Shown here: positions 1-64,000 of the stretch, one piece after another
Numbering within the stretch: position 1 is the stretch's first letter
Layout: each line of letters starts with the position of its first letter
DNA from: Flagellimonas taeanensis
GTDB lineage: Bacteria; Bacteroidota; Bacteroidia; Flavobacteriales; Flavobacteriaceae
Assembly: GCF_003584105.1 (NCBI RefSeq)
Contig: NZ_QXFO01000011.1
Span: 186,001 to 250,000 of the forward strand
Reading direction: 5' to 3'
DNA length: 64,000 nucleotides
Made by a program: the position numbers and the translations under genes
Notes under the pieces: generated by a model
What the model saw: the letters and a program-made list of their open reading frames with translations, nothing else
Told to the model about the DNA's origin: nothing
Database searches by the model: none

Positions 1-399
1 AAAATAGTTGCGGACAATGTTGAGAATGCCACTTCAAGGGATGAGGCACAAAAATTGGTTCCTGTAATGACCTTTGAAAAAGCTGAACACGATTTCGGTA
101 CCATTGAACAAGGAACCCCTCAAGAGACTACCTTCAAGTTTACCAACACCGGCGATGCCCCTCTGATTATCACCGATGCCAAGAGCAGCTGTGGTTGTAC
201 TGTTCCCGAGTATCCAAAGAACACACCCATTGCCCCTGGCGAAACCGGCGAGCTTTTGGTAAAGTTCAATGGGTCTGGACAAAACCAGGTGACCAAGACC
301 ATTACAGTTACGGCCAATACAGCAAAGGGCTCGGAAATCTTGAGGATCAAAGCATTTGTTAACCCCAAGAATGCAGTACCAGCTGGTCCTGTTAAATAA
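1..399 (+). CDS. DUF1573 domain protein, 5' end outside window
   Basis: The reading frame is open from the first base and translates sensibly before the first possible start (TTG at 55), so the gene enters from outside the window and its N-terminus, probably with an export signal, is missing. The visible part is one DUF1573 domain: an HDFGTI motif near the beginning, then the SSCGCTVPEYP segment, then an immunoglobulin-like beta-rich tail. Such proteins in Bacteroidota are exported and of unknown function. It ends 13 bp before yajC, so the two are probably co-transcribed. The family call is secure; the function is not known. Confidence 0.85.
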   Translation, partial: KIVADNVENATSRDEAQKLVPVMTFEKAEHDFGTIEQGTPQETTFKFTNTGDAPLIITDAKSSCGCTVPEYPKNTPIAPGETGELLVKFNGSGQNQVTKTITVTANTAKGSEILRIKAFVNPKNAVPAGPVK

Positions 400-412
400 G
401 TATAACACCTGA

Positions 413-706
413 ATGGAAAACTTACAACAGTTTTTACCTCTGATATTGATTTTTGGTGTGGCGTATTTTTTCATGATCCGCCCGCAGATCAAACGTCAGA
501 AGGATGAGAAAAAATTTACTTCGGAGCTGAAAAAAGGCGATAAGATCATCACCAAAAGTGGACTTCATGGCAAGATTGTGGAATTGAACGACAAGGATTT
601 TTCCTGTGTCATCGAGACCATGGCCGGCCGTTTAAAGTTCGACCGATCTGCCATTTCCATGGAAATGAGCAAAAAGTTGAACACAGATTCCGACAGTAAG
701 TCATAA
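413..706 (+). CDS. yajC: Sec translocon accessory subunit YajC
   Basis: A 97-residue protein of the usual YajC size. It has one N-terminal membrane helix (about residues 7-22), directly followed by the family motif FFMIRPQIKRQKDEKKF and a basic/acidic cytoplasmic domain with the typical GDKIITKSGLHGKI stretch. YajC associates with SecDF and the SecYEG channel in the inner membrane. It follows the DUF1573 gene by 13 bp and is closed by a strong terminator, so this is the last gene of its operon. The start is ATG with no clear ribosome binding site. Confidence 0.95.
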   Translation: MENLQQFLPLILIFGVAYFFMIRPQIKRQKDEKKFTSELKKGDKIITKSGLHGKIVELNDKDFSCVIETMAGRLKFDRSAISMEMSKKLNTDSDSKS

Positions 707-731
707 TCAACGAACATATTTTTTTAAATGG

Positions 732-769
732 CGTCCCTCAGAAAGTGCATTTCGAGGGACGTTTTTTTT
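732..769 (+). terminator. Intrinsic terminator after yajC
   Basis: An 8-bp perfect stem (cgtccctc at 732-739 pairing with gagggacg at 754-761) is followed by eight T residues. It ends the DUF1573-yajC transcript. Confidence 0.85.
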
Positions 770-795
770 GTATCTTATTCCAAATTTAAAAAAGC

Positions 796-2145
796 ATGAA
801 CACACGCAGGCAATTTGTAAAAAGAAGTACATTGGGTATGGCCGGATTGGGCACTTCGTTTCTGTTTCCTATGGAACTATTGGCCTCCATTCGCAAAACC
901 GTCAGTCCGAACGATAAGATACAAGTAGGGCTCATTGGCTGTAAGGGCATGGGGTTTTCCGATTTGAGTTCCCTATTGCAGAACAGCGAAGTGGAAGTCG
1001 TGGCCCTGTGCGATGTGGATGAAAATGTGCTGCGTGAAAAAACGGCCGAACTGGAAAAGGGAGGTATCAAAAAGCCAAAATGGTATTCCGACTACAGGAA
1101 ACTATTGGAGGACAAGGATATCGATATTGTCATCATTGGAACACCGGACCATTGGCATTGTTTACAACTTACAGATGCCATTGATGCCGGAAAGGATGTG
1201 TATTGCGAAAAGCCCATTGCCAATTCGGTGGCCGAAAGCGAGGCCATGTTGGCCAAAGTGATTGCAAGCGACCGCATGGTGCAAATAGGACAGTGGCAAC
1301 GCAGCGAGCCCCATTTTGTGGATGCCATCAGCTATGTGCATTCTGGGAAACTGGGACAAATACGATTGGTAAAGGCATGGGCGTACCAAGGGTGGATGCA
1401 ATCCGTTCCCGTGTTGCCCAATAGTCCAGTGCCTTCCGGTGTGGATTATGCCATGTGGCTGGGGCCTGCACAAAGTCGCCCATTCAATGAAAACAGGTTC
1501 CATTTTAATTTTAGATGGTTTTGGGACTACGCAGGCGGTTTGATGACCGATTGGGGCGTGCATATGATAGATTATGCCCTTTTTGGCATGAAAGCCTCCG
1601 ACCCCAAATCGGTGATGGCGATGGGCGGAAAGTTTGCCTATCCAGGCGATGCAGCCGAAACACCAGATACACTACAGACCATATACGATTTTGGGGATTT
1701 TTCCCTGCTTTGGGAACACGCTACGGGCATTGACGGAGGAAACTACGGTCGAAACCATGGGGTGGCCTTTATCGGGAACAACGGGACCTTGGTGCTCGAC
1801 CGGGGAGGTTGGGAGGTGATCCCTGAGCACGACCGTCCACATTGGAGCAAAGATTTGGGTCCAAAAATAGAACCGGTTCCCCTCCAAAAAGGGATTGGCC
1901 AAGGATTGGGGCTGCACACCAAAAATTTCTTGGAGGCGGTAAAAACTAGGGACGCCTCCATCTTAAAAGCGCCCATAAAAGTGGGGTACGATGCCGCGGT
2001 GGTGAGCCATTTGGGCAATGTGGCCTACAAGACAGGTGAACGCCTGTTCTGGGATGCCGAAAACAAAAAGTTCAATAATCCCAAGGCCGATGCCCTATTG
2101 ATGAACGAATACCATAACGGCTGGAAGTTTCCGAAGATGGGGTAG
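796..2145 (+). CDS. Gfo/Idh/MocA family oxidoreductase, Tat-exported
   Basis: A 449-residue NAD(P)-dependent sugar-oxidoreductase family protein. The N-terminus carries a twin-arginine signal (RRQFVK followed by a hydrophobic GMAGLGTSFLF segment), so it should be exported folded with its cofactor. A Rossmann fold starts near residue 43 (GLIGCKGMG), the family EKP motif appears as CEKPIAN, and the C-terminal half has the beta-sheet domain with the GGLMTDWGVHMID segment. Members act on sugars, inositols or glycan breakdown products; the substrate here cannot be told. It is a single gene following a terminator. Confidence 0.9.
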   Translation: MNTRRQFVKRSTLGMAGLGTSFLFPMELLASIRKTVSPNDKIQVGLIGCKGMGFSDLSSLLQNSEVEVVALCDVDENVLREKTAELEKGGIKKPKWYSDYRKLLEDKDIDIVIIGTPDHWHCLQLTDAIDAGKDVYCEKPIANSVAESEAMLAKVIASDRMVQIGQWQRSEPHFVDAISYVHSGKLGQIRLVKAWAYQGWMQSVPVLPNSPVPSGVDYAMWLGPAQSRPFNENRFHFNFRWFWDYAGGLMTDWGVHMIDYALFGMKASDPKSVMAMGGKFAYPGDAAETPDTLQTIYDFGDFSLLWEHATGIDGGNYGRNHGVAFIGNNGTLVLDRGGWEVIPEHDRPHWSKDLGPKIEPVPLQKGIGQGLGLHTKNFLEAVKTRDASILKAPIKVGYDAAVVSHLGNVAYKTGERLFWDAENKKFNNPKADALLMNEYHNGWKFPKMG

Positions 2146-2313
2146 TTTTTGAAGAGTCTTGTTTTAGATTTTTTTGTTTCACTTATCGCTATTAGATATG
2201 AATCGATTTTAATAATTGATGTCGACCGATACTGAATCAAGTTCAGCACAGGTAAGTGAAATTCATTTTTTCTGTTTAAAAAAGATTAAGGAATTCCGTA
2301 ATTGTTCATTGTT

Positions 2314-2904
2314 CTACCGATACCCATCATTCAATCCCACTCCTTTTTCGATCAAGGGTAGGATTTTATCCAGCCTACGCAATTTGGTGGCTTCTTGTTT
2401 GGCTTCCGCAATGTACTCGCAGAACTCTTTCTGTTTATAGGGGGCAAAGGCGTCAAAAGCACTTTTTAAACTTGCGCTTTCAGCCAATTTGGTTTGGAGA
2501 AGGTCTGGAACTACGGCTTTCGTGGGTTTGGCGGGAGCTAGTTCAATTCCCTTTTTTTGGTTTTGGATAGCCTCTTGCATATAGGCTGTTACACCCTTTT
2601 TGTCAACCTCGTCCAAAGAAAAGAACTTCCAATGCCGCATGCCTTTGGTCTTACCCTCCTGGGCATTTTCCAGCACTTTTTTCGGGTCGTTCATTAGGGC
2701 CCCGTTAAAAAACCAGACTCCAAAATAGCCTTTGAATTTACTGATGCCAAAAACGTTTTTGCCATTTACGGTATACACCGGAAAACTCCATTTAAAATCC
2801 TCCTCGCAATCGGTTTGGAGGGCCAACTCGCGCAAAAGCGTAATTCCGTCTTTAAAGGGATGTTCCTTTTCATAGAAGGCCTCTAGTTTTTCTGATTTTT
2901 CCAT
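2314..2904 (-). CDS. DUF1801 / YdeI-OmpD-associated family protein
   Basis: A 196-residue soluble protein. The first about 110 residues resemble a DUF1801 domain (CEEDFKWSFPVYTVNGKNVFGIS, then FKGYFGVWFFNGALM), and the C-terminal part has the YdeI-like helix bundle (LKSAFDAFAPYKQKEFCEYIAEAK, basic tail). The biochemical role of this family is unknown. It lies 1 bp after pepT on the same strand, so the two are likely co-transcribed with pepT first. Confidence 0.8.
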   Translation of the reverse strand: MEKSEKLEAFYEKEHPFKDGITLLRELALQTDCEEDFKWSFPVYTVNGKNVFGISKFKGYFGVWFFNGALMNDPKKVLENAQEGKTKGMRHWKFFSLDEVDKKGVTAYMQEAIQNQKKGIELAPAKPTKAVVPDLLQTKLAESASLKSAFDAFAPYKQKEFCEYIAEAKQEATKLRRLDKILPLIEKGVGLNDGYR

Positions 2905-2905
2905 C

Positions 2906-4135
2906 TTACTTGATTTGACTGGCGGTCAACTCACAGATTTTCACAATCACCTCGACCGCTTTTTGCATGCTTTCCAAAGGAATGTACTCATATTTTCCGT
3001 GAAAATTATGTCCGCCCGCAAAGATGTTGGGGCAGGGCAGGCCCATAAAACTGAGTTGGGAGCCGTCCGTACCGCCTCGTATGGGCTTGATGATGGGTTC
3101 AATGCCCAAAGACCTCATGGCCTCTTCGGCAATTTCCACAATATGGAAAACGGGTTCTACTTTTTCGCGCATGTTGCGGTATTGGTCCTCAATAATCAAG
3201 CTCACAAAGTCACCATACTTTTGGTTGAGTTTGTCCACAACTTCCTTCAATAATTCCTTTCGGGCCTCAAAATGGATGGCATCGTGGTCACGGACAATCA
3301 ATTCGATCTCGGCCTTTTCAATTTCACCCTTTATTTTGTGCACATGGAAAAATCCTTCCATGCCTGTGGTATGTTCGGGTACCTCGCGAGGTGGCAATAG
3401 ACTTAAAAACTCATTGGCAATGCCAATGGCGTTCACCATCTTGTTCTTGGCATAGCCCGGGTGTACGCTTTTGCCCGTAAAGGTGATGTTTGCCTTGGCT
3501 GCATTGAAGTTTTCATATTCCAGTTCCCCAATTTGGCTGCCATCCATGGTGTAGGCCCAGTCGGCCCCGAATTTTTTCACATCAAACTTGTGGGCGCCCC
3601 TACCAATTTCCTCATCTGGTGTAAAGGCGATGCGGATCTTGCCGTGTTTGATCTCGGGATGCTGCACCAAATATTCCATGGCGGTCACGATTTCTGCCAC
3701 ACCCGCCTTGTCATCGGCACCCAAAAGGGTAGTGCCGTCGGTGGTGATCAAGGTCTGGCCTTCATATTGCAGCAGATCTTCAAAATAATCGGGCGACAGT
3801 ACAACGTTCTTGACCTTGTTCAGTACAATGTCCTTGCCATCATAATTTTCGATGATCTGGGGTTTTACGTTCTTTCCTGAAAAATCGGGCGACGTATCCA
3901 TGTGAGAGATAAAACCAATGGTCGGCACCTTTTTGTCCACATTACTGGGCAAGGTGGCCATGATATAGGCATTTTCATCGATGGAAACCTCTTGGAGGCC
4001 AATTTGATGCAGTTCCATCACCAGTTTTTTGGCCAGGTTCCATTGCTTCTCAGTACTCGGGGTGGTTTTGGAATAGGGGTCGCTCTGGGTATCGGTCGTT
4101 ACATAGTCCAGAAAACGGGGCAATAGTTTTTCCAT
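2906..4135 (-). CDS. pepT: Peptidase T (tripeptide aminopeptidase, M20B)
   Basis: A 409-residue cytoplasmic zinc aminopeptidase that removes the N-terminal residue of tripeptides. The M20 metal and catalytic motifs are present in order: [32 protein letters not shown] with the catalytic glutamate pair, the [18 protein letters not shown] segment, and the C-terminal [17 protein letters not shown] and [10 protein letters not shown]. Length and motif spacing match the family. It is first in a two-gene transcript with the DUF1801 protein. Confidence 0.95.
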
Positions 4136-4235
4136 AGTAGGGATTTCACTAAAAATAACGCATATTCGAGAGTTAAATTAAAAAACAAATGGTTTAAAAA
4201 AGTATCTTTCCCGAACTTTTAAAAACCAGCTTTCG

Positions 4236-4655
4236 TTGAAAAGGGTGATTTTTTGTCTTTTTTTGATCTCGGGTCTTTATGGGTCGGCCCAGATGGATTG
4301 TATTTTGGGTGTAGGTGGACCTGATGGAGACACCATGGTCCAGGTTTTCCAGTTGAACGAGGAACAGCAGGAAAAACTCAAAAGTTGGAGTGCCGAACTG
4401 AAGGTGCGGAATGATATCTTGAGGGAAAAGGCCGAATATTTGATGAAAAAGAACGAGGACAGTACCCCCGAAGTCTTGTTGGAGGTCTCCAAACAGTATA
4501 GGGCTATCCAGGACAGTATGTTCCAGAACGTACGGATGATGGACAAAAGGCTGTTGACCATTTTTAACGACAAGCAATATCAGCGTTACTTGGGCTTTTG
4601 CAATGAGCTTGCCTTGCGTCCTATCCATGTAAACAGGTCGGTTGACGAAAAATAG
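4236..4655 (+). CDS. Small secreted protein, unknown
   Basis: A 139-residue protein starting at TTG (no upstream ATG is in frame). The start is supported by a clean signal peptide, MKRVIFCLFLISGLYGSAQ, followed by a helical, charged region from about residue 38 to 115 that could form a helical hairpin (QLNEEQQEKLKSWSAELKV, then KRLLTIFNDKQYQRYLGFC). This layout recalls the Spy/LTXXQ-type periplasmic helical proteins, but I cannot assign it to a family. It lies between divergent pepT and pyrD. Confidence 0.7.
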   Translation: MKRVIFCLFLISGLYGSAQMDCILGVGGPDGDTMVQVFQLNEEQQEKLKSWSAELKVRNDILREKAEYLMKKNEDSTPEVLLEVSKQYRAIQDSMFQNVRMMDKRLLTIFNDKQYQRYLGFCNELALRPIHVNRSVDEK

Positions 4656-4686
4656 TCCAATAGCAAAAATCTGTTTTAAGAGTTTT

Positions 4687-4694
4687 TATTTTTG
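4687..4694 (+). promoter_or_regulatory. -7 promoter element for pyrD
   Basis: TATTTTTG matches the Bacteroidota TAnnTTTG -7 element and lies 17 bp before the pyrD start. No good TTG is seen 19-21 bp upstream, so the assignment is tentative. Confidence 0.4.
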
Positions 4695-4710
4695 TCCAAA
4701 CCAATTTTGA

Positions 4711-5751
4711 ATGTACAAATTCCTCATCCGTCCGGTACTTTTTTTATTTGATGCTGAAACTGCCCACCATTTTACTTTTGGGGCCATTGGGTTTTTTTCA
4801 AAATTGGGGTTGAACCGATTCTTCAGAAAGGCATTTGTGTTGGACGACCCAAAGTTGGAACGGGAAGTATTTGGGGTGAAGTTCAAAAATCCAGTGGGTC
4901 TGGCAGCAGGTTTTGACAAGGATGCCAAACGGTACAATGAATTTTCGGATTTTGGTTTTGGTTTTGTTGAAATCGGGACGGTGACCCCCAAGCCGCAGGA
5001 CGGGAACCCCAAAAAGCGGTTGTTTCGTTTGTTGGCGGACAAGGCCATTATCAACAGGATGGGTTTTAACAACAAAGGAGTTTTTGAGGCAGTCGAACAA
5101 TTGAAGAAAAAACACCGGGTCATCGTAGGAGGGAACATTGGAAAAAACAAGGTAACCTCCAATGAGGATGCCATCAAGGACTACCTGATCTGTTTCGAGG
5201 CACTTTTTGAGCATGTGGACTATTTTGTGGTGAATGTGAGTTCGCCCAATACCCCCGGTCTTCGGGAGCTCCAGGATAAAGCACCGTTGACGGATCTCTT
5301 GAAAAAGCTGAAACGCCAGAACAGCAAACAAGCCAAAAAACTGGTTCAGAAGGAGAAGCCCATCTTGCTCAAAATTGCGCCAGACCTTACCGACGACCAA
5401 CTTTTGGACATCATAGACATTGTCAGGATCACCCAAATCGATGGGGTGATCGCCACCAATACGACTATCGAAAGAAAGGGATTGAAGTCCCATCTGATCC
5501 TATCCGAAGAACAAGGCGGGCTCAGCGGCAAACCCTTGGGCAATAGGAGTACCGAGGTCATCCGCTTTTTGTCCGAAAACAGCAACAAGGCTTTCCCGAT
5601 CATAGGGGTGGGGGGCATACATTCTCCTGAAGATGCCCTGGAAAAATTGGATGCTGGGGCCGATTTGATACAATTGTACACCGGTTTCATTTATGAAGGT
5701 CCGGGTCTTGTTAAAAAAATCAACAAGGCCATTTTGGAGCGGACGACCTAA
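4711..5751 (+). CDS. pyrD: Dihydroorotate dehydrogenase (quinone), class 2
   Basis: A 346-residue FMN enzyme that oxidises dihydroorotate to orotate in pyrimidine synthesis and passes electrons to membrane quinone. The N-terminal helices that dock to the membrane are present (residues 1-40), marking class 2. Core motifs follow: [13 protein letters not shown], the [17 protein letters not shown] segment, [36 protein letters not shown] and the phosphate-binding IGVGGI with [11 protein letters not shown]. Length is typical. The LysE-type gene starts 6 bp after its stop. Confidence 0.97.
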
Positions 5752-5757
5752 CAACCC

Positions 5758-6414
5758 ATGCACAGCTTACTTCTATTTAGTGGAGAGACCATAAACTATC
5801 CTATCCTTATTGGGTTTGTGCTATCGGCTTCCGCATTGGCCATTTCCCCAGGGCCGGACAATATTTTTGTGCTTGCACAAAGTATTTCAAATGGGGTCAG
5901 GGCAGGTTTGGCAACCGTTTTCGGATTGGTAAGTGGTTGTTTGGTACATACCACATTGTTGGCCTTCGGGGTTTCGGAAATCATCAAGCGTAGCGATGTC
6001 CTCTTTTTTGGCATAAAACTCTTCGGGGCCCTCTATCTATTATATTTGGCTTATAAGGTGTACAAAAGTGATGGGAACATACTCCTGGAGGGCAAAAAAG
6101 CAGGCAAAAGCCCAAAGAACCTGTTTTGGACAGGCTTCACCATGAACGTACTGAACCCAAAAGTCACAATTTTCTTTTTGGCCTTTTTTCCAGGATTCCT
6201 GTTCAGTTCGGAACTGGACCCTGTAGTGCAGTTTTATGTGTTGGGCTTCCTTTTCATGCTGTCCGCTCTCATCATTTTTGGGGCCATTGCCCTGCTGGCT
6301 GGGAGTATTTCCAATTATTTGACAAACCATAACAAGGTCGGACTGTACCTAAAATGGGTGCAGATCATCGTTTTTGTGGGCATTGCCGTTTACCTGTTGC
6401 TATCTGATAAATAG
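5758..6414 (+). CDS. LysE family translocator
   Basis: A 218-residue membrane protein with about six predicted helices. The family signature is at the N-terminus (ISPGPDNIFVLAQSISNGVRAG), followed by the GLVSGCLVHTTL helix and the FWTGFTMNVLNPKVTIFFLAFFP segment. LysE/RhtB proteins export amino acids or related small molecules across the inner membrane; the substrate is unknown. It lies 6 bp after pyrD, and its stop is 20 bp before the HMG-CoA lyase start, so the three genes probably share a transcript without an obvious common pathway. Confidence 0.9.
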   Translation: MHSLLLFSGETINYPILIGFVLSASALAISPGPDNIFVLAQSISNGVRAGLATVFGLVSGCLVHTTLLAFGVSEIIKRSDVLFFGIKLFGALYLLYLAYKVYKSDGNILLEGKKAGKSPKNLFWTGFTMNVLNPKVTIFFLAFFPGFLFSSELDPVVQFYVLGFLFMLSALIIFGAIALLAGSISNYLTNHNKVGLYLKWVQIIVFVGIAVYLLLSDK

Positions 6415-6434
6415 TGCTATTTTTACGGGAGCCA

Positions 6435-7298
6435 ATGTCTAAGATCAAACTCATAGAATGTCCACGGGACGCCATGCAGGGAATCAAGACCTTTATTCCC
6501 ACCAAGGAAAAGGTAAAGTATATCCAATCCTTGTTGGGTTGCGGTTTTGATACCCTAGATTTTGGGAGTTTTGTGTCGCCCAAGGCCATTCCGCAGATGC
6601 AGGATACGGCCGAGGTATTGGCCCAGTTGGACCTGACACGGACCAAAAGCAAGCTTCTGGCCATTGTGGCCAATGTTAGGGGGGCCGAGGATGCCTGTCG
6701 GCACAGGGCGATAGATTATTTGGGTTTTCCGTTCTCCATTTCCGAAAACTTTCAGATGCGGAATACCCATAAAACCATAGCACAGTCCGTAGAGACTTTG
6801 AAGGAAATCCTGGACCTTGCCAATATCCACGATAAGAAAGTGGTCACCTATATCTCCATGGGGTTCGGGAACCCGTATGGAGACCCTTGGGATGTGGAGA
6901 TCGTAGGGGAGTGGACCGAAAGGTTGGCTGAGATGGGCACGCATATCTTATCACTGTCCGATACCATTGGGAGTTCCACACCGGAAGTGATCGACTATCT
7001 TTTTTCCAATTTGATCCCCAAGTACCCAGAAATTGAGTTTGGGGCCCATTTACATACCACGCCCACCAAATGGCATGAAAAAGTGGATGCTGCCTATAAG
7101 GCAGGCTGTCGTCGTTTTGATGGTGCGGTACAAGGTTTCGGTGGTTGTCCTATGGCCAAGGATGAACTCACAGGAAATATGCCCACGGAAAAAATGCTTT
7201 CGTACTTTACCTCCCAAAAAGCGGATACAGGCGTAAACTGGATGGTTTTTGAGGCAGCATACAACAAGGCTACCGAATTATTCTCCGTATATCATTGA
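6435..7298 (+). CDS. Hydroxymethylglutaryl-CoA lyase
   Basis: A 287-residue TIM-barrel lyase that splits HMG-CoA into acetoacetate and acetyl-CoA, the last step of leucine breakdown. Seen motifs: IECPRDAMQG (family EVGPRD-type), GFDTLDFGSFVSPKAIPQMQDT-type substrate loop, the metal-binding AHLHTTP, and the signature VQGFGGCPMAKDELTGN with the catalytic cysteine. The ATG at 6435 is chosen because the family begins just before the IKLIEC strand; the frame is open upstream to 6414 but without similarity. The fold also occurs in other DRE-TIM enzymes, yet the GGCP signature fits HMG-CoA lyase best. Confidence 0.9.
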   Translation: MSKIKLIECPRDAMQGIKTFIPTKEKVKYIQSLLGCGFDTLDFGSFVSPKAIPQMQDTAEVLAQLDLTRTKSKLLAIVANVRGAEDACRHRAIDYLGFPFSISENFQMRNTHKTIAQSVETLKEILDLANIHDKKVVTYISMGFGNPYGDPWDVEIVGEWTERLAEMGTHILSLSDTIGSSTPEVIDYLFSNLIPKYPEIEFGAHLHTTPTKWHEKVDAAYKAGCRRFDGAVQGFGGCPMAKDELTGNMPTEKMLSYFTSQKADTGVNWMVFEAAYNKATELFSVYH

Positions 7299-7341
7299 AA
7301 ATCAATACTTAATTTCATTTTTGAATCCTTTCCGCCTTGTG

Positions 7342-7360
7342 ATTTAAATTAAGTCTAAAT
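7342..7360. promoter_or_regulatory. Shared 19-bp operator-like dyad, copy 1
   Basis: The sequence atttaaattaagtctaaat is an imperfect dyad (ATTTA....GTCTAAAT) ending 3 bp before the -33 element of the porin promoter. It differs by one base from the site at 10057-10075 upstream of the convergent small gene. A regulator binding here would control both units. The shape recalls operators of metal-dependent repressors, which is inference only. Confidence 0.6.
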
Positions 7361-7363
7361 AAA

Positions 7364-7395
7364 TTTGGTTAATCATGAAAGTAAAAATAAATTTG
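7364..7395 (+). promoter_or_regulatory. Promoter of the porin-flavoprotein operon
   Basis: TTTG at 7364-7367 and TAAATTTG at 7388-7395 are separated by 20 bp, a full match to the Bacteroidota -33/-7 promoter (TTTG and TAnnTTTG). Transcription would begin near 7400, just before the porin ATG at 7418. Confidence 0.7.
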
Positions 7396-7417
7396 CCGCG
7401 CTATTATCTAAAATCTC

Positions 7418-8596
7418 ATGAAACGATCAATCTTATTGTTCAGTTTACTTTTTACAGGTTTACTTTTTGGTCAAACTATAACCGATTCAATACAATTGGA
7501 TCCACAAAAGCAAATTAATGCAGCTCAGCGTTTGTTATCAGGTAATTATGCTTCTGCGGTAACAGTAGGGGCCTACGGCGAGATGCTCTATAATCAACCC
7601 GAAGCCCAGAATGGTGAACTTGATGTTCAACGTTTGGTGGTATTGTTTGGGTACCGATTTGATGATAGAACCCAGTTTGTAACCGAAATCGAATTTGAGC
7701 ATGTCGAAGAAGTTTATATAGAACAGGCGTTTGTCAATTATAACGCGGCACCAAATTTTAACATAAGGGGTGGCCTTATGTTGGTGCCTATGGGCATCAT
7801 TAACGAGTTCCATGAACCCACCACATTTAATGGAACTGAGCGCCCTGAATTGGATAATGTAATTGTACCGACAACATGGCGCGAGTTGGGGGTTGGAGTT
7901 ACGGGTAGATTTAATTCTTTGTCCCTTGGCTATCAGGCATATCTTTTTAATGGGTTCAAATCTTCCCAATCAGATGGTGATGGTGGTGTTCAGGGATTGT
8001 TGGGAGGGTCCAGTGGTCTTCGTGGTGGTAGACAAAAAGGTATTCAATCCACTATTGATAGTCCAAACCTATCCACTAAATTGGATTATTACGGTATACC
8101 GGGACTACGCCTTGGATTTTCAACCTATTTTGGTAGAACCCAAGCGGCGGATAATGTTGAGGAGTTTGATGGTTCAGACATTGGAATGGCCATGTATGGC
8201 CTGGACGCTCGATTTGCACACCAAAATTTTACGGCAAGGGGACAATTTATCCATGCGTCTTTATCTGATACTGATTTGTATAATAATTTGACTGGTAGTA
8301 ATTTAGGCAGTGCTTTGCAGGGCTGGTATTTGGAAAGTGCCTATAATGTGCTTCCAATGGGCAAAAGACAAAAGCTTTATGCCTTTGCACGGTATGAAAC
8401 TTACAACTCGCACTTTAAAGTTGATGGATCTTTACAAGCCAATGATGCATATGATCGTTCCGATATTACAACAGGATTGACCTATCACATTGCTCCAGGG
8501 GTTGTTGTAAAGGGAGATTACCAATTCAGAAGCAATGCAGCTGATGATAGTGATGTTCCTGATCGTTTGAACTTTGGTATAGGAGTGTGGTTCTGA
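7418..8596 (+). CDS. Outer-membrane porin, OprO/OprP-like
   Basis: A 392-residue protein with a signal peptide (residues 1-19, ending LLFGQ) and a body rich in alternating strands: TVGAYGEMLYN, DVQRLVVLFGYRF, TQFVTEIEFEHVEEVYIEQAFVNY, FNIRGGLMLVPMGIINEFHEP, and a last strand ending in phenylalanine (GIGVWF), as needed for barrel insertion. The early strands with the RGGLMLVPMG turn fit phosphate-selective porin relatives. The substrate is not evident. It is first in an operon with a flavin-binding protein and a membrane protein, behind a full promoter and an operator-like dyad. Base composition is somewhat more AT-rich than its neighbours. Confidence 0.85.
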   Translation: MKRSILLFSLLFTGLLFGQTITDSIQLDPQKQINAAQRLLSGNYASAVTVGAYGEMLYNQPEAQNGELDVQRLVVLFGYRFDDRTQFVTEIEFEHVEEVYIEQAFVNYNAAPNFNIRGGLMLVPMGIINEFHEPTTFNGTERPELDNVIVPTTWRELGVGVTGRFNSLSLGYQAYLFNGFKSSQSDGDGGVQGLLGGSSGLRGGRQKGIQSTIDSPNLSTKLDYYGIPGLRLGFSTYFGRTQAADNVEEFDGSDIGMAMYGLDARFAHQNFTARGQFIHASLSDTDLYNNLTGSNLGSALQGWYLESAYNVLPMGKRQKLYAFARYETYNSHFKVDGSLQANDAYDRSDITTGLTYHIAPGVVVKGDYQFRSNAADDSDVPDRLNFGIGVWF

Positions 8597-8643
8597 TAGA
8601 TGCCAATCCAAAAGAAAGGATTAGTAAAACATTACATTTAGTC

Positions 8644-9171
8644 ATGACAAAAGCGGGGTTTTTAGGTTTTATTTTTCTATTATTTTCTTTTGGGTCTGCT
8701 ATTTTTCCAGGTTTGGACAAGAAATCCATAAAGGAAATTGAAAAGACTTTTGGAACTGCGGATTTTAAGTTGGAACCCATATCTATCCAAGAGGAAATCA
8801 ATTCAATTTTGCCGATGAAAATTGCTTCGGAAAATCTTTATAAGGTAAATACTTCGGATGCTCTGTTGGGTTATGCATTTTGGAATCAGGCGCCAAGTAA
8901 AACAGCTATGTTCGACTACCTGGTAATATTTGATGACAGTTTGAAAATTATCAATGTAAAAGTGCTTGTTTACAGAGAGGACTATGGAGGTGAAATTGGA
9001 AGCAACCGTTGGCTAAAACAATTTATTGGAAAATCAAGAGCAGATCGCATAAAAGCTGGCGAAAATATAGATGTAATTTCAGGGGCCACCATTTCAGTGA
9101 ATTCCATGGCCAAGGAAATGGACAATCTTTTGCAAAGTATTGATATTCTACAAACAAAAGACCAAATTTGA
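8644..9171 (+). CDS. Periplasmic FMN-binding domain protein, predicted flavinylated
   Basis: A 175-residue protein with an N-terminal membrane or signal segment (GFLGFIFLLFSFGSAIF) and an FMN_bind domain like that of RnfG/NqrC. The C-terminal DVISGATIS at residues 143-151 matches the Dxx(S/T)GAT motif to which ApbE attaches FMN, with Thr149 as the predicted site; YREDYGGEIGSNRW precedes it as in the family. ATG at 8644 is chosen because it directly precedes the hydrophobic segment, although the frame is open from 8587. It lies 47 bp after the porin and its stop overlaps the next start. It should carry single electrons outside the inner membrane. Confidence 0.88.
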   Translation: MTKAGFLGFIFLLFSFGSAIFPGLDKKSIKEIEKTFGTADFKLEPISIQEEINSILPMKIASENLYKVNTSDALLGYAFWNQAPSKTAMFDYLVIFDDSLKIINVKVLVYREDYGGEIGSNRWLKQFIGKSRADRIKAGENIDVISGATISVNSMAKEMDNLLQSIDILQTKDQI

Positions 9172-9668
9172 TGGAATACAATGGCTTGCTTTGCACCTTA
9201 TCCAAAGAGATCAGACTCTTTATTGCTACTTTTGTTATCATACTTTCCATAGGATATTTTACAGGGCTACTTTTTATAAAACATACTGAGGCTACATCTC
9301 CAAATGGAATTGAGGAGAATTATTTGGGCAACGAAGAGGATGAGGAGGCAACCGTAATGAAGTTCAAAAAGGGGGATAGGGAGATGCTCACCACGGTTCA
9401 CACCCATATTTTGTCCATGTCATTGATCTTTTTCTTGTTGGGCGGGTTGGTCTGGATTTCCAAGGCACCCAAAAAGTGGAAACTTTTTTTGACCATTGAG
9501 CCTTTTCTTTCGGTCATCTTGACCTTTGGGGGAATTTACCTGATGTGGATAGGAATCAGTTGGTTCAAGTATGTGGTGATATTTTCCGGGGCATTGATGA
9601 CCCTCAGCTTTACAGGAGCAGCCTGTTTGGTCCTTTGGCAATGCGTAAAACCACCAAAGGTGGAATAG
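9171..9668 (+). CDS. Four-helix inner-membrane protein, partner of the flavoprotein
   Basis: A 165-residue protein whose ATG overlaps the stop of the flavoprotein gene by one base, implying translational coupling. Four membrane helices are visible (about 13-36, 76-98, 104-125, 130-155). Between helices 1 and 2 is an acidic loop (YLGNEEDEEAT), followed at the start of helix 2 by histidines in the pattern TVHTHIL; another histidine (IKHTE) ends helix 1. Paired histidines could bind heme or quinone, which would suit an electron donor to the flavoprotein, but this is inference. I do not recognise a named family. Confidence 0.75.
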   Translation: MEYNGLLCTLSKEIRLFIATFVIILSIGYFTGLLFIKHTEATSPNGIEENYLGNEEDEEATVMKFKKGDREMLTTVHTHILSMSLIFFLLGGLVWISKAPKKWKLFLTIEPFLSVILTFGGIYLMWIGISWFKYVVIFSGALMTLSFTGAACLVLWQCVKPPKVE

Positions 9669-9672
9669 GGGA

Positions 9673-10023
9673 TCAGTTCTCTATAAATTGATAATCGATA
9701 TCCTGATAATCCAATAGTTCTATCTTGGTCTTTTCATAAGAAAGCAGGTTCATGATTTCATGGATTTCTTCCTTGTTCACCAAAATGATAAAATGTTTTT
9801 TTCCCACCGAAATGGGAATCTTGCGTTGATGTGCCCAATTTTTTAAATGGCTTTCCCAATAGGCAATGTCCAATTGTCCAATATATTCCTTCAAAGCTTC
9901 GAGTTCCCATTCATAAAGCTCAAAGCAAAGGTTGTTGAAAATCAATTGGAACAGTTTGCTCTGGTTGCAAAAGGTCAATATTCCATTTTTGGAACGGCTC
10001 AGTATATTCAAGGATTTGCACAT
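9673..10023 (-). CDS. Small cytosolic protein, Bacteroidota type, unknown function
   Basis: A 116-residue soluble protein without signal or membrane segment. It starts MCKSLNILSRSKNGILTFC, with cysteines at residues 2 and 19, and continues as a mixed alpha/beta domain (FQLIFNNLCFELYEWELEAL, KIPISVGKKHFIILVNKEEI). From memory it resembles a short uncharacterised flavobacterial family (possibly DUF6686), not verified. It converges on the flavoprotein operon, 4 bp from its end, and has its own promoter carrying the second copy of the shared dyad, so the two units are likely regulated together. Confidence 0.75.
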   Translation of the reverse strand: MCKSLNILSRSKNGILTFCNQSKLFQLIFNNLCFELYEWELEALKEYIGQLDIAYWESHLKNWAHQRKIPISVGKKHFIILVNKEEIHEIMNLLSYEKTKIELLDYQDIDYQFIEN

Positions 10024-10042
10024 AAGTTGTTCTATTGGATAG

Positions 10043-10074
10043 TAAAGATAATAATTATTTATATTAAGTCTAAA
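10043..10074 (-). promoter_or_regulatory. Promoter of the small gene at 9673-10023
   Basis: On the minus strand TTTA (complement of 10071-10074) and TATCTTTA (complement of 10043-10050) are 20 bp apart, a one-mismatch-per-box fit to the Bacteroidota promoter. The -33 box lies inside the dyad at 10057-10075, so a bound regulator would block RNA polymerase. Confidence 0.5.
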
Positions 10075-10075
10075 T
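10057..10075. promoter_or_regulatory. Shared 19-bp operator-like dyad, copy 2
   Basis: The sequence atttatattaagtctaaat matches the dyad at 7342-7360 in 18 of 19 positions. It sits 34-52 bp upstream of the start of the minus-strand gene and overlaps its -33 box. Confidence 0.6.
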
Positions 10076-10150
10076 AAGTATAGTTCGTTTCAAGTTTTAT
10101 ATTAAAAAATGTCTAAGGTGGGAAGAGGGTGGATTCAATAAAAATAGTGG

Positions 10151-10158
10151 TATATTTG
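10151..10158 (+). promoter_or_regulatory. -7 promoter element for guaB
   Basis: TATATTTG fits TAnnTTTG and lies 23 bp before the guaB ATG. No clear -33 box is seen. Confidence 0.45.
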
Positions 10159-10161
10159 CAC

Positions 10162-10180
10162 GCAATTAATCCGTAATTGC
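10162..10180. promoter_or_regulatory. Inverted repeat just before the guaB start
   Basis: gcaatta (10162-10168) and taattgc (10174-10180) form a perfect 7-bp dyad with a 5-bp centre, ending one base before the ATG. In RNA it could hide the start codon region; in DNA it could be an operator near the transcription start. Confidence 0.4.
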
Positions 10181-10181
10181 A

Positions 10182-11654
10182 ATGGAAGCCCACCTAAACA
10201 AAATTGTTGGCGAAGGACTTACTTATGATGATGTTCTTCTTGTGCCCTCATACTCCGAAGTACTTCCCCGAGAAGTCAATATCCAATCAAAATTTACTAG
10301 AAACATCACCATAAATGTGCCCATTGTTTCCGCAGCAATGGATACCGTGACCGAATCCCGAATGGCCATTGCCATGGCCCAGGAGGGCGGCATTGGGGTG
10401 TTGCACAAGAACATGACCATTGAGCAACAAGCTCTTAAGGTCCGCAAGGTGAAACGTGCGGAGAGTGGCATGATCATGGATCCTGTAACGCTTCCTTTGG
10501 ACTCCAAGGTCAGGGATGCCAAGGCCAATATGAAGGAATTCAGCATTGGGGGAATCCCAATTGTGGATGCCAATAAAAAATTGATCGGAATCGTAACCAA
10601 TCGTGATCTTCGTTTTGAAAAAGACAATGATCGTCCAATCTCTGAAGTGATGACCTCGGAAAATTTGGTTACTGTTGGGGAAGGAACTTCCTTGGAACAG
10701 GCGGAAGTCATTCTGCAAGAAAATAAGATTGAAAAACTCCCAGTGGTCAACGCTAAGAATGAGCTGATCGGGTTAATCACTTTTAGAGATATTACAAAAC
10801 TCACCCAAAAACCCATAGCCAACAAAGACCAATATGGAAGACTACGTGTGGCGGCTGCAATAGGTGTTACCGCTGATGCTGTGAAAAGGGCAGGAGCACT
10901 GGTTGAGGCGGGTGTGGATGCCATCATCATTGATACCGCACACGGTCACACCAAAGGTGTGGTGAGCATTTTGAAAGAAGTAAAAAAAGCCTACCCACAG
11001 TTGGAAGTGGTCGTAGGTAACATTGCCACTGCCGAAGCTGCCAAATACTTGGTAGAGGCCGGTGCCGATGCCGTTAAGGTCGGAATCGGGCCAGGTTCTA
11101 TTTGTACCACCCGAGTGGTGGCCGGGGTCGGTTTTCCTCAGTTTTCCGCTGTATTGGAAGTGGCCGCTGCCATTAAGGGAAGTGGGGTGCCTGTAATCGC
11201 CGATGGTGGGATTCGCTATACGGGTGATATTCCAAAAGCGATTGCTGCCGGTGCCGATACCGTAATGTTAGGCTCCCTGTTGGCGGGAACCAAGGAATCT
11301 CCTGGGGAAACTATTATCTATGAAGGACGAAAGTTCAAATCATACAGAGGGATGGGCTCTGTGGAAGCCATGAAGGAAGGAAGCAAGGACCGTTATTTTC
11401 AAGATGTGGAAGATGACATCAAGAAATTGGTTCCCGAAGGCATAGTGGGCCGTGTACCCTATAAAGGCGATCTGTATGAGAGCATGCACCAATTTATTGG
11501 TGGACTTAGGGCTGGAATGGGTTATTGTGGAGCCAAGGATATTGCTACATTAAAGGAAACGGGTCGGTTTGTCAAGATAACCTCTAGTGGCATCCACGAA
11601 AGTCATCCTCATGATGTGACCATCACAAAGGAAAGTCCAAACTACAGTCGATAA
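10182..11654 (+). CDS. guaB: IMP dehydrogenase
   Basis: A 490-residue enzyme converting IMP to XMP with NAD+, the committed step of GMP synthesis. The TIM barrel begins with [19 protein letters not shown]; two CBS domains are inserted at about residues 95-210 ([15 protein letters not shown] and [16 protein letters not shown]); the active-site loop [11 protein letters not shown] places the catalytic cysteine at residue 308; then [20 protein letters not shown] and the flap region [10 protein letters not shown]. Full length and typical. A short dyad lies directly before the start codon. Confidence 0.98.
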
Positions 11655-11691
11655 AAAGGTTAAAGTGAAGTGCTGGGAAAAGGGAATCTCC

Positions 11692-12207
11692 TTATTTCCC
11701 GGCATAGGTCTGCCAATCCTTGTCCTTATAAATATTTTCACCAAAATAGCGGGCAATCTGCATGAACGGCTCCACTTTTTGGTATCCGGGTACAGGGGAG
11801 AGCATGTTTCGGTTCTCATCCAAGAAAACCACGGTAGGGTAGCTCATTTTGCCCTGTAGCAGTGCTGCGGCCAACTCATGGTAGCCATTTCGGCCGGAAG
11901 GAACAAACTTGAAAGTTTTTCCTTGGTACTCGATAGGGTCTTTGCCCTCGGCGTCCAATTTTACCATGTAGAAGTTGTCCTGCATGTATTTGGAGACCTC
12001 AGGATGCTGAAAAGTGTCCTTGTCCATTTTTTTGCACCATCCGCACCAATCGGTATACACATCAATGAATATCTTTTTGGGCTTGGCATCCGTCTGGGAC
12101 AGTTGCACGGCTTCATCCCATGAGATCCATTTGATGTCCTGTGCTTGGACCTGAAAGCCCATCAATAAAAGAAAAAACAAGCCAATCTGGGTAAAAGTAG
12201 TGCGCAT
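11692..12207 (-). CDS. Secreted thioredoxin-family protein
   Basis: A 171-residue exported protein. The ATG at 12207 is chosen because it opens a good signal peptide (TQIGLFFLLLMGFQVQAQ); the frame stays open upstream but would bury that signal. The thioredoxin-like domain has the redox site TDWCGWCKKMD, followed by YMVKLDAEGKDP and the cis-proline segment KMSYPTVVFLDENR. It resembles DUF255/thioredoxin_7-type periplasmic proteins that reduce or isomerise disulfides. Convergent with guaB, divergent from nothing close; lysA lies upstream on the same strand. Confidence 0.88.
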   Translation of the reverse strand: MRTTFTQIGLFFLLLMGFQVQAQDIKWISWDEAVQLSQTDAKPKKIFIDVYTDWCGWCKKMDKDTFQHPEVSKYMQDNFYMVKLDAEGKDPIEYQGKTFKFVPSGRNGYHELAAALLQGKMSYPTVVFLDENRNMLSPVPGYQKVEPFMQIARYFGENIYKDKDWQTYAGK

Positions 12208-12304
12208 AATTTCTATTTTCGGGACATATATCGCCCTATCCGTACAAAAATAACGAAAATTGTGCCAGAAAAGTATCTGGTTTTCAGCCCTGAAAAACCT
12301 AGAC

Positions 12305-13543
12305 TTACTTGACCGCTTCTTTCTTGGGAGCTTCGAAGAGGTTTTTAACATCCACTTGGTTTCTCACGATGTCTTCAAAAGTTTCCCGCTCCCTGATCAA
12401 ATGCGCTTTTCCTTTGTACCAAAGTACTTCGGCAGGCCTGTACCTTGAATTGTAATTGCTGGCCATGGTAAAGCAATAGGCACCCGCATTTCTGAAGCAG
12501 AGGATGTCCCCTTCAGAAATCTCATTGATCCTGCGATTGCTTCCGAAGGTATCGGTCTCGCAGATATAGCCCACCACGGAATAATAACGTTCCCTTCCCT
12601 TTGGGTTGGAAATGTTGACGATCTCGTGGCTGGACCCATAGAGCATGGGGCGGATCAAGTGGTTGAAACCTGAATCCACGCTGGCAAAAACGGTGGAAGT
12701 GGTCTGCTTCACCACATTCACCTTGGCCAAGAAATAGCCTGCTTCGCTGACCAAGAATTTACCGGGCTCGAATGCCAAGGTGAGTTCCCGACCATATTCG
12801 GCGCAAAATTCATTGAACCTAGCGGAAAGTTTTTTGCCGAGTTCCTCAATATTGGTCTGGATGTCACCTTCTTTATATGGCACCTTGAAACCGCTACCAA
12901 AGTCGATGAATTCCAAATCTTTGAAGTTTTTCGCTGTTTCGAACAGAATTTCGGAGGCATAGAGGAACACGTCGATGTCCAGGATATCGCTGCCTGTGTG
13001 CATGTGGATACCGTTGATGTTCATCTTGGTCAGTTCCACGATGCGCAACAAATGGGGTATCTGGTGTATGCTGATCCCGAACTTGGAATCGATATGTCCC
13101 ACAGAGATTTTTGAGTTGCCACCTGCCATCACATGTGGGTTGATACGGATGCAAACGGGAATATCAGGGTGCTTGCTCCCGAATTGCTCCAATATGGAAA
13201 GGTTGTCAATGTTCACCTGTACGCCAAGTGCGGCGGCCGCCTCGATTTCTTCGAGAGACACGCCATTGGGGGTAAAGATGATGGATTCCGGTTTGAAACC
13301 TGCCATAAGGCCCAGTTTCACCTCTTGGATGGACACCGTGTCCAATCCGCTGCCCAAATGGTCCATCAATCTAAGGATGCTGATATTGGAAAGCGCCTTT
13401 GCGGCATAGTTAAGCCTTAAGCTGGAAACACCTTCAAAAGCCTTGGTGAGCCTTTGGTACTGCGAAGCGATCTTGTCCGCATCATATACATACAGGGGAG
13501 CTCCAAATTGCTCTGTGAGTTTCAATAAATCCTTAGGGTTCAT
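12305..13543 (-). CDS. lysA: Diaminopimelate decarboxylase
   Basis: A 412-residue PLP enzyme making L-lysine from meso-diaminopimelate. Visible: the substrate-barrel start FGAPLYVYDADKI, PLP lysine in YAAKALSN, HTGSDILD, the glycine-rich DFGSGFKVPY, EPGKFLVSEAG, the cross-subunit CETDTFG with catalytic cysteine, and NAGAYCFTMASNYNSR at the C-terminal domain. dapD of the same pathway is at 33587-34402. The gene has a recognisable promoter at 13565-13596. Confidence 0.97.
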   Translation of the reverse strand: MNPKDLLKLTEQFGAPLYVYDADKIASQYQRLTKAFEGVSSLRLNYAAKALSNISILRLMDHLGSGLDTVSIQEVKLGLMAGFKPESIIFTPNGVSLEEIEAAAALGVQVNIDNLSILEQFGSKHPDIPVCIRINPHVMAGGNSKISVGHIDSKFGISIHQIPHLLRIVELTKMNINGIHMHTGSDILDIDVFLYASEILFETAKNFKDLEFIDFGSGFKVPYKEGDIQTNIEELGKKLSARFNEFCAEYGRELTLAFEPGKFLVSEAGYFLAKVNVVKQTTSTVFASVDSGFNHLIRPMLYGSSHEIVNISNPKGRERYYSVVGYICETDTFGSNRRINEISEGDILCFRNAGAYCFTMASNYNSRYRPAEVLWYKGKAHLIRERETFEDIVRNQVDVKNLFEAPKKEAVK

Positions 13544-13564
13544 GCCGTATCAATATTTAACCGA

Positions 13565-13596
13565 CAAATCTAAAGTTTGTCTTTCGGTTTTACAAG
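13565..13596 (-). promoter_or_regulatory. Promoter of lysA
   Basis: On the minus strand CTTG (complement of 13593-13596) and TAGATTTG (complement of 13565-13572) are 20 bp apart, matching the Bacteroidota consensus. The -7 box lies within an imperfect hairpin-like dyad (about 13560-13588). Transcription would start near 13558, 15 bp before the ATG. Confidence 0.6.
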
Positions 13597-13748
13597 AATA
13601 AAAAGCAATATATGGTTTTTTATAACAAATTGTTTTATTTAAAACAATCAAATGTGGTGGAACCAGTAAATTCTTGGACTTCTGTAGGGAGATTCCGTTC
13701 CATTTGCCGATTTGGTCTGTGTATAGTATTTTTAAGCAAACTCCATAT

Positions 13749-14387
13749 ATGAAGCTACCTTTCTTTCCCTTGCAGTCCGTTTTTTTTCCGGGTGAGACCG
13801 TGCCGCTCCATATTTTCGAGGAACGTTATAAGGAGCTGATCCATGATTGCAGGAAAGAAGCCTTGACCTTTGGCATCCCTGTTTTTATCAACAATGCCAT
13901 TTCCTATGGTACGGAAGTGCAACTGGTGGAAGTGGTCAATACCTACGGATCGGGCGAAATGGATGTGGTCTGTGTGGCCCGACAGGTGTTCAAGGTGCTT
14001 TCCTTTGAGAACCAGTTACAGGGCAAATTGTATGCAGGTGGGGAAGTGGAGTTTTTGGACATGGCGAACGATGCGGATGATGGGCTCAGGGAAGAGGTAA
14101 TGCAGAAAGTGGAGGCCTTGTACGACCTGATGGATGTACCGTTCACCAAGACGCCGCCCAAACAGTTCAACAGTTACGCCCTTGCCCATAAAATGGGGCT
14201 TTCCTTTGAACAGGAATTTGAATTGTTGCAGATGACCAGTGAAAAGGATCGGCTACTGTACATCAAGACCCATTTGGAGACCACGGCCCATGTTTTGAAC
14301 GAGGTGAACCGCACCAAGGCCACCATCGAAATGAACGGACATTTCAAGAATTTTGATCCGTTGGACTTTCCTGATTTCAAGATTTGA
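13749..14387 (+). CDS. LON substrate-binding domain protein
   Basis: A 212-residue protein made only of the N-terminal (substrate-binding) domain of Lon protease: LPFFPLQSVFFPGETVPLHIFEERYKEL is the classic beginning, followed by FGIPVFINNA, VEVVNTYGSGEMDVVCVARQVFKV and a helical C-terminal half. There is no ATPase or protease domain. Stand-alone LON-domain proteins occur widely in bacteria and have no settled function. ATG at 13749 is chosen because the domain begins right there; the upstream open frame from 13674 lacks similarity. Confidence 0.88.
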   Translation: MKLPFFPLQSVFFPGETVPLHIFEERYKELIHDCRKEALTFGIPVFINNAISYGTEVQLVEVVNTYGSGEMDVVCVARQVFKVLSFENQLQGKLYAGGEVEFLDMANDADDGLREEVMQKVEALYDLMDVPFTKTPPKQFNSYALAHKMGLSFEQEFELLQMTSEKDRLLYIKTHLETTAHVLNEVNRTKATIEMNGHFKNFDPLDFPDFKI

Positions 14388-14471
14388 GCCCCTAGGGTAT
14401 AAAACAAACTTTTTCGGGCCCGATATGGGCAATTATTCTTTTTTGACCTTCTATTTGTCGATGGTGTTTTC

Positions 14472-14479
14472 TATTTTTG
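14472..14479 (+). promoter_or_regulatory. -7 promoter element for sucC
   Basis: TATTTTTG fits TAnnTTTG and lies 26 bp before the sucC ATG. A TTTG at 14454-14457 is too close (14 bp) for a normal -33 box. Confidence 0.4.
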
Positions 14480-14504
14480 TCGGCAAACAAAAGTTAAATC
14501 GCAG

Positions 14505-15698
14505 ATGAACCTTCACGAATATCAAGGAAAAGAGATTTTGGCCAGCTTTGGCGTTAGGATTCAAAGGGGCATAGTGGCCCGAAATGCCAAGGAAGCGGTG
14601 GATGCCGCAAAACAACTTACCCAAGAAACTGGTACAGGATGGCATGTTATAAAGGCACAGGTGCATGCTGGGGGCCGTGGCAAGGGTGGCGGTGTAAAAT
14701 TGGCCAAGAACCTGAAGGAAGTGGAAGAGCTGGCTGGAAGCATCATTGGAATGAACCTTGTAACGCCACAGACATCTGCTGAAGGTAAAAAAGTACATCA
14801 GGTATTGATTGCCGAGGACGTATATTATCCAGGAGACAGCGAGACCAACGAGTTCTACATGTCCGTTTTGTTGAATAGGGGCACAGGGAGGAACATGGTG
14901 ATGTACTCCACTGAAGGAGGTATGGACATTGAAGAGGTGGCCGAAAAGACCCCTCACTTGATCTTTACCGAAGAAATTGACCCGGGATTGGGATTGTTAC
15001 CCTTCCAGGCAAGACGAATTGCCTTCAATTTGGGATTGTCTGGAACAGCTTTCAAGGAGATGGTGAAATTTGTTACCGCCCTATACAAAGCTTACGAACA
15101 GAGTGATGCCAGTCTTTTTGAGATCAATCCTGTATTGAAGACCTCGGACGACAAGATCATGGCAGTGGATGCCAAGGTGTCCATTGATGATAATGCCCTA
15201 TATAGAAGAAAAGTATATGCCGAGATGCGTGACCTTCGTGAGGAGAACCCTATCGAGGTGGAAGCCCGTGAAGTAGGCCTTAACTATGTGGATTTGGATG
15301 GCAATGTGGGCTGTATGGTGAACGGGGCCGGATTGGCCATGGCCACTATGGACTTGATCAAAATGGCGGGCGGTGAACCAGCCAACTTTTTGGACGTTGG
15401 AGGTACCGCCGATGCCAAAAGGGTGGAAGAGGCGTTCCGTATCATTTTGAAAGACCCGAATGTAAAGGCTATATTGATCAATATCTTTGGAGGAATCGTA
15501 CGTTGTGACCGAGTGGCGCAAGGTGTGGTGGATGCGTACAAGAACATGGGAGATGCCATCCAGGTGCCGATCATTGTACGTTTGCAAGGTACCAACGCTG
15601 AGTTGGCGAAGGAAATCATTGATAACTCAGGATTGGCCGTACATTCCGCAGTGCAGTTCCAGGAAGCTGCCGATAAGGTGAAAGAGGTATTGGGATAA
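14505..15698 (+). CDS. sucC: Succinyl-CoA synthetase (ADP-forming) beta subunit
   Basis: A 397-residue TCA-cycle subunit with an ATP-grasp domain, begun by MNLHEYQGKEILASFGV. Seen are KAQVHAGGRGKGGGVKLAKN (nucleotide binding), FEINPVL with the metal ligands, and the C-terminal GCMVNGAGLAMATMD and NIFGGIVRCDRVAQGVV (CoA-ligase domain). Length matches the family. The alpha subunit gene sucD is not adjacent; the gene is followed by a strong terminator and stands alone, as is common in flavobacteria. Confidence 0.97.
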   Translation: MNLHEYQGKEILASFGVRIQRGIVARNAKEAVDAAKQLTQETGTGWHVIKAQVHAGGRGKGGGVKLAKNLKEVEELAGSIIGMNLVTPQTSAEGKKVHQVLIAEDVYYPGDSETNEFYMSVLLNRGTGRNMVMYSTEGGMDIEEVAEKTPHLIFTEEIDPGLGLLPFQARRIAFNLGLSGTAFKEMVKFVTALYKAYEQSDASLFEINPVLKTSDDKIMAVDAKVSIDDNALYRRKVYAEMRDLREENPIEVEAREVGLNYVDLDGNVGCMVNGAGLAMATMDLIKMAGGEPANFLDVGGTADAKRVEEAFRIILKDPNVKAILINIFGGIVRCDRVAQGVVDAYKNMGDAIQVPIIVRLQGTNAELAKEIIDNSGLAVHSAVQFQEAADKVKEVLG

Positions 15699-15729
15699 TT
15701 TTCCGATTGCAATAACCGAACAAGATCAA

Positions 15730-15761
15730 GGGGTAACGTTGTTTTAACGTTGCCCTTTTTT
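15730..15761 (+). terminator. Intrinsic terminator after sucC
   Basis: gggtaacgtt (15731-15740) pairs with aacgttgccc (15746-15755) over 10 bp with one G-T pair, followed by a T run. Confidence 0.85.
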
Positions 15762-16052
15762 GTTTTTCTCGATCGTATCCCCAAAATGCCCTTTTCTTTT
15801 TAATGGTCCAGGTGTTTCCATTGGTCTTTTTCTTGTCTTTTTTAGAATGGGATGAAAAGACCACACAGTAGGTTTTGAGAAGGGCAATAGATCCAATATT
15901 AGCGTAATGTTACAGAAATTAAACCTCAGTTAAATGCTACTTTCCCATTCGTTTTTTTGGTTGTCTTCGCGGTAATTTTGGATTGTCTTTAAAAGAGAAA
16001 CGTTCATTCTGATATCAAGAAATCATTCATCATTTAATCAAAAAACAAGACC
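15762..16052. other. Intergenic region, no gene seen
   Basis: Beyond the sucC terminator this roughly 290-bp stretch shows no supported coding frame. Its distal part (TTGTCTTCGCGGTAATTTTG, 15961-15980 or so) contains a TAATTTTG -7-like box that may serve the secreted protein at 16053, but the spacing to a -33 box is not canonical. Confidence 0.4.
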
Positions 16053-16388
16053 ATGAAAAAAATCAAAGTAGTTTATGTTGTGCTTGCATTGTTAGCCACA
16101 ATGGGTGTTTTTGCGAACAAGGGAAACAACATCAAAGTGGAAAAGGACCTCTCCGCCCAAATTTATGAGATGTTGAAACAATACCCTTTTGAGTTGAAAT
16201 CGGAGGATTTGACCGCTGAGGTCCGGTTCACCATCAACAACAAAGGAGAGCTGGTAGTGCTTTCCGTGGAAACCCAAAACGACTTTTTGGATAATTATGT
16301 AAAAAGCCGTCTGAACTATCAAAAAGTGGATTTTAAACAGGGTGGTCCAGGTAAGATTTACAAAATCCCAGTGCGGATTACTGCTTAG
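16053..16388 (+). CDS. Small secreted protein resembling a lone TonB C-terminal domain
   Basis: A 111-residue protein with signal peptide MKKIKVVYVVLALLATMGVFA. The mature part runs AEVRFTINNKGELVVLSVETQ, then VKSRLNYQKVDFKQ and KIYKIPVRITA, the strand-helix-strand order and spacing of a TonB C-terminal domain, but with no transmembrane anchor or proline-rich linker. Its role is unknown; it could be a periplasmic domain evolved from TonB or an unrelated fold of like sequence. It is a single gene closed by its own terminator. Confidence 0.75.
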   Translation: MKKIKVVYVVLALLATMGVFANKGNNIKVEKDLSAQIYEMLKQYPFELKSEDLTAEVRFTINNKGELVVLSVETQNDFLDNYVKSRLNYQKVDFKQGGPGKIYKIPVRITA

Positions 16389-16419
16389 TCGGCAGAGTTT
16401 AGTTTGAGTTAGTCAGTTG

Positions 16420-16444
16420 GCCCTGAAAATTTCAGGGCTTTTTT
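16420..16444 (+). terminator. Intrinsic terminator after the TonB-C-like gene
   Basis: gccctgaa (16420-16427) pairs perfectly with ttcagggc (16431-16438), followed by six T residues. Confidence 0.85.
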
Positions 16445-16505
16445 GTGCACTAAAATGAACAACATTGGAGTTATCTATATAAGTGCACGGCCAAAACTGA
16501 ACCAT

Positions 16506-16907
16506 ATGGGTACTTACGAGGAAAAATTGGGCATTCTTTCGGAATTGATTTCCTTTGCGAGGGTGGACCATTCACTGAAACGGTCGGAATATGAGTTTTT
16601 GTTGAAGGTGGCTTCGAATTTGGGAGTGGACAAGGAAACCTTTGATGGACTCTTGAAAAATGAATCACCTAAAGTGAGGCTCAAGACCCAAGCGGAGCGC
16701 ATTGTACAGTTCCATAGGTTGTTGCTCCTAATGAACATCGATCAAGAGCAGCATAAAAAGGAGATAGACACATTGTACAACATTGGCCTCAAAATGGGTT
16801 TGCCACCCGCGGCCATGGCCCAAGTGCTGGAAATCATGCATCGCTATCCCAACAAGGTGGTGCCTCCGGATGTGCTGATCAATATCTTCAAGGCACATTA
16901 CAACTAA
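16506..16907 (+). CDS. TerB-like helical protein
   Basis: A 133-residue all-helical soluble protein. It starts MGTYEEKLGILSELISFARVD, then SEYEFLLKVASNLGVDKETFDGLL, and FHRLLLLMNIDQEQHKKEID near the middle, which is the TerB/TerB-like pattern of repeated helices with acidic loop residues. ATG at 16506 is preferred because the domain begins there; an earlier open frame from 16443 overlaps the terminator. TerB-like proteins are linked to stress and metal responses in some bacteria, but no ter neighbours are present, so function is open. Confidence 0.65.
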   Translation: MGTYEEKLGILSELISFARVDHSLKRSEYEFLLKVASNLGVDKETFDGLLKNESPKVRLKTQAERIVQFHRLLLLMNIDQEQHKKEIDTLYNIGLKMGLPPAAMAQVLEIMHRYPNKVVPPDVLINIFKAHYN

Positions 16908-17024
16908 CGACACTTTGTCATCATATTCTCAACAAATAATGCCATAACGTCATGCTTTTGGCGTTGGTACAGGTTTTGCCTATGGCTACATGGTTTAGAA
17001 GTTTAATATTAAAATTGAATCACC

Positions 17025-17450
17025 ATGAGTATAGTAAAAAGAAACAACTTGTTTTTCCCTTCTCTGATGAACGATTACTTTGCCCCAGACTGGTTTGGTG
17101 GCGCAGAAAAGTGGAATGCTTCCATTCCCGCAGTCAATATAAAGGACAATGAGGATGGATTTGAATTGGAACTTGCCGTACCTGGCATGAAGAAAGATGA
17201 TTTCACCGTGGAGGTGGATAATGATGTATTGACCATTTCAAGTGAGATCAAAGCGGAAAACGAGGAGAAAAAAGACAATTACACACGAAAGGAATTTTCT
17301 TTCACCTCTTTCAAAAGGGCCTTTACCTTGCCAGAAACCGTTGATGGTTCCAAGATAGATGCCAAGTATGAGGACGGCATATTGAAGCTGACCTTGCCCA
17401 AGAAGCAAGAGGCTTTACCGAAGCCCAAGCGATTGATTTCGATTGGATAA
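17025..17450 (+). CDS. Hsp20 / alpha-crystallin small heat-shock protein
   Basis: A 141-residue ATP-independent chaperone of the cytoplasm. The alpha-crystallin domain runs from about residue 35: PAVNIKDNEDGFELELAVPGMKKDDF, VDNDVLTISSE, then RKEFSFTSFKRAFTLPETVD and YEDGILKLTLPKK. The C-terminal anchoring motif I-x-I/V is present in modified form (LISIG). It is monocistronic and followed by a GC-rich hairpin. Small heat-shock genes are usually heat induced; no CIRCE-like element was seen. Confidence 0.95.
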   Translation: MSIVKRNNLFFPSLMNDYFAPDWFGGAEKWNASIPAVNIKDNEDGFELELAVPGMKKDDFTVEVDNDVLTISSEIKAENEEKKDNYTRKEFSFTSFKRAFTLPETVDGSKIDAKYEDGILKLTLPKKQEALPKPKRLISIG

Positions 17451-17510
17451 GATATTGAAAGCACCAACTCGGTGTTTCATGATGGTTGGATTAGTTGGTT
17501 AGTTTGTTGG

Positions 17511-17547
17511 CGCGCCCCTTGCAAATTGCTTGGGGCGCGTTTATTTT
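17511..17547 (+). terminator. Intrinsic terminator after the Hsp20 gene
   Basis: cgcgcccc (17511-17518) pairs perfectly with ggggcgcg (17532-17539), followed by a T-rich stretch (tttatttt). Confidence 0.75.
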
Positions 17548-17615
17548 GATTGTTAATGTTTAATTAACATAAAAAATCTTACTTTTAAGATAAGTTTAAC
17601 CTTAACTATATTTTT

Positions 17616-18395
17616 ATGAGACCATTTAACAAATTACAATTGATCGGACTATTATTGGTAAGTTCCCTTTTGTTGGTAATCCATTCGTGTGCAAAAGAAG
17701 AACCTACCAGTCTTGAAAACCCAAACATCGATGTTTCCGAAGTTGACAACCCGCCCATTATGGAAAGTGGAGGGGATGGGATTGAAGATGACACTAAATC
17801 ATCATCTTCCCTAACGGGCAAGACTACTTGCGATATAACCGGGACCTCCACACCTCAGGCAGGCAACCAATATACTTTTACCTATACAACAAATATGTCG
17901 AGTCCCACAGTCACATGGACCGTGCTGAGCGGGGCAATAACTTTGGTCAGTACGTCTGGAAATTCTGCGACCTTTCAGTTTGGATCAGGCTTTAGTTCGG
18001 GAAGTATCAAGGCTCATGGTACGAATGGCACTGTTGAATGTTCGGACACTATTTCGTTTAGGCAACCAACCATAAGCTGTCCCCAGCAAAGCTGTTTGAA
18101 TATATTGCAAGTGGAACCCTGCATAGACTATCAAGCGGTATTGAGCTGTGCAAACAATGTTTCTTCTGTGGATTGGGAATATTCCATAGGGCCATACAGC
18201 CATGTTTCGATTGGTTCATCAACTAATCCTGGTGGAAATTATGCAATCGCAAAGCCAATTTATCTTCCGACCGGTAGTTGGGATAATTATTACCTATGGA
18301 TTTTTGCCGACATTACACTGACCAATGGATCTACATGTACACTATCAAAAAGTATATTGTTGAGTTGTGGCTCAGGGGGTGGTGGCAATCAGTAA
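17616..18395 (+). CDS. Lipoprotein with PKD-like domain, unknown
   Basis: A 259-residue exported lipoprotein: the signal LIGLLLVSSLLLVIHSC ends in a lipobox with Cys25. A low-complexity acidic/serine linker (residues 40-66) is followed by a beta-sandwich region, whose ITGTSTPQAGNQYTFTYTT, TVTWTVLSGAI and GSIKAHGTNG resemble a PKD/immunoglobulin-like domain. The C-terminal half has cysteines in pairs (CPQQSC, CIDYQAVLSC, CTLSKSILLSC), suggesting disulfides. It ends in a glycine-rich tail. It is likely on the cell surface; no enzymatic motif is visible. Confidence 0.7.
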   Translation: MRPFNKLQLIGLLLVSSLLLVIHSCAKEEPTSLENPNIDVSEVDNPPIMESGGDGIEDDTKSSSSLTGKTTCDITGTSTPQAGNQYTFTYTTNMSSPTVTWTVLSGAITLVSTSGNSATFQFGSGFSSGSIKAHGTNGTVECSDTISFRQPTISCPQQSCLNILQVEPCIDYQAVLSCANNVSSVDWEYSIGPYSHVSIGSSTNPGGNYAIAKPIYLPTGSWDNYYLWIFADITLTNGSTCTLSKSILLSCGSGGGGNQ

Positions 18396-18419
18396 GAAAT
18401 AGAAAAATAATGAAAATGA

Positions 18420-18448
18420 GAGAGGCCTTAAATGGCCTCTTTTTTTTA
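18420..18448 (+). terminator. Intrinsic terminator after the lipoprotein gene
   Basis: agaggcc (18421-18427) pairs with ggcctct (18434-18440), followed by eight T residues. Its T run overlaps the 3' end of convergent uvrB. Confidence 0.8.
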
Positions 18449-20434
18449 TTCCTTCTCTTGCAAAACCTTTATTTCGTCCCTTAACTTGGCCGCCTCCATA
18501 AAATTGAGTTCTTTGGCGGCTTTCTCCATGGCCTTTCTCTTTTCCCGGATCAATTTTTCCTTTTGGTCCTCGGTCAGGTACGCCATATCAGGTTCCGCGG
18601 CACGCAGCTCTTCCTTTTGGAAATGATAGGTGGAAACGGAATTTTTGACCAAGGCATTGTCCAGATTTTTGTTGAGCGCCTTGGGGGTAATGTTGTGCTC
18701 CTTGTTGTAGGCCATTTGCTTTTCCCTACGGTAATTGGTCTCGTCGATGGTCTTTTGCATACTCTCGGTAATCTTGTCGGCATACATGATGGCCTTTCCG
18801 TTGAGGTTACGTGCTGCACGGCCAACCGTCTGTGTCAGGGAGCGGTTGCTTCGCAAAAAACCTTCCTTGTCAGCGTCCAATATGGCCACTAAGGATACTT
18901 CGGGCAGGTCCAATCCCTCCCGAAGCAGGTTTACACCGATCAACACATCGAACAGTCCTTTTCGAAGGTCCTGCATGATCTCTACACGTTCCAAGGTGTC
19001 CACATCACTATGGATATACCGGCAACGTACATCGATCCTGGACAGGTATTTGGTCAGTTCCTCGGCCATTCTTTTGGTCAGGGTGGTCACCAAGGTACGT
19101 TCATCCAGTTCCACCCTTTGCTGTATCTCTTCCACCAGATCATCAATTTGGTTGGCACTGGGCCTCACTTCGATGATAGGATCCAAGAGCCCCGTTGGGC
19201 GTATGACCTGTTCCACATAAATGCCTCCACTGAGTTCCAATTCATAATCGGCCGGGGTGGCACTTACATAAAGGACTTGATTCTGTAGGGCTTCGAACTC
19301 CTCGAACTTCAGGGGTCGGTTGTCCATGGCTGCCGGCAGTCGAAATCCATATTCTACCAAATTTTCCTTTCGCGATCGGTCGCCACCGTACATGGCATGC
19401 ACCTGTGGAATGGTTACGTGGCTTTCATCGATGACCATCAAATAGTCATCTGGGAAGTAGTCCAACAAACAGAAAGGCCGTGTGCCTGGTTTTCTGCCGT
19501 CCAGATAGCGGGAGTAATTTTCAATGCCCGAGCAATAGCCCAGTTCCCGAATCATTTCAAGGTCAAAATTGGTACGTTCTTCCAGACGTTTGGCTTCCAG
19601 CGGTCTACCTATTTCTTTGAAGTAGTCCACCTGTTTCACCAGATCGTCCTGAATTTCCCGGATAGCATTTTGCAGCACATCGGGAGAGGTCACGAACATA
19701 TTGGCCGGGTAAATGTTCAAGGAGTCATAGATTTCGATGACCTTGTTGTTGAAAGGATCCAAGGCTTCGATCTCCTCGATTTCATCGCCAAAAAAATGGA
19801 TGCGGAAGGCATGGTCGGCATAGCTGGGGAACACATCCACCACATCCCCCTTCACCCGAAAATTGCCGTTCCTGAAATCGGCCGTGGTCCGGGAATACAG
19901 ACTTTGTACCAATTGTTTCAAAAACTTGGTGCGGGATATCACTTGCTCCCTATGGATGGAGATCACGTTCTTCTGGAACTCGATGGGGTTCCCGATACCA
20001 TACAGACAGGATACCGATGCGACCACCAGCACGTCCCTTCTTCCTGAAAGAAGGGAAGAAGTGGCGCTCAACCGCAGTTTCTCGATGTCCTCATTGATGG
20101 AAAGGTCCTTTTCGATATAGAGTCCGCTGGAAGGGATATAGGCCTCTGGTTGATAGTAGTCGTAGTAGGATACAAAGTATTCCACGGCATTGTTCGGAAA
20201 AAACTGCTTGAACTCCGAATACAATTGGGCGGCCAAGGTCTTGTTGTGTGCCAATACCAAGGTGGGCCGCTGTACGGTCTCCACTACATTGGCCACAGTG
20301 AACGTCTTGCCCGAACCCGTTACCCCGAGCAGGGTCTGGTGCCGCTCGTTTCCCTCAATGCCCTCCACCAATTGCTTGATGGCATTTGGCTGGTCCCCCG
20401 TAGGTTTGAATCCCGAAACTACCTGAAATTTCAT
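18446..20434 (-). CDS. uvrB: Excinuclease ABC subunit B
   Basis: A 662-residue DNA-repair helicase-like subunit that loads onto damage with UvrA and recruits UvrC. Seen: Walker A GVTGSGKTFTVANV, the beta-hairpin YYDYYQPEAYIPSSG, DEXH-box motif VIDESHVTIPQ, the motif VI region QTVGRAARNLNGKAIMY, and the C-terminal UVR coiled-coil domain (KAMEKAAKELNFMEAAKLRDE). Length and order are standard. Confidence 0.98.
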   Translation of the reverse strand: MKFQVVSGFKPTGDQPNAIKQLVEGIEGNERHQTLLGVTGSGKTFTVANVVETVQRPTLVLAHNKTLAAQLYSEFKQFFPNNAVEYFVSYYDYYQPEAYIPSSGLYIEKDLSINEDIEKLRLSATSSLLSGRRDVLVVASVSCLYGIGNPIEFQKNVISIHREQVISRTKFLKQLVQSLYSRTTADFRNGNFRVKGDVVDVFPSYADHAFRIHFFGDEIEEIEALDPFNNKVIEIYDSLNIYPANMFVTSPDVLQNAIREIQDDLVKQVDYFKEIGRPLEAKRLEERTNFDLEMIRELGYCSGIENYSRYLDGRKPGTRPFCLLDYFPDDYLMVIDESHVTIPQVHAMYGGDRSRKENLVEYGFRLPAAMDNRPLKFEEFEALQNQVLYVSATPADYELELSGGIYVEQVIRPTGLLDPIIEVRPSANQIDDLVEEIQQRVELDERTLVTTLTKRMAEELTKYLSRIDVRCRYIHSDVDTLERVEIMQDLRKGLFDVLIGVNLLREGLDLPEVSLVAILDADKEGFLRSNRSLTQTVGRAARNLNGKAIMYADKITESMQKTIDETNYRREKQMAYNKEHNITPKALNKNLDNALVKNSVSTYHFQKEELRAAEPDMAYLTEDQKEKLIREKRKAMEKAAKELNFMEAAKLRDEIKVLQEKE

Positions 20435-20533
20435 TCGATAAAAATACTAAAGGATACATCCAAACGGAAGCAAAAGAGTAAGATTATCCATTTGATCAGG
20501 TATAAATGTTTCGTCTTTCGGGGTGACTGGTTT

Positions 20534-21367
20534 TTAAAGGTCCCTTTTTTTCAACAAAGCATAGGATAAATAGATGAAAATGGCTGTCCAAACGATGACG
20601 ATCAGGAACTCGTACCAATACACATGGTAATCAAACTTCATATCTTCTCCAATTTGTTGTCCGATATTTTGTACAGCAGAAAGTCTCGTAAATGGCTCTT
20701 TGATCAGGTTGGACATGGATTGTAGTGGAAAAAAGTCTTTTACCACCCTTGCTGCTGACCAACTCATCACTTTCCATCCCAAGAGGCCAAATACTACCTG
20801 CTCCAAAATGGTCCATAGGATAAGGAACCCCAACGCAAAAGCGGAGCGTTTCACCAATATCCCCAAAAAGAGACAGAAGGAGAAAAACCCGACCAACTTA
20901 AAGAAGAAAGCGGGTAGGAACTCCAAGTCGGAAAAAATGATGGATAGTTCATTGTAATCTGAATAGATAAGCCCTAAAATCATGGAAACCACAAATACGA
21001 ACACGGTCGATATCAATGCAAAGGATACCACGGTGAGCACTTTGGAAAGGATGAACTCCTTTTTGGAAAGGCCGTCTATGAGGTTCTGTTTGATGGTCTT
21101 GTTGCTGTATTCGTTGGACATCATGGAAACGATGACAATGGCCAAGAACAGCTTGAAGAGGGCCGTCACAAAAGTGTTGAAATGCCAGATATACGGAAAG
21201 TTGAAGATTCCCTGGTCTGCCAAATGGAACTGGACCGGTCCAATGTCAAACTTGATGGCAGCAATCAACGCAATCGAGGTCAAGAGGACAAAGTAGGCAA
21301 TGATAAGTACTTTGCTCGCCCTGTTGTTCCAAAGTTTTATGAATTCGATTTGAAGGAGACGTAACAT
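20534..21367 (-). CDS. ABC-2 type transporter permease
   Basis: A 277-residue membrane protein with six predicted helices, the first at residues 20-38 after the amphipathic start MLRLLQIEFIKLWNNRASK typical of ABC-2 permeases. A large loop (about 200-245) precedes the last helix. It lies 13 bp after the ATPase gene at 21381-22277 on the same strand, so the two form one exporter. Substrate unknown; such pairs in flavobacteria are linked to bacitracin-like or natural-product resistance or lipid export. Confidence 0.88.
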   Translation of the reverse strand: MLRLLQIEFIKLWNNRASKVLIIAYFVLLTSIALIAAIKFDIGPVQFHLADQGIFNFPYIWHFNTFVTALFKLFLAIVIVSMMSNEYSNKTIKQNLIDGLSKKEFILSKVLTVVSFALISTVFVFVVSMILGLIYSDYNELSIIFSDLEFLPAFFFKLVGFFSFCLFLGILVKRSAFALGFLILWTILEQVVFGLLGWKVMSWSAARVVKDFFPLQSMSNLIKEPFTRLSAVQNIGQQIGEDMKFDYHVYWYEFLIVIVWTAIFIYLSYALLKKRDL

Positions 21368-21380
21368 TCGTTTTTTTTGA

Positions 21381-22277
21381 TTAGTTGTTCTTGGTCAAGG
21401 TTAAAAATTGTTCTTCCAGGCTCTCTTTGCGTTTCACCAGATGGGAGAGCACAATGCCTTTTTCAAAGAGCATCTTATTGAGTGTCACGGCGTCCATTTC
21501 TTCCTTGAGGTAAGCGGTCAGTGTCCCGTTGAAGTTCTCAATCTTCCCAAAACTGGCATTTTTCTCCAATAGGGATTTCAACTGGTCCATATCTTGGCAC
21601 CGGAGTTCAAAAAATCCATGGCTTGCCAACATGCTGTCCACTGGACCGGAGTACAGGTTTTCCCCTTTTCGGAGAATGACCACGTGCGAGCATACTTTTT
21701 CCACCTCGTCCAGCAAGTGGGAGGCAAGCAAAATGGTCGTGCCCTGACCTGCAATGGTCTTGATGATTTCCCGTATCTGGTGGATTCCTTGGGGGTCCAG
21801 GCCGTTTGTGGGCTCGTCAAGAATCAATATTTCCGGATCGTTGAGCAGGGCGGAGGCAATGGCCAAACGTTGTTTCATCCCGAGGGAATAGGTCTTGAAC
21901 TTGCTGTTTCTGCGGTCCCAAAGTCCTACCAGCTCCAACTTTTCCTGAATTTTAGTTTCTGGGACCTCCTTGATCTTACAGACCAGTTTCAAGTTTTGGA
22001 TGGCGGTCATGTAAGGGTAGAAGTTGGGCCGTTCGATGATGGCCCCTACCTTTTTCAAGGCCTCATGGGTGGAGGTATTGCCATCGAACCAACTGAAATC
22101 GCCCGAGGTACGGTTCACTACGTTGAGGATGATGCCCAAAGTGGTGGATTTTCCACTTCCGTTGGGCCCTAGAATGCCATACACATTGCCCTTTTCAATG
22201 GTAAAGGACAGGTCTTTGACAGCAGTGAGGTACCCGAATTTTTTTGTGAGATGGTTTACGGTCAGGATTGTTTCCAA
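21381..22277 (-). CDS. ABC transporter ATP-binding protein (ABC-2 type)
   Basis: A 298-residue ATPase: Walker A GPNGSGKSTTLG, Q-loop region GAIIERPNFYPYMTAIQNLK, signature SLGMKQRLAIASALL, Walker B LILDEPTNGLDPQGI and the switch histidine in LLASHLLDEVE. The C-terminal extension of about 90 residues is as in BcrA-like exporters. The start is TTG (codon at 22275-22277), judged from the standard N-terminal strand ILTVNHLTKKFG. It drives the permease encoded immediately downstream. Confidence 0.93.
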   Translation of the reverse strand: METILTVNHLTKKFGYLTAVKDLSFTIEKGNVYGILGPNGSGKSTTLGIILNVVNRTSGDFSWFDGNTSTHEALKKVGAIIERPNFYPYMTAIQNLKLVCKIKEVPETKIQEKLELVGLWDRRNSKFKTYSLGMKQRLAIASALLNDPEILILDEPTNGLDPQGIHQIREIIKTIAGQGTTILLASHLLDEVEKVCSHVVILRKGENLYSGPVDSMLASHGFFELRCQDMDQLKSLLEKNASFGKIENFNGTLTAYLKEEMDAVTLNKMLFEKGIVLSHLVKRKESLEEQFLTLTKNN

Positions 22278-22383
22278 GACGGAATCGTTTTTTGATTTGT
22301 TTATAGTAACTTGACGAGGTTTAATGGAATTTGTTACAATAAAACAAAATTTTTGACCATATAAGACAAATAGGGGAAGTTTA

Positions 22384-22439
22384 GATGTCAGATGTCAGAT
22401 GTCAGATGTCAGATGTCAGATGTCGGAAGTCAGAAGTCG
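22384..22439. repeat. 7-bp tandem repeat, gatgtca
   Basis: Five exact copies of gatgtca are followed by three degraded copies (gatgtcg, gaagtca, gaagtcg). It lies between two divergent genes, 51 bp before the start at 22491. Confidence 0.9.
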
Positions 22440-22490
22440 GACATCTCATATCTTGTTTCCTGTGTCCTATATCCAGAACCATAAAGAAAT

Positions 22491-23567
22491 ATGTCCGAGG
22501 AGAAATTGATGTCGAAGAAAAAACCGGCCTATCCGGTCAACAAAAAACTGGATACCTATCTGGACAGGTACAACCGAAAAATAGAGATCCCCATTTTCTA
22601 TGAGGACCTATTGCGCTTTTCCGGTTCGGTGGTCGTGTACGATTCCGATGGGGAGGATACCCTTTGGGTGCGGGTATATTATTCGGATTTTGACCGAAAG
22701 GAAATCGACATCAGCCTGAAAAAAGTCTATTCCATTTTGCATTCGGATGGTAGTGACCGTATCCAGGAATATTTGAACGTGGATGCCGTTGATTTCTGTA
22801 CCTTTGGCAATTCCAAGCCGTTCCGCATCAAGGTAAGGAACATCCTCAATGACAACTACACCTATTTTTATGTAAAGAAGACCGATGCTTCACGAATCTA
22901 TGGGTTGGAGCTGGAACATATGCTATCGCCCTATAACCTTAACTTTTTGGTGTACAAGGACACCTTGATCGAGGAACATATTGCGGGCATTCCGGGCGAT
23001 GTGTTTATCAAGGACATGCTGCCCAAATGTTCGGAGTCCGAGAAGGCCCAGTTGGCCAAGGAGTTTGTGAAGTTCAATGAACGCTGTATGATCCGCTTGT
23101 TGGGCGATATGCGCTCCTACAATTATGTGATTGTCCCTGTACACGATTTTGACCATGTGGTCTATAAGATCAGGGCCATCGATTTTGACCAGCAGTGCTT
23201 CGAGGGAAAACTGAAGGTATATAGGCCCCAGTTTTTCAAGGAAAACTATAAAATGGTGGAATTGGTGCGCGACAAATTGCAGAAAAACTCTGTGGACCAG
23301 TATAAAATTGAGGAACGGTCCATTGTTGCCAAGCGGATTCTCAGTTCGGGCAACCGCATCAAACGTTTGATAGGTGCCGTAAAACCGGATACCATATCAT
23401 TGCCAGAAAACATTGATCGCCTAAAACACGAAATCTATGACCTTACGAAGGATATCGATTTCAAAAAGAGCACTACCATGGGCGAAGTACTGTCCCTGGC
23501 CCTCGATTTTGTAAAGCGCAACTATGAAGATGTCAGCATGAAGCAGATCATCGAGAAGAAATTTTGA
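22491..23567 (+). CDS. Conserved protein with probable APH/HipA-like kinase core
   Basis: A 358-residue soluble protein. No family name is known to me, but a kinase-like layout can be read: a strand ending YFYVKK (Lys129/130), a helix with GLELEHML (Glu140/142), a hinge-like LIEEHIAGIPG, then LLGDMRSYNYVIV, in which Asp206 and Asn211 have the D-x4-N spacing of the kinase catalytic loop, and RAIDFDQQ, where Asp231 would be the metal-binding aspartate of the DFG-type motif. The last 60 residues are helical. ATG at 22491 is used; Met7 is also possible. A 7-bp repeat array precedes the gene. The kinase call is inference from motif spacing. Confidence 0.6.
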   Translation: MSEEKLMSKKKPAYPVNKKLDTYLDRYNRKIEIPIFYEDLLRFSGSVVVYDSDGEDTLWVRVYYSDFDRKEIDISLKKVYSILHSDGSDRIQEYLNVDAVDFCTFGNSKPFRIKVRNILNDNYTYFYVKKTDASRIYGLELEHMLSPYNLNFLVYKDTLIEEHIAGIPGDVFIKDMLPKCSESEKAQLAKEFVKFNERCMIRLLGDMRSYNYVIVPVHDFDHVVYKIRAIDFDQQCFEGKLKVYRPQFFKENYKMVELVRDKLQKNSVDQYKIEERSIVAKRILSSGNRIKRLIGAVKPDTISLPENIDRLKHEIYDLTKDIDFKKSTTMGEVLSLALDFVKRNYEDVSMKQIIEKKF

Positions 23568-23652
23568 TCAATGTTCAATTGCCAATAAGCGATTGACAAT
23601 CACACTTTTTTTGGACACTATTACTATTGTTTATTGTCCATTGCTAATTGTG
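23568..23652. repeat. Degenerate short-repeat intergenic region
   Basis: This gap holds several loose copies of an attg/caat-rich word (gttcaattgcca, cgattgacaatca, gtttattgtccattg, ctaattgtg). No gene or terminator was seen; two convergent genes end here. Confidence 0.5.
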
Positions 23653-24711
23653 TTAGCTCTTCTGCTCCTTGTTGAAATAGACCAGATAATAGTACATCTG
23701 GCGCTCCTCGTCCCAGCCCTTCTCCACAAATTTTTCGGCGGATTCAGGGTTGATGAAATCCAGTTTTATCTGGATATTGGTGTCGAGGTTGATGACATTC
23801 TTTATTTTTTTCCGGGCATCTGAAACGGCCTTGTTGGCAATGTCAAAATTGGATACATCCTCAATGCTGTACTTTGGCCCCTTTTCCACTTTGTAGTGTT
23901 TGAACTCGGGAATCAGTTCCGGGTTTTCCATCACTTCGTTCAAAAAGGCGGTCTCTTCAAAGGCATCGTTTTTGGCAAAATGGTTCACCGCCCGGTTCAT
24001 GAAAAGAACCTCTTGCTGCTTGTCCTCCGCCGGAAGAACCACGTCCTTGGCGAAGTTCTGGCAGAATTTCAGGTAGTTTTTGGTGTAGAAATTTTCGTCG
24101 GTCAACGGGACCAAACCTAAAAAATTCTCCAGCCAATATTTGGCATCGTAGCGGTTACTGTCCACGGATAGAACTTTGTACCCTTCTTCCTTGTCCACAT
24201 TGAAAACGATACAGCCCTTGTCCAACTTATTGATGTTGATACCCTGCTTGATGAGGATCTCCAGGTTTTGCTCCTTTTCCCGGAACTGTAGAAAATCATG
24301 CTTCAACTCACTTTTAAAAATGCCCACGGCATCCGTTTTTTTGTTGTCGATGACCATGTCCGAAAAATGGACGACATATACCTCCCCGCTTTTGATGTGC
24401 GGGTGGTTGGACTGGTCAAAAAGGTGCTGGGTTATCTTTTTGGAAACCTGGTGCCCGTTCGATGGGTTTTCAAACAGTTCCGAAATGGATTTGAATACCT
24501 CATTGAACTCCAGGTCCACATCATGGGCAAACCTAAAATAGTTCTCTTCCTTTTCCCTAAAAGGCCTAAAGAAATACTCTTTTAGCAAACCGGACATCTC
24601 ATCGTTCAGCGAGAAAGGTTCGGCGGACATAAAAGCAGCTTCATTTTTGCTCTTGTTGCCCACACGGTGGAGCGAGATGCTTTCAATCTGGGCGGGATAT
24701 AGGTTTAGCAT
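23653..24711 (-). CDS. Nucleoid-associated protein (NdpA/YejK family)
   Basis: A 352-residue protein of the 37-kDa nucleoid-associated family. Typical features are the start MLNLYPAQIESISLHRVGNK, the segment LLKEYFFRPFREKEE, the strand pair VYVVHFSDMVID and DAVGIFKSE, and the C-terminal DARKKIKNVINLDTNIQIKLDFINPESAEKFVEKG. Family members bind the nucleoid but their precise role is unclear. It converges on the kinase-like gene and lies about 60 bp after a gene encoding a pRiA4b ORF-3-like protein, separated by a 7-bp tandem repeat. Confidence 0.9.
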   Translation of the reverse strand: MLNLYPAQIESISLHRVGNKSKNEAAFMSAEPFSLNDEMSGLLKEYFFRPFREKEENYFRFAHDVDLEFNEVFKSISELFENPSNGHQVSKKITQHLFDQSNHPHIKSGEVYVVHFSDMVIDNKKTDAVGIFKSELKHDFLQFREKEQNLEILIKQGININKLDKGCIVFNVDKEEGYKVLSVDSNRYDAKYWLENFLGLVPLTDENFYTKNYLKFCQNFAKDVVLPAEDKQQEVLFMNRAVNHFAKNDAFEETAFLNEVMENPELIPEFKHYKVEKGPKYSIEDVSNFDIANKAVSDARKKIKNVINLDTNIQIKLDFINPESAEKFVEKGWDEERQMYYYLVYFNKEQKS

Positions 24712-24719
24712 ATTTTTGG

Positions 24720-24766
24720 TTAAGGGTTAAGGGTTAAGGGTTAAGGGTTAAGGGTTAAGGGTTGGG
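24720..24766. repeat. 7-bp tandem repeat, ttaaggg
   Basis: Six exact copies of ttaaggg (24720-24761) and a partial seventh (ttggg) fill the gap between two same-strand genes. The downstream gene's coding end is 4 bp away at 24771. Confidence 0.92.
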
Positions 24767-24770
24767 TATG

Positions 24771-25283
24771 TCAATTCCAGTTTTCATCAAAATCCATGTC
24801 GTCATAGCTATCGAGGAAATCATCGTCTTCACCAAAGCTGTCCTCCAAATCTCCTTCCTCTGCTTCAAATTTTTTCTCCGGGGGCGAATCCGGTAATTCC
24901 CCAAAACTGAACAAAAGATTGGGATAAATTTTTCCACCTTCATTTTCAACTACATCTGCCAGTTCCACAAAGAAGGTCCACATGCTGTAAAAATCGTACA
25001 CGTAGATCAATTTTGGGGTCTGTTCGGACAGTACATCGTCCAGGGAGGTCTCGTTCATCAACCGGATATCGGAACCGTTCTCGCTCATATCGAAGAGTGC
25101 GATTTCCTCATCTTGGTTCCATTCCTCGTCACAGGTGTAGAAAGAGGCCATTTCACCTCCTTCAAATCCAAAGGCCTGGGTTATGGCATTGTGGAATTCT
25201 TCCAGTGTATCGTTTTCGTCAATTTCGATATCCCTAAAGATATCTTCCTCAGCATCAAGTATTATCCTGATTTTATAGATCAT
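24771..25283 (-). CDS. pRiA4b ORF-3-like (IS1096 passenger TnpR-type) protein
   Basis: A 170-residue acidic protein. It begins IYKIRIILDAEEDIFRDIEID, then TLEEFHNAITQAFGFEGGEMASFY, and YVYDFYSMWTFFVELADV, the known order of the plasmid pRiA4b ORF-3-like fold. The C-terminal 45 residues are strongly acidic and disordered (EEGDLEDSFGEDDDFLDSYDD). The true ATG is at 25283; the TTG one codon before is not needed. Chromosomal Bacteroidota copies are common and are not a sign of a mobile element here. Function unknown. Confidence 0.8.
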   Translation of the reverse strand: MIYKIRIILDAEEDIFRDIEIDENDTLEEFHNAITQAFGFEGGEMASFYTCDEEWNQDEEIALFDMSENGSDIRLMNETSLDDVLSEQTPKLIYVYDFYSMWTFFVELADVVENEGGKIYPNLLFSFGELPDSPPEKKFEAEEGDLEDSFGEDDDFLDSYDDMDFDENWN

Positions 25284-25325
25284 CAAAAAAAATTATAGAA
25301 TGTGCAAAGTTACAATAAATACCCC

Positions 25326-26339
25326 TTATTTGGTGAACCGGTGCAAGGTAAAGGTCATGGCCGCCAAAAGGAAAAATGCCCCTATTTGGTGCGCAATGCC
25401 CAGCCACAGGGGAACGGCGTAGATCAAGGTCAGTACGCCCAGCACAAATTGTAGGAATACCAAGGCCAAAAGGGTCTTAAGGCCATTCTCCTGTATTGGT
25501 GTCCGTTCCACTTTTCGGGTCCTGAACCATATCCATAGGATAAAGCCCACAACAACATAGGCCAGATAGCGATGCACGAACTGCACCCCGCTCTTTCCTT
25601 CATAAAAGTTTTTGATAACGGGATGATGCTCTATATATACGGTTTCGTGCATCAATTTCCCCTCGCTCATCATGGGCCAGTGGTTGTGGATGAAACCGGC
25701 ATCCAGTCCAGCCACGAAAGCCCCCCAGATGATTTGGAGCAACAGGACGGCCAGTCCGATCCTGACTAGGTTCCTGATTTTTATATTGACCTCTTTTTTG
25801 GTGGGGTATATCAAATCCAAAGCGACCCAAAGGCTATAGGCAAAGGTGACAAAGGCGGTGGTCAAATGGGCAGCGAGCCGGAAATGGGACACATCTGGGC
25901 GGTCCACTAGGCCACTTTTGACCATATACCAGCCCAAAAATCCCTGAAAGCCTCCCAAAAAGAGTAGGACAAGACATTTCTTGATGGTGGACCTGTCCAA
26001 TTTTTTGGTGACCAGAAAATACAGGAAGGGCAGTATAAAAACGATTCCAATAAATCGCCCAATGAATCGGTGCAACCACTCCCAAAAATAAATATCCTTA
26101 AAATCCTCTAAATCAAAATGGGAGTTAAGTTTTTGATATTCAGGATATTGTTTATAAAGTTCAAAAGCCTCTTCCCAGGCCTGCTCGTTCATCGGCGGCA
26201 AGGTTCCGTGAATCAATTTGTAATCGGAAATGGAAAGTCCTGAATGGGTGAGACGGGTAATGCCACCGACGAGCACCATGACAAAAATGAGGGCACAGCC
26301 CGTCAATAGCCAGTAGATCACAGCTTTGTTCTTTTTCAT
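25326..26339 (-). CDS. ctaA: Heme A synthase (COX15/CtaA)
   Basis: A 337-residue inner-membrane enzyme that oxidises heme O to heme A for aa3-type cytochrome oxidase. Eight helices are predicted in two four-helix halves. The conserved heme-ligand histidines appear in order: [38 protein letters not shown] and [11 protein letters not shown]. The start overlaps the stop of the CCA-type gene by four bases (ATGA), so the two are translationally coupled. Confidence 0.95.
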
Positions 26340-27766
26340 TCCGAGTGTACTTTTAGGTTCATTTCTTTACCCTTTTCCAACATAAATTGGTAAGCGGCTT
26401 CATATTCATTGGGGATTTCCCCTTCCAGAATGGCCTCTTTTATGGCATCCTTTATGATTCCGATTTCTTTGGAGGGACTTAGGTTGAAGGTGGCCATGAT
26501 CTCTTCACCGGAAACGGGGGGCTGAAAGTTGCGTACATGGTCCCTTTCTTCGACCTCCACTATTTTTTGGCGGACAATCTGGAAATTGTTCTTGTACTTT
26601 TTCTGCTTTTTGGGATTTTTGGTAGTGATGTCCGCTTCGCAAAGGGTCATGAGGTCATCCACATGGTCCCCGGCATCAAAGACCAAACGACGGACCGCGG
26701 AATCGGTGACATGGTCCTCGGCCAGGATGATGGGGCGTGAACTCATCAGCACCATTTGTTGCACGAACTTCATTTTCTCGTTCAAGGGCATCTTTAGCCG
26801 CTTGAAGAGTTTGTATACCATCTTGGATCCCACAAATTCATGTCCGTGGAAGGTCCAACCAATTTTTTTGTGGAACTTTTTGGTCGGGGCCTTGCCAATG
26901 TCGTGGAGTAGGGCGGCCCACCGCAACCAAAGGTTGTCCGTGGTTTCGGCAATGTTGTCCACCACTTCCAGAGTGTGCCAAAAATTGTCCTTGTGGCGTT
27001 GCCCTTCCACCTCTTCAATGCCCTGCAGGGCGATGAGTTCGGGTAGGATATAGGGCAAAAGCTCTGTTTGGAGCATCAACTTGAACCCAACGGATGGCTT
27101 GCGGGCCATCATTATTTTGTGCAGTTCGTCCACAATACGTTCCTTGGAAACGATTTTGATACGTTCCTTGTTTTCCGTGATGGCCTGAAGAGACCGGAGC
27201 TCGATGGCAAATCCCAACTGGGTGGCAAAACGGATGGCGCGCATCATGCGTAGTGGGTCGTCGGAATAGGTGATGCCCGGTTCTAGAGGGGTCCTGATGG
27301 TTTTTTTGTCCAAGTCGGACAATCCATCAAAAGGATCCAACAGTCGTCCAAAGCTGCCCTTGTTCAGTGACAGTGCCATGGCATTTATGGTAAAATCCCT
27401 TCGGTTTTGGTCATCTTCCAAGGTGCCGTCCTCCACAATGGGTTTTCGGCTGTCCCGTTGGTAACTTTCCTTTCGCGCGCCCACGAACTCGAGTTCCATG
27501 CCCTGATGTTTGATCATGGCCGTGCCAAAATTCTTGAACACGGAGACTTCTGGTTTTCCCTTGAGTTTGGAAGCCACTTTTTGGGCGAGTTCTATACCAC
27601 TCCCTATGGCCACAATGTCTATGTCCTTCGGGGTGTTTCGTTGTAAAAAATAGTCACGTACATAGCCGCCGATCACATAGGAATCGATTCCCAGTTCATC
27701 TGCAGTTGAACCGATCAGCTCAAAAATGGGATGTTGTATGGCTTCTGTATGGAATTCCTTCGTCAT
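26336..27766 (-). CDS. CCA tRNA nucleotidyltransferase family protein with HD domain
   Basis: A 476-residue protein with the class II nucleotidyltransferase head: [21 protein letters not shown] (G-G-x-V-R-D with the two catalytic aspartates) and [13 protein letters not shown]. The RNA-binding region with [17 protein letters not shown] follows, then an HD-type domain with [13 protein letters not shown]. It adds or repairs the CCA end of tRNA, or poly(A) in relatives. Coupled to ctaA and 1 bp from the gene at 27768-28328; the operon mixes RNA and heme functions. Confidence 0.9.
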
Positions 27767-27767
27767 T

Positions 27768-28328
27768 CTATTCCCGGATTACCTTCACCTGGCCGTCATT
27801 GCTCAATTTAATGATGGAGGAAGGGGAAGGGTTTTTGTTTTCGTCCGGCAAATTTACCACATAGTCCACTCCTTTTAAAATTTCCGGGGCTATATCCTTG
27901 AAACGATTTGGGGTGGGTTCCCCGGAGATGTTGGCCGAGGTGGAAACAATGGGTTTTCCAAATTTGTTGATGAGGTATTGACAGAATTTGTCCGACGCTA
28001 CCCGAATGGCCAGCGTATTGTCCTCGGCCACTAGGTTTTTGGCTACACCGATGGGCTCGTCAAAAACGATGGTGGTGGGCTTGGTGGCCAGGTCCATGAT
28101 ATCGTAGGCCACTTCGGGCACCTGTTTCACATGGCGTTCCAGCATCGCCTGGTTGGCGACGAGGCAGATCAGGGCCTTGCTGTCCTCCCTTTTTTTGAGG
28201 GCATATACTTTTTTTACGGCTTCTGGATCGGATGCATCGCAGCCAATGCCCCACACGGTGTCGGTAGGGTAGAGGATAAGCCCCCCTTCTTTGAGCACTT
28301 TGATGCAGTTGTTGATTTCTTCGGTCAT
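27768..28328 (-). CDS. L-threonylcarbamoyladenylate synthase (Sua5/YciO/YrdC)
   Basis: A 186-residue enzyme that makes threonylcarbamoyl-AMP from threonine, bicarbonate and ATP for t6A37 tRNA modification. The domain is complete: [50 protein letters not shown] and [13 protein letters not shown]. There is no C-terminal Sua5 extension, so it is the short TsaC-like form. It precedes the CCA-type gene by 1 bp, consistent with a tRNA-maturation operon. Confidence 0.93.
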
Positions 28329-28340
28329 TGGATGAAAATT

Positions 28341-29411
28341 CTAATTGCTTTCCAAAAAGGTGATATAGCTGTTTTTCTGTTCCGCAAAATCCCACTTTTT
28401 GGAAACGTATTCTTTTTTGTCGCTTTTTCCGTTGCTCATTTTTGCAAAAATTTCAGATAGTCCGTCAGCGCCATTGAAAAAAATGGAGTGGGATTCCATA
28501 TCAGGGATATGTTCAAGTCCGATGGGGGAAATCAGGGTTTTCTTGTATCCAAACGCTTGGTTGTAACACCCCATGATTTTGTATTTGGCATAATTGTCGC
28601 CAACGGAATCTAGCGGAATCAATATGTAGTCTGATTTTTTGATGTAATCGTGGAACGTGTCATTGTCCAAAAAAGCGTCAAACGTGATAAAATTATCTTG
28701 CAAGTCATGGGTTTTGATATGGTCCAAAAATTCTTGGCTTTTTGGGTCGTTGACATTGGTGCTACCCAAGATCAGAATCTTTAGGTTGGATTTTGCCTGT
28801 GTCTTTTCAAGGGCTTTCGCAACCAAAAAATAGTCCCTCCTACCGAAATCAAGTTTTCCAGGAATGCTGATCCATGTTTCTTCCTTTGGTTTTGCTGGAG
28901 CGGTACTGTCATATGCAGGGAAGAAAATGGGGTAAAAAGCCCCCAATTTTAGGGAACTGTCCTCCAACTTGACGGAATCCAGCAAAAAATCATTCAACAC
29001 GAAGAATTTCTTTATGGCCTTGTTGATGAGTTTTTGGGAAAAGCTATGATTTACTTTTTTTAGGTTGTGGAGTATTCCAAACAGTTTTGTTTTCCGTTTC
29101 AATAAATGGCTGAGCAGGATGACTTCCAGCCTGGAACTTGCGGTGTTGAAGATGAGCGTTTCCATCATTTTCTTTCTGAAGAACCTGCTTAGGCCAAGAG
29201 TAAAGGCAATGCGCTTGAACAGGTTTTTTTGTGATGAACGTTGGAAAATGATCACTTCTTCCGCAAGGCGGACATATTCGGATGCCCTTTCATGGATTTG
29301 TTCGCTTATGACCAAGGTAACCGTATGTCCGGAATCCGTCAGGAACTTGATCTGCGAGTACAGGCATTCGTCATGATAGGAGTTGAACTCGACAAGGGCT
29401 ACTTTTCCCAT
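28341..29411 (-). CDS. Glycosyltransferase-like protein (GT4/GT-B-like)
   Basis: A 356-residue protein. ATG at 29411 is chosen because MGKVALVEFNSYHDE opens the first Rossmann strand. The C-terminal half has the GT-B pattern: WISIPGKLDFGRRDYFLVAKALE, LKILILGSTNV, FDAFLDNDTFHDYIKKSDYILIPLDS and GAFGYKKTLISPIGLEHIP-type segments. It lies 12 bp upstream of the threonylcarbamoyl-AMP synthase gene and 77 bp from the divergent GT2 gene, at the edge of the glycan region. Substrate unknown. Confidence 0.75.
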   Translation of the reverse strand: MGKVALVEFNSYHDECLYSQIKFLTDSGHTVTLVISEQIHERASEYVRLAEEVIIFQRSSQKNLFKRIAFTLGLSRFFRKKMMETLIFNTASSRLEVILLSHLLKRKTKLFGILHNLKKVNHSFSQKLINKAIKKFFVLNDFLLDSVKLEDSSLKLGAFYPIFFPAYDSTAPAKPKEETWISIPGKLDFGRRDYFLVAKALEKTQAKSNLKILILGSTNVNDPKSQEFLDHIKTHDLQDNFITFDAFLDNDTFHDYIKKSDYILIPLDSVGDNYAKYKIMGCYNQAFGYKKTLISPIGLEHIPDMESHSIFFNGADGLSEIFAKMSNGKSDKKEYVSKKWDFAEQKNSYITFLESN

Positions 29412-29474
29412 GAACAGGTTTTTTGCAAAGACAGTACTTTTTTGCAAAGTTATCTTTTAAATTACAGACTTTAC

Positions 29475-29482
29475 TATTTTTG
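29475..29482 (+). promoter_or_regulatory. -7 promoter element for the GT2 gene
   Basis: TATTTTTG lies 6 bp before the ATG at 29488. Transcription would begin at or very near the start codon, so the message would be almost leaderless. Confidence 0.4.
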
Positions 29483-29487
29483 CCTGA

Positions 29488-30321
29488 ATGAGCCACGAAG
29501 AACACGAAGTACCGAAAATATCCGTAATAGTGAGCACCTACAATGCCGAGGAGTGGCTGGAAAAGGTGCTTTGGGGTTTCAATTGTCAGATTTTCAAGGA
29601 CTTTGAGGTGATAATTGCGGACGATGGATCAGGTCCCAAGACCAGGGAACTTCTGGAGGAACTTTCCAAAAAGGTGTTCTACAAGATTGTTCATGTGTGG
29701 CAGGAGGACGATGGTTTCCAAAAATCAAGGATATTGAACAAGGCCGTGGAGGCCTGTAGTGCGGAATACATCATCATGACGGATGGGGACTGCATTCCTC
29801 GCGAAGATTTTGTGGAGGTACACTACATCAACAAGGAAGCAGGGTATTTTATCTCGGGCGGGTACTACATGCTGCCGATGAACATTTCCAAAATGATTAC
29901 CTTGGAGGATATTGAAAAGCAGAATTGTTTCAATATCCATTGGCTGATGGACAAGGGTATTCCAAAAACGTTCAAGAACAACAAGCTCACTGCGAGCGGC
30001 TTCATTTCAAAGTTGCTGAACACCTTCACCCCGACCAATGCCAGTTGGAACGGCCACAATTCATCAGGATGGAAAAAGGACATCCTGAATGTCAATGGTT
30101 TTGATGAGCGTATGCAGTATGGCGGTCAGGACCGGGAATTGGGTGAACGCCTCTTCAATTTTGGGATAAAGTCAAAACAACTGCGCTACAGTGCGGTCTG
30201 TGTGCACCTAGATCATAAAAGAGGCTACAAGACACCGGAGTCCATCGCCAAAAATCAAGCAATACGAAAGGAAACGAGGTCCAAAAAAGTGGTCTGGACA
30301 CATTATGGCATCACCAAATAG
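29488..30321 (+). CDS. Glycosyltransferase family 2
   Basis: A 277-residue GT-A glycosyltransferase. The N-terminal nucleotide-sugar fold is clear: ISVIVSTYNAEEWLEKVL, EVIIADDGSG, and IIMTDGDCIPREDFVE with the metal-binding DGD motif. The C-terminal GGQDRELGERLFNFGI resembles the acceptor domain of galactosyltransferase-like GT2 enzymes. No membrane helix is seen. It overlaps the next, convergent gene by 19 bp. It probably acts in surface polysaccharide or lipopolysaccharide assembly. Confidence 0.88.
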   Translation: MSHEEHEVPKISVIVSTYNAEEWLEKVLWGFNCQIFKDFEVIIADDGSGPKTRELLEELSKKVFYKIVHVWQEDDGFQKSRILNKAVEACSAEYIIMTDGDCIPREDFVEVHYINKEAGYFISGGYYMLPMNISKMITLEDIEKQNCFNIHWLMDKGIPKTFKNNKLTASGFISKLLNTFTPTNASWNGHNSSGWKKDILNVNGFDERMQYGGQDRELGERLFNFGIKSKQLRYSAVCVHLDHKRGYKTPESIAKNQAIRKETRSKKVVWTHYGITK

Positions 30322-31106
30322 TAGGCGAGCTCGTTCTTTTTTTCCAATCTTTTCAATTCCCTGAACCTTTCCAGAACGCCAAGGGCATTGAGATAACAAA
30401 TGGTAATCCCCTTTTTGCCGTCCAAAAAGCCGAATCTGATCACGTAGTGGTTAAAGAATTTCCACAACGGTTTTACTGTCATCAACAGGTAGTTGAAATG
30501 TTTTTCCTTGTAAAAATCCTCTTTGGCCTTCAATTGACCGTACTTGAGCATTTTGCCTTTATAATCCTCATAATTTTTATAGCAATAGTGGGTCAGTCTT
30601 TGTTTGAGGATACCTGAGCTTCCATCCACCTCAAGGGTCTCGTGCACCAACTTTTTATCCGTGAACTGCACCTTGCTTTTTCGGAAAAGTCTATGGTTCT
30701 TATCGGTCTGCCAACCGCTGAAATGCAACGGTTCATTTTGGAACATGAACTTGCGGTAGAACCAATAGGCCTCTTGGGCATTGGGGTTGTTTATGGTTTC
30801 AATGATTTCTTTTTGGAGTTTTTGGTTGACCACTTCATCCGCATCCAAGAACAGGACCCAATCATTGGTCGCCTGCTTGAGCGTGAACGATTTTTGGGCG
30901 GTGAAATTTTCAAACGGATTTTGGATGACCTTCACTTTGGGGTGGTTGGCCAAATATTCGTAGGTTCCATCGGTACTGTATGAATCCACTACGATGATCT
31001 CATCTGCAAATGAAACGGAATCTATACATCTTTCAATGTAGCCCATTTCGTTGTAAGTAATGATGAGTGCTGACAATTTTTGCTTTGGGGTGCTCAATCC
31101 AGCCAT
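30303..31106 (-). CDS. Glycosyltransferase family 2, WaaE-like
   Basis: A 267-residue enzyme with the LOS-core-type GT2 layout: LSALIITYNEMGYIERCIDSV, DEIIVVDSYSTDGT, FTAQKSFTLKQATNDWVLFLDADE (DAD metal motif), the QTDKNHRLFRK segment and a helical C-terminus with a single hydrophobic stretch. Its last 19 bases overlap the end of the convergent GT2 gene. The WaaE-type role (heptose-glucose linkage in core oligosaccharide) is suggested by the family, not proven here. Confidence 0.88.
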   Translation of the reverse strand: MAGLSTPKQKLSALIITYNEMGYIERCIDSVSFADEIIVVDSYSTDGTYEYLANHPKVKVIQNPFENFTAQKSFTLKQATNDWVLFLDADEVVNQKLQKEIIETINNPNAQEAYWFYRKFMFQNEPLHFSGWQTDKNHRLFRKSKVQFTDKKLVHETLEVDGSSGILKQRLTHYCYKNYEDYKGKMLKYGQLKAKEDFYKEKHFNYLLMTVKPLWKFFNHYVIRFGFLDGKKGITICYLNALGVLERFRELKRLEKKNELAYYLVMP

Positions 31107-31332
31107 ATTATGGGTGCAGGGTTAATGGTTTACAAATCTATAACAAAAAAATAGGTGGAAAATTGTTTTCCGTTTCTTTTTCTTACAACAACTGACTGCC
31201 TGAATCCCCTACTATTGGTGTTCCAATTTATGGTTTCTTCGCAATGCAGTTTCTTTCCTTTAGATAGAGTCCCGTGGGGATGGTTGCGTAAGAAGTGCGA
31301 TTTTTTGTCTTATTTGGGATGTAGGAAAGTTC

Positions 31333-32442
31333 TCAGGACAATATTTTCCGTGTTTTGGCCAGTGCAGCACCGATCACCTGGTGCATGTCATAATACCGGT
31401 ACTCGGCCAATCGGCCCCCAAAAATTGTCGTTGTCTCCTGATCTGCCATTTTTTTGTACGTATTGAACAGATCGGTGTTCTTGGCGTCGTTGATGGGATA
31501 GTAAGGTTCATTGTCCGAAGAGGCCTCCAGTGGATATTCTTTGGTGATTACCGTGGTCTTTTGCTTGCCAAACTCAAAATGTTTGTGTTCAATGATCCTG
31601 GTGTAGGGGATGGTGGCTTCCGTATAGTTTACCACGGCATTGCCCTGATAATTGTCCTGATCGAGGGTAGTGTGCTCAAAATGAAGGCTGCGGTATTCGA
31701 GCTTGCCATGGCGATAATCAAAATATTCATCAATTTTTCCTGTGAACACCACTTGTTCGGCCAAGCTTTCCAATTTTTTTCGGTCCTTGAAAAAATCCAC
31801 ATTTGTTCGGCACTCAATACCCTCAAGAAGACCTTCGGTCAATTTGTTATAGCCGCCAATGGGGATGCCTTGATAATCGTCGTTGAAATAGTTGTTGTCA
31901 TACGTAAATCGTAAGGGCAACCTTTTGATGATAAAGGCCGGGAGTTCCGTTGCTTTTCTTCCCCACTGCTTTTCGGTATAACCCTTGATCAATTTTTCGT
32001 AGATGTCCCTGCCCGCCAACGTAAGTGCCTGTTCTTCCAAATTGGACGGGACCCTACCCTTGTATTCCTGGGTCTGTTCCGCGATGATGGCCTTGGCTTC
32101 ATCGGGGGTGGAAATACCCCATAATTGGCGAAACGTGTTCATGTTGAACGGGAGGTTGTACAGTTCACCCTTGTAGTTGGCCAGCGGTGAGTTGGTGTAT
32201 CTGTTGAACGGGACGAAACTGTTCACGTAGTCCCAAATAGCTTTGTCGTTGGTGTGGAAAATGTGGGCCCCATACTTGTGCACGTTGATGCCGTCCACAT
32301 CCTCACAATAGGTGTTGCCTCCAAGATGTTCCCTTTTGTCAATAACCAAACATTTTTTCCCTTTTTTATGGGCTTCATGGGCAAAAACGGCACCATACAA
32401 TCCAGCACCTACAATCAGAAAATCATATTCGGGTTCACGCAT
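31333..32442 (-). CDS. glf: UDP-galactopyranose mutase
   Basis: A 369-residue FAD enzyme that converts UDP-galactopyranose to UDP-galactofuranose. The FAD-binding start DFLIVGAGLYGAVFAHEA is followed by VIDKREHLGGNTYCEDVDG and INVHKYGAHIFHTND; substrate-side signatures include YTEKQWGRKATELPA and the C-terminal GGRLAEYRYYDMHQVIGAAL. ATG at 32442 is preferred over the TTG at 32472, since the family starts just before the FAD loop. The divergent neighbour at 32541 encodes a probable galactofuranosyltransferase. Confidence 0.96.
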   Translation of the reverse strand: MREPEYDFLIVGAGLYGAVFAHEAHKKGKKCLVIDKREHLGGNTYCEDVDGINVHKYGAHIFHTNDKAIWDYVNSFVPFNRYTNSPLANYKGELYNLPFNMNTFRQLWGISTPDEAKAIIAEQTQEYKGRVPSNLEEQALTLAGRDIYEKLIKGYTEKQWGRKATELPAFIIKRLPLRFTYDNNYFNDDYQGIPIGGYNKLTEGLLEGIECRTNVDFFKDRKKLESLAEQVVFTGKIDEYFDYRHGKLEYRSLHFEHTTLDQDNYQGNAVVNYTEATIPYTRIIEHKHFEFGKQKTTVITKEYPLEASSDNEPYYPINDAKNTDLFNTYKKMADQETTTIFGGRLAEYRYYDMHQVIGAALAKTRKILS

Positions 32443-32540
32443 GTTGTCCACGATCTTTGGTTTATAATTCAAAGGCGATTGGTCGCAATTTATGGATTCG
32501 ACAAAAGAAAAAAGGATATTTTTGAAAAAAACAGATCAAA

Positions 32541-33581
32541 ATGCAAAACCGAAAACGGTTCTATATCTCCAGAAATTACAAGTTTTCCAGAAATGCGGCA
32601 TCCAAGCCCAAAATGGATTGCGAGGAGGTGCTGTCCCAATCGGGATTTAAGAACCTTGGGTTCAGGCAGAGCAACCATCCCAGCTCGGCCATTGGGGCCA
32701 TCATTAGCTTTTTTGGGATCACTTGGGGATTGGTCCGGTTGCCTTTTTCATCGGTACTCTGCATGCAATATCCGCTCAGTAAATTTTTCGGGTACAAAGT
32801 GGCCGTGGCCAAACTGAAAGGGTGTAAGATAATCCTGATCGTTCATGATGTAAAGACACTTATGGGCAAGAACAAGGATGCCGGAAAGGAGATGAAGCGG
32901 TTCAACAAGGCCGATGTGCTCATCCTGCACAATCAGGTGATGATGCAGTGGTTCGCCGAACAGGGCTACAAAGGAAAAAAGGTTCCTTTGTACCTCTTCG
33001 ATTATCTGTTGGCCGATGGGCAGGAACTGCCCGAACAGACTTTGGGACAGGGAAATGAAATCGTTTTTGCAGGGGGATTGGGTATGGAGAAAAGTGCCTT
33101 CCTCTACCAATTGGATGAGTTGCATCCGAACTTTACCCTGAAACTTTATGGGAACGGCTTTCAAAAGGAGAAAGTAAAAGAAGGCTCCGCATTGCACTAC
33201 CAAGGGGTCTTTGCCCCCGATGAGGTCTTGGATCACTTGAAGGGAAACTTTGGCCTTGTATGGAACGGAAATGCCATCAGGGAGTGCGATGGTGACTTTG
33301 GCAAGTACATCCAATACAACAATCCGCATAAGACCTCCCTATACTTATTGGCGGGCCTTCCCATCATCATATGGGACAAGGCGGCCGTTGCCCAAGTGGT
33401 GGAAAAGGAAAAAATCGGGTTTGCCATTGCCTCCTTGGAGGAACTATCGGAAAAACTCGCCCAAATCGATGCGGCCACTTACGACCAAATGGTCGCCAAT
33501 GTGCACACCATGAGAAACAAGATTGCCAATGGCCACTTCTTACAGGAAGCCGTTACAAATGCCTTGGCAGAGTTGGGGTAG
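32541..33581 (+). CDS. Probable galactofuranosyltransferase (Gtf3/WbbI-like)
   Basis: A 346-residue protein that I read as a GT-B enzyme close to beta-1,6-galactofuranosyltransferases. Support: the N-terminal ISRNYKFSRNAASKPKMDCEE resembling their start, LKGCKIILIVHDVKTLMGK, DVLILHNQVMMQWFAEQGYK, NEIVFAGGLGMEKSAFLY, and the nucleotide-side FGLVWNGN with YNNPHKTSLYLLAGLPIIIW. It starts 99 bp from divergent glf, and the pairing supports a galactofuranose role. The exact acceptor is unknown. Confidence 0.8.
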   Translation: MQNRKRFYISRNYKFSRNAASKPKMDCEEVLSQSGFKNLGFRQSNHPSSAIGAIISFFGITWGLVRLPFSSVLCMQYPLSKFFGYKVAVAKLKGCKIILIVHDVKTLMGKNKDAGKEMKRFNKADVLILHNQVMMQWFAEQGYKGKKVPLYLFDYLLADGQELPEQTLGQGNEIVFAGGLGMEKSAFLYQLDELHPNFTLKLYGNGFQKEKVKEGSALHYQGVFAPDEVLDHLKGNFGLVWNGNAIRECDGDFGKYIQYNNPHKTSLYLLAGLPIIIWDKAAVAQVVEKEKIGFAIASLEELSEKLAQIDAATYDQMVANVHTMRNKIANGHFLQEAVTNALAELG

Positions 33582-33586
33582 TAGGG

Positions 33587-34402
33587 TTACACCGCTACGT
33601 CGTGTTCTCTCAGGGCGTTGTTCAAGGATGTTTTCTTGTCCGTACTTTCCTTGCGTTTCCCAATGATGAGGGCACAGGGAACTTGGTATTCGCCTGCAGG
33701 GAATTTTTTGGTGTAGCTTCCAGGGATCACAACCGATCTTGCGGGCACCCTTCCTTTCAACTCTATAGGTTCGTCGCCGGTCACATCTATGATCTTGGTG
33801 GAAGCGGTAAGGACCACGTTGGCTCCTAATACGGCTTCTTTTTCCACACGGACCCCTTCTACCACGATACAGCGCGAACCGATAAAGGCATTGTCCTCAA
33901 TGATGACCGGGGCGGCTTGAAGGGGCTCCAACACCCCGCCGATGCCAACACCACCGCTCAAGTGTACGTTCTTCCCGATCTGTGCACAACTGCCCACAGT
34001 GGCCCACGTGTCCACCATGGTACCTTCATCCACATAGGCACCAATGTTCACGTAGCTGGGCATAAGGATGGTTCCCTTGGAAATGTACGCGCCATGTCTG
34101 GCCACCGCATGGGGCACCACACGCACGCCTTTCTCTTTGTATCCTCTTTTCAGTGGAATCTTATCGTGATATTCAAAAATGCCAGCTTCAAGGACCTCCA
34201 TTTTTTGGATGGGGAAGTAGAGTACCACTGCTTTTTTCACCCACTCGTTGATTTGCCATCCCTCTTCGGTAGGCTCTGCACAGCGCAACTGGCCCAAATC
34301 GATTAGGTCTATAACCTTACGAATGGCCGTTTGGGTCGTTTCCTCTTCCAACAATGTTCTATTGTCCCACGCTTTTTCTATGAGCGTCCTTAATTCTGTC
34401 AT
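33587..34402 (-). CDS. dapD: Tetrahydrodipicolinate N-succinyltransferase
   Basis: A 271-residue left-handed beta-helix acyltransferase in diaminopimelate and lysine synthesis. The helical start TELRTLIEKAWDNRTLLEE is typical, then hexapeptide repeats (SYVNIGAYVDEGTMVDTWATVG, NVHLSGGVGIGGVLEPLQ, IIEDNAFIGSRCIVVEGV). ATG at 34402 is chosen since the known N-terminus begins there; the frame stays open upstream. Divergent to yqgF, convergent with the galactofuranosyltransferase gene (6 bp between stops). Confidence 0.95.
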   Translation of the reverse strand: MTELRTLIEKAWDNRTLLEEETTQTAIRKVIDLIDLGQLRCAEPTEEGWQINEWVKKAVVLYFPIQKMEVLEAGIFEYHDKIPLKRGYKEKGVRVVPHAVARHGAYISKGTILMPSYVNIGAYVDEGTMVDTWATVGSCAQIGKNVHLSGGVGIGGVLEPLQAAPVIIEDNAFIGSRCIVVEGVRVEKEAVLGANVVLTASTKIIDVTGDEPIELKGRVPARSVVIPGSYTKKFPAGEYQVPCALIIGKRKESTDKKTSLNNALREHDVAV

Positions 34403-34479
34403 TTTCTTAAATTTTTCGCAAAGATACGCCCCTCCACAGAATATTGCCCCCATTTTTAAGGCCATAACATTTTTAGGGT

Positions 34480-34487
34480 TATTTTTG
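34480..34487 (+). promoter_or_regulatory. -7 promoter element for yqgF
   Basis: TATTTTTG lies 13 bp before the TTG start of yqgF. No standard -33 box was found. Confidence 0.35.
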
Positions 34488-34500
34488 CCAAAAAATTGTC

Positions 34501-34911
34501 TTGGCAAGAATTTTGGCTTTGGATTATGGTAAGGTGAGGACGGGAATCGCTGTCACGGACGAGCTCCAACTGATCGCTTCCGGGCTTACCACGGTGGAGA
34601 CCAAAGATCTGATCCCGTTTTTGGAGACTTATTTTCAAAGGGAACAGGTAGAGCGGATCGTGGTGGGACTTCCCAAACAGATGGACAATACGCCCTCGGA
34701 ATCCGAAGCCCTTATCCAGGAATTTTTAAAGAAAATGTCGACCAAGTTCCCCACCTATCCCGTGGAGCGCCAAGATGAAAGGTTCACTTCCAAAATGGCG
34801 GTACAATCCATGTTGGACAGTGGAATGAAAAAGAAAAAGCGCCAAGACAAGGCCTTGGTCGATGAAATAAGTGCCACGCTCATATTGCAGGCCTACTTAA
34901 ACCGATTTTAG
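34501..34911 (+). CDS. yqgF: Putative pre-16S rRNA nuclease YqgF (RuvX)
   Basis: A 136-residue RNase H-fold protein that in E. coli trims the 5' end of 16S rRNA. The start is TTG, giving MARILALDYGKVRTGIAVTD with the first catalytic aspartate. The VVGLPKQMDNTPSES motif carries the substrate loop, and DERFTSKMA and DKALVDEISATLIL carry the other acidic residues. It is followed 4 bp later by def, so the two are co-transcribed. Confidence 0.93.
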   Translation: MARILALDYGKVRTGIAVTDELQLIASGLTTVETKDLIPFLETYFQREQVERIVVGLPKQMDNTPSESEALIQEFLKKMSTKFPTYPVERQDERFTSKMAVQSMLDSGMKKKKRQDKALVDEISATLILQAYLNRF

Positions 34912-34915
34912 TTTT

Positions 34916-35506
34916 ATGATTTTACCCATTGTTGCATACGGTGATCCCGTTCTGCGAAAAAAAGCAGGTGATATTGCCGTGGAATACCCAAAACTCGAAG
35001 AATTGATCTCCAATATGTGGGAGACCATGTACAATGCCCATGGCGTTGGATTGGCGGCTCCCCAAGTGGGACTTCCCATACGTTTGTTCGTAGTGGACAC
35101 CACCCCTTTTTCCGATGATGAGGATTTGAGCCCCGAAGAGCAGGAAAAATTGAACGGCTTCAAAAAAGTGTTCATCAATGCCAAGATCATCGAGGAGACC
35201 GGAAAGGAATGGGATTTTAACGAAGGTTGCCTGAGTATACCCGATATCCGGGAAGATGTAAAACGCAAACCGGAGATCACCATCACCTATATGGATGAAA
35301 ATTTCAAGCCACATACCGAGACCTATGATGGTCTGTTGGCGAGGGTAATCCAGCATGAATACGACCACATTGAGGGCATCATGTTCACGGACAAGCTATC
35401 TTCCCTTAAAAAACGTCTGTTAAAAGGCCGATTGGAAAAGATTTCCAAAGGAAAAATCGATGTGGACTATAGGATGAGGTTTCCCAATATCAAAAAAGGA
35501 CGTTAA
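34916..35506 (+). CDS. def: Peptide deformylase
   Basis: A 196-residue metalloenzyme that removes the formyl group from new protein N-termini. All three motifs are present: GVGLAAPQVG (motif I), EGCLSIP with the metal cysteine (II) and QHEYDHIEG with the HExxH metal site (III). The extra insertion after motif I (PFSDDEDLSPEEQ) fits the Bacteroidota type. It starts 4 bp after yqgF and lies 53 bp before the DUF5606 gene. Confidence 0.97.
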   Translation: MILPIVAYGDPVLRKKAGDIAVEYPKLEELISNMWETMYNAHGVGLAAPQVGLPIRLFVVDTTPFSDDEDLSPEEQEKLNGFKKVFINAKIIEETGKEWDFNEGCLSIPDIREDVKRKPEITITYMDENFKPHTETYDGLLARVIQHEYDHIEGIMFTDKLSSLKKRLLKGRLEKISKGKIDVDYRMRFPNIKKGR

Positions 35507-35532
35507 AAAAATTACAGTTTCCGATAATACCA

Positions 35533-35540
35533 TATTTTTG
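35533..35540 (+). promoter_or_regulatory. -7 promoter element for the DUF5606 gene
   Basis: TATTTTTG fits TAnnTTTG, 19 bp before the ATG at 35560; no standard -33 box is visible. Confidence 0.4.
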
Positions 35541-35559
35541 CCCGCATAAAATATTTTAA

Positions 35560-36006
35560 ATGGCACTTGACAAGATTTTATCTATTGGCGGAAAGCCCGG
35601 ACTTTACAAATTATTGACCCAAACCAGAAGTGGCTTTGTCGGCGAATCCCTATTGGACGGCAAACGTGTTACCGTGGGATTGCGGAGCAATGTGAGCGTA
35701 CTTTCCGAAATCGCCATTTATACCTTGGAAGAGGAAGTGCCACTTCGTGAAGTCTTCCAAAAAATAAAAGACAAGGAAGATGGCAAAAAGACCGCCATCA
35801 ACCACAAGGCTGACAAAATTGAGTTGGAGGAATATTTCTTCGAGATCCTCCCCAATTATGATGAGGACAGGGTGTATGCCAGCGATATCAAAAAAATCAT
35901 CCAATGGTACAACATCTTGATCGATAACAAGATCACCGATTTTGTTGTGGCCGAAGACGCAACTGAAGAAGTCCCCGCTGAAACAGCTTCCAGCGAGGAA
36001 GAATAA
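35560..36006 (+). CDS. DUF5606 domain protein
   Basis: A 148-residue soluble protein beginning LDKILSIGGKPGLYKLLTQTRSG, the recognisable start of DUF5606. It continues with an SH3-like strand set (GFVGESLLDGKRVTVGL), a helical region (PLREVFQKIKDKEDGK) and an acidic disordered tail (about residues 130-148). The family is restricted to Bacteroidota and its function is unknown. It follows def in the same orientation but has its own promoter element. Confidence 0.85.
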   Translation: MALDKILSIGGKPGLYKLLTQTRSGFVGESLLDGKRVTVGLRSNVSVLSEIAIYTLEEEVPLREVFQKIKDKEDGKKTAINHKADKIELEEYFFEILPNYDEDRVYASDIKKIIQWYNILIDNKITDFVVAEDATEEVPAETASSEEE

Positions 36007-36009
36007 ACT

Positions 36010-37584
36010 TTATTCCTTGGCCCAGTCCACCAACTTTGTTGGATAATAATTGATTTCCATCTCGTTCAGATAGGGCACTTGCTGCGCCAAGCGCTTTCTG
36101 TAGTCCTCCCAATCGCAATGTTCCGTTGGGGACCAGCCCAGTTCGGCATATCCAATGGCCCGTGGAAAGGCCAAATATTCAATACCGGCACTGTCGTCTA
36201 TGGTCTCGGACCACAAAGGGGCCTCAATACCAAGGATGCTCTCCACGTGTAGACCCTCCACCAAGGTTTCTGGGAGCCAATTGTAGGCCACATCCACAGG
36301 GATAAGGCCTGCCCAGGTCAATCCATATTCCGAGATGGAATCGTACTTCATGTCCATATAGGTCTTTCCGGCCATCGAAATGAGAATCTTGGACCCATTT
36401 TTGGCCGCTTTTGTAGCATGATCAGGTTCATTCCATAGTTGGACCACGGTGGAGGAATCAATGTCCGCTTGCGCAATTTCGTTCCAACCAATGGACCTTT
36501 TGCCATGTTTCTGTACTATCTTCTCCACTTTTTCCACAAAGTGGATGTAGTCCTTCTTCTTGGTCACATGGCTTTCATCCCCACCAATGTGGAAATAAGG
36601 GCCAGGTGTGATGGCTGCTATTTCCCCGATGACATCATCCAGAAAACTGTAAACGGTATCTTTTTGGGCGTCAAAAGTGCTGAAACCTACTTTTGTCCCA
36701 GAGTAGGGTTTCACAGGTTTTCCATTGCCGTTCAAAAAAGGATAGCTCACCGAAGCAGCGTTCGTATGTCCGGGCATGTCCACCTCGGGAACAATGGTGA
36801 TATGTCTTTCCGCTGCATACCGCACCAGTTCTTTATAATCCTCTTGGGTAAAAAAGCCGCTTTTACCACCGCCAACTTCGGTGGCTGCGCCGATCTCTGT
36901 CAATTTTGGCCACGATTTTATCTCGATGCGCCATCCTTGGTCATCCGTAAGGTGCAAGTGCAGCGTGTTGTATTTGTAATAGGCCAGAATGTCCATGAAT
37001 TTTTTTACCTCGTCCACCGTAAAGAAGTGGCGAGCCACATCGAGCATGGCCCCGCGATAGGCAAACTTGGGTGCATCCAGTATTTTTCCAGTCGGAATCA
37101 GCCACAAAGGGTGGTCGGTAAGCGTGTCGTTGCTTTGCTGTGGGATAAGTTGCCTAAGGGTCTGTATCCCCCTAAAGGCACCTGCTGCGGTTTTGGCATT
37201 CAAAAGGATCGAATCTTTCTTGATATAGAGTTGGTAGGACTCGGCCGACTCCAGTTCCAAACTGTCCGATTGGTTGATGTAGATCATCCGCTCGACCTTG
37301 CCGTCAGGCGTAGCATTCACGGCAATGTCCAGGCCGGTTTTTCCCTTTATTTTTTCGGAAAGGTATTTGCCTACCTCCTCAAATTTGGGGTCAATCGTTG
37401 AGGTATATATGGTCGTGTTGCTGTCGAGTCCAAAGGCGCTGTGCGTGGCGATCGTCTTGACAGGTTTGGGGATCAAGGGAACAGTGGTCAAATCTGTTTT
37501 TGGAAATACGATTTCTTTTTTTTCAGTTTGACAGGCGGCCAAGCACACGATGGCAGCGAACAGTACTAAGGATCGGTATATCAT
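36010..37584 (-). CDS. Beta-N-acetylhexosaminidase (GH20), lipoprotein
   Basis: A 524-residue glycoside hydrolase that removes terminal N-acetylhexosamines from glycans. It has a lipoprotein signal (LVLFAAIVCLAACQ, lipidated Cys19). The N-terminal Glyco_hydro_20b domain is followed by the TIM barrel with RGAMLDVARHFF, LHLHLTDDQGWRIEIK, VPEVDMPGHTNAA and the catalytic pair in FHIGGDESH (Asp-Glu). It leads a set of three secreted hydrolases (with the two genes upstream on the same strand) that could degrade acetylated host or algal glycans. Confidence 0.95.
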   Translation of the reverse strand: MIYRSLVLFAAIVCLAACQTEKKEIVFPKTDLTTVPLIPKPVKTIATHSAFGLDSNTTIYTSTIDPKFEEVGKYLSEKIKGKTGLDIAVNATPDGKVERMIYINQSDSLELESAESYQLYIKKDSILLNAKTAAGAFRGIQTLRQLIPQQSNDTLTDHPLWLIPTGKILDAPKFAYRGAMLDVARHFFTVDEVKKFMDILAYYKYNTLHLHLTDDQGWRIEIKSWPKLTEIGAATEVGGGKSGFFTQEDYKELVRYAAERHITIVPEVDMPGHTNAASVSYPFLNGNGKPVKPYSGTKVGFSTFDAQKDTVYSFLDDVIGEIAAITPGPYFHIGGDESHVTKKKDYIHFVEKVEKIVQKHGKRSIGWNEIAQADIDSSTVVQLWNEPDHATKAAKNGSKILISMAGKTYMDMKYDSISEYGLTWAGLIPVDVAYNWLPETLVEGLHVESILGIEAPLWSETIDDSAGIEYLAFPRAIGYAELGWSPTEHCDWEDYRKRLAQQVPYLNEMEINYYPTKLVDWAKE

Positions 37585-37597
37585 GATGATCGATTGG

Positions 37598-38242
37598 TTA
37601 TTCTACATAATTTTTGATGACATCGTACCAGATGTCATACCCTTTTGAGTTCATATGAAGTCCATCTTCAATAAAGATGTCCTGTTTTAGTTTTCGCTTC
37701 TCCAACATCGGGTACCAGACATCCACAAATTCCACACCCTCGGTTTTTGATGCCAGTCTGGCAAGTTTTCTGTTCAAACGTTTGTACTTGCCCCGTAATT
37801 TCCATCTGGATATACTGGGTTTGGGTGAAATAAGGACAATCTCCATCCCTTGCTTTTTTTGTTGGAGCACATCCAATATGCGCTCCGAGGTATCCACGAT
37901 CGTCCTAAGTTTTACTTTGGCGTTCACATCATTGTCCCCTTCATATATAAAGACTTTGATCGGGTCGTAGCTGAGGATCAACTCATCGAGATACAATTCC
38001 AAATCCGAAAATTGGGAGCCACCAAATCCGGTATTCAACACTTGTTGGTCTGGAAATCTATCTTGAAGGTCTTCCCATAATCTGACGCTGGAACTTCCCG
38101 TAAACACTATGGCGGGTCGTGATACATCCCAGAGGGTATCATTCTTTTTTTTGATTTCATTGACTTCCTCATCAAATCGATTTGGAGCTTGGGCCCATCC
38201 CAACACGGGAATAAACAATAGTAGTATGAGTATTTTTTTCAT
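37598..38242 (-). CDS. Secreted SGNH/GDSL hydrolase
   Basis: A 214-residue exported esterase: signal peptide to about residue 18 (LLLFIPVLGWAQA), block I serine in VFTGSSSVRLWEDL, glycine block in LNTGFGGSQFSDLE, block III asparagine in YEGDNDVN, and block V DGLHMNSKGYDIW with the D-x2-H pair. It likely removes acyl or acetyl groups from glycans or other polymers. It lies 13 bp upstream of the GH20 gene, so they are probably co-transcribed. Confidence 0.9.
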   Translation of the reverse strand: MKKILILLLFIPVLGWAQAPNRFDEEVNEIKKKNDTLWDVSRPAIVFTGSSSVRLWEDLQDRFPDQQVLNTGFGGSQFSDLELYLDELILSYDPIKVFIYEGDNDVNAKVKLRTIVDTSERILDVLQQKKQGMEIVLISPKPSISRWKLRGKYKRLNRKLARLASKTEGVEFVDVWYPMLEKRKLKQDIFIEDGLHMNSKGYDIWYDVIKNYVE

Positions 38243-38266
38243 GCCGACCTGTTTTTGTGATGGCGA

Positions 38267-39142
38267 TCAATAGTCACTGACCAGATTTTGAGTTTTGCTC
38301 CATTCATAAAAACGTTCTATCCACGTATCTGATGGCAATCCCTGTTTGCGCATTCCAAAACCGTGCCCGCCCTTGCTGTACATATGTAGGGCCACACTTT
38401 TTCCGGCTTCCAGCCATGAGGAATACAGCGCAATGGTTCCAGTCGCCAAGTCCAAAGGGTCGTCCGACGCACAGACCAAAAATAAGGGAGGCGCATCTTC
38501 CTTTGGCTTTTCAAGAGGTATCACACTGGCCCAATAATAGACGGGAACCAAAAAATCAGGTTTGCTTTCCGCTTGGTAGTTGTAGGCAACGCCTACCGTC
38601 ACAGCTCCTCCGGCAGAGAAACCCATAAAGCCTATTTTATTCGGGTCAACCCCATAATTGGCCGCATTTTCACGAACATGTTTTATGGCATTGAGGCCAT
38701 CTTTTATGGAATAGGGGAGAACGGCATTTACACGCTCCATGAATTTTTCAGGTTCTTCTGGGGCATTATTTTCGATTTCAGCGACACCATCTTCCCCAGT
38801 GGGTACCAATCGATATTTGAGCACAAAGGCGGTGATGCCTTTTTCATTCAACCATTTGGCCACCTCATTGCCCTCACTATTGATGCTAAGGGCAAATAAT
38901 CCGCCTCCCGGAGCCACAATGACGGCAGTACCGGTATTGATTTCTTCCTTAGGCCGAAAAACCTGCATTGTTGGTTCTGATACATTGGTGACGACTTGGG
39001 TGTTCCATATAGTTGAAAAATAGTCGTTTTCAGGCGTTTCCCATGTTACGGGTGGTTCATCAGTATTGGGCAGCTTTACAATTTCTTGTGCATTCAAGAA
39101 CAGCCCACAACATACAAATGCTAATGAAGAAAGTGTTTTCAT
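38267..39142 (-). CDS. Secreted alpha/beta hydrolase (acetyl-esterase-like)
   Basis: A 291-residue exported enzyme: signal peptide about residues 1-18 (LAFVCCGLFLNAQ). The oxyanion loop is APGGGLFAL, the nucleophile elbow MGFSAGGAV, the acid region ASDDPL, and the histidine in KGGHGFGM, giving a Ser-Asp-His triad. The pattern resembles BD-FAE/xylan-acetylesterase-like enzymes. It is first in the three-gene set with the SGNH hydrolase and GH20, suggesting joint trimming of decorated glycans. Confidence 0.9.
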   Translation of the reverse strand: MKTLSSLAFVCCGLFLNAQEIVKLPNTDEPPVTWETPENDYFSTIWNTQVVTNVSEPTMQVFRPKEEINTGTAVIVAPGGGLFALSINSEGNEVAKWLNEKGITAFVLKYRLVPTGEDGVAEIENNAPEEPEKFMERVNAVLPYSIKDGLNAIKHVRENAANYGVDPNKIGFMGFSAGGAVTVGVAYNYQAESKPDFLVPVYYWASVIPLEKPKEDAPPLFLVCASDDPLDLATGTIALYSSWLEAGKSVALHMYSKGGHGFGMRKQGLPSDTWIERFYEWSKTQNLVSDY

Positions 39143-39304
39143 GTTACCGGTATTTTTTCAAATGTACAATTTTCAATACTGTACTATGGAAAAATGCTGC
39201 AAACACCATTTTTCTGTTTTTACGATGCACGGTCTTTATAACTATGGATAAAAAATCAACTCACGCTATTTACGGTCTTTGTACTTTTAAATAAAATTTT
39301 ATAG

Positions 39305-40078
39305 ATGAACGCAAGACCTGAGCAGCTAAAGGCATTGGAACGACTGTTGAACATCATGGATGAGCTGCGCGATCAATGTCCTTGGGACAAAAAGCAGACC
39401 ATGCAGACCCTCCGCCACCTGACCATAGAGGAAACCTACGAACTGGGTGATGCCATTCTGGACAATGACCTTGATGAGGTGAAGAAGGAATTGGGTGATC
39501 TTTTACTGCACATCGTCTTTTATGCCAAAATCGGTTCCGAGACCCATGATTTTGACATTGCGGACGTCGCCAATGGCATTTGTGAGAAATTGATCAACAG
39601 GCATCCACACATTTACGGTGATGTCAAGGTGCAGAATGAGGAAGAGGTAAAGCAGAACTGGGAGAGCATTAAACTGAAGGAAGGGAAGAAAAGTGTGCTC
39701 GAGGGAGTACCCAACAGTCTTCCTGCATTGGTGAAGGCCAACCGCATACAGGAAAAAGTGGCTGGGGTGGGGTTCGACTGGGAGCATCCGGAACAGGTCT
39801 TTGAAAAACTGAAGGAAGAATTGGCGGAGCTTCAGCATGAGGTGAAGCAAAATGACATGGACAAGATGGAGTCAGAGTTCGGGGATGTGCTCTTTTCCAT
39901 GGTAAACTACGCCCGTTTTCTGAAGATCAATCCAGAAAATGCCCTGGAGCGCACCAACAAGAAATTCATCAAGCGTTTCCAATATTTGGAGGGCAAGGCC
40001 AAGGAATCAGGAAAGACCTTACGGGAAATGACCTTGGCGGAGATGGATGTTTTTTGGGAAGAAGCAAAAAGTCTTTAA
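39305..40078 (+). CDS. mazG: Nucleoside triphosphate pyrophosphohydrolase MazG
   Basis: A 257-residue two-domain enzyme that hydrolyses NTPs to NMP and pyrophosphate, guarding nucleotide pools. Both MazG domains are visible: EETYELGDAILDNDLDEVKKELGDLLLHI (residues about 42-70), and the second with EELAELQHEVKQNDMDKMESEFGDVLFSMVNYAR, including the acidic metal ligands. The start CPWDKKQTMQTLRHLTIEE is characteristic. It lies upstream of the MATE gene but separated by an intergenic repeat. Confidence 0.95.
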   Translation: MNARPEQLKALERLLNIMDELRDQCPWDKKQTMQTLRHLTIEETYELGDAILDNDLDEVKKELGDLLLHIVFYAKIGSETHDFDIADVANGICEKLINRHPHIYGDVKVQNEEEVKQNWESIKLKEGKKSVLEGVPNSLPALVKANRIQEKVAGVGFDWEHPEQVFEKLKEELAELQHEVKQNDMDKMESEFGDVLFSMVNYARFLKINPENALERTNKKFIKRFQYLEGKAKESGKTLREMTLAEMDVFWEEAKSL

Positions 40079-40129
40079 GCCAATAGTATCCTGATAAAAG
40101 AATGGCCCATTGAATTCCATTAAGGCATT

Positions 40130-40158
40130 GTCCCTTGAGGGGGCTTTAGGGGTGGTTG
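40130..40158 (+). repeat. Dispersed palindromic repeat, copy A
   Basis: The run gtcccttgagggggctttag followed by gggtggttg matches, with few differences, the reverse complement of 58501-58528. Its core (tcccttgaggg) is palindromic. It sits in the gap between mazG and the MATE gene. Confidence 0.6.
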
Positions 40159-40235
40159 TGCAAAAAAGTTATACAGATTCAGGGCGAAAAAATTTCCAAT
40201 CCCACTATCTTTACGCTCTTTTTTAAACCACCGAA

Positions 40236-41603
40236 GTGTTCCAGCAATACACCAAAGAATTCACATATAACCTCAAGTTGTCCTATCCCGTTATTTTGGG
40301 GATGTTGGGGCATACTTTTGTGGCCTTTGCGGACAACATCATGGTAGGGCAATTGGGCACGGCCGAATTGGCTGCGGTTTCCCTCGGAAACAGTTTTGTG
40401 TTCATTGCCATGTCCTTGGGCATTGGCTTTTCAACGGCGATAACCCCTTTGGTGGCAGAGGCCGATGGGGCAGGGGACCAAGCGGCGGGCAAGAATGCAC
40501 TCAAGCACGGTCTGGTGCTCTGTACGCTACTGGGACTTTCCCTGTTTGGGGTCATTTTGCTTTGCAAGCCCCTCCTGTACCACATGGAGCAACCTCCCGA
40601 GGTGGTGGAACTCGCCATTCCGTATTTGGAGTTGGTGGCCTTTTCCTTGGTGCCCTTGGTCATGTTCCAGGCATTCAAACAGTTTTCTGATGGATTGTCG
40701 CAGACCAAATACCCCATGATTGCCACCATTTTGGCCAATGTGGTCAACATTTCCCTCAATTACCTACTCATTTTTGGCTCATTCGGATTTCCCAAGTTGG
40801 GCATTGTAGGAGCGGCCATCGGAACTTTGGCATCCAGGGTCATCATGGTGGCCTTCATTTGGTTTTTGTTGAAACAAAAGAAAAAGTTTAAGGCTTATGT
40901 GACCCATTTCAATTTCAAGGAAATTGAAAGAAAGATGATGAAGAAAATCATCAGCCTTGGGTTTCCCTCTGCGTTGCAGATGTTCTTTGAAGTGGCCATT
41001 TTCACGGCGGCCATTTGGCTGAGCGGGGTATTGGGAAAAAATGCCCAAGCCGCCAACCAGATTGCCCTCAACTTGAGCAGCATGACCTTTATGGTGGGCA
41101 TGGGCCTTAGCGTGGCGGCCATGGTGCGTGTGGGCAACCAAAAGGGACTTCAAAATTTTAGGGAACTCAGGCGCATAGCCCAATCCATCTTTTTTCTGAC
41201 ATTGCTATTGGAAATTGTGTTTGCCGTCCTTTTCTTGATGGGGAGACACTGGTTCCCTACCATCTATTTGGATGTGGACGACCTTATGAACCAAGCGGAC
41301 AATACAGAGGTGATCATCATAGCGGCCAAGCTGTTGCTGGTCGCCGCCTTTTTTCAGATATCGGATGGCCTGCAAGTGGTGGTGCTCGGGGCGCTTCGCG
41401 GCCTTCAGGATGTAAGGGTCCCAACGCTCATTACCTTTGTGGCCTATTGGCTGATAGGGTTTCCGATCAGTTATTATCTAGGACTGTTCACGGATTTTGG
41501 TAGCACGGGCATTTGGATCGGATTGCTATCGGGGCTAACAGCATCGGCGGTAATGTTGTATATTCGATTCAACTATTTGACGAAAAAATTGATTGCAAAC
41601 TAA
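40236..41603 (+). CDS. MATE family multidrug exporter
   Basis: A 455-residue inner-membrane exporter with twelve predicted helices in two related halves. GTG start at 40236 gives MFQQYTKEFTYNLKLSYPVI; family features follow: FADNIMVGQLGTAELAAVSLGNS, GIGFSTAITPLVAEADGAG, and in the second half SLGFPSALQMFFEVAIFTAAIW and RVGNQKG. MATE transporters expel cationic drugs or dyes using Na+ or H+. There is no drug-response regulator next to it. Confidence 0.93.
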   Translation: MFQQYTKEFTYNLKLSYPVILGMLGHTFVAFADNIMVGQLGTAELAAVSLGNSFVFIAMSLGIGFSTAITPLVAEADGAGDQAAGKNALKHGLVLCTLLGLSLFGVILLCKPLLYHMEQPPEVVELAIPYLELVAFSLVPLVMFQAFKQFSDGLSQTKYPMIATILANVVNISLNYLLIFGSFGFPKLGIVGAAIGTLASRVIMVAFIWFLLKQKKKFKAYVTHFNFKEIERKMMKKIISLGFPSALQMFFEVAIFTAAIWLSGVLGKNAQAANQIALNLSSMTFMVGMGLSVAAMVRVGNQKGLQNFRELRRIAQSIFFLTLLLEIVFAVLFLMGRHWFPTIYLDVDDLMNQADNTEVIIIAAKLLLVAAFFQISDGLQVVVLGALRGLQDVRVPTLITFVAYWLIGFPISYYLGLFTDFGSTGIWIGLLSGLTASAVMLYIRFNYLTKKLIAN

Positions 41604-41650
41604 ATATTTGCTCCGACCTAGATGACAAAAGCTAAAATTGAATTGGAATT

Positions 41651-41708
41651 GTCGCGTCGAGCGTAGTCGAGACGTTGTTGATAGACCCCTCGACGCGCTC
41701 AGGGTGCA
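41651..41708. repeat. REP-like intergenic inverted repeat
   Basis: gcgtcgag (41654-41661) pairs with ctcgacgc (41689-41696); the arms are extended by related words (gcgtagtcgaga and gcgctcagg). The motif of tcgagcg and tcgacgcg words is a common intergenic repeat style in Bacteroidota. Confidence 0.6.
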
Positions 41709-41773
41709 CAAAAAATAATATAATAGCGATTTAAACCTAAGGTTCCTCACATTTGGGACCAAATTAAAAGCAT

Positions 41774-42001
41774 ATGGAACTACCTAAATTTTTATTGGCC
41801 GATAACACCGACTATCCTACGGCCATTTTCATAGTCCATACCGAATATCCACGATTTGTCATCAATCTGGAAGATGATGAAGTGGAGTGGCTGGAAGAAT
41901 TTTCCCAAGAGGACGAAGCAGAGCTTGCCGAAGAGGCCGAAAGCCTTATCGAGGCGGCCACGGCGTTTTACGATAGGGAAGTCTCCAGATACGACGAATA
42001 A
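41774..42001 (+). CDS. Small acidic protein, unknown
   Basis: A 75-residue acidic soluble protein, PKFLLADNTDYPTAIFIVHTEYPRFVI followed by an acidic helix (VEWLEEFSQEDEAELAEEAESL). I do not recognise a named family. It overlaps the PAP2 gene's start by one base (taatg), so it is translated together with it and is a real gene. Confidence 0.7.
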   Translation: MELPKFLLADNTDYPTAIFIVHTEYPRFVINLEDDEVEWLEEFSQEDEAELAEEAESLIEAATAFYDREVSRYDE

Positions 42002-42570
42002 TGTTGGACCAGCTCATACAGTTCGATAAAGACCTTTTCCTGTTTCTGAACGGATTGGGAACGGAGGCATGGGACGGTTTTTGGATGTTCATGACCACCA
42101 CCCGTAATTCTGCCCCACTTTATCTACTGTTACTCTACCTTACCTACAAACATTTTGGACTGAAGAAAACTGCTGTTGTACTGGTTGGCATTGCCTTGCT
42201 GATCACTTGCACGGACCAGTTGTCCAATTTTTTCAAATATGGTCTGGCCCGGTTACGGCCCTGCCACGACCCTGAAATCAGTACCGCGATGCGCTTGGTG
42301 AAAAGTTATTGCGGCGGGCAGTTCGGGTATTTCTCGGCCCATGCGGCCAATTCTTTCGGTCCGGCTATTTTCTTCACCGTTCTTTTTCGAAATAAGGTGA
42401 AATACATAGGCTGGATCTTGGTTCTTTGGGCCTGTGTTGTCGCCTACAGTAGGATCTATATCGGCGTGCACTATCCTTTGGATGTGGTCACCGGCGCTTT
42501 GATTGGGTCTTTCTTCGGATGGGTATTTGCAAGGTTGGCTATATTTGCATTCCAAAAAATAGGCTCATGA
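42001..42570 (+). CDS. PAP2-type phosphatase, membrane
   Basis: A 189-residue membrane phosphatase with about five helices and the three PAP2 motifs: KYGLARLRP (K-x6-R-P), SAHAANS (variant of PSGH, with the histidine retained), and SRIYIGVHYPLD (S-R-x5-H-x3-D). Such enzymes remove phosphate from undecaprenyl pyrophosphate or lipid A and can transfer it. It is joined by overlapping start codons to the small acidic gene and to the following GT39 gene (ATGA), pointing to lipid-linked glycan recycling. Confidence 0.92.
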   Translation: MLDQLIQFDKDLFLFLNGLGTEAWDGFWMFMTTTRNSAPLYLLLLYLTYKHFGLKKTAVVLVGIALLITCTDQLSNFFKYGLARLRPCHDPEISTAMRLVKSYCGGQFGYFSAHAANSFGPAIFFTVLFRNKVKYIGWILVLWACVVAYSRIYIGVHYPLDVVTGALIGSFFGWVFARLAIFAFQKIGS

Positions 42571-44225
42571 TCTCCACGGCCCGGTATTGGTTCTTTATTG
42601 CCCTGATTGTATTGGTGTACATCGTGGGGATGTTTGTGACCCTTTTCGAGAACGATTCTGCCCAATTTGCAGTGATGGCCATGCGAATGGTCCAAGAAAA
42701 TGATTTTTTGAGCCTTTTCAAAGGTCCGGAAGAGTATCTGGACAAGCCCCATATGCACTATTGGTTGGCCGCCCTTTCCTATAAAGTATTTGGAATATAC
42801 GATTGGGCCTATCGCATCCCGGGCATATTGGCCACGTTTTTGGCCGCTTACAGCTGCTACGGACTTGGAAAATTGCTCTATAACAAGGAGGTGGGGCGCT
42901 TGGCCTCCCTCATATTCATGACCGCACAGACCATTGTGCTGGCCACTATCGATATCCGTACCGATGCCGTGCTGACCGGATTCACCATTTTCGCGATATG
43001 GCAATTGGCGACCTTTATTGAAAAAGGAACTTTACAGAGTGTTGTATGGGGTGCCTTTGGAGCAGGGATGGCCTTTTCCACCAAGGGGCAGATAGCCTTG
43101 GTGGTCATTGGAATTTCCCTCTTGTGCCATTTGGCCTATACCCGAAAATGGGCACGTTTGCTCAATTGGCGATTGCTGGTGGCCCTTTTGGTCTTTGGGT
43201 TGACCATTTCCCCGATGCTGTATGCCTATTACCACCAATTTGACCTACACCCGGAAAAAGTGATTCGGGGCAAGGACCATCGAAGCGGTATCTTCTTCAT
43301 TTTTTGGGAACAGAGTTTTGAGCGGATGAGCGGGGAAGGCGTTGGAAAGAACAGCAGCGATTTCTTTTTCTTCTTCCATACCTTCTTGTGGGTGTTCCTG
43401 CCATGGACCGTTCTAGCATTGATGGGGTATTGGACGCAATTGAGAGCATTTTGGCAAGCCAAATTTGCCCAGCGGCCACAATTGGAGTTTCTGACCGTTG
43501 GTGGCATTTCCATTCTATTCTTCCTGATCAGTTTTGCGCAGTTCAAACTACCACATTACATCAATATTTTGATTCCACTCTATGCGGTGATGTCGGCCGC
43601 TTTCCTGTTTGGGCTGTATCAACGGGAAAAACAGAAAATGGCCAAGGTGATTCTGGGCATCCAATATTTTATATTGGGATTGGTGATCGTCTTCGCACTG
43701 TTGGTCTGTTTCTATGTGTTCCGATTGGAACAATGGTACGGGTATTTGCTTTTGGTGGCCGCACTGGTGTTGGTGGCCTATTTCATCTTGAAAAAAGAAA
43801 CGGTCTATGCAAAGATCGTGACAGTGGCTATTCTCAGCTCGGTAGTGCTGAATGGGTTGATGAATGCCCACTTCTATCCCAAATTGCTTGAATATCAAGG
43901 AGGCTCCACCATGGCGGAAAAGGTGAGGGAGAACCATATTCCGGTGGACAAGATCTATAAGATTTCGGAAAGGTACTCGTGGTCGTTGGATTTCTACAAT
44001 AAAAAGCCCGTACAGATTACTTCACTATCGGAAATAGCTGATAAAAAGGATATTTGGGTATATGCCACGGACGAGGAACTGGAGCAACTGCAAAAAAATG
44101 GGTTCCAGTGGGAGGGACAGATCACGGTAGATCAATTCCGGATTACCCGTCTACAGGCCAAATTCCTGAACCCGAACACCCGTGAGGGCAAGCTCAACCA
44201 CATGCATTTGGTTCATTTGGATTGA
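42567..44225 (+). CDS. GT39/ArnT-like lipid-linked sugar glycosyltransferase
   Basis: A 552-residue integral membrane enzyme with roughly 12 helices. ATG at 42567 overlaps the PAP2 stop (ATGA). The periplasmic loop 1 signature FENDSAQFAVMAMRMVQEND with the acid catalytic residues and YLDKPHMHYWLAALSYKVFG are as in GT-C enzymes of the PMT/ArnT group, which move a sugar from a polyprenyl phosphate to lipid A or protein. The C-terminal 130 residues form a soluble domain. Its stop overlaps the convergent neighbour by 13 bp. Confidence 0.9.
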   Translation: MISTARYWFFIALIVLVYIVGMFVTLFENDSAQFAVMAMRMVQENDFLSLFKGPEEYLDKPHMHYWLAALSYKVFGIYDWAYRIPGILATFLAAYSCYGLGKLLYNKEVGRLASLIFMTAQTIVLATIDIRTDAVLTGFTIFAIWQLATFIEKGTLQSVVWGAFGAGMAFSTKGQIALVVIGISLLCHLAYTRKWARLLNWRLLVALLVFGLTISPMLYAYYHQFDLHPEKVIRGKDHRSGIFFIFWEQSFERMSGEGVGKNSSDFFFFFHTFLWVFLPWTVLALMGYWTQLRAFWQAKFAQRPQLEFLTVGGISILFFLISFAQFKLPHYINILIPLYAVMSAAFLFGLYQREKQKMAKVILGIQYFILGLVIVFALLVCFYVFRLEQWYGYLLLVAALVLVAYFILKKETVYAKIVTVAILSSVVLNGLMNAHFYPKLLEYQGGSTMAEKVRENHIPVDKIYKISERYSWSLDFYNKKPVQITSLSEIADKKDIWVYATDEELEQLQKNGFQWEGQITVDQFRITRLQAKFLNPNTREGKLNHMHLVHLD

Positions 44226-45091
44226 TTCGATTCCAGGTCCGGTTTTTTGAAATGGTACGCGATTCCCATCAAGGAAACCAGGGCCGTGATCAAAAAGAAG
44301 GTGAAGCTGATACCGATGGATGTGCTCGCATCCAGTCCCAACCATTTGGCACCATACAGAAAAGTGACTTCCCGACTCCCAATCCCACCAATGGTCAATG
44401 GGATTACTGATACAATGGATGAGATCAAAAAGACGAAAAGATACTCGATGGCGTCCAGCGTAACCGATAATGATCTTAAAATAAAGAGTGCACAGACCAA
44501 TTGTGCCAATTGCACGAGTGCCGAATACCCAAAAGATTTCCAAAAAACAGGGAGGGTAGTGGGGAAGAACGATTTGTTCACAAACCAAAACACGACCACA
44601 CTTGCTGGAATGGCCGCCATCAACAGCCAGAAAAAGGATTGGAGGAATGCATTTTCCGATAGTAAGGCAAGGGCGCAGGCATATACGAACAGCAATAGCA
44701 TCCCGCTCAACCGGTCCAGCAGCAGACTTGAAACCACTTTTTTGGTGCCGGGTTGATAGGTTTTTTGGACCATATACCCCTTGTAGGCGTCTCCACCGAT
44801 TCCCCCAGGGAGGAACAGGTTATAGAACATCCCGAGCAGATACAATTTTAGGTTGCTGGTGTGCGAAAGTTGGGCTCCTATTTGGTGAAAATACAGGTTT
44901 AGCCTGAACGCGGAGAGTACTTTGGAAATCACAAAAAACAGGAGGGCAAGGAACAGAAAAAGCAGGTCACTCTTTCGGAGTGTCTGCAAAACGTCCTTCA
45001 GCTCTATTTTGGTAAAGATGAAGTAGATCAGCGCTGCACTTACAACGATTTTTAGGGCAGTGATTAGCCTTTTACGCAGCTTTTCCGTCAC
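44213..45091 (-). CDS. Lysylphosphatidylglycerol synthase-type / UPF0104 membrane protein
   Basis: A 292-residue inner-membrane protein with eight or so helices, GTG start at 45091. Family signs: KDVLQTLRKSDLLFLFLALLFF near the start, YLLGMFYNLFLPGGIGGDAYKGYMV, SSLLLDRLSGMLLL and IPLTIGGIGSREVTFLYGA. Relatives (flippase-like domain) often lie beside polyprenyl-phosphate glycosyltransferases and may translocate or anchor the lipid-linked sugar. It starts inside the end of the GT2 gene (20 bp overlap), supporting translational coupling. Confidence 0.88.
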   Translation of the reverse strand: MTEKLRKRLITALKIVVSAALIYFIFTKIELKDVLQTLRKSDLLFLFLALLFFVISKVLSAFRLNLYFHQIGAQLSHTSNLKLYLLGMFYNLFLPGGIGGDAYKGYMVQKTYQPGTKKVVSSLLLDRLSGMLLLFVYACALALLSENAFLQSFFWLLMAAIPASVVVFWFVNKSFFPTTLPVFWKSFGYSALVQLAQLVCALFILRSLSVTLDAIEYLFVFLISSIVSVIPLTIGGIGSREVTFLYGAKWLGLDASTSIGISFTFFLITALVSLMGIAYHFKKPDLESNQSK

Positions 45092-46034
45092 CTATGGTAA
45101 TTTTTTTGATGCGATAGGGCCGTTTCTGTTGGGATTCGTAGTAGGTGCGTATCAACAGTTCCATCACAATCCCGATGGTGAACAATTGGATGCCTCCCAA
45201 TATGAACATCATTCCAAAAATGAGCAAGGGTCTACTGCCGATATCTTCGCCGAAACCAAGTTTCACGATCAGCAGGTAGATGTTGATGAATATCCCGAGG
45301 ATGATCAGCAACACCCCAAAAATTCCGAAGAGGTGGATGGGACGTTGGAAATATTTCCGGATGAAGAGCAACAACATCATGTCGGCCACCACTTTGAAAA
45401 CGCGTTCCAACCCATATTTGGAGACCCCGGCATGGCGCGCATGGTGCTTTACAGGGACCTGCTTGATCTGCCCTCCTTCCAAAAAGGCCAAAAGCGTGAT
45501 GAAACGGTGCATTTCCCCATACAGGTTGAGTCCTTTGGCAATATCCTTGGTGAATACCTTGAGGGCACAGCCATTGTCCTTGATGTCCAGTTTGGTCACC
45601 CTTCTCACCAAAAAGTTGGCGATTTTGGAGGGTATTTTCTTCACGAGGGAATCCTTCCGTTTTTGGCGGATGCCCGTGACCACATCATATTCGCCGCTCA
45701 CGGCGTATTCCAACATATGCGGAATGTCCGAAGGGTCGTTCTGAAGGTCGCCGTCCATGGTGATGATGTATTCCCCTTCCGCATAGTCGAGCCCGGCAGC
45801 TAGGGCAAGGCTCTGTCCGTAATTCTTTTTCAGTTCAATGAGATGGACCTTGTCATCATCCATATCCTTTACCCTTTTTCGGGTCTGGTCTGAGGAAAAG
45901 TCGTCCACATACACAATCTGGTAGTTGTATCCTTCGAGGCTTTCATGAATCTTTTGGGTGAGAAGGACCACATTGTCCTCTTCATTGTATAACGGAACCA
46001 CTATGGATAAAAGGGAATCGGTGACGGTACTCAT
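45072..46034 (-). CDS. Polyprenyl-phosphate glycosyltransferase (GT2, DPM1/GtrB-like)
   Basis: A 320-residue enzyme with a cytoplasmic GT2 head (SIVVPLYNEEDNVVLL, IVYVDDFSSDQT, ITMDGDLQNDPSDI with the DGDLQ metal motif, GIRQKRKDS) and two C-terminal membrane helices (about 235-260 and 270-297). This is the layout of enzymes making dolichol/undecaprenyl-phosphate sugars. With the downstream UPF0104-type protein and the convergent GT39 and PAP2 genes it completes a plausible lipid-linked sugar pathway. Confidence 0.92.
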   Translation of the reverse strand: MSTVTDSLLSIVVPLYNEEDNVVLLTQKIHESLEGYNYQIVYVDDFSSDQTRKRVKDMDDDKVHLIELKKNYGQSLALAAGLDYAEGEYIITMDGDLQNDPSDIPHMLEYAVSGEYDVVTGIRQKRKDSLVKKIPSKIANFLVRRVTKLDIKDNGCALKVFTKDIAKGLNLYGEMHRFITLLAFLEGGQIKQVPVKHHARHAGVSKYGLERVFKVVADMMLLLFIRKYFQRPIHLFGIFGVLLIILGIFINIYLLIVKLGFGEDIGSRPLLIFGMMFILGGIQLFTIGIVMELLIRTYYESQQKRPYRIKKITIGDGKAA

Positions 46035-46069
46035 TTCATTTTTGATCTGTGCAAATTTATCGCTTTTAT

Positions 46070-47131
46070 TTAAAGTTCCTTGGTAATCTTGTCCAATAGG
46101 AGTTTGGCCGCATAAAAAGGGGACACTTTGTTCTGTTCAATGTCCTTGAGCAATTCGTTTTGTACCTTGATGAAAGCAGGCTTTTGGTGGAAAAACTGTT
46201 TGAGGTGGTCGTCCACGGTCTGAAGGAACCAATTCTTGTTCTGGTTTTTCCTGTTTTTTTCAAAGAAACCATTTTCCTTGTTTTGGCGGGCAAAATCTTC
46301 CACCATGTCCCAGATTTCACGAACCCCGGTGTTTTCGGATGCTGAGCATTTCATCACTTTTGGGATCCATCCGTTCTGCTTTGGGGGATACAGGTGCAAG
46401 GCTCGTTGAAACTCGGTAACAGCCAGTTTGGCCTTCTCCACATTGCTGCCATCGGCCTTGTTGATGACTATGGCATCCGCCATTTCCATAATGCCCCTTT
46501 TGATGCCCTGTAGCTCATCCCCGGCACCTGATAGTTTCAACAATAAAAAGAAATCGACCATACTGTGCACGGCAATCTCGCTCTGGCCCACGCCCACGGT
46601 CTCCACGAGCACCACATCATATCCGGCCGCTTCGCAGAGCATGATGCTCTCACGGGTCTTTTGGGCCACCCCGCCCAACGAACTTCCCGAAGGGGAGGGC
46701 CTGATAAAGGCATTGGGGTCATTGGAAAGGGCCTGCATCCGGGTCTTGTCGCCCAAAATGCTGCCTTTGCTCAGCGAACTTGAGGGGTCCACGGCAAGTA
46801 CGGCGACCTTTTTGCCCAGGGCCGTAAGTGTGGTGCCCAAGGTTTCAATGAACGAACTTTTGCCCACTCCGGGCACGCCCGTAATCCCCAACCGTATGCT
46901 CTCGACCGGCCTTGAAAGGCATTTTTCCACTACGGCATTGGCTTTTTCAAAATGGGCGGGCTGTGTACTTTCCAGCAAAGTGATGGCCTTGGCCAACATG
47001 GCCTTGTCTCCCTTGAAGATGCCTTCGGTGAGGGTGTCCACGGAAATTTCCTGTTTGCGGAGGGTTTTTATCTTCGACACGGTATCGTCGGATGTACTCT
47101 TTTTCTTTGCCAAGGGTCGATGGTGGTTCAA
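46070..47131 (-). CDS. meaB: Methylmalonyl-CoA mutase-associated GTPase MeaB
   Basis: A 353-residue G3E-family GTPase that protects and reloads B12-dependent methylmalonyl-CoA mutase. GTP-binding motifs are complete: P-loop GITGVPGVGKSSFIETLG, DPSSSLSKGSILGDKTRM, VETVGVGQSE and NKADGSN. The dimerisation helices at both ends are present. The start is TTG at 47131. No mutase gene is adjacent, but a cobalamin adenosyltransferase gene lies at 57178-57738, so the pathway should exist in this genome. Confidence 0.94.
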   Translation of the reverse strand: MNHHRPLAKKKSTSDDTVSKIKTLRKQEISVDTLTEGIFKGDKAMLAKAITLLESTQPAHFEKANAVVEKCLSRPVESIRLGITGVPGVGKSSFIETLGTTLTALGKKVAVLAVDPSSSLSKGSILGDKTRMQALSNDPNAFIRPSPSGSSLGGVAQKTRESIMLCEAAGYDVVLVETVGVGQSEIAVHSMVDFFLLLKLSGAGDELQGIKRGIMEMADAIVINKADGSNVEKAKLAVTEFQRALHLYPPKQNGWIPKVMKCSASENTGVREIWDMVEDFARQNKENGFFEKNRKNQNKNWFLQTVDDHLKQFFHQKPAFIKVQNELLKDIEQNKVSPFYAAKLLLDKITKEL

Positions 47132-47307
47132 TTCATCACTAAGGTATAAAGTTTTTATGGGTTAGGGGGAAAAGATGGGATGCCATTGTACAACCATTTC
47201 ACAAAAATTTAATACCTGTTGTAGGGAACTTCCAAATTCAAATTGGTAACTTTTCAACTCAATGTTCGGTGACTTTAGGAAACCGGAACAGAAACCTAAA
47301 ACTAGAT

Positions 47308-47736
47308 ATGATGAAGACAATTTTTGAAAGTAAGGCCACCAATACGGGAGGTAGGGCAGGACATGTGGAGAGCGAGGACGGCGTATTGGATTTTGATATT
47401 TCCATGCCCAATGCCAAAGGCAAGCCCAATCCCAAGTCCACCAATCCCGAGGAACTTTTCGCGGCCGCATATTCCACCTGTTTTGCCGGTGCCTTGCAGG
47501 CCGTGGCCAAGGAGCAGGGCATAGATGACCTAGGAGATTTCAACGTAACGGCTACCATAGCCTTCAATAAAGAGGAAGAAGGATTTTTCCTGGAGGCCAC
47601 CTTGGACGCCTATTTGCCAACGGTAGATCGAGAGACAGGGGAGGATTTGATCAATGCCGCCCACGAAATCTGTCCGTACAGCAAGGCGACAAGGGACAAT
47701 ATTACCGTTCACTTGAACTTGATGTTGGACGAGTAA
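47308..47736 (+). CDS. OsmC/Ohr family peroxiredoxin
   Basis: A 142-residue thiol peroxidase that reduces organic hydroperoxides. The two redox cysteines are in the right places: STCFAGALQAVAKEQG (peroxidatic) and AAHEICPYSKATRDN (resolving). Start, ATG at 47308 (47311 also possible). The order GGRAGHVESEDGVLDFDISMP suits Ohr-type proteins, in which the substrate pocket is formed by an arginine near the first cysteine. It is followed by a strong terminator. Confidence 0.92.
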   Translation: MMKTIFESKATNTGGRAGHVESEDGVLDFDISMPNAKGKPNPKSTNPEELFAAAYSTCFAGALQAVAKEQGIDDLGDFNVTATIAFNKEEEGFFLEATLDAYLPTVDRETGEDLINAAHEICPYSKATRDNITVHLNLMLDE

Positions 47737-47759
47737 AAAATCATAACCTGTTCAAAATG

Positions 47760-47793
47760 AATCCTGTCGGTGAAAATCGGCAGGATTTTTTTG
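47760..47793 (+). terminator. Intrinsic terminator after the Ohr gene
   Basis: aatcctgtcg (47760-47769) pairs with cggcaggatt (47778-47787), followed by a T run. Confidence 0.8.
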
Positions 47794-47887
47794 TTAAAAA
47801 TCAGCAAAAAACAACCTATTTTGCAACGTTGCGTTTTTCGCTTCGTCCTTAAGTTGAACAGCTAAAAGACCAAACATAGAACCGAGC

Positions 47888-48424
47888 TTGTTTCATATTG
47901 AACTGGTGGAAAAGTGCAAGGCCAACGATCGTCAGGCACAATTGAAACTGTACCGACAGTACTGTGATGGTATGTTCGGGGTGGCCATGCGTTTCCTCAA
48001 AAATCCGGATGATGCGGAGGATGTACTTCAGGAATCCTTTATAAAGGCCTTCCAACGTATACATCAGTTCAAGGGGGAGGTCACGTTCGGGGCATGGTTG
48101 AAAAGGATAGTGGTGAACGGGAGCATCGATTTCCTCAAATCGAAGCACCAGAGGACAGAGGAGTTGGATGAAAATTACCTGCATGTGGCTGAAGAGGACG
48201 ATTGGTCGGTCGAGGAAAGCATTTCCTTGGAACAGGTAAAGGCGGCCATTGAGGAGTTGCCTGGAAAATACAGGTATGTAGTGCAACTGTTCTTGGTGGA
48301 AGGGTATGACCATAGTGAGATCTCCCAGATATTGGGGATTTCGGATACGGCATCCAGGACCCGGTTGTTACGCGGAAAAGCACAATTGAAAGAGAAATTA
48401 AAAGATTTGGTATATGGCACATGA
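47888..48424 (+). CDS. ECF-type sigma-70 factor
   Basis: A 178-residue alternative sigma factor. Region 2 is clear (LKLYRQYCDGMFGVAMRFLKN, DDAEDVLQESFIKAFQRIHQF), as is region 4 (AIEELPGKYRYVVQLFLVEGYDHSEISQIL with the helix-turn-helix). There is no region 1 or 3. The start is TTG. Its last codons overlap the next gene, which encodes a one-helix membrane protein of anti-sigma layout. The unit would switch on a target set when the anti-sigma releases it. Confidence 0.93.
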   Translation: MFHIELVEKCKANDRQAQLKLYRQYCDGMFGVAMRFLKNPDDAEDVLQESFIKAFQRIHQFKGEVTFGAWLKRIVVNGSIDFLKSKHQRTEELDENYLHVAEEDDWSVEESISLEQVKAAIEELPGKYRYVVQLFLVEGYDHSEISQILGISDTASRTRLLRGKAQLKEKLKDLVYGT

Positions 48425-49016
48425 TCTTCGGAAAATGTTCGAAAAGGAAAGGGAGCAGAAAAGCTATTCCATGAAGGATGGACATGAGGCCCGTTTTCTT
48501 GAAAAATTGGATGGACAGCTGCCAGCTGGTCCAAGGAAAAAGAAAGTCTATACCCTGTGGTTGCAAATAGCGGCCTCTGTGATAGTGGCGGTGGGACTCT
48601 CCATGTATTTTATGAATAGTACCGACAAAGGGGACTTGTCCGATGAAAATGTGATCGTTGCAGACAGGGACAAAACAGATGGACAGGAACAGACCATTTC
48701 ACTGGGCGACCTTTCCCCCGATTTCAAAAAAATTGAGACCTATTACACCACCAACATCAACCTGCAACTCTCCGATCTGGAGATGACATCGGACAACAAG
48801 GAGCTCATGGACAGTTACTTGGAGCGATTGGCGGAACTGAACGAAGAATACCAACAGCTGAATAAGGAGCTGAACGAACTGGGACCCAACGACCAAACCA
48901 TAAGTGCCTTGATCATGAACCTGCAGCTCAGACTGCAATTGCTGCAAAAATTAAAAACAAAGTTGAATCAATTAAAATCATCAAAAAATGAACAGGAATC
49001 GTCTCATATTATTTAA
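48414..49016 (+). CDS. One-helix membrane protein, probable anti-sigma factor
   Basis: A 200-residue protein that begins inside the sigma gene (11-bp overlap), so the pair is translated together. The first about 45 residues are charged and cytoplasmic (DLRKMFEKEREQK, ARFLEKLDGQLPAG), with a single helix at about 48-68 (WLQIAASVIVAVGLSMYFM), and then a periplasmic coiled region (QQLNKELNEL, LQLRLQLLQKLKTKLNQL). No zinc-binding HxxxC/CxxC motif of classical anti-sigma factors is seen. The assignment rests on position and topology. Confidence 0.6.
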   Translation: MAHDLRKMFEKEREQKSYSMKDGHEARFLEKLDGQLPAGPRKKKVYTLWLQIAASVIVAVGLSMYFMNSTDKGDLSDENVIVADRDKTDGQEQTISLGDLSPDFKKIETYYTTNINLQLSDLEMTSDNKELMDSYLERLAELNEEYQQLNKELNELGPNDQTISALIMNLQLRLQLLQKLKTKLNQLKSSKNEQESSHII

Positions 49017-50427
49017 TGGATTGCTCTTGCTGCTCGGAGGGTTTGCCTGCCGTGCACAGGAGAAATCCAAGACCTACAAGGAAACCTACAGTGTCAACAA
49101 GGACACTGAACTGAACATCAATACCAGCCATGCGGACATTGAGTTTGAAACTTGGGACAAGGATCAAGTGGAAATCTCAGTCGTGGTGGAACTCGAAGGA
49201 GTGGGTGATGAGGAGGCCAAGTCGTATTTTGAAAAGGATCTCGTCAAGATCATGGGAAATAGCAAGGAAATAGAGGTGAGTACCAAGGCAGGTGGGCCCT
49301 ATGCCTACGATTTTAAAGGATTGAGTTTTGATTTTCCCGAACTTCCATCCGTGGACCATATCATGTCCACCATAGAAATTCCCGAAATGCCAGAGATTGT
49401 TGCGCTGCCTGAGATTTCCTTCATGCCGGCCATGCCACCTATGCCTCCGACCCCTTTTGTGGAGTTTGATTACGATGCCTACAAAAAGGACAAGGAAAAG
49501 TACTTGAAGGAATGGAAGAAAAAGTTTGACAAGACCTTTGACGAAGAGTACAAAAAACGCTTTGAGGAATGGGGCAAGGAAATGGAGGAAATGGCCAAGG
49601 AAAGGGACAAACACAGGGAAGAGATGGCCAAGCAAAGGGAAGAATTCCAAAAAGAACGTGAAGAGAAGCGCAAGGAAATGCAGGAAGACCTTAAGCAGCA
49701 GCGCGAGGAACTGAGGAGCCAGAGGGAAGAGATGAGAAAGCAATATGCGGAGGAAGCCAGGACATTACGTTCCAGTCCCAATGTATTCTATTTTTCCTCT
49801 GATGGGGAGAACAAGGAGTACAAGGTGAAAAAACGCATCAAGATCAAAATGCCAAAATACCTCAAACTGAACATGAACGTGAGGCATGGGGAGGTGAAAC
49901 TGGCGGCCAATACCAAGAACATCAATGCAAGCTTGTCCTACGCAAGCTTGCATGCCCCTACCATTGATGGGGACAGGACCTATATCCAGGCTTCCTATTC
50001 CCCTGTTGTGGTGCAGCAATGGAACTATGGGAAGTTAAAGACGGACTATTCCGACAAGGTCAATTTAAAAGAGGTGGTGGAACTGGACCTTAGTTCGGTT
50101 TCCTCCAATGTAGTGATAGGTAAACTGGCCAGCAGGGCATTGGTGAACAACAAGTTTGGAACCTTGAGTATCCATACAATATCCGATGGGTTCAAATCCC
50201 TTGATATTTCCATGGAAAATGGAGAGATGGACTGCAAATTGCCATCGACCCCTTTTATAATTTCGGTGAATGAAATCACGTCCGACTTTCAGTATCCCAA
50301 AACGCTGAAATTGGAAAGTTCAAAAAATTACGGGACCAATGCCCTTAAAGGCTATCATATCCATAAAAATGGAGGCAAATCCATCAGCATCAACTCGAAG
50401 TATAGCGAAGTGGTCCTAAAGGAATAA
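48988..50427 (+). CDS. Exported DUF4097-like protein with long charged coiled coil
   Basis: A 479-residue protein that overlaps the anti-sigma-like gene by 29 bp. A signal peptide (RLILFNGLLLLLGGFACRA) precedes a short beta region (LNINTSHADIEFETWDKDQVEISVVV, like DUF4097 strands), a proline/methionine-rich stretch (about residues 130-155), and a very charged helix of about 100 residues (KEEMAKQ/ERE-type heptads, roughly residues 160-260). The rest returns to DUF4097-type beta repeats (RHGEVKLAANTKNINASLSY). It is probably a surface or periplasmic protein controlled by the sigma factor upstream. Confidence 0.75.
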   Translation: MNRNRLILFNGLLLLLGGFACRAQEKSKTYKETYSVNKDTELNINTSHADIEFETWDKDQVEISVVVELEGVGDEEAKSYFEKDLVKIMGNSKEIEVSTKAGGPYAYDFKGLSFDFPELPSVDHIMSTIEIPEMPEIVALPEISFMPAMPPMPPTPFVEFDYDAYKKDKEKYLKEWKKKFDKTFDEEYKKRFEEWGKEMEEMAKERDKHREEMAKQREEFQKEREEKRKEMQEDLKQQREELRSQREEMRKQYAEEARTLRSSPNVFYFSSDGENKEYKVKKRIKIKMPKYLKLNMNVRHGEVKLAANTKNINASLSYASLHAPTIDGDRTYIQASYSPVVVQQWNYGKLKTDYSDKVNLKEVVELDLSSVSSNVVIGKLASRALVNNKFGTLSIHTISDGFKSLDISMENGEMDCKLPSTPFIISVNEITSDFQYPKTLKLESSKNYGTNALKGYHIHKNGGKSISINSKYSEVVLKE

Positions 50428-50533
50428 ACCTTCCATATTCAATGCCCCAAAGCATCTCTGCAACCACTTTCGGGCAATTTTACCTCCCCTATCTCACTTT
50501 CCTCTTAAAAATAATTGTTCCCTGTCGCTCACA

Positions 50534-51217
50534 TCAATGTGATTCTTTTTTCAGGTAGCTTTTGAAATTTTCCTTGAACCGGTTCAGTCTTGGAACCGAT
50601 ACATTTTGAATATAAGTGTTGTTTGGATTTCTTTTTTCGTAATCTTGGTGGTATTCCTCCGCCCTATAGAACTTGTCAAACTTTTTCACCTCGGTGACAA
50701 TGGGGCGGCCATAGATATTTTCAGCTTCCAATTGGGCGATATAATCCGTGATGATTTTCTTTTGTGCCTCATCCTTGTAAAATGCGATGGAGCGGTATTG
50801 GGTACCTCTGTCGGGTCCCTGTCTGTTCAGGGAAGTGGGGTCGTGCGAACCAAAGAACACCTGCACCAACTGGGCAAAAGAGATGATTTTTGGGTCATAG
50901 TACACTTCCACGGCCTCTGCATGGGTTGTTTTTCCATAGGAAACCTCCTTATAGGTCGGATTTTTCTCGGTTCCGCCCGAATAGCCCGAATAGACTTCCT
51001 TTACGCCCTTGACACTTTCAAAAATGGCCTCGACACACCAAAAGCAACCACTTGCAAAATAAGCGGTCTCATAACCTTTTAATTGATCTGCAGTCAGGCT
51101 TGTCTCCATCAAGGTATTTTCTTGTCCTTTTTGGGCAACTTCAGGTTTGTCCGATTTGCTTTTGGGCTGGCAACCTGTGGATACCAACATAAGAAGGGAT
51201 AAAAGTGGAATTCTCAC
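50534..51217 (-). CDS. msrA: Peptide methionine-S-sulfoxide reductase MsrA, lipoprotein
   Basis: A 227-residue repair enzyme with an N-terminal lipoprotein signal (LLSLLMLVSTGCQ, lipidated Cys16), so it works in the envelope. The MsrA core is complete: ASGCFWCVEAIFESVKGV with the catalytic cysteine, GYSGGTEKNPTY, HAEAVEVYYDP, FFGSHDPTSLNRQGPDRGTQYRSIAFY, and a C-terminal resolving region. It stands alone with no adjacent msrB. Confidence 0.95.
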   Translation of the reverse strand: MRIPLLSLLMLVSTGCQPKSKSDKPEVAQKGQENTLMETSLTADQLKGYETAYFASGCFWCVEAIFESVKGVKEVYSGYSGGTEKNPTYKEVSYGKTTHAEAVEVYYDPKIISFAQLVQVFFGSHDPTSLNRQGPDRGTQYRSIAFYKDEAQKKIITDYIAQLEAENIYGRPIVTEVKKFDKFYRAEEYHQDYEKRNPNNTYIQNVSVPRLNRFKENFKSYLKKESH

Positions 51218-51600
51218 GATTTTCTTTTTTTACTTAGTTGCCATAAGGTACTAAGTATTACGCCAAGGGTTGTTAAAAAATGTTAATGACTGTTTTACAG
51301 TCCTTTGTTCTTTTCTAAAACCGAATGGGGGTATGTGGTTTTGAAAAACAATGAATGAAAAGTTTTTCCTACAAACAAAAGGTTTCAAATCAGTGGGTTG
51401 GAAAAGGTCATTTTTTAAAAGATCGATGAAATGCACATGTGCTCGGCATCATGTTTTTGCAGCAAAAAACGTTCGTCGTCGATAAAATGCACTTCGCCCA
51501 AGAAAAGTTTTTATACCGAAAAAAGAGGGTTATTGGACGATGGAAATCTGGATCAGGTTGGGCACGAAGGTAATTTTACTTCGTAATAAAAACCCAGATC
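51218..51600. other. Intergenic region with a dyad, no gene seen
   Basis: About 380 bp without supported coding. The only structure found is an imperfect 21-bp dyad (51564-51584, acgaag..gtaa / ttac..ttcgt), 16 bp before the small gene at 51601, which could be an operator or the promoter region. A frame at 51540-51740 overlaps the secreted gene in another frame and is not credible. Confidence 0.5.
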
Positions 51601-51837
51601 ATGAAAACAATTTTGACCATTATCGCAGTAACTTTTATCGGAACCATGGCCATGGCACAGGATATTTCCAAAGAGTCAAAGGTGGAAACCATTACTGCCG
51701 ATGTGGTCTTGGACATGGATTTTCAACAAGCTATCCGTAAGGACAGGAAAACGGCCAGATTGTACAAATTCAAGAATTCCAGAGTGAAACAAGCCCTTTC
51801 CTTTACCACCAAAAAGAATAAATCAATATTGGCCTAA
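51601..51837 (+). CDS. Small secreted protein, unknown
   Basis: A 78-residue protein with signal peptide MKTILTIIAVTFIGTMAMAQ. The mature part is about 58 residues, basic at its end (QAIRKDRKTARLYKFKNSRVKQALSF). No family is recognised. Its TAA is 2 bp before the start of the 33-residue membrane gene, so the two probably share a transcript. It is read with confidence because of the strong signal peptide. Confidence 0.6.
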   Translation: MKTILTIIAVTFIGTMAMAQDISKESKVETITADVVLDMDFQQAIRKDRKTARLYKFKNSRVKQALSFTTKKNKSILA

Positions 51838-51839
51838 TC

Positions 51840-51941
51840 ATGATTGTTAACCTTTTGATTCCATTTGCCCTTTTCATCAGTTTGGCCTTTGTGGTGGCCA
51901 CAATTGCCTTTTCATTCCGGGAAAGAAAGTTTTTAAGGTAG
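51840..51941 (+). CDS. 33-residue membrane micro-protein
   Basis: An ATG 2 bp after the previous stop opens a 33-codon frame reading MIVNLLIPFALFISLAF then VVATIAFSF and a basic end (RERKFLR, stop TAG at 51939-51941). It is one hydrophobic helix with a positively charged C-terminus. Proximity to the secreted gene and the clean helix argue for a real gene, though a frame this short could occur by chance. Confidence 0.5.
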   Translation: MIVNLLIPFALFISLAFVVATIAFSFRERKFLR

Positions 51942-51956
51942 ATAAGTTGGGCCCGA

Positions 51957-53174
51957 TCAATCCACCGAATTGAACTCTTCGATGATTTCCTCAAACTCGA
52001 TACAATAGTAGGTGCCTTTTTTATCGTAATCCCTACTGATGGTCCCACGGAGCTGACGGCTTAGGTTGTAGATCAATTTAAGCCCCAGTGAATTGGATGT
52101 TCTTGGACCGATGTCCTCAGAATAGCCAATACCATTGTCCCCCAAGTACATTTGATAGCGGTTTTCACCTATTTTTTTGACCGAAACATGGATTTCGCCA
52201 CCTTTGGCATCCGTTATCCCATATTTGAGGGCGTTGGTGATGGTCTCGTTGATAATCAGACCAATGGGGATTACCGTATCTATACTGAGTTTGTGGTCGT
52301 CAATGTCCAAGTCTACCTTGATATTGCTGTTGCTCCCTTTCACGGAACGTACCAGATAATCGCATAGTTCCTTTACATAAGGCCTAAGTTCAATTTTGGA
52401 AAGATAATCGTCCCTTTTGTACAGCATTTCGTGTACCATGGCCATAGATACTACACGGTTCTGGCTGCTCTTGATGATACTACTGATCTTTTCGTCCGCT
52501 ATGGCCCTGGACTGTAGGCTCAAAAGACTGGAAACGGTCTGAAGGTTGTTCTTTACCCTATGGTGGACCTCTTTCAAGAGGGTTTCCTTTTCTTCGATGC
52601 GTTCCTGGATCTCATTTCGGGATTTGTACAATTTATGATGGGCCATGAGCAGGTTCTTCCCAAAAACACCGCCAAGCAGGTACACGGCAAAGACAGCGCT
52701 GAGAAAGGCGAACCAGTTGCGTGATTCCAAGGGAACGGTGTTCTCGGAAATCCTGAAATCCCCTGTATCATATAGAAAGAGTATGGTAAGCACGGCCAAA
52801 TTGACGATGAGGTACAGTTGGCCAAAAACTTTTGTGGTCACATAGCCTGCAAAGACGATGATGGCCAGTACAAAGATAAATGGGCTTTGTATACTGCCAC
52901 TATATATGGTGATGACAATGGCCGCTAACATGGACAAGATAGAGGTCAGGTTATAGGTAAGCACCAAATTTTCATGTCTGCGGTAGAGTGCTGTGTTCAC
53001 AAGGTTCACAAAGGCATATCCAATAAAGGTATAGGGAATAACCCCTTTTATATCCAGGAAAAAAAAGCAGATCAGCCCAAATATGGCAGCAAAGAGTGAG
53101 GAACTGTAATTAACCTTGAGTATCAAATCAATCTTATCTTGTAACCGATATTTATCCTTACCAGGGACTTTCAT
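51957..53174 (-). CDS. Sensor histidine kinase, HisKA_2 type
   Basis: A 405-residue membrane kinase. The start is set at the ATG at 53174. Six or so helices (residues about 15-175) form the sensor part, then a cytoplasmic coil, then the HisKA_2 dimerisation helix EVHHRVKNNLQTVSSLLSLQSR with phospho-histidine, and the HATPase domain (NETITNALKYGI, YLGDNGIGYSEDI, SLGLKLIYNLSRQL). No response regulator is adjacent. The signal sensed is unknown. Confidence 0.9.
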   Translation of the reverse strand: MKVPGKDKYRLQDKIDLILKVNYSSSLFAAIFGLICFFFLDIKGVIPYTFIGYAFVNLVNTALYRRHENLVLTYNLTSILSMLAAIVITIYSGSIQSPFIFVLAIIVFAGYVTTKVFGQLYLIVNLAVLTILFLYDTGDFRISENTVPLESRNWFAFLSAVFAVYLLGGVFGKNLLMAHHKLYKSRNEIQERIEEKETLLKEVHHRVKNNLQTVSSLLSLQSRAIADEKISSIIKSSQNRVVSMAMVHEMLYKRDDYLSKIELRPYVKELCDYLVRSVKGSNSNIKVDLDIDDHKLSIDTVIPIGLIINETITNALKYGITDAKGGEIHVSVKKIGENRYQMYLGDNGIGYSEDIGPRTSNSLGLKLIYNLSRQLRGTISRDYDKKGTYYCIEFEEIIEEFNSVD

Positions 53175-53275
53175 ATGCTGCACGTGATTGTCTCCTCTAC
53201 TACCAAGGTTGAAAAAGGGTAGCAAAAGTAGCTTTATGGGGTGTAATTATGGTGTAAATCTAAATATGTTTTTGA

Positions 53276-53312
53276 TATAAAAAAAGTGACAGCTATAAAA
53301 TAACTGTCACTT
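53276..53312 (-). terminator. Intrinsic terminator after secA
   Basis: On the minus strand a 9-bp perfect stem (arms 53284-53292 and 53304-53312, aagtgacag/ctgtcactt) is followed by a T run (complement of 53276-53285). Confidence 0.85.
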
Positions 53313-53334
53313 GTAGAATTGCTTTTGGGCTAAT

Positions 53335-56300
53335 TTAATCTTCGATCAGAACCCATTCCCCTTTTTCGATAAGGGATTCTGCCTGCTTGTATTTCATGGT
53401 CCTGCTCTCGCCGGACATGATGTTCTTTATCGTAACCTTGTCATTTCGGCCAATTTTCGGCTTTTCCCTCACAATGGTTTCGGTAACGTGTTGGCGCTGA
53501 CCTTGAGTTTGGCCGGCAGCCCTGTGCTGTGCTGCAAGCTCATCACTGTTGGGAATCTCCTCTTTTGAGGTCTGAAGGTTTTCCTTGGGCCTTTGTACGT
53601 TTCGGGCCTCTTGGATCTGATTGGTGTTCTCTGAGGGAAGTTCTCCTTTGAAAAGGAAAGAAATCACCTCCTTGTTCACCTTGTCTATCATTTCCTTGAA
53701 GAGTTCGAATGCCTCGAACTTATAGATCAACAAGGGATCTTTTTGCTCGTGAACGGCCAACTGTACGGATTGTTTCAGCTCGTCCATCTTGCGCAAATGG
53801 GTTTTCCAGGCATCATCAATGATGGCCAGTGTGATGTTCTTCTCAAAATCCGTGATCAATTGCTTTCCATCCGTATTATAAGCCTTTTCCAGATTGGTGA
53901 CCACGTTCAAGGTTTTGATACCGTCCGTGAAAGGGACCACAATGCGCTCGAACTTGTTGGTCTGGTCCTCATACACCTTTTTGATGACTTGGAAAGCCAC
54001 GGTGGCACTACGCTCCATTTTGTTCTTGTAGAAATCGTAGGATGCCTTGTAAATGGTATTGGCTATTTCCTGAAAATTCAGTTTTTTGAACTCTTCCTCG
54101 CTGATGGGTGAAGTGATGGAGAAATACTTGATGAGCTCAAACTCGAAGTTTTTAAAGTCATCGGCCATTTTGTTGGTCTCTGCGATCAGTTCACAGGTGT
54201 CATAGATCATGTTGGCAATGTCCACCTTGAGACGTTCGCCTTGAAGGGCGTGTTTTCTTCTCTTATAGACTACCTCACGCTGGGCGTTCATGACATCATC
54301 ATATTCCAGCAGACGTTTACGGATACCGAAGTTGTTTTCTTCCACTTTTTTCTGTGCCCGTTCGATAGATCGGGTCATCATGGAGTGTTGGATCACTTCC
54401 CCTTCTTCCAGACCCATGCGGTCCATCATCTTGGCCACACGGTCCGATCCGAACAAACGCATCAGATTGTCTTCCAAGGAAACATAGAACTGAGAGCTTC
54501 CTGGGTCTCCTTGCCGCCCGGAACGTCCTCTCAACTGTCTGTCCACCCGTCTAGAATCGTGGCGCTCCGTACCAATAATGGCAAGTCCGCCCGCTTCCTT
54601 CACATTTGGGGTAAGCTTAATGTCCGTACCCCTACCGGCCATGTTGGTGGCAATGGTGACCACCCCGGATTTCCCTGCTTCGGCAACAATGTCCGCCTCC
54701 TTTTTGTGCAGTTTGGCGTTCAGTACATTGTGGGCAATTTTGCGGACACTCAACAGTTTGGACAGCAATTCCGAAATTTCCACCGAAGTGGTACCGATCA
54801 AAACTGGTCTGCCCGCATTGGAAAGGTTGGTCACTTCCTCAATGATAGCATTGTATTTTTCACGTTTGGTCTTGTAGATGAGATCGTGGCGGTCATGTCG
54901 GGCAATGGGCCTATTGGTAGGTATTTCCATGACATCCAGCTTGTAGATCTCCCAAAACTCGCCTGCCTCTGTGACAGCTGTACCGGTCATACCGGCCAGC
55001 TTGTTGTACATTCTAAAATAGTTTTGAAGGGTGATGGTGGCGAAGGTCTGGGTCATGGCCTCGATCTTGACGTTCTCCTTGGCCTCGATGGCTTGGTGGA
55101 GTCCATCGGAATATCGTCTACCGTCCATGATACGTCCGGTCTGCTCATCCACGATCATCACCTTGTTTTCGATCACCACATACTCCACATCTTTTTCAAA
55201 TAGGGTATAGGCTTTCAACAGTTGGGTCAAGGTATGGATACGCTCGCTCTTTATGGCAAAATCCTTGAAAAGCTCTTCCTTGAGCTCTGCTTCTTTTTCA
55301 ATCTCCAGATCTTGACGTTCGATCTTGGCAATTTCACTGCCAATGTCCGGCATCACGAAGAAATCCTTGTCCTTGTCACCGGAAATATAATCGACCCCTT
55401 TATCGGTCAGTTCTATTTGATTGTTCTTCTCATCGATCACGAACAACAGGTCGGCATCCACTTTGGGCATTTCCCTGTTGTTGTCCTGCATGTAGAAGTT
55501 CTCTGTTTTTTGGAGGAGCTGTTTCACCCCTTCCTCACTCAAAAACTTGATGAGTGCCTTGTTCTTGGGAAGTCCTCGGTGCACACGGAGAAGAAGGAAC
55601 CCGCCTTCTTTAGTGTCACCGGCCGCAATGAGTTTTTTGGCCTCGGCAAGCACGCCCGTCAAGTGTTGGCGTTGTTGCTGCACAATGTCGGCCACCTTTG
55701 GTCTTAGCTCGTTGAACTCGTGTCGATCACCTTCGGGCACGGGGCCAGAGATGATCAATGGGGTACGTGCATCGTCGATGAGAACGGAATCCACCTCATC
55801 CACAATGGCGTAGTGATGTGGGCGCTGTACCAGATCGTCCGGGGTGTGCGCCATATTGTCACGTAGGTAGTCAAAACCAAATTCGTTGTTGGTCCCATAG
55901 GTGATGTCAGCATTGTAGGCGGCCCTTCTTCCGTCGGAATTGGGCCTGTGCTTGTCGATACAATCCACAGAAAGCCCATGGAACTCAAAAATGGGGGCCA
56001 TCCAGGCACTGTCCCTTTTGGCAAGATAGTCGTTCACGGTCACCAAGTGGGCACCTTTACCAGCTAGGGCGTTCAGGTAGAGTGGGAGTGTGGCCACCAA
56101 GGTCTTACCTTCCCCGGTCTGCATTTCCGCAATCTTGCCTTGATGGAGCGCGATACCGCCTATCAGCTGTACATCGTAGTGGACCATGTCCCAAGTGACC
56201 TCTTTTCCGGCGGCGTCCCAGGAGTTGCTCCAAATGGCCTTGTCGCCCTCGAGCGTCACATAATCCTTGTCGCCCGACAGTTTTCTGTCAAATTCGGTAG

Positions 56301-56697
56301 CCAGTACGGTCAGTGTCTCGTTGGCGGCAAATCGCTTGGCGGTCTCCTTTACCACGGCAAAGGCTTCGGGAAGGATATCGTTGAGTGTCTTTTCGGAAAT
56401 TTTATAGGCCTCTTCGTTCAGCTTGTCTATCTCGGTATAGATTTCCTCGTTGCGGTCTATGTCATTGGAGCTTTCCACTTCTTTCTGCAGGTCGGCGATC
56501 TTGTCGTTGATGTCCTTGCAGTCTTGCGCTATCCTTGTTTTGAAGGCGGCCGTTTTTTGTCTAAGTTCGTCGTGGGTCAATCCTTCCAGCTGCTGCTCAA
56601 AGGATTTTATCTCTTTCACCAAGGGTTGTAGGGACTTTACATCTTTCTCCGATTTGTCTCCCACAAAAACCTTTAGTACGGAATTGATAAAACTCAT
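53335..56697 (-). CDS. secA: Preprotein translocase ATPase SecA
   Basis: A 1120-residue motor that drives proteins through SecYEG; about 200 residues longer than E. coli SecA, as is usual in Bacteroidota. Motifs: MQTGEGKTLVATLPLYLNAL, VDEVDSVLIDDARTPLIISG, TNMAGRGTDIKLTPNVKEAGG, and GTERHDSRRVDRQLRGRSGRQGDPG. The inserted segment lies between the first ATPase region and PPXD. The C-terminus keeps IGRND and KYKQ but lacks the cysteines of the zinc-binding tail. A TAATTTTG -7-like box lies upstream near 56772. Confidence 0.97.
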   Translation of the reverse strand: MSFINSVLKVFVGDKSEKDVKSLQPLVKEIKSFEQQLEGLTHDELRQKTAAFKTRIAQDCKDINDKIADLQKEVESSNDIDRNEEIYTEIDKLNEEAYKISEKTLNDILPEAFAVVKETAKRFAANETLTVLATEFDRKLSGDKDYVTLEGDKAIWSNSWDAAGKEVTWDMVHYDVQLIGGIALHQGKIAEMQTGEGKTLVATLPLYLNALAGKGAHLVTVNDYLAKRDSAWMAPIFEFHGLSVDCIDKHRPNSDGRRAAYNADITYGTNNEFGFDYLRDNMAHTPDDLVQRPHHYAIVDEVDSVLIDDARTPLIISGPVPEGDRHEFNELRPKVADIVQQQRQHLTGVLAEAKKLIAAGDTKEGGFLLLRVHRGLPKNKALIKFLSEEGVKQLLQKTENFYMQDNNREMPKVDADLLFVIDEKNNQIELTDKGVDYISGDKDKDFFVMPDIGSEIAKIERQDLEIEKEAELKEELFKDFAIKSERIHTLTQLLKAYTLFEKDVEYVVIENKVMIVDEQTGRIMDGRRYSDGLHQAIEAKENVKIEAMTQTFATITLQNYFRMYNKLAGMTGTAVTEAGEFWEIYKLDVMEIPTNRPIARHDRHDLIYKTKREKYNAIIEEVTNLSNAGRPVLIGTTSVEISELLSKLLSVRKIAHNVLNAKLHKKEADIVAEAGKSGVVTIATNMAGRGTDIKLTPNVKEAGGLAIIGTERHDSRRVDRQLRGRSGRQGDPGSSQFYVSLEDNLMRLFGSDRVAKMMDRMGLEEGEVIQHSMMTRSIERAQKKVEENNFGIRKRLLEYDDVMNAQREVVYKRRKHALQGERLKVDIANMIYDTCELIAETNKMADDFKNFEFELIKYFSITSPISEEEFKKLNFQEIANTIYKASYDFYKNKMERSATVAFQVIKKVYEDQTNKFERIVVPFTDGIKTLNVVTNLEKAYNTDGKQLITDFEKNITLAIIDDAWKTHLRKMDELKQSVQLAVHEQKDPLLIYKFEAFELFKEMIDKVNKEVISFLFKGELPSENTNQIQEARNVQRPKENLQTSKEEIPNSDELAAQHRAAGQTQGQRQHVTETIVREKPKIGRNDKVTIKNIMSGESRTMKYKQAESLIEKGEWVLIED

Positions 56698-56782
56698 GAA
56701 TTGTATTTTCGTTAGAATGGCAAAAGCTGTTCCATTGACGGGAATGTCGGGAAATTCTTTTGCTGGGCTGTCAAAATTACAT

Positions 56783-56808
56783 AAAAAAAAGCCTCAAATG
56801 AGACTTTT
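56783..56808 (-). terminator. Intrinsic terminator after the DUF2795 gene
   Basis: On the minus strand agtctc and gaggct pair over 6 bp (one G-T) around a short loop, followed by eight T residues. It separates the DUF2795 gene from secA. Confidence 0.7.
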
Positions 56809-56830
56809 TAACGTGCTTGTTTTTCTGATA

Positions 56831-57055
56831 TCAATATTCATCCTCGTTCCAGAGGTAATCTTCCTCGGTGGGATAATCAGGCCATATTTCTTCGATGGAC
56901 TCATATATTTCGCCGCCCTCTTCTTCCATGGACTGTAAATTTTCAACAACTTCCAAAGGCGCTCCGGTACGGATAGCATAATCTATCAGTTCGTCCTTGG
57001 TGGCTGGCCAAGGCGCATCACTCAAATATGAGGCTAGTTCTAACGTCCAGTACAT
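56831..57055 (-). CDS. DUF2795 domain protein
   Basis: A 74-residue protein that starts YWTLELASYLSDAPWPATKDELIDYAIRTGAP, the DUF2795 pattern of a helix ending with P-x-T-x-x-E-L. The second half is acidic (EEEGGEIYESIEEI, PTEEDYLWNEDEY). The family is small and uncharacterised. It sits upstream of secA on the same strand but has its own terminator between them. Confidence 0.85.
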   Translation of the reverse strand: MYWTLELASYLSDAPWPATKDELIDYAIRTGAPLEVVENLQSMEEEGGEIYESIEEIWPDYPTEEDYLWNEDEY

Positions 57056-57177
57056 AGTAACGGTTTGATTTTAAATTTTTTGCAAAAATAATTTTTAAAC
57101 CCAATTTGCCAAGTAAAAACAGTATTATTTAAAAATTATTTTGATGTTGACAAAACTATTGGGTCAAAAAAACGATT

Positions 57178-57738
57178 TTATTGGTCCAACTTCTCCGGGA
57201 TCCACTTGACTTCTTGGGCTTTTAAGTCTTTGGACAACTTCCGTGCCAATACAAAGAGATAATCGGAAAGACGGTTGATATAGGAAAGCAAGGTATCGGG
57301 AACGGGTTCATTTTCGTGCAAGTAGGAGATCATCCGTTCCGCCCTTCGGCAAACGGTTCTGGCAATATGACAGTATGACACGGTGGTGTGCCCACCCGGA
57401 AGGATGAAATGTGTCATTTCGGGCAGTTCCTCGTTCATTTGGTCCATTTCCTTTTCCAAAAGCTCAATATCGGCATCACCGATCCGTGGTATTTTAAGGC
57501 GTTTGTCCTTTTTGGGTTCCGTGGCGAGGATAGATCCCACGGTAAAGAGTTTTTCTTGGATAAGGGCCAGCACATCTTTGGAATGGGCGTCCATCTCCTG
57601 ATCGCGCAGCAGTCCCAAAAAGGAATTGAGTTCGTCAATGGTGCCATAACTCTCAATGCGGATATGGTGTTTGGGCACCCGAGTGCCCGTGAACAGTGCC
57701 GTGGTGCCCTTGTCACCTGTTTTGGTGTATATCTTCAT
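57178..57738 (-). CDS. Cob(I)alamin adenosyltransferase (PduO type)
   Basis: A 186-residue enzyme that attaches the 5'-deoxyadenosyl group to cobalamin. ATG at 57738 is chosen as KIYTKTGDKGTTALFTGTRVPKHH is the family start (ATP-binding). SYGTIDELNSFLGLL and the helical ILPGGHTTVSYCHIARTVCRRAERMI follow. The product is the cofactor of methylmalonyl-CoA mutase, whose chaperone MeaB is encoded at 46070-47131. Confidence 0.94.
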   Translation of the reverse strand: MKIYTKTGDKGTTALFTGTRVPKHHIRIESYGTIDELNSFLGLLRDQEMDAHSKDVLALIQEKLFTVGSILATEPKKDKRLKIPRIGDADIELLEKEMDQMNEELPEMTHFILPGGHTTVSYCHIARTVCRRAERMISYLHENEPVPDTLLSYINRLSDYLFVLARKLSKDLKAQEVKWIPEKLDQ

Positions 57739-57817
57739 GCTATCTGTTATCAATAATCAAATATAAGTACAAATTGGTTTGGGTGGATAGGATGTTTTAG
57801 AGGGATTTGAGTCCTGT

Positions 57818-57979
57818 TCATTGTTCATTCTCCCTATCATGCCGGCGCTTGCCATCCATGAACCTTCTCGATTTTCTTTGTCGGGTCGATTTCTTGTTCC
57901 TGAACAGAATGATCAGATAGATGAGCCCCAATATGGCGAGAACGTACCAAACGGTGTTATCTGTTGCTGCATTTTCCAT
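57818..57979 (-). CDS. 53-residue single-helix membrane protein
   Basis: ATG at 57979 opens a 53-codon frame ending TGA at 57818-57820: a short start (MENAATDNTVWYV), a helix (LAILGLIYLIILF), and a strongly basic C-terminus (RNKKSTRQRKSRRFMDGKRR). Helix followed by a cytoplasmic basic tail is a credible membrane topology. It is too small for usual gene callers, but lies neatly between the two neighbours. No family is recognised. Confidence 0.5.
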   Translation of the reverse strand: MENAATDNTVWYVLAILGLIYLIILFRNKKSTRQRKSRRFMDGKRRHDRENEQ

Positions 57980-57995
57980 ACTTAAAGTTACTTTT

Positions 57996-58496
57996 TTAAA
58001 TCCGAATCGTAAAATGCTCCTTCACTTGTTCTTTTCGGATGAAGATGGCCCCACAATGGAACATATCGATGCTCACCGTGATTTTGGGCGAAGCGATCAG
58101 CGTCTTCCAATCTTCCATTTTTTTTTCATTTTGATGGATGCCTTCCATCAGGACCATGCTGTCATTGTGTAATTTTCCTTTGGAAAGAAGCTCTTCAAAA
58201 CGTGCGGTGTCCAATAGATCGGTATAGATGATATCCGAAGGTTCCGTCTCAAAATGGACATTGGGAAACATTTCTTTGACGGTTTTTTCAAGAGAAGGAT
58301 TGGGGTCCATATGGATGCTGTTTGCCCTGAAGTGGGCGATGCTCTTCAGCAGCACATTGATGGATTTGTCCCTATGGAGCCTTTTCCGTACATATAGGCA
58401 CTGGGTCACATACTGGAAGACAAAGGGGGAGTGTACTCCATGCGCGTTGGTGGAATTGATTAGGAAGTTTACGTAAGAAAACAATTTGAAAAACAT
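57996..58496 (-). CDS. Degenerate class I methyltransferase-like protein
   Basis: A 166-residue protein with the start LFSYVNFLINSTNAHGVHSPFVFQYV, which matches Bacteroidota class I methyltransferases of about 240-260 residues (from memory of the family), and an end, TVSIDMFHCGAIFIRKEQVKEHFTIRI, of the same family. The middle is short: where the glycine-rich SAM loop (LELGTGLG-like) should be, the sequence reads SIHMDPNPSLEKT with no glycines. It probably cannot bind SAM and may be a decaying or repurposed copy. ATG at 58496 fits the family start. Confidence 0.65.
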   Translation of the reverse strand: MFFKLFSYVNFLINSTNAHGVHSPFVFQYVTQCLYVRKRLHRDKSINVLLKSIAHFRANSIHMDPNPSLEKTVKEMFPNVHFETEPSDIIYTDLLDTARFEELLSKGKLHNDSMVLMEGIHQNEKKMEDWKTLIASPKITVSIDMFHCGAIFIRKEQVKEHFTIRI

Positions 58497-58500
58497 AGTT

Positions 58501-58528
58501 AACACCCCTAAGGTCCCCTCAAGGGGAC
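58501..58528 (-). repeat. Dispersed palindromic repeat, copy B
   Basis: On the minus strand it reads gtccccttgaggggaccttag then gggtgtt, near-identical to 40130-40158. The core gtcccct/aggggac is a perfect 7-bp inverted repeat. It fills the gap between the ABC-F gene and the methyltransferase relative. Confidence 0.6.
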
Positions 58529-58530
58529 AT

Positions 58531-60405
58531 TTACCCTTCCAGAATGGATGAAAGTTCGAACCAGCGTTCTGTTTTTTCCTCAATGGTATCCGATAACCTC
58601 TTCAGTTCCACGGAAAGTTGGTTGATTTCGTCCCCGTTCAGGTCTGGGTCGGCAAACTTGTTCTGCAAGGCTACCTTTTGCTCTTCCAGTTTTTGGATGT
58701 CCTTTTCCAGTTGTTTGTGCTCCTTCTGCTCCAAGTAAGAAAGCTTTCCACCACTTTCCTTTTCTTTCCAATGGGTCTTCTCCGTTTTTTCAGGAATCTC
58801 CTTGTTCTCCCGTTCCTCGATGAGCTTGCTGCTTTCATAGACCCTGTAATCGGTATAGTTGCCGGGGAAATCCTCGATTTCACCCTCGCCCCTGAACACG
58901 AACAAATGGTCCACAATTTTATCCATAAAGTAGCGGTCGTGCGACACCACGATCAAACAGCCCGGAAAATCCAACAGGAAACTTTCCAGAACATTGAGGG
59001 TCACAATATCAAGGTCGTTGGTGGGCTCATCCAGGATCAAGAAATTTGGATTTTGGATGAGTACGGTGCACAAATACAATCGCTTGCGTTCCCCGCCACT
59101 GAGTTTGTCCACAAAGTCGTACTGCTTTTTTCGGTCAAAGAGAAAACGTTCCAACAACTGCTGTGCGGAAATCTGTTTCCCTTTTTTCAATGGAATGTAG
59201 TCTCCGAACTCGCGGATGACATCGATGACCTTTTGGCCTTCCTTGACCGGAATCCCCTTTTGGGTGTAGTAACCAAACTTGATGGTGTCTCCCACCACCA
59301 CCTTTCCACCGTCCACGCCCTCTTTTTGGGTGATGATGTTCAAAAAAGTGGATTTTCCCGTTCCGTTCTTCCCAATGATCCCTATCCGTTCACCTTTGGT
59401 GAAGTTGTAATCGAACTTGTTCAAAATGGTCTTGTCACCATAGGATTTGGAAATGTTATGGAGCTCCAAGATTTTGCTGCCCAAGCGCTCCATATTGAGT
59501 TCCAGCTCCACTTCATGGTCCTTTCTCCGTTGGTTCGCCCGCTGTTTGATCTCGTTGAAGTCATCTATCCGTGATTTGGATTTGGTGGTACGGGCCTTGG
59601 GCTGTAGGCGCATCCATTCCAGCTCCTTTTTGTAGAGCAACTTGGATTTATGTTGTTCCACGGCCTCACGTTCCATCCGGCCTTCCTTTTCGCTCAGGTA
59701 ATAGGAGTAGTTGCCTTTGTAGGTATATAACTGATTGTTGTCCAGTTCTATGATCTCGTTGCAGACACGGTCCAGGAAATACCGATCATGGGTGACCATG
59801 AACAGGGTCATGTTCTCTTTGGAAAAATAGGCCTCCAGCCATTCGATCATCTCCAAGTCCAAATGGTTGGTCGGCTCATCCATAATGAGCAGTTCGGGCT
59901 TGTTCAACAGGGCATTGGCCAAGGCCAGACGTTTTCGCTGCCCGCCGGACAACGTAGCCACCTTGGCATCGAGTTGGGTAAGCTGTAGTTTGAAGAGGAT
60001 CTGTTTGTACTGCGTCTCAAAATCCCAGGCATGGTGCCGTTCCATGGCCTCGAAAGCCTTTTGGTAGCGTGCGCTGTCCTCAGGGTTCTCCACGGCCTTT
60101 TCGTAGGCGGCTATGATCTTGAGGATTTCATTGTCCGTCGCAAAGATGGTCTCCTCAACGGTTAGGTTGGGATCCAAACGGGGCTCTTGTTCCAAAAAGG
60201 AGATCTTGATGTCCTTCCGGATGGTGACCTGTCCCGTTTCGGAAGTGTCCTTGCCCGACATGATGTTGAGAATGGAGGTTTTTCCGCTCCCGTTCTTGGC
60301 TATCAGTGCAATTTTCTGGTCTTTGTTGATGCCAAAGGAGATGTCGGAGAAGAGTACCAGTTCCCCATACGATTTTGATATGTTTTCTACGGTCAATAAA
60401 TTCAT
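58531..60405 (-). CDS. ABC-F family ATPase (Uup-like)
   Basis: A 624-residue soluble protein with two ABC domains and no membrane part. Walker A loops: ALIAKNGSGKTSILN and GIIGKNGTGKSTFLN; signatures LSGGQRKRLALANALL and LSGGERKRLYLC; Walker B LLIMDEPTNHLDLEM and FLILDEPTNDLDIVT. A linker rich in RRKDHEVEL and a C-terminal coiled coil (QKEHKQLEKDIQKLEEQ) suit the Uup group. ABC-F proteins act on the ribosome, protecting it or aiding stalled translation. Confidence 0.94.
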   Translation of the reverse strand: MNLLTVENISKSYGELVLFSDISFGINKDQKIALIAKNGSGKTSILNIMSGKDTSETGQVTIRKDIKISFLEQEPRLDPNLTVEETIFATDNEILKIIAAYEKAVENPEDSARYQKAFEAMERHHAWDFETQYKQILFKLQLTQLDAKVATLSGGQRKRLALANALLNKPELLIMDEPTNHLDLEMIEWLEAYFSKENMTLFMVTHDRYFLDRVCNEIIELDNNQLYTYKGNYSYYLSEKEGRMEREAVEQHKSKLLYKKELEWMRLQPKARTTKSKSRIDDFNEIKQRANQRRKDHEVELELNMERLGSKILELHNISKSYGDKTILNKFDYNFTKGERIGIIGKNGTGKSTFLNIITQKEGVDGGKVVVGDTIKFGYYTQKGIPVKEGQKVIDVIREFGDYIPLKKGKQISAQQLLERFLFDRKKQYDFVDKLSGGERKRLYLCTVLIQNPNFLILDEPTNDLDIVTLNVLESFLLDFPGCLIVVSHDRYFMDKIVDHLFVFRGEGEIEDFPGNYTDYRVYESSKLIEERENKEIPEKTEKTHWKEKESGGKLSYLEQKEHKQLEKDIQKLEEQKVALQNKFADPDLNGDEINQLSVELKRLSDTIEEKTERWFELSSILEG

Positions 60406-60427
60406 GGATGCTGTTTACGGGCCAGGT

Positions 60428-61597
60428 TTAAAGCTTGGAATACCGGATCAGGTACACATACCGTATGGCCAGGGTCAAAAATAAGGGAATCAGCACAGGT
60501 GAAAAAGACTGCACTTGGATTATCCAAAGCAGCAGTACAATTCCGATGAGTCCCAATGCGGACCAGAGGTATTTTGATGACCATTCGGGCAGTTTGTCCT
60601 GAAAGGCAAAAATAAAGGCGACCACCACATTCAGCGGAAATGCCCAAAGCACGTTGAAGTTTTTTGGGGTTGAAGTGTGGTCCGTCGCAAACCAAAGGAG
60701 TAAAAGAAAGGTACCCACCAAGCCTGTAAGGAACATGAGTGAAAAATCCAACCAACGGCTGCGTGTCTTGTGTGTATAATCAAAGTAAGTGATGGCACAG
60801 GTAAAGGCCAGCAATAGGATGAACCAAAACAGTGGGGACAATGGGAAAAAATGCTGTTGGGTATGTTCGTTGTAATCCAAAATGGTGCGTTCCCTTTTCA
60901 AGAGGGGTCTGCCATTTAAGCTCGTGTTGCGTATCTGTTCCATGGCATAGTAGGGGAGGAACATATGTTCCTGCACTGTGGCCTTTCGGTCTACCACGGC
61001 TCCAAAGGCGAGGTCAATACCGAACATGGACCACGAGTTGGTGTCCAAGAACTGTCTTACCAATTGACGGAAAGTATATGGTTTGTCCAAATAGGAACCG
61101 TCAAATGCAATGGCATCACCAAATTGCTTTCTTAAAATATCCCCTGTAATGCTGGAGCAATTGTTCAGTAAGGGGTCATAGAGGTAATCCCTGTTCTGGG
61201 GCAGATAGTTGTTCTCAAAAAAGACGAGCAGTTGGTTCCTTTCTTCCAGGGTGAGATCAAAAATCTGTTCCTTGACCCATCTTTTTTCCAGTTCATATTC
61301 ATACAAAAAGGCATCAAAACTTCGGCGGGAAAGGGAATAGATCATTCTTCCTTTTGCGAAATTGAGGTAGAAATTGGGCTGATTGAAATCGAATGTACCA
61401 TAATTATAGACCACATCGATGCCCAAAACAGGATCTTGCACCCGAAAGGCACTGTGGCCAAAGGCGTAGTAAAGTTCATCGCCCGCTGCGCAGGTGAGTA
61501 GGCTTACCTGTGATCGTTCGGTAAGTTGTGGCGTTTGTGAAAACAGCACATTTCCGACCAATAACAAAAAAAATGAAAAAAGGTACTTTGATTTCAT
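60428..61597 (-). CDS. DUF4105 membrane protein
   Basis: A 389-residue protein with a signal or anchor (LFSFFLLLVGNVLFSQ), a periplasmic DUF4105 region (SLLTCAAGDELYYAFGHSAFRV, NYGTFDFNQPNFYLNFAKGRMIYSL, NCSSITGDILR), and five or so helices in the C-terminal 150 residues. ATG at 61597 directly precedes the signal and is preferred over 61609. The family resembles papain-like or lipid-related domains in structure, but its function is not known. It is 22 bp upstream of the ABC-F gene on the same strand. Confidence 0.88.
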   Translation of the reverse strand: MKSKYLFSFFLLLVGNVLFSQTPQLTERSQVSLLTCAAGDELYYAFGHSAFRVQDPVLGIDVVYNYGTFDFNQPNFYLNFAKGRMIYSLSRRSFDAFLYEYELEKRWVKEQIFDLTLEERNQLLVFFENNYLPQNRDYLYDPLLNNCSSITGDILRKQFGDAIAFDGSYLDKPYTFRQLVRQFLDTNSWSMFGIDLAFGAVVDRKATVQEHMFLPYYAMEQIRNTSLNGRPLLKRERTILDYNEHTQQHFFPLSPLFWFILLLAFTCAITYFDYTHKTRSRWLDFSLMFLTGLVGTFLLLLWFATDHTSTPKNFNVLWAFPLNVVVAFIFAFQDKLPEWSSKYLWSALGLIGIVLLLWIIQVQSFSPVLIPLFLTLAIRYVYLIRYSKL

Positions 61598-61700
61598 CCT
61601 GAAATTCATCACGGCAAATATCAGAATAAATACGGCACAGCCATAGATATGATGTCAACAGTTTATTTTTTGCCTTATTTTTACGAAAATCTGACCTTGT

Positions 61701-62432
61701 ATGAAGTCGTATATCCCCAATTTTTTGACCTTATTGAATGTTTTAAGTGGTTGTATTGCCACGGTTTTTGCAGTGCTCAACCAACTGGAATGGGCAGCGC
61801 TGTTTGTTTTTATAGGGATATTCTTCGACTTTTTTGATGGTTTGGCTGCCCGCGTTTTGAAGGTGCAGAGTGAGGTGGGGGTACAGTTGGATTCCTTGGC
61901 GGATGTGATCACCAGCGGTCTGGTCCCTGGAGTGGTCATGTTCCAGTTGTTGAACATGGCTGAAAGGGGAGGTTGGAACCTAGGAATTTTTGGACATAGC
62001 ACTGAAATGACCATACTACCTTTTTTTGGGTTTGTCATCACCTTGGCGTCGGCCTATCGGTTGGCCAAGTTCAATGTGGATGAGAATCAGGTCTCGTCCT
62101 TTGTGGGGCTGCCTACACCTGCCAATGCGTTGCTGATCCTTTCGTTGCCCTTGATCCTCTTGTACCATAACAACGAATTGTTGAATGGGATTATCCTGAA
62201 TCCATGGTTTTTGGTCGGGTTGACACTTTTGAGCGCCTATTTGCTGAACTCACCCATTGAACTCTTTGCCCTGAAGTTTAAAAACTGGAGTTTTAAGGAC
62301 AATGGCGTGCGTTACCTGTTTTTGATTGGGAGTTTAATCATGTTGTTGACCTTGAAGTTCTTGGCCATACCGGTTATTATCCTTGCTTATATTTTGATGT
62401 CATTAATTGATAGAGGAGGAAAAACCGCATAA
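61701..62432 (+). CDS. pssA: CDP-diacylglycerol-serine O-phosphatidyltransferase
   Basis: A 243-residue inner-membrane enzyme making phosphatidylserine, the precursor of phosphatidylethanolamine. The CDP-alcohol motif is complete: DFFDGLAARVLKVQSEVGVQLDSLAD (D-x2-D-G-x2-A-R-x8-G-x3-D-x3-D). Start IPNFLTLLNVLSGCIATVFA and eight helices fit type II PssA; GLPTPANALLILSLPLILLY is also typical. It stands alone between divergent DUF4105 and the long gene at 62766. Confidence 0.94.
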   Translation: MKSYIPNFLTLLNVLSGCIATVFAVLNQLEWAALFVFIGIFFDFFDGLAARVLKVQSEVGVQLDSLADVITSGLVPGVVMFQLLNMAERGGWNLGIFGHSTEMTILPFFGFVITLASAYRLAKFNVDENQVSSFVGLPTPANALLILSLPLILLYHNNELLNGIILNPWFLVGLTLLSAYLLNSPIELFALKFKNWSFKDNGVRYLFLIGSLIMLLTLKFLAIPVIILAYILMSLIDRGGKTA

Positions 62433-62765
62433 GCCTCATCAGTTAGGTCCTTCCAGAAGTGTTGTTCTCCGATTCCGTTAAGCGCCCATATCCAAGTAGA
62501 TGGATTAAAGAAGAAAGATATGACTGACTTATAGTTGCAGCTTTTCCTTTTTTCACGTTTACTGTTATTAATATAAAACTATAGTTCCATTTATTCCCTT
62601 TGTGTATTTTGAAGTAGTTTATTTGGGGAATATGAGGTATTGAACTTGCTTCCATATGATAGCAAGCAAAGACAAGAAAATGTACACTGGGTTTATTTGT
62701 GTATTTTTAAAAGGTTGACGAATTGACCTAATTTTCTTTCTCAAGAAACAATTAAATTATTTATA
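62433..62765. other. Intergenic region, no gene seen
   Basis: About 330 bp. A 70-codon frame on the minus strand (62443-62655) shows no signal peptide, motif or family features and is not accepted as a gene. The latter half is AT-rich and likely holds the promoter of the gene at 62766. No terminator was found for pssA. Confidence 0.5.
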
Positions 62766-64000
62766 ATGCTAAAACACAAGCCTTTATTATGTGTATTCTC
62801 GTTATTTCTTGTCATTAATATTCTTAAAGCCCAGAACCAAATAACAGAGAAATACCGCAAATATTTTGAAGAATCTAGAGAAATGGTATACCTACATGTA
62901 AGTAAGGATATATTTCTTCCAGAGGAAGAAATTTGGTTTAAAGGTTATTTGTATGACCAAAAAAAAGCAGAACCATCAAAAATTTCAAGAACAATCAATG
63001 TGGGGATATATGATAGTTTGGGTGTCTTAAAAAAAGAACAGCTTTATTATTTGAATGAGGGCTATTTTAAAGGGAGTGTAAAAGTGGATTCAACTTTTGC
63101 CCATGGGCGTTATTTTTTAAAAGCAAAAACGAACTGGATGAGAAATTTTAATGACAGAAATTCCTTTATAAAAGAATTTTTGGTTGTTAAATCTGACATA
63201 AAGGTTAGGGAGAAGCCCCTAAATCTGGAAAATTTAGATTTTCAGTTTTTACCAGAGGGAGGGAACCTGGTATCTGGTATAAAGAATATTGTAGGAGTTA
63301 AAGCCCTTGATCATTTGAACAAGCCCTTACAATTGAAAAATATTGAGATTGTTGACGAGCATGGGAAACAACTTGTATTGATGGAAACCAACGACCTTGG
63401 TCTAGGTAAATTTGAAATAAATCCTGATACCGATACTGGTTACTTTGCCAAAGTGACAACATCATCTGGACAGGAAGTAAGTATTAAAATGCCAAAAGCT
63501 TATCCCAAAGGAATCAACCTAAACATATACGATAATCCATACAAAGAAGAAGTTTTGGTGCAGGTTGAAGCCAATGATTTAGCACTGGAGAATGGGGATA
63601 TTAAAACAAATTTGGTTCTGCACAAAGATGGTGAAGTCATATCTGAACCAGTCTTGTTATCAAAAAAATCCAAAATCTATACTATTTATTTTGATAAGAC
63701 TAAATTGATGGCAGGCGTAAATATCCTAACCTTATTTGACGAAAAAAACAATCCTATAGAAGAGAGACAATTTTTTGTTTGGAAAGGGATGGGAGAAAAT
63801 AGAATTGAAGCCTATGTGGCTCACTCCATACAACCGAATGACTCTTTAGAAATAGTGTTAAATTCAAAAGTTGCCCAGCCTATGGGGCTTAGTGTCTCTG
63901 TTTTACCAAAGAATACAATGGCATATCATGGGAGTAATAATATATACGAACAATTTTATCTCAGACCGTATGTAAAAGGTGTTATCGAAAATGTTGACTA
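62766..64000 (+). CDS. Large exported MG2/TonB-receptor-like protein, 3' end outside window
   Basis: An open frame runs from ATG 62766 to the end of the window (more than 410 codons, no stop). A signal peptide (LLCVFSLFLVINILKAQ) precedes REMVYLHVSKDIFLPEEEIWFKGYLYD, the start of a family of long Bacteroidota surface proteins with an MG2-like domain (VYLHTDRxxYxPGExIWFKAY). Later segments, EFLVVKSDIKVREKPL and FQFLPEGGNLVSGIKNIVGVKALD, also fit. The function is unknown; relatives often act beside SusC/TonB systems. The gene is clearly more AT-rich than those around it. Confidence 0.75.
   Translation, partial: MLKHKPLLCVFSLFLVINILKAQNQITEKYRKYFEESREMVYLHVSKDIFLPEEEIWFKGYLYDQKKAEPSKISRTINVGIYDSLGVLKKEQLYYLNEGYFKGSVKVDSTFAHGRYFLKAKTNWMRNFNDRNSFIKEFLVVKSDIKVREKPLNLENLDFQFLPEGGNLVSGIKNIVGVKALDHLNKPLQLKNIEIVDEHGKQLVLMETNDLGLGKFEINPDTDTGYFAKVTTSSGQEVSIKMPKAYPKGINLNIYDNPYKEEVLVQVEANDLALENGDIKTNLVLHKDGEVISEPVLLSKKSKIYTIYFDKTKLMAGVNILTLFDEKNNPIEERQFFVWKGMGENRIEAYVAHSIQPNDSLEIVLNSKVAQPMGLSVSVLPKNTMAYHGSNNIYEQFYLRPYVKGVIENVD

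Follow-up and report, generated by a model that had tools for sequence, protein, structure and literature searches.

Flavoproteins outside the cytosol have already been connected with iron: the survey of Meheust et al. (2021, PMC8238504) points to a part for PepSY-like flavinylation clusters in reducing and assimilating iron. As the consulted part of that survey describes them, these clusters contain an extracytosolic flavinylated protein, ApbE, a link to iron and, in some clusters, TonB receptors, and in these respects they resemble the locus analysed here. This locus lies in a stretch of 64,000 nucleotides (the window) of the Flagellimonas taeanensis contig NZ_QXFO01000011.1, where direct reading gives the order porin, FMN_bind gene, TM4 (our label for an unnamed four-helix membrane protein), all on the forward strand (Table 1). 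However, the membrane partner in the described clusters is PepSY (PF03929/PF16357), whereas TM4 matches neither family in Pfam scans of the window protein, 59 members and 10 distant members, and the set here includes a porin. The same part of the survey places FMN_bind proteins in P19/FTR1 iron assimilation clusters, where a flavoprotein likewise stands by an iron transport route; here, in contrast, its companions are a porin and TM4, and Pfam scans of neighbouring genes showed neither P19 nor FTR1.

The NqrC and RnfG subunits share the FMN_bind domain and the SGAT motif with the window protein, but the latter stands alone, with no Nqr/Rnf membrane subunits adjoining, and its similarity to RnfG is weak, far under the cut-off. 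Stronger FMN_bind matches lie next to ApbE elsewhere in this genome and, judging from their neighbourhood, are probably NqrC. Searches of open-licence literature yielded neither an account of periplasmic ferric iron reduction in Bacteroidota nor a system made up of just these genes; the author of the initial annotation likewise knew of no such system. The locus would represent an unreported form of iron reduction through flavinylated proteins, one whose membrane partner is undescribed. We lean towards reading the operon, from its sequence and genomic context, as an iron-repressed periplasmic module for Fe(III)-reducing uptake in which TM4 would pass electrons to the flavoprotein. As a candidate it is conserved and open to experiment, and it combines a sharply defined operator with a predicted ApbE substrate and a membrane family that has no name.

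Table 1. Features of the locus (positions in the window)
Feature	Position	Strand	Basis
23-bp operator dyad TGATTTAAATTAAGTCTAAATAA, before porin	7340..7362	.	Direct reading; motif also adjoins feoB, ferritin, suf and TonB-receptor genes
Bacteroidota-type promoter TTTG-N20-TAAATTTG	7364..7395	+	TTTG 7364-7367, TAAATTTG 7388-7395
Outer-membrane porin, 392 aa, trimeric porin fold (OprP/OmpM1-like)	7418..8596	+	Alignment, Pfam, structure model
FMN_bind protein, hydrophobic signal-like N-terminal segment (by eye)	8644..9171	+	PF04205, 32.8 bits (cut-off 22)
Flavinylation motif DVISGAT	9070..9090	+	Predicted FMN-Thr codon 9088-9090; motif definition PMC12052999
TM4, unnamed four-helix inner-membrane protein, 165 aa	9171..9668	+	Direct reading, alignment, AlphaFold
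DUF6686 protein, 116 aa, convergent	9673..10023	-	PF20391, E 3.3e-40
Second operator dyad TTATTTATATTAAGTCTAAATAA, upstream of DUF6686 gene	10055..10077	.	Direct reading and genome pattern search

Gene order and the porin

As first noted, the start codon of TM4 overlaps the preceding stop (ATG at 9171, FMN_bind TGA at 9169-9171). TM4 was matched in 75 of 199 Flavobacteriaceae genomes, that of the window included, and is absent from the other 124. Besides the window, 60 loci were examined, 55 of which keep the order porin, FMN_bind, TM4, with one more (L096) having a porin fragment; two further loci were fetched, both complete, and 12 were left out. The order is also kept in 30 of 34 loci from other families. 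The genes of L175 are arranged differently, L176 has all three with a gap after the porin, and L144 is without a porin; L177 (E 7.8e-4) is unlikely to be a homologue. Conservation of the three-gene order, which the initial annotation proposed as a check on its reading, is supported. Pairwise distances among the three genes have rank correlations of 0.42-0.65, a figure not used as evidence.

The first description of the porin as OprP-like holds in part. The structure model has the trimeric porin fold, OprP (2o4v) being its second match, and among 26 aligned porins 13 give a hit to Porin_O_P (PF07396, E up to 0.1); fold and family matches both recall OprP/OprO. The window porin itself, however, has no Pfam match over cut-off and is just 13% identical to OprP. 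Moreover, OprP has an arginine ladder, named in the title of 2o4v, whereas the porins here are marked by invariant Glu/His residues.

The operator dyad and its targets

Both the promoter and the dyad ahead of the porin can be read directly, as initially reported, and the second near-identical dyad is indeed found 5′ of the convergent DUF6686 gene. Each of the two dyads has 2 mismatches from the consensus TTATTTARATTNAATYTAAATAA, and the -7 box of the porin promoter begins 25 nt past the first. Of 56 regions upstream of the porin, every one has a dyad with at most 4 mismatches, versus 48 of 2800 dinucleotide shuffles; TANNTTTG begins 24-26 nt past the best dyad in 51 of 56 relatives, and at least two separate dyads are present in 45 of 56. 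The original view of a regulated operon is supported. Among distant loci, the dyad of L174 is weak, being equalled by 1 in 17 shuffles. A shorter half-dyad pattern gave 7 places against 6 in the control, no excess, and was dropped as evidence.

The genome of the window holds 8 dyad places, versus 1 for the pattern read backwards. Two of the 8 are at this locus, and five of the six others adjoin iron genes, the dyads elsewhere lying by feoB, by a ferritin operon, by sufA/sufB and in the interval that separates a TonB receptor from DUF6607-FMN_bind. Twelve other genomes gave 34 places versus 1 in the control; among the 23 outside the operon, 15 adjoin FeoAB (5), TonB receptor (8), ferritin (1) or DUF4856 (1) genes, and 8 have no clear iron target. 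Because the motif elsewhere adjoins feoB, ferritin, suf and TonB-receptor genes, we identify the dyad, on genomic context, as an operator of the iron type, and the metal that had been put forward with a "perhaps" would, by the same genes, be iron. One DtxR-type gene with a FeoA domain was found in the genome, and a DtxR-family protein is a candidate repressor at the dyad. With the 23-bp operator as a guide, the extent of an iron regulon can be traced across many genomes.

The targets of the operator also bear on whether the locus could export electrons in respiration to extracellular minerals or other acceptors. Systems of this kind do use FMN_bind proteins elsewhere (PMC8238504, in the part consulted), and an acceptor could pass through the porin. 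Nevertheless, the operator is common to iron uptake, storage and iron-sulphur genes, and inspection by eye of the loci displayed revealed no adjoining multihaem cytochrome; we regard export as very improbable.

The DUF6686 gene probably belongs to the same regulon, outside the module: it was rejected as a module part with 0 of 60 family loci, though it is found in 34 of 80 close relatives, and the small proteins by dyads elsewhere are not demonstrably its homologues. Within the window, no RNA element reached the gathering score, no terminators were found, and sigma-70-type promoters numbered 13 versus 10.0 in shuffles.

Predicted flavinylation and the membrane protein TM4

The FMN_bind gene starts at ATG 8644, with an upstream GTG (8587) as a possible alternative; with the GTG start, residues 1-19 face gaps in 74 to 88 of 91 aligned rows. 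The substrate motif of ApbE is given as D-x-x-[ST]-G-A-[ST] in the consulted part of PMC12052999, and the window's DVISGAT conforms to it, which upholds the covalent-flavin motif and the predicted Thr149 of the initial annotation (residue 168 from the GTG). The predicted flavin-carrying Thr is found in 89 of 89 readable rows among the 91; the unreadable ones are L062 and L097, the latter having an SGAT motif on direct reading. The motif Asp is absent from 43 of the 58 family rows that can be read and from 24 of the 31 rows outside the family, and none of the 13 rows with an operon-borne ApbE has it. This speaks against the preferred reading, although exchange of this Asp for Ala had a minor effect in one protein, as stated in the part of PMC12052999 consulted.

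ApbE would attach FMN at Thr149, as the motif suggests. The genome of the window has three ApbE matches, two of equal score on contigs C4 and C23, and in 13 genomes ApbE lies inside the operon, as the genome's only match. A census of 80 hand-picked genomes found ApbE in all 54 with TM4 and all 26 without it, and FeoB in 51 of 54 and 26 of 26, respectively. Since nearly every genome of this selection has both, finding them carries little weight, and they were rejected as discriminating partners.

The AlphaFold model of TM4 (pLDDT 86) has the four helices that were originally claimed. H77-x-H79 (codons 9399-9407) is invariant in 92 of 92 aligned rows, as are P111 and F119, with E110 in 91 of 92 and a nearly invariant M; the H, H, P, E and M sit inside helices. 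No known family rose over cut-off in single-sequence Pfam and NCBIfam scans, in Pfam scans of 59 members and 10 distant ones, or when profiles were searched against the PDB. Transporter families likewise gave no match over cut-off, electron-transfer proteins gave no fold or profile match, profile comparisons with haem proteins gave no significant link, and no cofactor signature was seen beyond the one H-x-H. A Foldseek search of the PDB found nothing at E <= 0.001 (best 0.76), and VIA-align gave Z up to 8.5 with helical bundles that are unrelated. A haem-copper oxidase was among the ties, at 7.4; such scores are not meaningful for helical bundles.

Small four-helix COX1-like proteins resemble TM4 in size and in having H-T-H within helix two (L328). 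Aligned with three of them by hhalign, TM4 has its His matched at a probability of 0.7% and E 0.086, against 0.13-0.51 for controls (reversed sets, LysE and ZIP), 0.22 for a CcoN-type set and 0.41 for an NnrS-like one. This set was the best-scoring of those tried, but the score lends no significant support to kinship with haem-copper oxidases. DUF2871 (PF11070), of similar size and also with H-T-H in its second helix, gave a best E of 0.0052 in 13 of 59 members and no match for the window protein or the 10 distant members. TM4 thus differs from both DUF2871 and the small COX1-like proteins in lacking a significant profile match to either. Tentatively, TM4 might represent an undescribed class of transmembrane electron-transfer protein: a four-helix donor on the quinol side that bears an H-x-H site and may be a haem protein, a distant relative of the small COX1-like proteins. 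It would feed exchangeable periplasmic carriers (flavinylated FMN_bind proteins, Haem_bd cytochromes) for iron acquisition across Bacteroidota.

Proposed electron flow and iron uptake, and variant loci

Under the preferred reading, ample iron would keep a metal-dependent repressor bound to the dyad next to the -33 box, a repression suggested by the dyad and its fixed spacing. When iron is scarce, the porin, FMN_bind protein and TM4 would be made. The porin would let in ferric iron or small ferric chelates, and ApbE would place FMN on the periplasmic protein. TM4 would most likely draw on the quinol pool, or on some other donor in the inner membrane, and hand the electrons to the flavin, which would reduce Fe(III) to Fe(II) for import by FeoB in most of these genomes.

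The initial interpretation stands in its regulated operon, its metal, its flavinylation motif and its conserved order, but not as a fixed three-gene machine. TM4 is intact without adjoining porin or FMN_bind in 18 of 80 close relatives, so it has a use without them there, and we dropped the notion that the three genes always go together. Since TM4 has no proven cofactor, it may instead be a small Fe(II) permease, with porin, flavin reductase and permease in line from outer to inner membrane and flavin electrons coming from elsewhere. The 18 TM4-only relatives, 11 of them with their own dyad (at most 4 mismatches) just upstream, would fit such a permease, as would the conserved helix residues as metal ligands, the three TM4 genomes without a FeoB match (versus none without TM4), and L048, where a PepSY_TM gene (by Pfam) stands beside TM4 in the place of porin and FMN_bind. 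However, FeoB is present in nearly all TM4 genomes, transporter families returned no match over cut-off, and at two loci without FMN_bind (L218, L230) a periplasmic Haem_bd cytochrome lies directly before TM4, an arrangement that suits a redox partner better. We consider a permease unlikely.

The same cytochrome raises the thought of iron-sparing electron transfer, wherein the flavoprotein would, under iron shortage, stand in for a cytochrome of the periplasm and supply electrons to a periplasmic oxidoreductase not acting on iron. The iron-type operator agrees with this, and a Haem_bd relative, besides taking the place of FMN_bind at those two loci, occurs at 9 TM4 loci that have it. The neighbours nevertheless point to uptake (porin, solute-binding protein, TonB receptors, imelysin), and no conserved periplasmic acceptor gene was seen adjoining in the loci read, so that iron sparing appears quite improbable.

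For the Fe(III)-reducing uptake module, these variants suggest that the periplasmic electron carrier is perhaps exchangeable (FMN_bind or Haem_bd cytochrome). The outer part is itself exchangeable, being either a porin or a TonB receptor with DUF6607; at L103 and L144, TM4 stands with DUF6607-FMN_bind. A solute-binding protein occurs in the operon at L149, L152 (by Pfam) and L155, and in two genomes without a FeoB match it may mark an ABC route. The putative dyads of L152 and L155 precede the solute-binding gene. In two genomes (G099, G075), just remnants of the locus are left (L104, L105). The PepSY_TM gene of L048 belongs to a class that PMC8238504 connects with the reduction of iron, which favours the module. 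The natural swaps of flavoprotein, cytochrome and PepSY can help to ask what TM4 does; at L048, the presence of PepSY and TM4 together would be odd if both were electron conduits.

Conservation of the operon and its dyad

Direct reading of the window (G000:C10:186001-250000, in a genome of 4.09 Mb and 28 contigs) bears out the initial annotation in its observation of an operon of porin, FMN_bind and four-helix membrane protein (TM4) genes with an operator-like 23-bp palindrome, the dyad. The three genes are co-directional, lie between an HMGL-like family gene and a gene that we take, by its sequence, to be guaB, and the last two overlap by one base, the A common to ATG and TGA. The closest named relatives of TM4 are Allomuricauda/Flagellimonas proteins of at most 91% identity, in a comparison from which its own record was possibly missing.

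TM4 is present in 75 of 199 Flavobacteriaceae genomes, taken one per genus, and in 39 of 395 genomes of the phylum. At 56 of 60 family loci, the window not counted, all three genes were matched in the same order, and the porin of L096 is only a fragment, so 55 of these triads are whole. L104 and L105 hold only remnants. In L103 a TonB receptor and DUF6607 precede FMN_bind and TM4, whereas ahead of TM4 in L048 there are PepSY_TM and a small protein rich in Cys. Outside the family the genes are contiguous at 30 of 34 loci (L145-L174). Among 80 close relatives, drawn mostly from named genomes, tblastn found the triad in 62. A dyad of at most three mismatches is present in every one of these, followed in 57 by the -7 box at a distance of 24-26 nt.

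Upstream of the porin, a dyad with at most four mismatches occurs in 56/56 relatives, versus 48 of 2800 dinucleotide shuffles; at least two separate dyads of this quality occur in 45/56, which is a raw count, unlike the shuffle-tested single dyad. The -7 box TANNTTTG begins 24-26 nt past the best dyad in 51/56 (25 in the window). Such fixed placement is what a repressor would need; repression itself is presumed. At the contiguous loci outside the family, a dyad scoring at least 12 lies upstream of the operon in 25 of 30 (weakest in L174; before a solute-binding gene in L152 and L155), a weaker one stands directly before ApbE where that gene comes first (L153, L154, L158, L164), and L147 has none upstream of the operon.

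Genes that share the dyad

A half-dyad search of the own genome gave 7 places versus 6 in the control and is by itself no proof. The whole 23-mer with at most three mismatches gave 8 versus 1 for the backward pattern, two of them in the window and six elsewhere (see table). Because one lies upstream of sufA/sufB, iron-sulphur assembly seems to be part of the regulon.

Features of the window and dyad sites elsewhere in the same genome
Feature	Locus	Position	Context	Basis
Dyad		window 7340-7362	before porin	
TM4 gene		window 9171-9668		
Dyad		window 10055-10077		
Dyad			adjoins feoB	Pfam/reading
Dyad			upstream of small gene, then ferritin	Pfam/reading
Dyad, 3 mismatches	L112	C9:51363	upstream of sufA/sufB	
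Dyads (two)			between TonB receptor and DUF6607-FMN_bind pair	Pfam
Second iron-dyad operon	L003/L012	C25, about 250400-252000	TonB receptor divergent from DUF6607-FMN_bind; SGAT motif	
Dyad, 1 mismatch	L107	C26:170226	between PAP2-like and M28-peptidase-like genes; no clear target	names by eye

Across 12 other genomes, the dyad with at most two mismatches was found at 34 places versus 1 for the control, one genome having none. The operon itself accounts for 11; 15 of the remaining 23 adjoin FeoAB (5), TonB receptors (8), ferritin (1) or DUF4856 (1), and 8 are without clear iron target, including one near nqrA. Pfam verified DUF4856, six of the receptors and two of the FeoB genes, one of which has a Fur gene next to it that Pfam also recognised; the other neighbours were named by eye. 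From the company it keeps, we read the dyad as an iron-type operator. The proposed role in metal redox or uptake is partly supported, with an iron-type operator and a conserved gene set added and the substrate narrowed to iron. A single gene of the DtxR family, whose product includes a FeoA domain and which adjoins a ZIP transporter gene, was found in the own genome and is a candidate for the regulator; no paper listed in an open-licence library for DtxR in Flavobacterium or Bacteroidetes treats this operator. In genome G131 the dyad stands near the nqrA start by eye (L300), and iron may control the Na+-pumping NADH dehydrogenase in that genome.

The own genome has a single TM4 match, which may serve both the operon FMN_bind protein and the DUF6607-linked one. 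No paper of the open-licence library mentions DUF6607, and four list DUF2871, a family with which TM4 was compared.

Predicted flavinylation and ApbE

The ApbE-target motif is D-x-x-[ST]-G-A-[ST] in the review PMC12052999, and the window protein carries DVISGAT. Of 91 aligned rows, 89 show the motif Thr and the remaining two are incomplete; in one of these, L097, direct reading recovered the motif. The motif Asp occurs in only 15 of 58 readable family-group rows, 7 of 31 others and 0 of 13 where ApbE sits in the operon, and this rarity is a weakness of the flavinylation prediction. We retain the prediction in spite of the missing Asp because its change to Ala in one fumarate reductase had only minor effects, according to the same review (PMC12052999).

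ApbE lies inside the operon at 13 of 34 loci outside the family, either 3' of TM4 (L145, L146, L147, L148, L149, L151, L152, L155, L163) or 5' of the porin (L153, L154, L158, L164), and is the sole ApbE match in each of these genomes; in L171 and L176 it is nearby. All 13 carry the motif [RQVK]-N-[IV]-[SA]-G-A-T, without Asp, perhaps marking a co-adapted ApbE-substrate pair. In the own genome, FMN_bind and ApbE matches on contigs C4 and C23 have equal scores and spacing, which, with a contamination figure of 5.83%, suggests duplicated sequence in the assembly.

TM4 and its changing partners

In a 92-member alignment, G53, H77, H79, F87, P111 and F119 are invariant and E110 is kept in 91. The AlphaFold model has four long helices (pLDDT 86). 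The positive-inside rule would put the N-terminus in the cytoplasm and loop 38-68, which is long, conserved and acidic, in the periplasm. With this topology H77 and H79 would belong to the second long helix, in its periplasmic half. Neither the single sequence nor family or distant members matched a Pfam family at cut-off. With hhalign, the COX1-like four-helix protein L328 (H-T-H) places its His on H77, in a match that is not significant; L328 and L331, both small COX1-like proteins of four helices and about 154 aa with an S-A-H-T-H motif, are not in the operon.

Beside the observed gene set, dyad with iron company, motif with ApbE, and loci with differing carriers, we propose that iron represses the operon, that the porin would admit ferric iron, and that electrons would pass from quinol through TM4 to FMN attached at Thr149. 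Fe(III) would there be reduced, then imported via FeoB or an ABC route. FeoB_C is matched in 51 of 54 TM4 genomes, the exceptions being G534, G550 and G354, and in 26/26 without TM4. In L149, L152 and L155 the porin comes after a solute-binding gene, whose product presumably binds ferric iron (SBP_bac_1/6/8/11 in L152, the only one run against Pfam), and G534 and G550 are two of the three genomes with this gene in the operon.

TM4 occurs without porin and FMN_bind at 18 of the 80 close relatives, keeping all 19 family-invariant residues (one incomplete row lacks the first), with a dyad of at most four mismatches 52-57 nt upstream in 11 and a -7 box 28-33 nt upstream in 14. On the opposite strand in L211 and L238 lies a TonB receptor gene (Pfam for L211). 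L210, L213, L218 and L230 run from DUF4856 through an imelysin/HTTM/TonB receptor row to TM4 (some identified by Pfam, others by tblastn or eye), and two of them, L218 and L230, have a CxxCH-containing Haem_bd cytochrome immediately upstream of TM4. A cytochrome adjoining TM4 where FMN_bind is absent, at two loci, is the best argument for TM4 as redox partner. The best argument against a redox partner is that TM4 may be solitary or next to PepSY, an arrangement for which an Fe(II) permease would account equally.

Meheust et al. 2021 (PMC8238504) describe ten flavinylated systems plus P19 clusters. For the PepSY-like systems they suggest a role in reducing iron, and they note redundancy of flavin and cytochrome; the main text has no mention of porin or Bacteroid-. 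Titles and abstracts listed in an open-licence library do not describe this set, nor was an FMN-binding protein of this kind found in passages of PMC9478572, PMC5429918 and PMC10434189, on iron in Bacteroidetes. TM4 may represent a membrane partner of a new class. With tblastn, a Haem_bd relative was likewise found at 9 TM4 loci that have FMN_bind, immediately 3' of TM4 in L237 and L242.
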